DNA of 10,291 nucleotides, from positions 1 to 10,291 of the forward strand of contig JAJDTN010000142.1 of assembly GCA_022827165.1 (NCBI GenBank), written 5' to 3'. Position 1 is the stretch's first letter, and each line of letters opens with the position of its first letter. Of this stretch, positions 1 to 10,291 are shown in pieces. The notes under the pieces were generated by a model. It saw nothing but the letters and a program-made list of their open reading frames with translations. It did not search any database and was not told the origin of the DNA. The position numbers were made by a program, and so were the translations under genes. This DNA comes from Candidatus Latescibacterota bacterium. Lineage in GTDB: Bacteria; Latescibacterota; UBA2968; UBA8231.

Positions 1-1
1 G

Positions 2-514
2 GCCTTCGACCCGGACCTCACGCCGACCCGCGCCATGGGCGTCATCCCCGAGACCTTCCGCAAGCAGGCGGGGGTCCTGCGCAGCGACCATCCCCACGTC
101 TCGGTCTGCGCGCGCGGCCCCCGGGCGCGGGAGATCACCGCCGACCACTCCCTGGCCAACGGCCTGGGCGAGGACTCGCCTCTCGGGCGGCTCTACGATC
201 TGCACGCCCACATCCTGCTCCTCGGCGTGGGACATGAGCGCAACACCTCCATGCACCTGGCGGAGTACCGGGCCGACTATGCCACCAAGCGGACCATCGA
301 GGACGGGGCGCCGGCCGCCGCGGGATGGGTCGCCTTCTCCGAGTTCGAGACCGACAGCTCCGACTTCGACCGCGTGGGCGAGGACTACCTGCAGTCGGAG
401 GCGGGCCATGCGGTCCGCCGCGGCCGGGTCGGTCTCGCCGACAGCCAGTTGATGCCGCAGACGGACGTGGTGGACTTCGCGGTCTCCTGGCTGGAGAAGA
501 ACAGGACGAACTGA
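2..514 (+). CDS. Aminoglycoside N(3)-acetyltransferase family protein, C-terminal part (5' end outside window)
   Basis: The reading frame is open from the window edge (first full codon at 2) to TGA at 512-514, giving 170 residues of a protein family normally about 260-280 residues long, so roughly the N-terminal third is missing. Family hallmarks are visible: TRAMGVIPETFR, then LRSDHPHVS (His codon at 89-91; RSxHPxxS carries the family's active-site histidine), then EDSPLGRLYDLHAHILLLGVG followed by N-T-S-M-H-L-A-E. Family members transfer acetyl from acetyl-CoA to an amine, classically the 3-amino group of 2-deoxystreptamine antibiotics. Many environmental homologues are not proven resistance enzymes, so the real substrate is unknown. 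The next gene starts at the base after the stop, and the two are probably co-transcribed. The family call is strong; the aminoglycoside substrate is inference. Confidence 0.9.
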   Translation, partial: AFDPDLTPTRAMGVIPETFRKQAGVLRSDHPHVSVCARGPRAREITADHSLANGLGEDSPLGRLYDLHAHILLLGVGHERNTSMHLAEYRADYATKRTIEDGAPAAAGWVAFSEFETDSSDFDRVGEDYLQSEAGHAVRRGRVGLADSQLMPQTDVVDFAVSWLEKNRTN

Positions 515-934
515 GTGGCGGACTGGGACCACAGCCGCACTTGGTATCACGGCTCCCAGCAGGAGTTGAAGCGGCTGCGGTCCGGCAGCTCGATCACTCA
601 GAACCGGGACGTGGCCAAGGCCTTCTCCCATCGACCGTCCCTCCTGTCCATGTCCGACGATAGCCTGAAGCACGACGGCGTCACCTCGGGGTATCTTCAC
701 ATCGTGGCCGAGGAGATCGCGGCCGACGACGTTCATCCGCATCCCCACCCGGTCAACGCCGCCCGCTGGGAGTGGCTGACCCGCCGGGAGCTGAGGCTGG
801 AGCTGATCGAGCGGACGACGGTGACGGCGGAGGAGAGCCTGACGGCCGAGGAGATCGCGGAGCTGAGGCGGAAGCAGGAGGAGAGGGGAGAGGAGTCGTT
901 CGCGGATGGAGCCGCGAAGGAGGACTCACCATGA
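515..934 (+). CDS. Small protein resembling ADP-ribosyltransferase-fold (Arr/KptA-like) enzymes
   Basis: 139 residues from a GTG directly abutting the TGA of the acetyltransferase gene; an AGGA lies about a dozen bases upstream. Residues 10-14 read WYHGS, then G24-S-S-I-T and A34-K-A-F-S, then GYLHIV (59-64), then DDVHPHP (71-77) and a basic/hydrophobic strand ELRLELIE (92-99). This order (first-strand YHG[ST], a G..x.T.x(5)A..F helix entry, a later G-Y-L/I-x-V strand and an acidic turn) is like small ADP-ribosyltransferases such as the rifampin-modifying Arr enzymes and the Tpt1/KptA fold. H12, Y60 and D71/D72 are candidate NAD-site residues. This is pattern recognition, not a proven homology. 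The last 35 residues (105-139) are acidic, Glu-rich and probably flexible. The gene overlaps the next one by ATGA (931-934), implying translational coupling. Confidence 0.6.
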   Translation: MADWDHSRTWYHGSQQELKRLRSGSSITQNRDVAKAFSHRPSLLSMSDDSLKHDGVTSGYLHIVAEEIAADDVHPHPHPVNAARWEWLTRRELRLELIERTTVTAEESLTAEEIAELRRKQEERGEESFADGAAKEDSP

Positions 935-1683
935 AGACACACATTTTCCTGCCACTGTCGGTTCTGCTCTGCGTGGGGTGCTCGCAAAGCCGCTTCGTCC
1001 TCCATGACCCGGCACGGCCGGGGCCGGCGGACTCTCGTCGGTTCGAGCTGACCAGCAAGGACCGGCTGTCCATCTTCTTCCGCGAGGACGGAGGCGTGGA
1101 CAGCACCTGCGCAGTTGATGAGGGCGAGAGCCGGCCCGTCACCGTGAACGCCATCGAGGCGGACGGGGAGTATCTCCTTCTGTCATCGGAGGAGTGGAAG
1201 ACCGTGCGGCAGATCCCCCGCCGCTATCTCTCCATGCGCGAGGTTCGCGTCCACTCGCCCAATTCCGTTCACGACAGGCCCACCGTCGCTCTGTCCCTGG
1301 CCGCCATCGAGGAGATCCGCGTCGAGGGGAGGAGGCGGGGATGGCCGTCCGTCCCCGAGCGGCTGGAGGAGGTCCCGCGCTGGTCCTTCCAAGGGGCTGT
1401 CACCGGATTCACCGCCGTGGGTTCCTTCCTGTACAAGGACCGCTGGAAGAGCGACCGGGAAGTGGCCGCTGCCTCATCGAGAGGCTTCAACCCTTGGGAC
1501 AGCGACGACCGGGCGTTCCTGCTGGCGGCGTCGGTGGTGGGCGGCGTCGGCGGCGCGGTGCTGTACCCGGCGGCGAGGTTGCTCTGGCCGGAGTCCCGCA
1601 AGACCTGGCGCAGCCATCGCGCGCGAGGCCAGGGATTCCGCCTTGCCGAGGTGATCACCTCTCCCCGGGACAGACCTCGGTAG
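931..1683 (+). CDS. Lipoprotein-like protein with C-terminal Gly-rich hydrophobic segments, unknown function
   Basis: I chose ATG 931 because it overlaps the preceding TGA (ATGA), follows an AGGAGG Shine-Dalgarno and opens with a signal peptide; the open frame further upstream is a shadow of the previous gene. The 250-residue product starts MKTHIFLPLSVLLCVGC. The likely lipidated Cys is C17, but the -3 position is Cys instead of the usual Leu/Val/Ile, so the lipobox is atypical. The middle (about 35-135) alternates short beta-like stretches and ends in AAIEEIRV. Two Gly-rich hydrophobic stretches follow, GAVTGFTAVGSFLY (155-168) and AFLLAASVVGGVGGAVLY (195-212), like the helical hairpins seen in many small envelope proteins. 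The tail is basic. I recognise no family. Its position suggests co-expression with the two enzymes upstream, with no evidence of a shared function. The stop is TAG. Confidence 0.75.
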   Translation: MKTHIFLPLSVLLCVGCSQSRFVLHDPARPGPADSRRFELTSKDRLSIFFREDGGVDSTCAVDEGESRPVTVNAIEADGEYLLLSSEEWKTVRQIPRRYLSMREVRVHSPNSVHDRPTVALSLAAIEEIRVEGRRRGWPSVPERLEEVPRWSFQGAVTGFTAVGSFLYKDRWKSDREVAAASSRGFNPWDSDDRAFLLAASVVGGVGGAVLYPAARLLWPESRKTWRSHRARGQGFRLAEVITSPRDRPR

Positions 1684-1711
1684 CCCGGATGGCAGCGGCA
1701 CAACGCGACAC

Positions 1712-3742
1712 ATGAAACGGCGAGCCCTCATGCGCGATTCTCGGCGGCGCGAGTATCTCGATAGCGAAGGATCCCCGCGGGTTCCCCGCCTCGCCCCCCT
1801 CGCCCTGGCCGCGCTGCTGGTGTCCGCCGGCACCACCTCCGCCGCGCCACCCATGACCGAGTGGAAGACCACCCTCGAAGGCGAAGCCCTCGCCGGCTGC
1901 ACCCGCGACCGCTTCACCGGCTACTGCGCCGACGAGGGCGGGCTCTGCCTGGCGCCGACGTGGCTGATCGCCGACGCCATGGCGCGCAGCTCCAAGATCC
2001 GTGAGAGCCTGACGCCCGCCGTGGAGGCGAAGAAGCTCTTCGACCTGCCGGCGGCGGTGGAGTCGGCGGAGGTCCTGTTCCACGGGGGCGGCGGCACCGA
2101 GGAGGAGCCCCTGCTCATCTCGGTCAACGGGCACGAGATCCGCCACGTGCAGGACCTCGAGAAGATGCTCACCGGCGGCTGGGACCGGGAGACGATCCCC
2201 GGCCACTGGCTGCGCCCGGGCCGCAACGAGCTGGTCTTCTCCGGCGCCGGGTCGCTGGTCATCGACGCCGACGAGCCCGGCCGCAACAGCTTCAAGCGCC
2301 TCGGGGGCCGCGGCGAGTGGAAGGGGGACATGCTCGGGGCGGACAACGACCTTTCGGGGGAATACGTCGTCCGCCTGAGGGTCCGCGGCCATCCGCGGGA
2401 GGGCGTGGCTACCTCTCCCGTCATCGACTTGGCCGCGGAGGAGGCGGTCGCTCCCGGTCTTGACCTGAAGGCCCTGCGCCTGTCGGCCGTTCCTGAGACG
2501 CCGCCGGGGACCTCGGTGCGCTTCGAGGTGAGATCCGGCGCGACGGCGTTGTACGCTTCGGACGAGTGGACTTCCTGGCGCGCTGTCGATTCGGGAGAAG
2601 CCCTGCCCGGAGGGCGGTTCGTGCAATGGCGGGCAACCCTCTCCAGCGGCGATCCCGCCGTCACGCCGCTGTTGAAGAGCGTCACCATCGAGGCCTCCGG
2701 CCGCGCCGTCGGGGAGAACCGCCGCCGGATCGCAGTGATCTCGGCGCCGGAGAACGACCTGGCCGCCTCCTCCTACCCCTTCGACTACGCCGACCCGCAC
2801 CACCCGCGCATGCGCCACCTGCGCGAGAAGTACCGCCTGGAGGAGGTCGTGGCCCCCGGGCAGACCGAGATGGAGAGGTTCGCCCTGCTGCGCCAGTGGG
2901 TCCGCCGCCAGTGGGAGGGGTGGAACGACAACGAGTACAACTACTGCCCCCAGTGGGACGCCCTCGAGATCCTGGAGCTGGCGCCGCAGAACCTGGCCCT
3001 GGGCATGTGCACCCACTACGCCGCCGTCTTCAGCCAGTGCGCCGCCTCCCTCGGCTACCACGCCCGGCCCGTGATCGTCGACCACCACTGCCTGGCGGAG
3101 ATCTGGTCCGACGAGCACGGCAAGTGGATCCTCCAGGACCCGGGCCTCCTGCCCGGCCACGAGGTCGCCTTCCAGTACGAGGAGGACGGCGTCCCCATCA
3201 ACGCCCTCGAGATGCACCGCCTCGGCGCCGCCGGCCGGATGGAGGACCTGGAGTTCGTGCCGCCGCCGCCCGTCCCCGACGAGCGGCTTCGGACGATGTT
3301 CGCCCAGCTCTACCAGCGCTTCGGCATGCCGTTGCGCAACGACCACCTCTACCGCCCCGAGCCGCAGGAGCTGGAGCAGGGGATGGACCAGTACCACTGG
3401 GACGGCCACTTGTGGTGGACGGACAGCCTCGACCCGAGGTATCCCGAGTACTCCCTGCAGACCAACCGGCCCGAGGACTTCTACTGGGACCTGAACCGGA
3501 CGCGGATCGACCTGCGGGACACGGAGACGGCGGCGGCGCTGACGGTGCGGCTCTCCGGCCCCATCCCCCACCTGGACCGCTTCGAGGTCAGCCTGGACCG
3601 GGGGGAGTGGGAGGAGAGCGGTCCCTCCTTCGAGTGGGAGCTGCGCCCGGGGCGCAACCGCCTGCGGGCGCGGGCGGTGAACACCATGGGCCTGCGGGGG
3701 CCGGAGAACCGGGTGGTGCTGGAGTACCGCCCGGGCTCATGA
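1712..3742 (+). CDS. Exported transglutaminase-like (Cys-His-Asp) protein with flanking beta domains
   Basis: 676 residues. The hydrophobic core PRLAPLALAALLVSAG (25-40) ends in TTSAAPP, a good signal-peptidase I site near 44-45, so the protein is probably secreted or periplasmic. The n-region is long (about 26 residues) and neither ATG 1712 nor ATG 1730 has a clear Shine-Dalgarno, so the start is uncertain. The transglutaminase-like core runs about 360-490: C433 in GMCTHYAAVFSQCAASLG, H459 in DHHCLAEIW, D476 in GKWILQDPG. This is the spacing of the papain-like transglutaminase superfamily, so a peptidase, amidase or crosslinking activity is possible. Residues about 60-230 look like a beta-sandwich binding region. 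Near 300-325, GGRFVQWRATL..GDPAVTPLLKSVTI resembles a repeat seen in extracellular carbohydrate-active proteins. The C-terminal 70 residues resemble an Ig-like fold. Substrate unknown. It starts 28 bp after the lipoprotein gene and could be read from the same transcript. Confidence 0.85.
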   Translation: MKRRALMRDSRRREYLDSEGSPRVPRLAPLALAALLVSAGTTSAAPPMTEWKTTLEGEALAGCTRDRFTGYCADEGGLCLAPTWLIADAMARSSKIRESLTPAVEAKKLFDLPAAVESAEVLFHGGGGTEEEPLLISVNGHEIRHVQDLEKMLTGGWDRETIPGHWLRPGRNELVFSGAGSLVIDADEPGRNSFKRLGGRGEWKGDMLGADNDLSGEYVVRLRVRGHPREGVATSPVIDLAAEEAVAPGLDLKALRLSAVPETPPGTSVRFEVRSGATALYASDEWTSWRAVDSGEALPGGRFVQWRATLSSGDPAVTPLLKSVTIEASGRAVGENRRRIAVISAPENDLAASSYPFDYADPHHPRMRHLREKYRLEEVVAPGQTEMERFALLRQWVRRQWEGWNDNEYNYCPQWDALEILELAPQNLALGMCTHYAAVFSQCAASLGYHARPVIVDHHCLAEIWSDEHGKWILQDPGLLPGHEVAFQYEEDGVPINALEMHRLGAAGRMEDLEFVPPPPVPDERLRTMFAQLYQRFGMPLRNDHLYRPEPQELEQGMDQYHWDGHLWWTDSLDPRYPEYSLQTNRPEDFYWDLNRTRIDLRDTETAAALTVRLSGPIPHLDRFEVSLDRGEWEESGPSFEWELRPGRNRLRARAVNTMGLRGPENRVVLEYRPGS

Positions 3743-3805
3743 CCACGAACTCGGCATCTGCAAACGTGCGGGGTAGTGCACCTCTGAACGGTTGGAATCC
3801 CCCTT

Positions 3806-3834
3806 TTGACTCTACCGGAGTCACAGGATACTGT
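3806..3834 (+). promoter_or_regulatory. Sigma-70-type promoter with overlapping inverted-repeat operator
   Basis: TTGACT (3806-3811) matches the -35 consensus at 5 of 6 positions. After 17 bp comes TACTGT (3829-3834), which keeps the three most conserved -10 positions (T1, A2, T6). An inverted repeat TGACTC-taccg-GAGTCA (3807-3823) overlaps the -35 and fills much of the spacer, as expected of an autorepressor site. It lies 36 bp upstream of the start of the two-gene cassette at 3870-4609. Seen directly: the boxes and the repeat. Inferred: promoter activity and operator function. Confidence 0.5.
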
Positions 3835-3869
3835 ACCCATCATTCACCAGATCGTGACGGAGAAGAGGC

Positions 3870-4400
3870 ATGAGCACATTTCCCCAGCCGCCAGCAGGAG
3901 CCGGTGAGACGATTCGGAACGTCACTGGCACAATGGTCTGGCTCTCTGAGCCGTTGAGGGCCGATTTGGACTTGGACAGGTATAGAGCCCTCCGAGAGGG
4001 ACTGGCCCCATTGGTCGAGGAGTTCCACAGACGATTTGCCGAGCTTGCCAAGGACTACCCGGAGGATGACGAGATTGATCCTGATGACATTGCGGTTCCT
4101 CTCTTGAAAAAGGCCGAGGAGTACTTTGACGCGCAACGTGTCGAACTACGACATCTACGGTCTGACTTGGTTGGCGAAGGCTACAAAGAACGGATTGGGG
4201 AACTGGATCAGCTGGATGATCTCTACAGAAGACTCACGATCATGCTTGAAGAAGCTCGATGGACAATCCTGATCCATGACGGCCAGGCTTCCGAGGTTGC
4301 CGGAACGATAAGGGGCGGAGATGGTCTCATGAAGTTCCTGCGAGACGGCAGTGATGCGGATCCATCCGCAAGGCTGCTCGCAGGTTACATCCCAAGGTGA
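3870..4400 (+). CDS. Acidic helical protein, possible antitoxin partner of the RelE-like gene
   Basis: 176 residues from ATG 3870, preceded by GGAGAAGAGG (3859-3868). I recognise no family. It is predicted to be mostly helical and acidic: a helix-rich stretch RYRALREGLAPLVEEFHRRFAELAK (38-61), a D/E cluster PEDDEIDPDD (64-73), then charged helices (78-130) containing ELDQLDDLYRRLTIMLEEAR, and a C-terminal GTIRGGDGLMKFLRDG (146-161). No ribbon-helix-helix or helix-turn-helix is evident, so if it is an antitoxin its DNA-binding mode would be unusual. Its stop overlaps the start of the RelE-like gene by GTGA (4397-4400), and it has its own promoter. Base composition is clearly lower in GC than its neighbours (27/60 G+C in 4201-4260 and 31/60 in 4081-4140, against 42/60 in 3001-3060), suggesting horizontal acquisition. 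The antitoxin role is inferred only from position. Confidence 0.65.
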   Translation: MSTFPQPPAGAGETIRNVTGTMVWLSEPLRADLDLDRYRALREGLAPLVEEFHRRFAELAKDYPEDDEIDPDDIAVPLLKKAEEYFDAQRVELRHLRSDLVGEGYKERIGELDQLDDLYRRLTIMLEEARWTILIHDGQASEVAGTIRGGDGLMKFLRDGSDADPSARLLAGYIPR

Positions 4401-4609
4401 AGAAAGAGCTGATTGATCTCTTCGATGAATTTGAGAGGGGAGAACTATCGCCAGGCCGGAACCTTGAGAAACTGGGTGGGCAGCGAAAGAACCAGCCCCC
4501 GCTTCATTCTGTAAGACTGGATGACAAGCACAGATTCATCTTTCGAGATCTCGGGCAAGGAGTTGCCAAAGCAATCGCTGTCGGTCCCCATGACGCATAC
4601 AGATTGTGA
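4397..4609 (+). CDS. RelE/ParE-superfamily-like small protein (putative toxin)
   Basis: 70 residues from GTG 4397, overlapping the preceding stop by 4 bp. Visible pattern: SPGRNLEKLGG (18-28), then LHSVRLDDKHRFIFRDL (36-52), then AIAVGPHDAYRL (59-70). The order (a helix ending in a KL.G loop, an SxR[VL] strand, an [HY]R[FI]I[FL] strand, and a terminal xVGxHDxxYR) is the beta-sheet core of RelE/ParE-type proteins. The S-P-G-x-N-x-E-K and H-D-x-x-Y-R signatures resemble the RelE-like domains found alone or attached to helicases. RelE proteins are usually ribosome-dependent mRNA endonucleases and ParE proteins gyrase poisons; which applies here, or whether it is active at all, cannot be told. 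It is short for the family (usually 85-100), with the N-terminal helical pair reduced. It shares the low GC of its upstream partner. Confidence 0.65.
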   Translation: MKKELIDLFDEFERGELSPGRNLEKLGGQRKNQPPLHSVRLDDKHRFIFRDLGQGVAKAIAVGPHDAYRL

Positions 4610-4694
4610 GAACATTCGATCCATGTAGTTCGCCCCGCCATCACCCGGAGGAGGGGCGTCTCCCCGCAGCTATTCCCATCAACTCCTCCGTGGC

Positions 4695-4742
4695 TATAGT
4701 GTCGAGCCGACCCTGACCGGTTTCCGTCCGGCCGCGGAGGGT
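4695..4742 (+). promoter_or_regulatory. Candidate -10 element and leader stem-loop upstream of the transporter-like gene
   Basis: In the 156-bp gap before the membrane-protein gene, TATAGT (4695-4700) matches the -10 consensus at 5 of 6 positions, but no convincing -35 sits 16-18 bp upstream. Just downstream a stem-loop can form: ACCCT (4710-4714) with AGGGT (4738-4742), and inside it CCGG (4717-4720) with CCGG (4728-4731). It ends 23 bases before the ATG and could influence translation. Nothing else in 4610-4765 is recognisable. Confidence 0.3.
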
Positions 4743-4765
4743 GCGCTCACCTGACCTCTACTCGC

Positions 4766-6700
4766 ATGGACACACCTCGCGTCTTCGGCTGCACCTACCG
4801 CGGGCTCATCGTCGGCACCCTCGGGTGCATCGTCGTCGGGGCGGGGTTCAACTACTCCACCTACGTCCTCCGCGTCGGAGCTTTCTCCACCTGGCACTAC
4901 ACCATCGGCGCCAACCTCATGCTGTTCCTGATGGCGCTGGTCGTGAACCCCCTGCTGGGACTCCTCAAACGCGACTGGGTGCTGACGCCGCCCGAGCTGG
5001 CCCAGGTCTACGTGATGTGGATCGTCGGCTCCGGCGTCGCCACCAACGGCCTGCCCGACTACCTGCTGCCCCACATCACCTCCATGGCCTACTACATCTC
5101 CCCGGAGAACGCCTGGGCCGAGGCGGTGATCCCCTACATTCCGAGCTGGGTGGTACCCTCCCATTACTTCCAGGACATCCGCGGTTTCTACGAAGGGTCC
5201 GGCGACGGCACGGTGCCGTGGGGGATGTGGCTGCCGGTCCTGTTGATCGGCTGGGGGCCGATGGCGATGTGTCTCTGGGTCGCCATGGTCTCGGTCGCCG
5301 TCATCCTGCGCAAGCAGTGGATCGACCACGAGCGGCTCGTCTACCCGATGATGCAGCTGCCCATCGCCATGATCCAGGACGACGCCGACGAAGGCGCGCG
5401 CCCCGGTCTGGTCAAGCCCCTGTTCCGCAACTGGATCTTCTGGCTCGGTTTCATCCTCCCCTTCATCATCGGCGTCAACAACGGTCTGACCCGCTACTTC
5501 CCGCTGGACCCGATCCACGTGGGCGGGCAGTACGTCTACCTGTTCCGCGAGGTCGCGCAGGTGCGCCTCGGCATCAGCTTCATGATGCTCGGGTTCGCCT
5601 ACTTCATCCGCCGCGACGTGACCTTGGGGATCTGCTTCTACTACTTCGTCTACATGGCCTACCAGGTCATCTCGACGCTGACGGGGGGCGGCGACACGGA
5701 CCCTCTTATGAGTCCGTGGACGCGCTCGCCGACGACCTTCTCCTTCGAGGGGTTGGGCGCCTTCATCGCCCTGGTGGTCGTCGGCCTGTGGAACGGGCGG
5801 AGGCACATCGTCGCCGTCGGGCGCCGCGCCCTGGGTCTGTCGTCGGAGGTGGACGCCAGCGAAGGGGACGAGATCATGTCCTACCGCACCGCCGTCCTCC
5901 TCTTCGCCGGCAGCTTCTCCTTCATCTGCTTCTGGCTCTGGCTCCTCGGACTCCCGGCCTGGATCGCGTTCCTCTACCTGGGGCTGGCCTTCCTCCTCTA
6001 CCTGGGGATCACCCGCGTCGTCTGCGAAGGGGGGATCCCCTGGTTCGCCTGTCCCATCATCGCCTCCGACGCCATCGTCGGCGGCCTCGGGACCCGCGCC
6101 CTGGGGCCGACGGGGATCGTCGCCCTCGGCTTCACCTATGCCTGGGCGGCGGACATGATCATCCTGGTGATGACCTGCGCGGCGCAGAGCCTCAAGGTGG
6201 TGGAGGAGAGCATCCGCCGACACCGCCGGATGCTCCTGGCCAGCATGCTGATCGCCATCGCGGTGTCGATCTGCGGCGGCATGGCCGTCTTCCTGGGCAC
6301 GGCCTACGAGCACGGGGGCCTGAACATCACCCACACGCTGAAGGAGCAGGGGTACTACCAGTGGCAGGACGCGGCCGCCCGGCTGCAGACGAGTACCGGG
6401 ACGAACTGGGGCTATTGGGGCCACACCGGCATCGGGGCGCTGGTCATGGGGCTGCTGATGTTCGCCCGGCAACGCTTCGTGTGGTGGCCCTTCCACCCCA
6501 TCGGCTTTCCAGTGAGCCTGGCGACCCACAAGATGTTCCTCAGCATCCTCATCGCCTGGGCGATCAAGACCGCCGTCCTGCGCCTTGGCGGACCGCGGCT
6601 CTACAACACGCTGAAGCCGCTGTTCCTGGGACTCATCATCGGCGAGTGGAGCCCGAAGATCGTCATCCTGGCCTGGGAGTGGGCGCTGCAGAGCCTGTAG
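4766..6700 (+). CDS. DUF6785/DUF6784-family polytopic membrane protein (OPT-like, putative transporter)
   Basis: 644 residues with about 13-15 hydrophobic membrane segments (roughly 13-30, 46-65, 78-90, 153-181, 223-240, 268-283, 287-303, 328-342, 374-392, 395-415, 446-470, 488-511, 551-567, 587-605, 615-635). Family marks: a conserved W-x2-H-E-R-L-V-Y-P-M-x-Q-L-P segment (185-199), and near the C-terminus WWPFHPIGFP (573-582) followed by W598-AIK, RLGGPRLY (606-613) and PLFLGLIIGEW (618-628). This architecture is found in uncharacterised proteins distantly like oligopeptide transporters, common in Planctomycetota, Armatimonadota and candidate phyla; the substrate is unknown. No Shine-Dalgarno precedes ATG 4766, so translation may depend on the leader or be leaderless-like, but the N-terminus fits. 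It ends in TAG and converges on the SoxR-type gene. I see no energy-coupling partner nearby. Confidence 0.85.
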   Translation: MDTPRVFGCTYRGLIVGTLGCIVVGAGFNYSTYVLRVGAFSTWHYTIGANLMLFLMALVVNPLLGLLKRDWVLTPPELAQVYVMWIVGSGVATNGLPDYLLPHITSMAYYISPENAWAEAVIPYIPSWVVPSHYFQDIRGFYEGSGDGTVPWGMWLPVLLIGWGPMAMCLWVAMVSVAVILRKQWIDHERLVYPMMQLPIAMIQDDADEGARPGLVKPLFRNWIFWLGFILPFIIGVNNGLTRYFPLDPIHVGGQYVYLFREVAQVRLGISFMMLGFAYFIRRDVTLGICFYYFVYMAYQVISTLTGGGDTDPLMSPWTRSPTTFSFEGLGAFIALVVVGLWNGRRHIVAVGRRALGLSSEVDASEGDEIMSYRTAVLLFAGSFSFICFWLWLLGLPAWIAFLYLGLAFLLYLGITRVVCEGGIPWFACPIIASDAIVGGLGTRALGPTGIVALGFTYAWAADMIILVMTCAAQSLKVVEESIRRHRRMLLASMLIAIAVSICGGMAVFLGTAYEHGGLNITHTLKEQGYYQWQDAAARLQTSTGTNWGYWGHTGIGALVMGLLMFARQRFVWWPFHPIGFPVSLATHKMFLSILIAWAIKTAVLRLGGPRLYNTLKPLFLGLIIGEWSPKIVILAWEWALQSL

Positions 6701-6712
6701 ACGATCCGGCTT

Positions 6713-6763
6713 GCCGGGGTGCGCTGCACGGCTTGATGTGGTGAACGGTCGGTGCTCCCCGGC
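6713..6763. terminator. Candidate shared hairpin between convergent genes
   Basis: GCCGGGG (6713-6719) and CCCCGGC (6757-6763) form a perfect 7-bp all-GC stem around a 37-nt loop, which itself contains GTGC-GCT-GCAC (6719-6729). It fills the 67-bp gap between the convergent membrane-protein (+) and SoxR-type (-) genes, where a bidirectional terminator would be expected. There is no T tract on either side, so intrinsic termination is unproven. Confidence 0.3.
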
Positions 6764-6767
6764 GCCA

Positions 6768-7238
6768 TCACCCGGCGGACGGGTGCCTCGGCGCGGGATT
6801 CCCCATCAGCAGGCTGCCGTCGACGCGGGATGCTATCTCGTCGCCCTGGTTGAAGAGCCTGCACGTCCGCAGGGACAGGCAGCCGCAGCCTATGCACCCG
6901 GTCAGGCTCTCCTTCAACCTCTCCAGCGTCTCGATCCGCTCCTCGAGCTGATCCCTCCAACCCCGCGACAGCCTCGCCCACTCCGCCTTGTTGGGTGTGC
7001 GTCCGCTGGGCAGCCCATCCAGGGCCGAGCGGATCTCGCGGAGGGACACGCCGATCTTCTGGGCGGCGCGGATGACGGCGACGCGGCGCAGCACCGCCCG
7101 CGGATAGCGCCGCTGGTTGCCGCCTGTCCGCTCCGAGGAGATCAGTCCCTCCTCCTCGTAGAAGCGCAGGGCCGAGGCGGCGACCCCGCTTCGGGCCGCC
7201 ACCTCACCGATGGTCAGGGACTCCGCAAGCTCGGCCAT
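6768..7238 (-). CDS. soxR: SoxR-type MerR-family redox-sensing transcriptional regulator
   Basis: 156 residues from the ATG ending at 7238, chosen because AGGAG (complement of 7246-7250) lies 7 bases upstream and because the first residues MAELAESLTIGEVAARSGVA begin a typical MerR helix-turn-helix; the frame could be extended upstream but only through the operator. Residues 8-75 are the MerR DNA-binding domain (ALRFYEEEGLI, 23-33; GGNQRRYPRAVLRRVAVIRAAQKIGVSL, 39-66). A dimerisation helix follows (87-112). The C-terminal loop CIGCGCLSLRTC gives C115-x2-C118-x-C120-x5-C126, the exact [2Fe-2S] pattern of SoxR, whose oxidation switches transcription on by untwisting the promoter. The NQGD after the cluster parallels NPGD in enterobacterial SoxR. 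No soxS is visible; the divergent target is the Rieske-fusion operon, with a SoxR-box palindrome between them, and autoregulation is likely. Confidence 0.93.
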   Translation of the reverse strand: MAELAESLTIGEVAARSGVAASALRFYEEEGLISSERTGGNQRRYPRAVLRRVAVIRAAQKIGVSLREIRSALDGLPSGRTPNKAEWARLSRGWRDQLEERIETLERLKESLTGCIGCGCLSLRTCRLFNQGDEIASRVDGSLLMGNPAPRHPSAG

Positions 7239-7249
7239 GAAGATTCTCC

Positions 7250-7280
7250 TTGACTTCAAGTATACTTGAAGTTGCAGATT
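7250..7280 (+). promoter_or_regulatory. SoxR-box-like palindrome inside a long-spacer promoter
   Basis: A perfect 20-bp palindrome ACTTCAAGTA/TACTTGAAGT spans 7253-7272. Its central 18 bp match the enterobacterial soxS operator as I remember it (CCTCAAGTTAACTTGAGG) at 14 positions. It starts within TTGACT (7250-7255, -35-like), and CAGATT (7275-7280) is a weak -10 after a 19-bp spacer. MerR-family activators characteristically bind palindromes in 19-20-bp spacers that are too long for unaided RNA polymerase. The right-hand gene starts at 7325 and soxR starts at 7238, only 14 bp from the palindrome. The palindrome is seen directly; SoxR binding is a strong inference. Confidence 0.85.
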
Positions 7281-7324
7281 CGGTCCACGGCTCATGGGGA
7301 GCCGCAGAGCGAGAGGAGAGAATC

Positions 7325-9064
7325 ATGGATGGATCATCGGCGAAAATGCTGGACGCGGGGACCCTGGAGGAGATCGAGCACAAGGGACGAGTCCTGGTCT
7401 CGGGCGGACCCGTACCGATCGTCGTCTTCCACTCCGACGGGAACCTGCACGCCGTCGACAACCGCTGTCCCCACATGGGTTTCCCGTTGCATCGGGGGAC
7501 CGTGGAGGACGGCATCCTGACCTGCCACTGGCATCACGCCCGGTTCGACCTGAAGAGCGGCTGCACCTTCGACCTCTTTGCCGACGACGCCACGGTCTAC
7601 CCGGTCGAGGTCCGGGACGGGCGCGTGTACGTCGACGTCTCCGCGTCCCCTCGCGACCCGGTCGAGGGCGGTCTGCGCCGGCTCGAGGAGGGCATGGACC
7701 AGAACATCAGGCTGGTGATGGCCAAGGCCGTGGTGGCGCTCCTGCGCGCCGGCGCGGACCCGGACGACGTGGTGCGGGCCAGCGGCCTCTACGGAGCGCG
7801 CCGGCGGCGCTCCGGGTGGTCCAACGGCATGACGATCCTCTCGGCCATGGCCAACGTCGGCGACCACCTCGAAGGCGACGAGCGCATCGCCCCCTTGTAC
7901 CAGGGGATCCTGCACGTGGCGTCGGACACCAGCGGCCAGCCGCCGCGGGTGCCGCTCCGGCCTCTCGAGAGCAGGGAGATCCCGCACGCCGCGCTCCGGC
8001 GGTGGTTCCGGTACCTCATCGAGGTGCGCAACGCCGACGGCGCCGAGCGCACCCTGCTGGCCGCCATCGAGGGCCCTTCGAGCCCGTCCGACCTGGCGGA
8101 GATGATGGTGGCGGCGGCGACCGACCACTTCTACCTCGAAGGCGGCCACGTCATCGACTTCATCAACAAGGCCTTCGAGTTGCTCGACCGCATCGGCTGG
8201 GAGCACGCGGCCGACGTCCTGCCCTCGCTCATCCGCCAGTTGAGCGCCGCCCAGCGCAGCGAGGAGCAGAACAGCTGGCGCTCCCCCGTCGACTTGGTGA
8301 CGCTGCTGAGGGATACTTTCGAGTCGCTGGAGCAACTGTTGGAGGAAGGCCGGGCGAAGGAGTGGCAAGGCGGTTGCGAGTTCACCGAGACGCTCCTGCA
8401 GGACGATCCCCACGCGATCGTGGAGGAGCTGAACGAGGCGCTGAAGGAGGGCGCGCGCCCGGTGCAACTGGCACGGGCGGTGACGATGGCCGCGGCCATG
8501 CGCATCACCCGGTTCCACATGAACAACGAGTTCTCCGACTGGATCGCGGTGCTCCACACCTTCTCGTACGCCAACGCCCTCCACCAGATGCTGAAGAGGG
8601 CCGAGTCGCCAGAGATGCTGCGCGGCGTCTACCACGGGGCGATGCGCGTCTACCTCGACCGCTTCCTCAACGTCCCGCCCGCCCGCCTGCCCGACGAGGG
8701 AGCGGCCGCGGCGAACCCCGGCGAGGCGCTGGAGGAGTACCTGCAGCTGCTCGACCAGCAACAGCAGGTCGACGAAGCCGGGCGGCTCGTCTCCGGCTAC
8801 CTGGTGTCAGGGGGCGAACCCGGACCCCTGTTCCGAGCGCTCAGCGAGTCCCTGGTGCGGGAGGACGCCGAGTTCCACAGCTTCCAGATGCTCGAGGCCG
8901 CCATCCGCCAGCACGGCGAGCGCACCGACGCCGGCGAGCAGCGGATCCCGATGGTGGCTGCCGCCCGCTACCTGGCGGCCAAGGCGCCGACCCAGCGCGA
9001 GCTGCTCCAGACGCTGCAGATCGCCCGGCGCCTGCACCGCGGAGAGGCGGTATACGAGACATGA
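7325..9064 (+). CDS. Rieske [2Fe-2S] domain fused to a large helical repeat domain, SoxR-box controlled
   Basis: 579 residues from ATG 7325, with AGGAG (7314-7318) 6 bases upstream; upstream extension would enter the promoter. Residues about 8-106 are a Rieske ferredoxin-like domain with C48-P-H50 and C67-H-W-H70 (CxH...CxxH), which bind a 2Fe-2S cluster and serve in electron transfer to an oxygenase or similar partner. There is no signal peptide, so it is probably cytoplasmic. The remaining 470 residues are helical with no named domain I can assign; from memory similar full-length proteins are annotated only as Rieske proteins. I see four diverged units with a shared G-x-x-P turn (Pro 146, 254, 379, 499) followed by an Ala-rich helix, and a His about 19-21 residues later in three of them (H275, H398, H518). 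Other notable residues: DH 267-268, H411, H420. The stop overlaps the start of the next gene by ATGA. Enzymatic role unknown; a redox-stress or redox-metabolite function is inferred from SoxR control. Confidence 0.88.
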   Translation: MDGSSAKMLDAGTLEEIEHKGRVLVSGGPVPIVVFHSDGNLHAVDNRCPHMGFPLHRGTVEDGILTCHWHHARFDLKSGCTFDLFADDATVYPVEVRDGRVYVDVSASPRDPVEGGLRRLEEGMDQNIRLVMAKAVVALLRAGADPDDVVRASGLYGARRRRSGWSNGMTILSAMANVGDHLEGDERIAPLYQGILHVASDTSGQPPRVPLRPLESREIPHAALRRWFRYLIEVRNADGAERTLLAAIEGPSSPSDLAEMMVAAATDHFYLEGGHVIDFINKAFELLDRIGWEHAADVLPSLIRQLSAAQRSEEQNSWRSPVDLVTLLRDTFESLEQLLEEGRAKEWQGGCEFTETLLQDDPHAIVEELNEALKEGARPVQLARAVTMAAAMRITRFHMNNEFSDWIAVLHTFSYANALHQMLKRAESPEMLRGVYHGAMRVYLDRFLNVPPARLPDEGAAAANPGEALEEYLQLLDQQQQVDEAGRLVSGYLVSGGEPGPLFRALSESLVREDAEFHSFQMLEAAIRQHGERTDAGEQRIPMVAAARYLAAKAPTQRELLQTLQIARRLHRGEAVYET

Positions 9065-9258
9065 ACCGGGGGGAGGGCCCCATCGAGCGGGAGCGCATCG
9101 AACGCGCCGCCCGCCTGTACTCGACCAACGAGGCCGCCGGCCGGGCCCTCGGCATCGCCCCGCGCAGCTTCAGCCGGCTGTGCCGCCGCTACGGCGTCGA
9201 GTCGCCCTACGCCCGCCGCCTGCGGGAGCGCCGGGAGGCGCGGCAGGGCTGCTCCTGA
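9061..9258 (+). CDS. Small helix-turn-helix protein, translationally coupled to the Rieske fusion
   Basis: 65 residues from ATG 9061, overlapping the upstream TGA by ATGA (9061-9064). STNEAAGRALGIAPRSFSRLCRRYGV (21-46) has the form of a helix-turn-helix like the Fis-type DNA-binding segment (an A-A-x-x-L-G-I turn followed by a recognition helix). A basic tail ARRLRERREARQ (51-62) follows and there is no other domain. It could be a transcription factor or nucleoid-type protein acting with the SoxR circuit, or a subunit whose HTH-like fold is used for protein contact. It is easy to miss by gene callers because the same strand carries a long shadow frame through the Rieske gene. The start overlap and protein-like character make it a credible gene. 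Confidence 0.75.
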   Translation: MNRGEGPIERERIERAARLYSTNEAAGRALGIAPRSFSRLCRRYGVESPYARRLRERREARQGCS

Positions 9259-9261
9259 GCT

Positions 9262-9353
9262 GGGAGGAGGCGGGCAGGGGCCGACACTTCAGATGCCGAG
9301 GTCTCTGGACAACTCCTCGGCACTGTTGAAGCGCCGGCCCCTGCCTTCCTCCA
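9262..9353. repeat. Imperfect inverted repeat spanning the 3' end of the DinJ-like gene
   Basis: The left arm (about 9262-9301) and right arm (about 9315-9353) are near-complementary around a 13-nt spacer (9302-9314). Uninterrupted blocks are GGAGG 9266-9270 with CCTCC 9348-9352, an 11-bp block 9273-9283 with 9335-9345 (GGCAGGGGCCG / CGGCCCCTGCC), CTTCA 9287-9291 with TGAAG 9327-9331, and TGCCGAGG 9294-9301 with CCTCGGCA 9315-9322. That is about 30 Watson-Crick pairs. The right arm is coding (last 19 codons of the antitoxin gene) and the left arm is mostly its downstream flank. It could act as a shared terminator or RNA-stability structure for the convergent genes, or be a relic of an inverted duplication. 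No T tract follows either arm. Confidence 0.65.
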
Positions 9354-9546
9354 GTTCCTTCATGGCCTCGACAGTCTTCGAGTTGGGAACCTGAACGGCG
9401 AAGGGCAGCCGCTTCTCGTCCGCCACGCAGAGCAGCAGCAAGCGGATCGCGTCTGAGACCGACAGGCCCATGGCTTGCAACGCTTCGGTGGCGCGGGCCT
9501 TGGTATCGCTGTCAATCCGGGCCTGCACAATGGTATCGGTGCTCAT
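9289..9546 (-). CDS. RelB/DinJ-family antitoxin-like protein, without a toxin gene
   Basis: 85 residues from the ATG ending at 9546; a GAGGAGGG ribosome-binding site (complement of 9556-9563) lies 9 bases upstream. The N-terminus TIVQARIDSDTKARATEALQAMGLSVSDAIRLLL is the ribbon-helix-helix of the RelB/DinJ family: a short beta strand VQARID, a helix with K-x-x-A-x-x-x-L, and the typical GLSVSDAIRLLL. After RLPF come VPNSKTVEAMKELEEGRG and a C-terminal FNSAEELSRDLGI that in relatives wraps the toxin. DinJ-type antitoxins normally precede a YafQ/RelE-type toxin on the same strand. Here the downstream side (below 9289) holds only the convergent HTH gene, so the gene is an orphan or has lost its toxin. 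G+C (about 62-63% in two lines counted) is somewhat lower than the flanking phosphatase (43/60 in 9601-9660). Confidence 0.85.
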   Translation of the reverse strand: MSTDTIVQARIDSDTKARATEALQAMGLSVSDAIRLLLLCVADEKRLPFAVQVPNSKTVEAMKELEEGRGRRFNSAEELSRDLGI

Positions 9547-9598
9547 CCTGCACTTCCCTCCTCTGTGACTCCAATGTGGCTTCGGGGACGGCCGGGAC

Positions 9599-10291
9599 TC
9601 AAGGCTCGCCAGGCCCGAGGGACTCCCGCCCCCGCTCCATCTCGAACCCCTCGAGCAGGTCCCGCGCCACCGTGCCCTGGCTCTGGGCCGGGGCCTCGGC
9701 GCCGAGGAGGTGGCAGAAGGTGGGCACCACGTCGGCGGCGTGGATGTAGCCGAGCTTGTCCGCCGGGCGCTCGTAGCCCGCCTTGACGCCGGGGCCGGCC
9801 AGCAGCCACGAGCCGAAGCTGGAGGAGTCCCGGCTCTGGGTCGGCAGGAAGCCGCCGTGGTGGGCGCCGTACACGTTGGGCGCTCCCACGCTGGCGTCGC
9901 CGGCGATGCCCCGCCACTGGCCGTAGTAGCCGCTCACGTACCCGTGGTCCCAGGCGAAGACGACGTCGCCGCACTGGTCCCCCCACTGGCCGAGGAGCCA
10001 GGCGTCCCTGCGCGGCAGAGCCACAGCCACGGGGTTGCGCCCCACCTCCTCGTCGACCCAGGTGCGCAGGGCCAGCAGCAGCTCCGCCTCGATGCGGTCG
10101 AACTCGGGTCCCGGCTCGGCGTTGATGAAGATGTCGAAGCCCTTGTCGTCCTGCAGCCAGGCCCGGGTGCGCTCGAAGTCGATCTCTTCCGCGCGCACCT
10201 GGTCGCGCAGGAGGTTGTCGTGGCCGCCCTTGAGGACCGGGAAGCCGCGCTAGTGCAGGAACTGGCGGAGGGTGGCGACGCGCACGGCGGG
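9599..10291 (-). pseudogene. Alkaline-phosphatase-superfamily (type I phosphodiesterase/sulfatase-like) gene, 3' part, interrupted by in-frame TAG
   Basis: Reading right to left, the frame is open from the window edge for 13 codons (ending Q-F-L-H), meets TAG (complement of 10250-10252), then continues open for 216 codons starting RGFPVLKGGHDN to TGA at 9599. The protein-like character continues across the stop, so one gene is probably broken there (or there is a base-calling error). The C-terminal half carries superfamily metal-site motifs: WDHG (Asp codon 9947-9949, His codon 9944-9946) and AHHGGF (second His codon 9857-9859). WLLAGPGVKAGY, HAADVVPTFCHLLG and a P..SQGTVARDLLEG tail follow, as in phosphodiesterases and sulfatase-like hydrolases. 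The apparent GTG start at 10198 has no ribosome-binding site and lies inside conserved sequence, so I reject it as a true start. Substrate unknown; the N-terminal part with the catalytic Thr/Ser/Cys is outside the window. Confidence 0.75.

Follow-up and report, generated by a model that had tools for sequence, protein, structure and literature searches.

What does a protein that joins a Rieske domain to a large second region do, and is it controlled by the SoxR regulator encoded divergently from it? Both genes lie in a 10,291-nt stretch of Candidatus Latescibacterota DNA (the window, meaning the whole stretch analysed), with the features listed in Table 1. A preliminary description had taken them, together with a small downstream open reading frame (ORF), for a SoxR-controlled redox unit with its own target.

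Table 1. Positions of genes, domains and predicted sites at the soxR–Rieske fusion locus
Feature	Position	Strand	Remarks
soxR	6768..7238	-	156 aa; four-Cys [2Fe-2S] loop C115/C118/C120/C126; assigned from TIGR01950, 2zhg and Cys motif
Likely -35 of Rieske-fusion promoter	7250..7255	+	TTGACT, read by eye
Predicted SoxR box	7253..7272	.	Perfect 20-nt palindrome ACTTCAAGTATACTTGAAGT; compared with shuffles; kept in relatives
Promoter-like site for soxR	7259..7287	-	TGGACC-17-TATACT; overlaps box
Likely weak -10 of Rieske-fusion promoter	7275..7280	+	CAGATT, read by eye
Rieske fusion ORF	7325..9064	+	579 aa; divergent from soxR
Rieske [2Fe-2S] domain	7325..7645	+	Residues 1-107; ligands C48, H50, C67, H70
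C-terminal domain	7646..9064	+	Residues 108-579; putative metal-binding H275, H411, H518
Codons of putative metal-binding His	8147-8149; 8555-8557; 8876-8878	+	H275; H411; H518
65-aa HTH-like ORF	9061..9258	+	No conserved part of module

SoxR and its predicted box

We identified the regulator as SoxR by its match to TIGR01950 (199.8 bits, cut-off 116.9) and its alignment with the E. coli SoxR structure 2zhg (140 residues aligned, E 2.8e-42). The cluster loop at residues 115-126 (CIGCGCLSLRTC) fits the motif CxxCxCxxxxxC, which confirms the intact four-cysteine loop described earlier. We took ATG 7238 as the soxR start; an alternative longer ORF, extending to 7295, crosses the palindrome between the two genes.

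That palindrome, previously likened to a SoxR box, is perfect, with two 10-nt arms that are 100% complementary and have 0 nt between them. It is the single match to the SoxR box motif in the window at ≤3 mismatches, and 0 of 200 shuffles match. Sixteen of its 20 columns are invariant across six aligned loci, including the actinobacterial locus L088. The palindrome sits inside a 19-nt spacer between the likely promoter hexamers of the Rieske fusion, a MerR-type spacing; MerR-family resistance promoters are described, in the available part of PMC1526738, as having a 19 or 20 bp spacer that contains a palindrome. The TTGAC of the -35 is invariant in all six aligned loci and the sixth base varies, while the window's -10 hexamer reads TAGATT in locus L023. 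The promoter-like site for soxR is a consensus match only (1 observed vs 0.0 expected).

Recurrence of the soxR–Rieske pair

SoxR scored above the TIGR01950 cut-off in 7 of 60 related genomes, and the same seven hold an orthologue of the Rieske fusion (83-92%). In all seven, soxR and one box adjoin this orthologue. Matches to the strict box occurred in 7 of the 13 genomes scanned, one in each and every one at the module. A scan at ≤3 of 18 mismatches again returned one box per genome in those seven; with three mismatches, a backward control pattern also matched in 3 of the 13 genomes.

A similar pair was found in a distant actinobacterial clade, far from the window clade on the Rieske tree, where soxR is divergent from the Rieske gene in 3/3 near-complete copies. 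The boxes there are weaker (11/14 positions in G166, equalled by 1-2 of 100 shuffles; 10/14 in G128, equalled by 9 of 100). A tree of SoxR proteins resolves the two groups linked to Rieske genes neither as sisters nor as separate. Two proteins labelled 'no group' (P0014 and P0017) fall among soxR-linked rows of the Rieske tree, and the three label changes on that tree are inflated because these two carry the label only from missing context.

Nearly all scored candidates (7,998 of 8,000) match the family of the Rieske fusion at E ≤0.001, and we listed this wider family as the best 120 of the 7,998 matches. Sampling 80 loci of this family gave just five with soxR next to the gene; the link to soxR is thus clade-specific in our sample. 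One locus lacking soxR (L046) has a box-like site (12/14 positions, with 0 of 100 shuffles as good). AsnC, TetR and winged-helix regulators adjoin other homologues of the Rieske fusion, which suggests that the gene has often been rewired to other regulators. On plasmids, alpha/beta hydrolase genes lie beside the Rieske gene at 4 of 8 loci (1/8 is unannotated); we rejected these neighbours as one family, as only those of Metabacillus and Priestia match each other (90%). We found no reductase or substrate gene linked to the module.

The 75 of 80 wider-family loci without a nearby soxR are what would be expected if SoxR merely happened to lie beside the Rieske gene and regulated itself and other genes, but not that one. 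We consider this very unlikely. The box lies within the Rieske promoter with its 19-bp spacing, and no other box was found in any module genome. Moreover, SoxR and the Rieske orthologue are present or absent jointly, and the pair recurs in the distant actinobacterial clade. Regulation of the Rieske fusion by SoxR is, on comparison of these sequences, well supported.

The downstream ORF behaves differently. It does overlap the Rieske fusion by ATGA, as described earlier (ATG at 9061, TGA of the fusion at 9062-9064). Its designation as an HTH protein is less secure: the match is weak, the best Pfam family, HTH_28, reaching 17.8 bits, below the cut-off of 25, although 53 relatives of the ORF occur in the database. 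The overlap and the weak HTH match could indicate that the Rieske fusion and the 65-residue protein act jointly downstream of SoxR. This is extremely unlikely, given that tblastn recovered no copy of the ORF in the 100 loci searched, that the stretch carrying it is missing from the nearest relative and that its family is dispersed (12 of 25 genomes, ≤9 matches per genome). The HTH protein thus falls away as a partner. An AP2/HNH-like reading of the L115 frame with one HTH copy was also rejected, as Pfam found no family. The earlier proposal of a SoxR-controlled unit with its own target survives for the pair and its box, present in 7/7 relatives with a close orthologue and with one box per genome, and not for the HTH protein. 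The neighbourhood anticipated around homologues of the 579-residue protein is likewise partly conserved: soxR and the box in close relatives, soxR again in the actinobacterial pair, but neither soxR in most of the wider family nor the small ORF at any of the 100 loci searched.

A Rieske domain joined to a putative enzyme domain

Pfam places a Rieske domain at residues 15-80 of the 579-aa protein (52.9 bits, cut-off 20.3), in agreement with the fusion to a large second region noted before, and the four Rieske ligands are invariant in 83/83 aligned homologues. No Pfam family except Rieske scored above cut-off, and neither Pfam nor NCBIfam matched a classical Rieske oxygenase catalytic domain in the fusion. 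A PDB search with the whole-protein profile gave matches only in the Rieske part (profile positions 3-110).

The C-terminal domain was previously called an unassigned repeat region. No catalytic family exceeds its cut-off there, but an enzyme domain is the better interpretation. It is homologous over 409 columns (probability 99.6, E 1.5e-24) to a Rieske-less family (L231 and P0174-P0274) that has no precomputed Pfam domain. This family has four His in 87/87 rows and a His-x-x-Lys motif in 84/87. H275, H411 and H518 of the window protein align with three of the four invariant His. At the position of the first His the window protein has N167, and none of 86 aligned rows has a His there; the motif Lys is replaced by Q521 and is Gln in 86/86.

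The same arrangement is found in questin oxidases (Pfam accession PF14027), whose four His follow one another in this order and are invariant (20/20 rows); His-x-x-Lys is present in 17/20. In BTG13, the motif Lys is a carboxylated iron ligand. A merged profile scored 41.1 against PF14027, compared with 19.7 for the best of 100 column-shuffles and ≤19.2 for 78 ORF clusters of the same loci; across runs, questin oxidase scores against the C-terminal domain were 41.1-44.6. However, CMD, another family, also reached a score of 32. An hhalign probability of 47-64% required both the merged profile and larger sets of PF14027 sequences; with other choices of profile it was 0.1-25%. A single sequence against two questin oxidases gave no signal (0.3-1.2%), nor did global mode against PF14027 (0.1%). 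The scoring part of the alignment covers about 55 columns, with long alignments only at accuracy cut 0. No single hhalign run paired all four invariant His, and several matched the first His with the third. PF14027 lies below Pfam detection (27 bits): it is not among the four families matched by the window protein at E ≤5. A PF14027 scan gave 0 matches in 11 relatives and also 0 in control genomes, and so does not demonstrate absence. A PDB search with the PF14027 profile recovers the hydroquinone dioxygenase PaD (8z4q), AflY (8yxs) and BTG13 (7y3w-y), and one with the Rieske-less family profile gave nothing credible. We conclude that the C-terminal domain and PF14027 are likely remote homologues, and that its membership of the questin-oxidase/hydroquinone-dioxygenase superfamily is moderately supported. 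MgsA_C matches were also seen in 16 of 83 family members at E ≤5 (best 0.00017).

Two stretches of the domain each resemble one and the same helix hairpin of CMD (P 0.0017 and 0.0044), which points to another kind of redox domain. CMD matches occur in 4 of 83 members at E ≤5 (best 0.084), and CMD-Rieske fusions exist in the same genomes (L208: CMD 33.7 bits, Rieske 66.4 bits). The domain could then be an AhpD/CMD-like redox domain of peroxidase or decarboxylase type, and the protein a Rieske-fed antioxidant rather than an oxygenase. The active site of AhpD/CMD proteins is CxxC. Cysteines of the window protein occur only at positions 48, 67, 80 and 351, and the C-terminal domain thus has no CxxC. 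The alignments to CMD cover 31-66 columns, with a score of 32.1 against 41.1-44.6 for questin oxidases, and the 409-column homology is to a four-His family. We therefore regard the AhpD/CMD reading as improbable.

Conservation within the family bears on whether the domain is catalytic. Nine polar or aromatic residues (H275, D278, N281, E314, N401, D405, W406, E513 and H518) are invariant in 83/83 homologues, which fits an active site, as do the His common to this domain and the stand-alone Rieske-less family. In paralogues of about 40%, H411 is replaced by Asn in 12/12. In six tandem paralogues of about 28%, the His set is mostly gone (H275 kept in none, H411 in two, H518 in two), as would be expected if the Rieske domain worked as a ferredoxin, the C-terminal domain docked a partner and SoxR controlled electron supply. 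NCBIfam matches of the N-terminus, mostly ferredoxin subunits and every one below cut-off, are also consistent with such a carrier or scaffold, as is the lack of any catalytic family above cut-off in Pfam and NCBIfam. Set against the invariant residues and the common His, this role seems unlikely, though less so than an AhpD/CMD-like domain. The enzyme type, a non-haem-iron oxygenase, is moderately supported; the iron, the electron flow and the substrate are inferred.

A proposed mechanism

Our preferred reading, plausible but held tentatively, is a self-contained module in which a redox-cycler, once sensed by SoxR, is attacked by a Rieske-fed non-haem-iron oxygenase whose synthesis it has induced. 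SoxR would probably sit on the 20-bp box, within a spacer that at 19 bp is longer than usual. The divergent architecture is directly visible; by analogy with known SoxR, a redox-cycling small molecule would oxidise the regulator and switch the divergent gene on. The box scans point to no further recognisable SoxR target beyond the Rieske fusion in the genomes they covered. In this protein the C-terminal domain, as a putative member of the questin-oxidase/hydroquinone-dioxygenase superfamily, would bind a non-haem iron through H275, H411 and H518 and perhaps an acidic residue (D278, E314 or D405), and the Rieske domain would supply this iron with electrons taken from a reductase. The enzyme may oxidise, and perhaps ring-open, a quinone, hydroquinone or similar aromatic; if this substrate were the inducer or its reduced form, the signal would be removed. 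Because SoxR adjoins a Rieske domain joined to a domain with distant similarity to iron enzymes that break quinone rings, the module may protect the cell, as a compact and self-sufficient unit, from toxic molecules of quinone-like type.

This reading offers a concrete, testable function for a large family named in databases only by its ferredoxin-like front end. If correct, it would provide a new way to couple Rieske electron transfer with the chemistry of oxygen, as well as a redox circuit of one regulator and one enzyme that recurs in distant phyla. SoxR control is a clue to the substrate class, and no such clue is available for the other members of the family examined.

A broader proposal is possible but more doubtful: that these proteins form a second, unrecognised class of Rieske oxygenase, with probably thousands of bacterial and haloarchaeal members, whose Rieske domain delivers electrons not to the classical catalytic domain but to a three-His iron domain of questin-oxidase-like type. 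In at least two phyla, a SoxR dedicated to this one target would control it, as a switch for removing quinones.

Comparison with known systems

The module resembles the non-enteric SoxR regulons of S. coelicolor and P. aeruginosa in its type of cluster loop, palindromic target box, few targets and association with redox enzymes (PMC4146615, available part). Among the genes under SoxR control in S. coelicolor are those for a monooxygenase and a putative quinone oxidoreductase, according to the same portion of that source. Unlike in those regulons, there is one box per genome here, and that portion names no Rieske fusion as a target of SoxR (PMC4146615).

The C-terminal domain shares with PF14027 proteins (BTG13, AflY and PaD) conserved His motifs in the same chain order and a weak profile similarity above decoys. 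It differs in being joined to a Rieske domain, in the loss of the first His, in having His-x-x-Gln for His-x-x-Lys and in falling below Pfam detection. The Rieske-less family is similar over the 409 columns with three His in common, but has no Rieske domain and keeps all four His and His-x-x-Lys. Finally, classical Rieske non-haem iron oxygenases likewise combine a C-x-H and C-x2-H Rieske domain with an iron domain, putative here, in one chain; the window protein differs from them in that similarity is limited to the Rieske part, with no match to their catalytic domain.

Genomic context of the Rieske-fusion gene

The preliminary description placed a SoxR, an intergenic palindrome, a divergent Rieske gene and an ATGA-overlapped 65-residue ORF in the window, and we recovered all four (table below). 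Over 140 residues the window SoxR aligns with 2zhg, the E. coli SoxR structure, and it carries the cluster loop CIGCGCLSLRTC. Shuffling the window 200 times never produced a match to the palindrome. Across six aligned loci, neither TTGAC nor 16 of the 20 box columns vary, and a soxR promoter-like site on the opposite strand overlaps the box. The Rieske ligands C48, H50, C67 and H70 (579-residue window protein numbering) are invariant in 83 of 83 homologues.

Features of the soxR/Rieske module and its surroundings in the window
Feature	Position	Strand	Remarks
Segment missing from the otherwise collinear nearest relative locus, L024	3738-4754		ORFs of 176 aa (3870-4400) and 70 aa (4397-4609)
DUF6785/DUF6784 protein	4766-6700	+	354 and 86 bits
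soxR	6768-7238	-	TIGR01950 cut-off exceeded by 83 bits
TTGACT hexamer	7250-7255	+	Read from sequence
SoxR box ACTTCAAGTATACTTGAAGT	7253-7272		Perfect palindrome between soxR and the plus-strand gene
CAGATT hexamer, weak	7275-7280	+	Read from sequence; 19-nt spacer to TTGACT, contained in the box
Rieske-fusion gene	7325-9064	+	Rieske domain by Pfam
65-residue HTH-like ORF	9061-9258		Start overlaps the Rieske-fusion stop codon as ATGA
RelB/DinJ-type antitoxin gene	9289-9546	-	TIGR02384, 74.2 bits

A 97% identical copy of the DUF6785/DUF6784 protein precedes soxR in L024. At L022 and L023, the opposite flank of the module carries relatives of it at 35% identity.

Distribution of the soxR/Rieske pair

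Some match to the Rieske fusion occurs in 46 of 60 related genomes, but a full-length orthologue (83-92% identity) in only seven. In all seven, soxR adjoins the Rieske gene with the box in between. The same seven are the only genomes of the 60 with a SoxR above cut-off; MerR-type matches in the remainder fall far under it. Of the 11 genomes of genus g7, six hold a SoxR together with the close orthologue and five hold neither, although these five still hold a paralogue of ~38-39% identity. This both-or-neither pattern, in g7 and across the 60 relatives, shows that the two come and go jointly. The seven module genomes are metagenome-assembled or similar (75-96% complete, 2-10% contamination) and, being mutually related, do not represent seven independent events.

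Every module genome has a single strict box, always at the module, and six other genomes scanned have none. Allowing up to three mismatches in 18 bases still yields one site in each of the seven. The same scan found a single imperfect site in each of two of three relatives without SoxR and one site in two of three actinobacterial genomes (only that of G061 at the module), and a backward control pattern also matched in G022, G023 and G015; three-mismatch sites thus mean little by themselves.

In the wider family as sampled, the link to soxR is clade-specific. Among 80 wider-family loci, tblastn found soxR at five, namely those of four module genomes (L021-L024) and an actinobacterial locus, L088. 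It found none at the other 75, of which L030, L036 and L064 offer only 63-205 upstream bases. We searched the class to which L088 belongs (199 genomes), scoring at most six candidates per genome. Among the matches listed, long homologues occur in G061, G128 and G166, and the rest are short or distant. G166 has an additional homologue piece ended by a contig edge, and G254 a fragmented copy with soxR on a different contig. soxR is divergent and adjacent in all three long copies. Scored over 14 positions, their best box-like sites match at 12 in G061 (equalled in 0/100 shuffles), 11 in G166 (1-2/100) and 10 in G128 (9/100). The two soxR-linked groups lie far apart on the Rieske tree, and the SoxR tree places the two Rieske-linked SoxR groups neither firmly together nor firmly apart. 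The pairing thus either arose twice or moved between lineages.

Other arrangements were also observed. At L029, L031-L035 and L060, a minus-strand ORF of one cluster replaces soxR upstream of the Rieske homologue; its member at L029 matches HTH_24 (34.7 bits), a regulator of the winged-helix type. L046 has a box-like CTCAACCAGACTTGAG upstream of its Rieske homologue (12/14 positions, equalled in 0/100 shuffles) without an adjacent soxR. A separate Rieske fusion exists within the same lineage: proteins of 216-239 aa at L193, L198 and L208 (G004, G008 and G003) seem to carry a Rieske domain C-terminal to a CMD/AhpD-like one. L208, the sole member run against Pfam, gave 33.7 bits for CMD and 66.4 for Rieske.

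The 65-residue HTH-like ORF

The small HTH protein had been regarded as a partner of the fusion, but it is not a conserved one. tblastn detected no copy in the 100 loci compared. The alignment of the window with L024 stops at 9058 and restarts at 9289, so the ORF lies inside a stretch missing from that locus. Of 25 related genomes, 12 have family matches elsewhere (up to nine each, a few with an internal stop), and the protein has 53 database relatives. The family (L108-L117) behaves as a dispersed or mobile element would. At L115 a copy lies inside a longer 218-aa frame, for which Pfam gave nothing at E up to 0.01.

The C-terminal domain and its stand-alone relatives

The Rieske domain is as first described, but the large region fused to it, then unassigned, has homologues. 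No non-Rieske Pfam family exceeds its cut-off in the window protein. Genome G026 yielded a Rieske-less relative, L231, matching at 24%, and we collected 101 proteins related to it (P0174-P0274), of which the 86 over 420 aa plus L231 gave 87 rows. Profile comparison of fusion and stand-alone family gave a probability of 99.6% (E 1.5e-24, 409 columns), and 99.5% (8e-23) with other alignments.

H67, H174, H300 and H400 of the stand-alone family are His in 87/87 rows. In the rows nearest the window protein, the last three columns are filled by H275 (86/86), H411 (83/86) and H518 (86/86), and the first is His in 0/86. K403 (84/87) becomes Gln in the fusion (Q521, 86/86). In the ~40% paralogues, H275 and H518 persist (12/12) and position 411 is Asn (12/12); six tandem paralogues at ~28% keep H275 in none, H411 in two and H518 in two.

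The tandem Rieske-helical pairs at L228, L229 and L230 are 26-30% identical, with most conserved His gone. Full-length stand-alone members span 420-540 aa and have no precomputed Pfam domain; the N-termini of P0270 and P0274 show, by eye, a twin-arginine-like leader.

Similarity to questin oxidases

The 20 proteins collected from PF14027, the questin oxidase-like family, all carry four His that follow one another as in the stand-alone family, with His-x-x-Lys at the last in 17/20. A profile merging Rieske-fused and Rieske-less proteins scored 41.1 against the first PF14027 set. Column-shuffled decoys (n=100) reached at most 19.7, the reversed profile 19.0, and 78 ORF clusters taken from the same loci, some perhaps shadow frames, at most 19.2; CMD scored 32.1. 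Against all 20 PF14027 members the merged profile scored 43.9-44.6 (probability 61-64%). The scoring core spans 54-56 columns around H411.

With the accuracy cut at 0, the alignment lengthens to 322-335 columns and sets His opposite His. The stand-alone representative pairs H67-H46, H174-H142, H300-H259 and H400-H327, and the window protein N167-H46, H275-H142, H411-H259, H518-H327 and Q521-K330. H142 (His in 12/20) neighbours the invariant H135. Other runs bring the second His to H135, but miss or shift another, and the four invariant PF14027 His are never all paired within one run. Several hits match the first His to the third, the pattern expected of an internal repeat, and other profile choices gave probabilities of 0.1-25%. 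Because of the short core, the imperfect His pairing and these lower values, we offer the link as a claim and not a demonstration: placement of the C-terminal domain within the questin-oxidase superfamily, by remote homology, is supported but not proven.

Against the PDB, a 14-row PF14027 profile matched hydroquinone dioxygenase PaD (2.5e-13), AflY (3.7e-6) and BTG13 (4.3e-4 to 0.011). The BTG13 iron site reportedly comprises four His and a carboxylated Lys. The window protein keeps three of the four PF14027 His in order; it lacks the first (N167) and has Gln in place of Lys (Q521).

Possible function and comparison with known systems

We tentatively suggest, at slightly less than even confidence, that SoxR senses a redox-cycling compound and switches on a Rieske-fed non-haem-iron oxygenase acting on it. 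A putative iron would be held by H275, H411 and H518, the Rieske cluster would deliver electrons to this domain, and a quinone-like substrate may double as the SoxR trigger. That the fusion represents a second Rieske oxygenase class, with a questin-oxidase-like three-His iron domain under a one-target SoxR in at least two phyla, is conceivable but less likely than not.

In the literature searched, with most subscription journals outside it, no text combined Rieske with questin oxidase or linked SoxR, quinone and Latescibacter, and among titles and abstract openings on SoxR/Rieske regulons none concerned this protein. As far as these searches show, the enzyme half is an undescribed fusion, and SoxR control is of an already known type. 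In S. coelicolor, the targets of SoxR include an ABC transporter as well as redox enzymes, among them a monooxygenase and a putative quinone oxidoreductase (PMC4146615), and an oxygenase as SoxR target fits this precedent.
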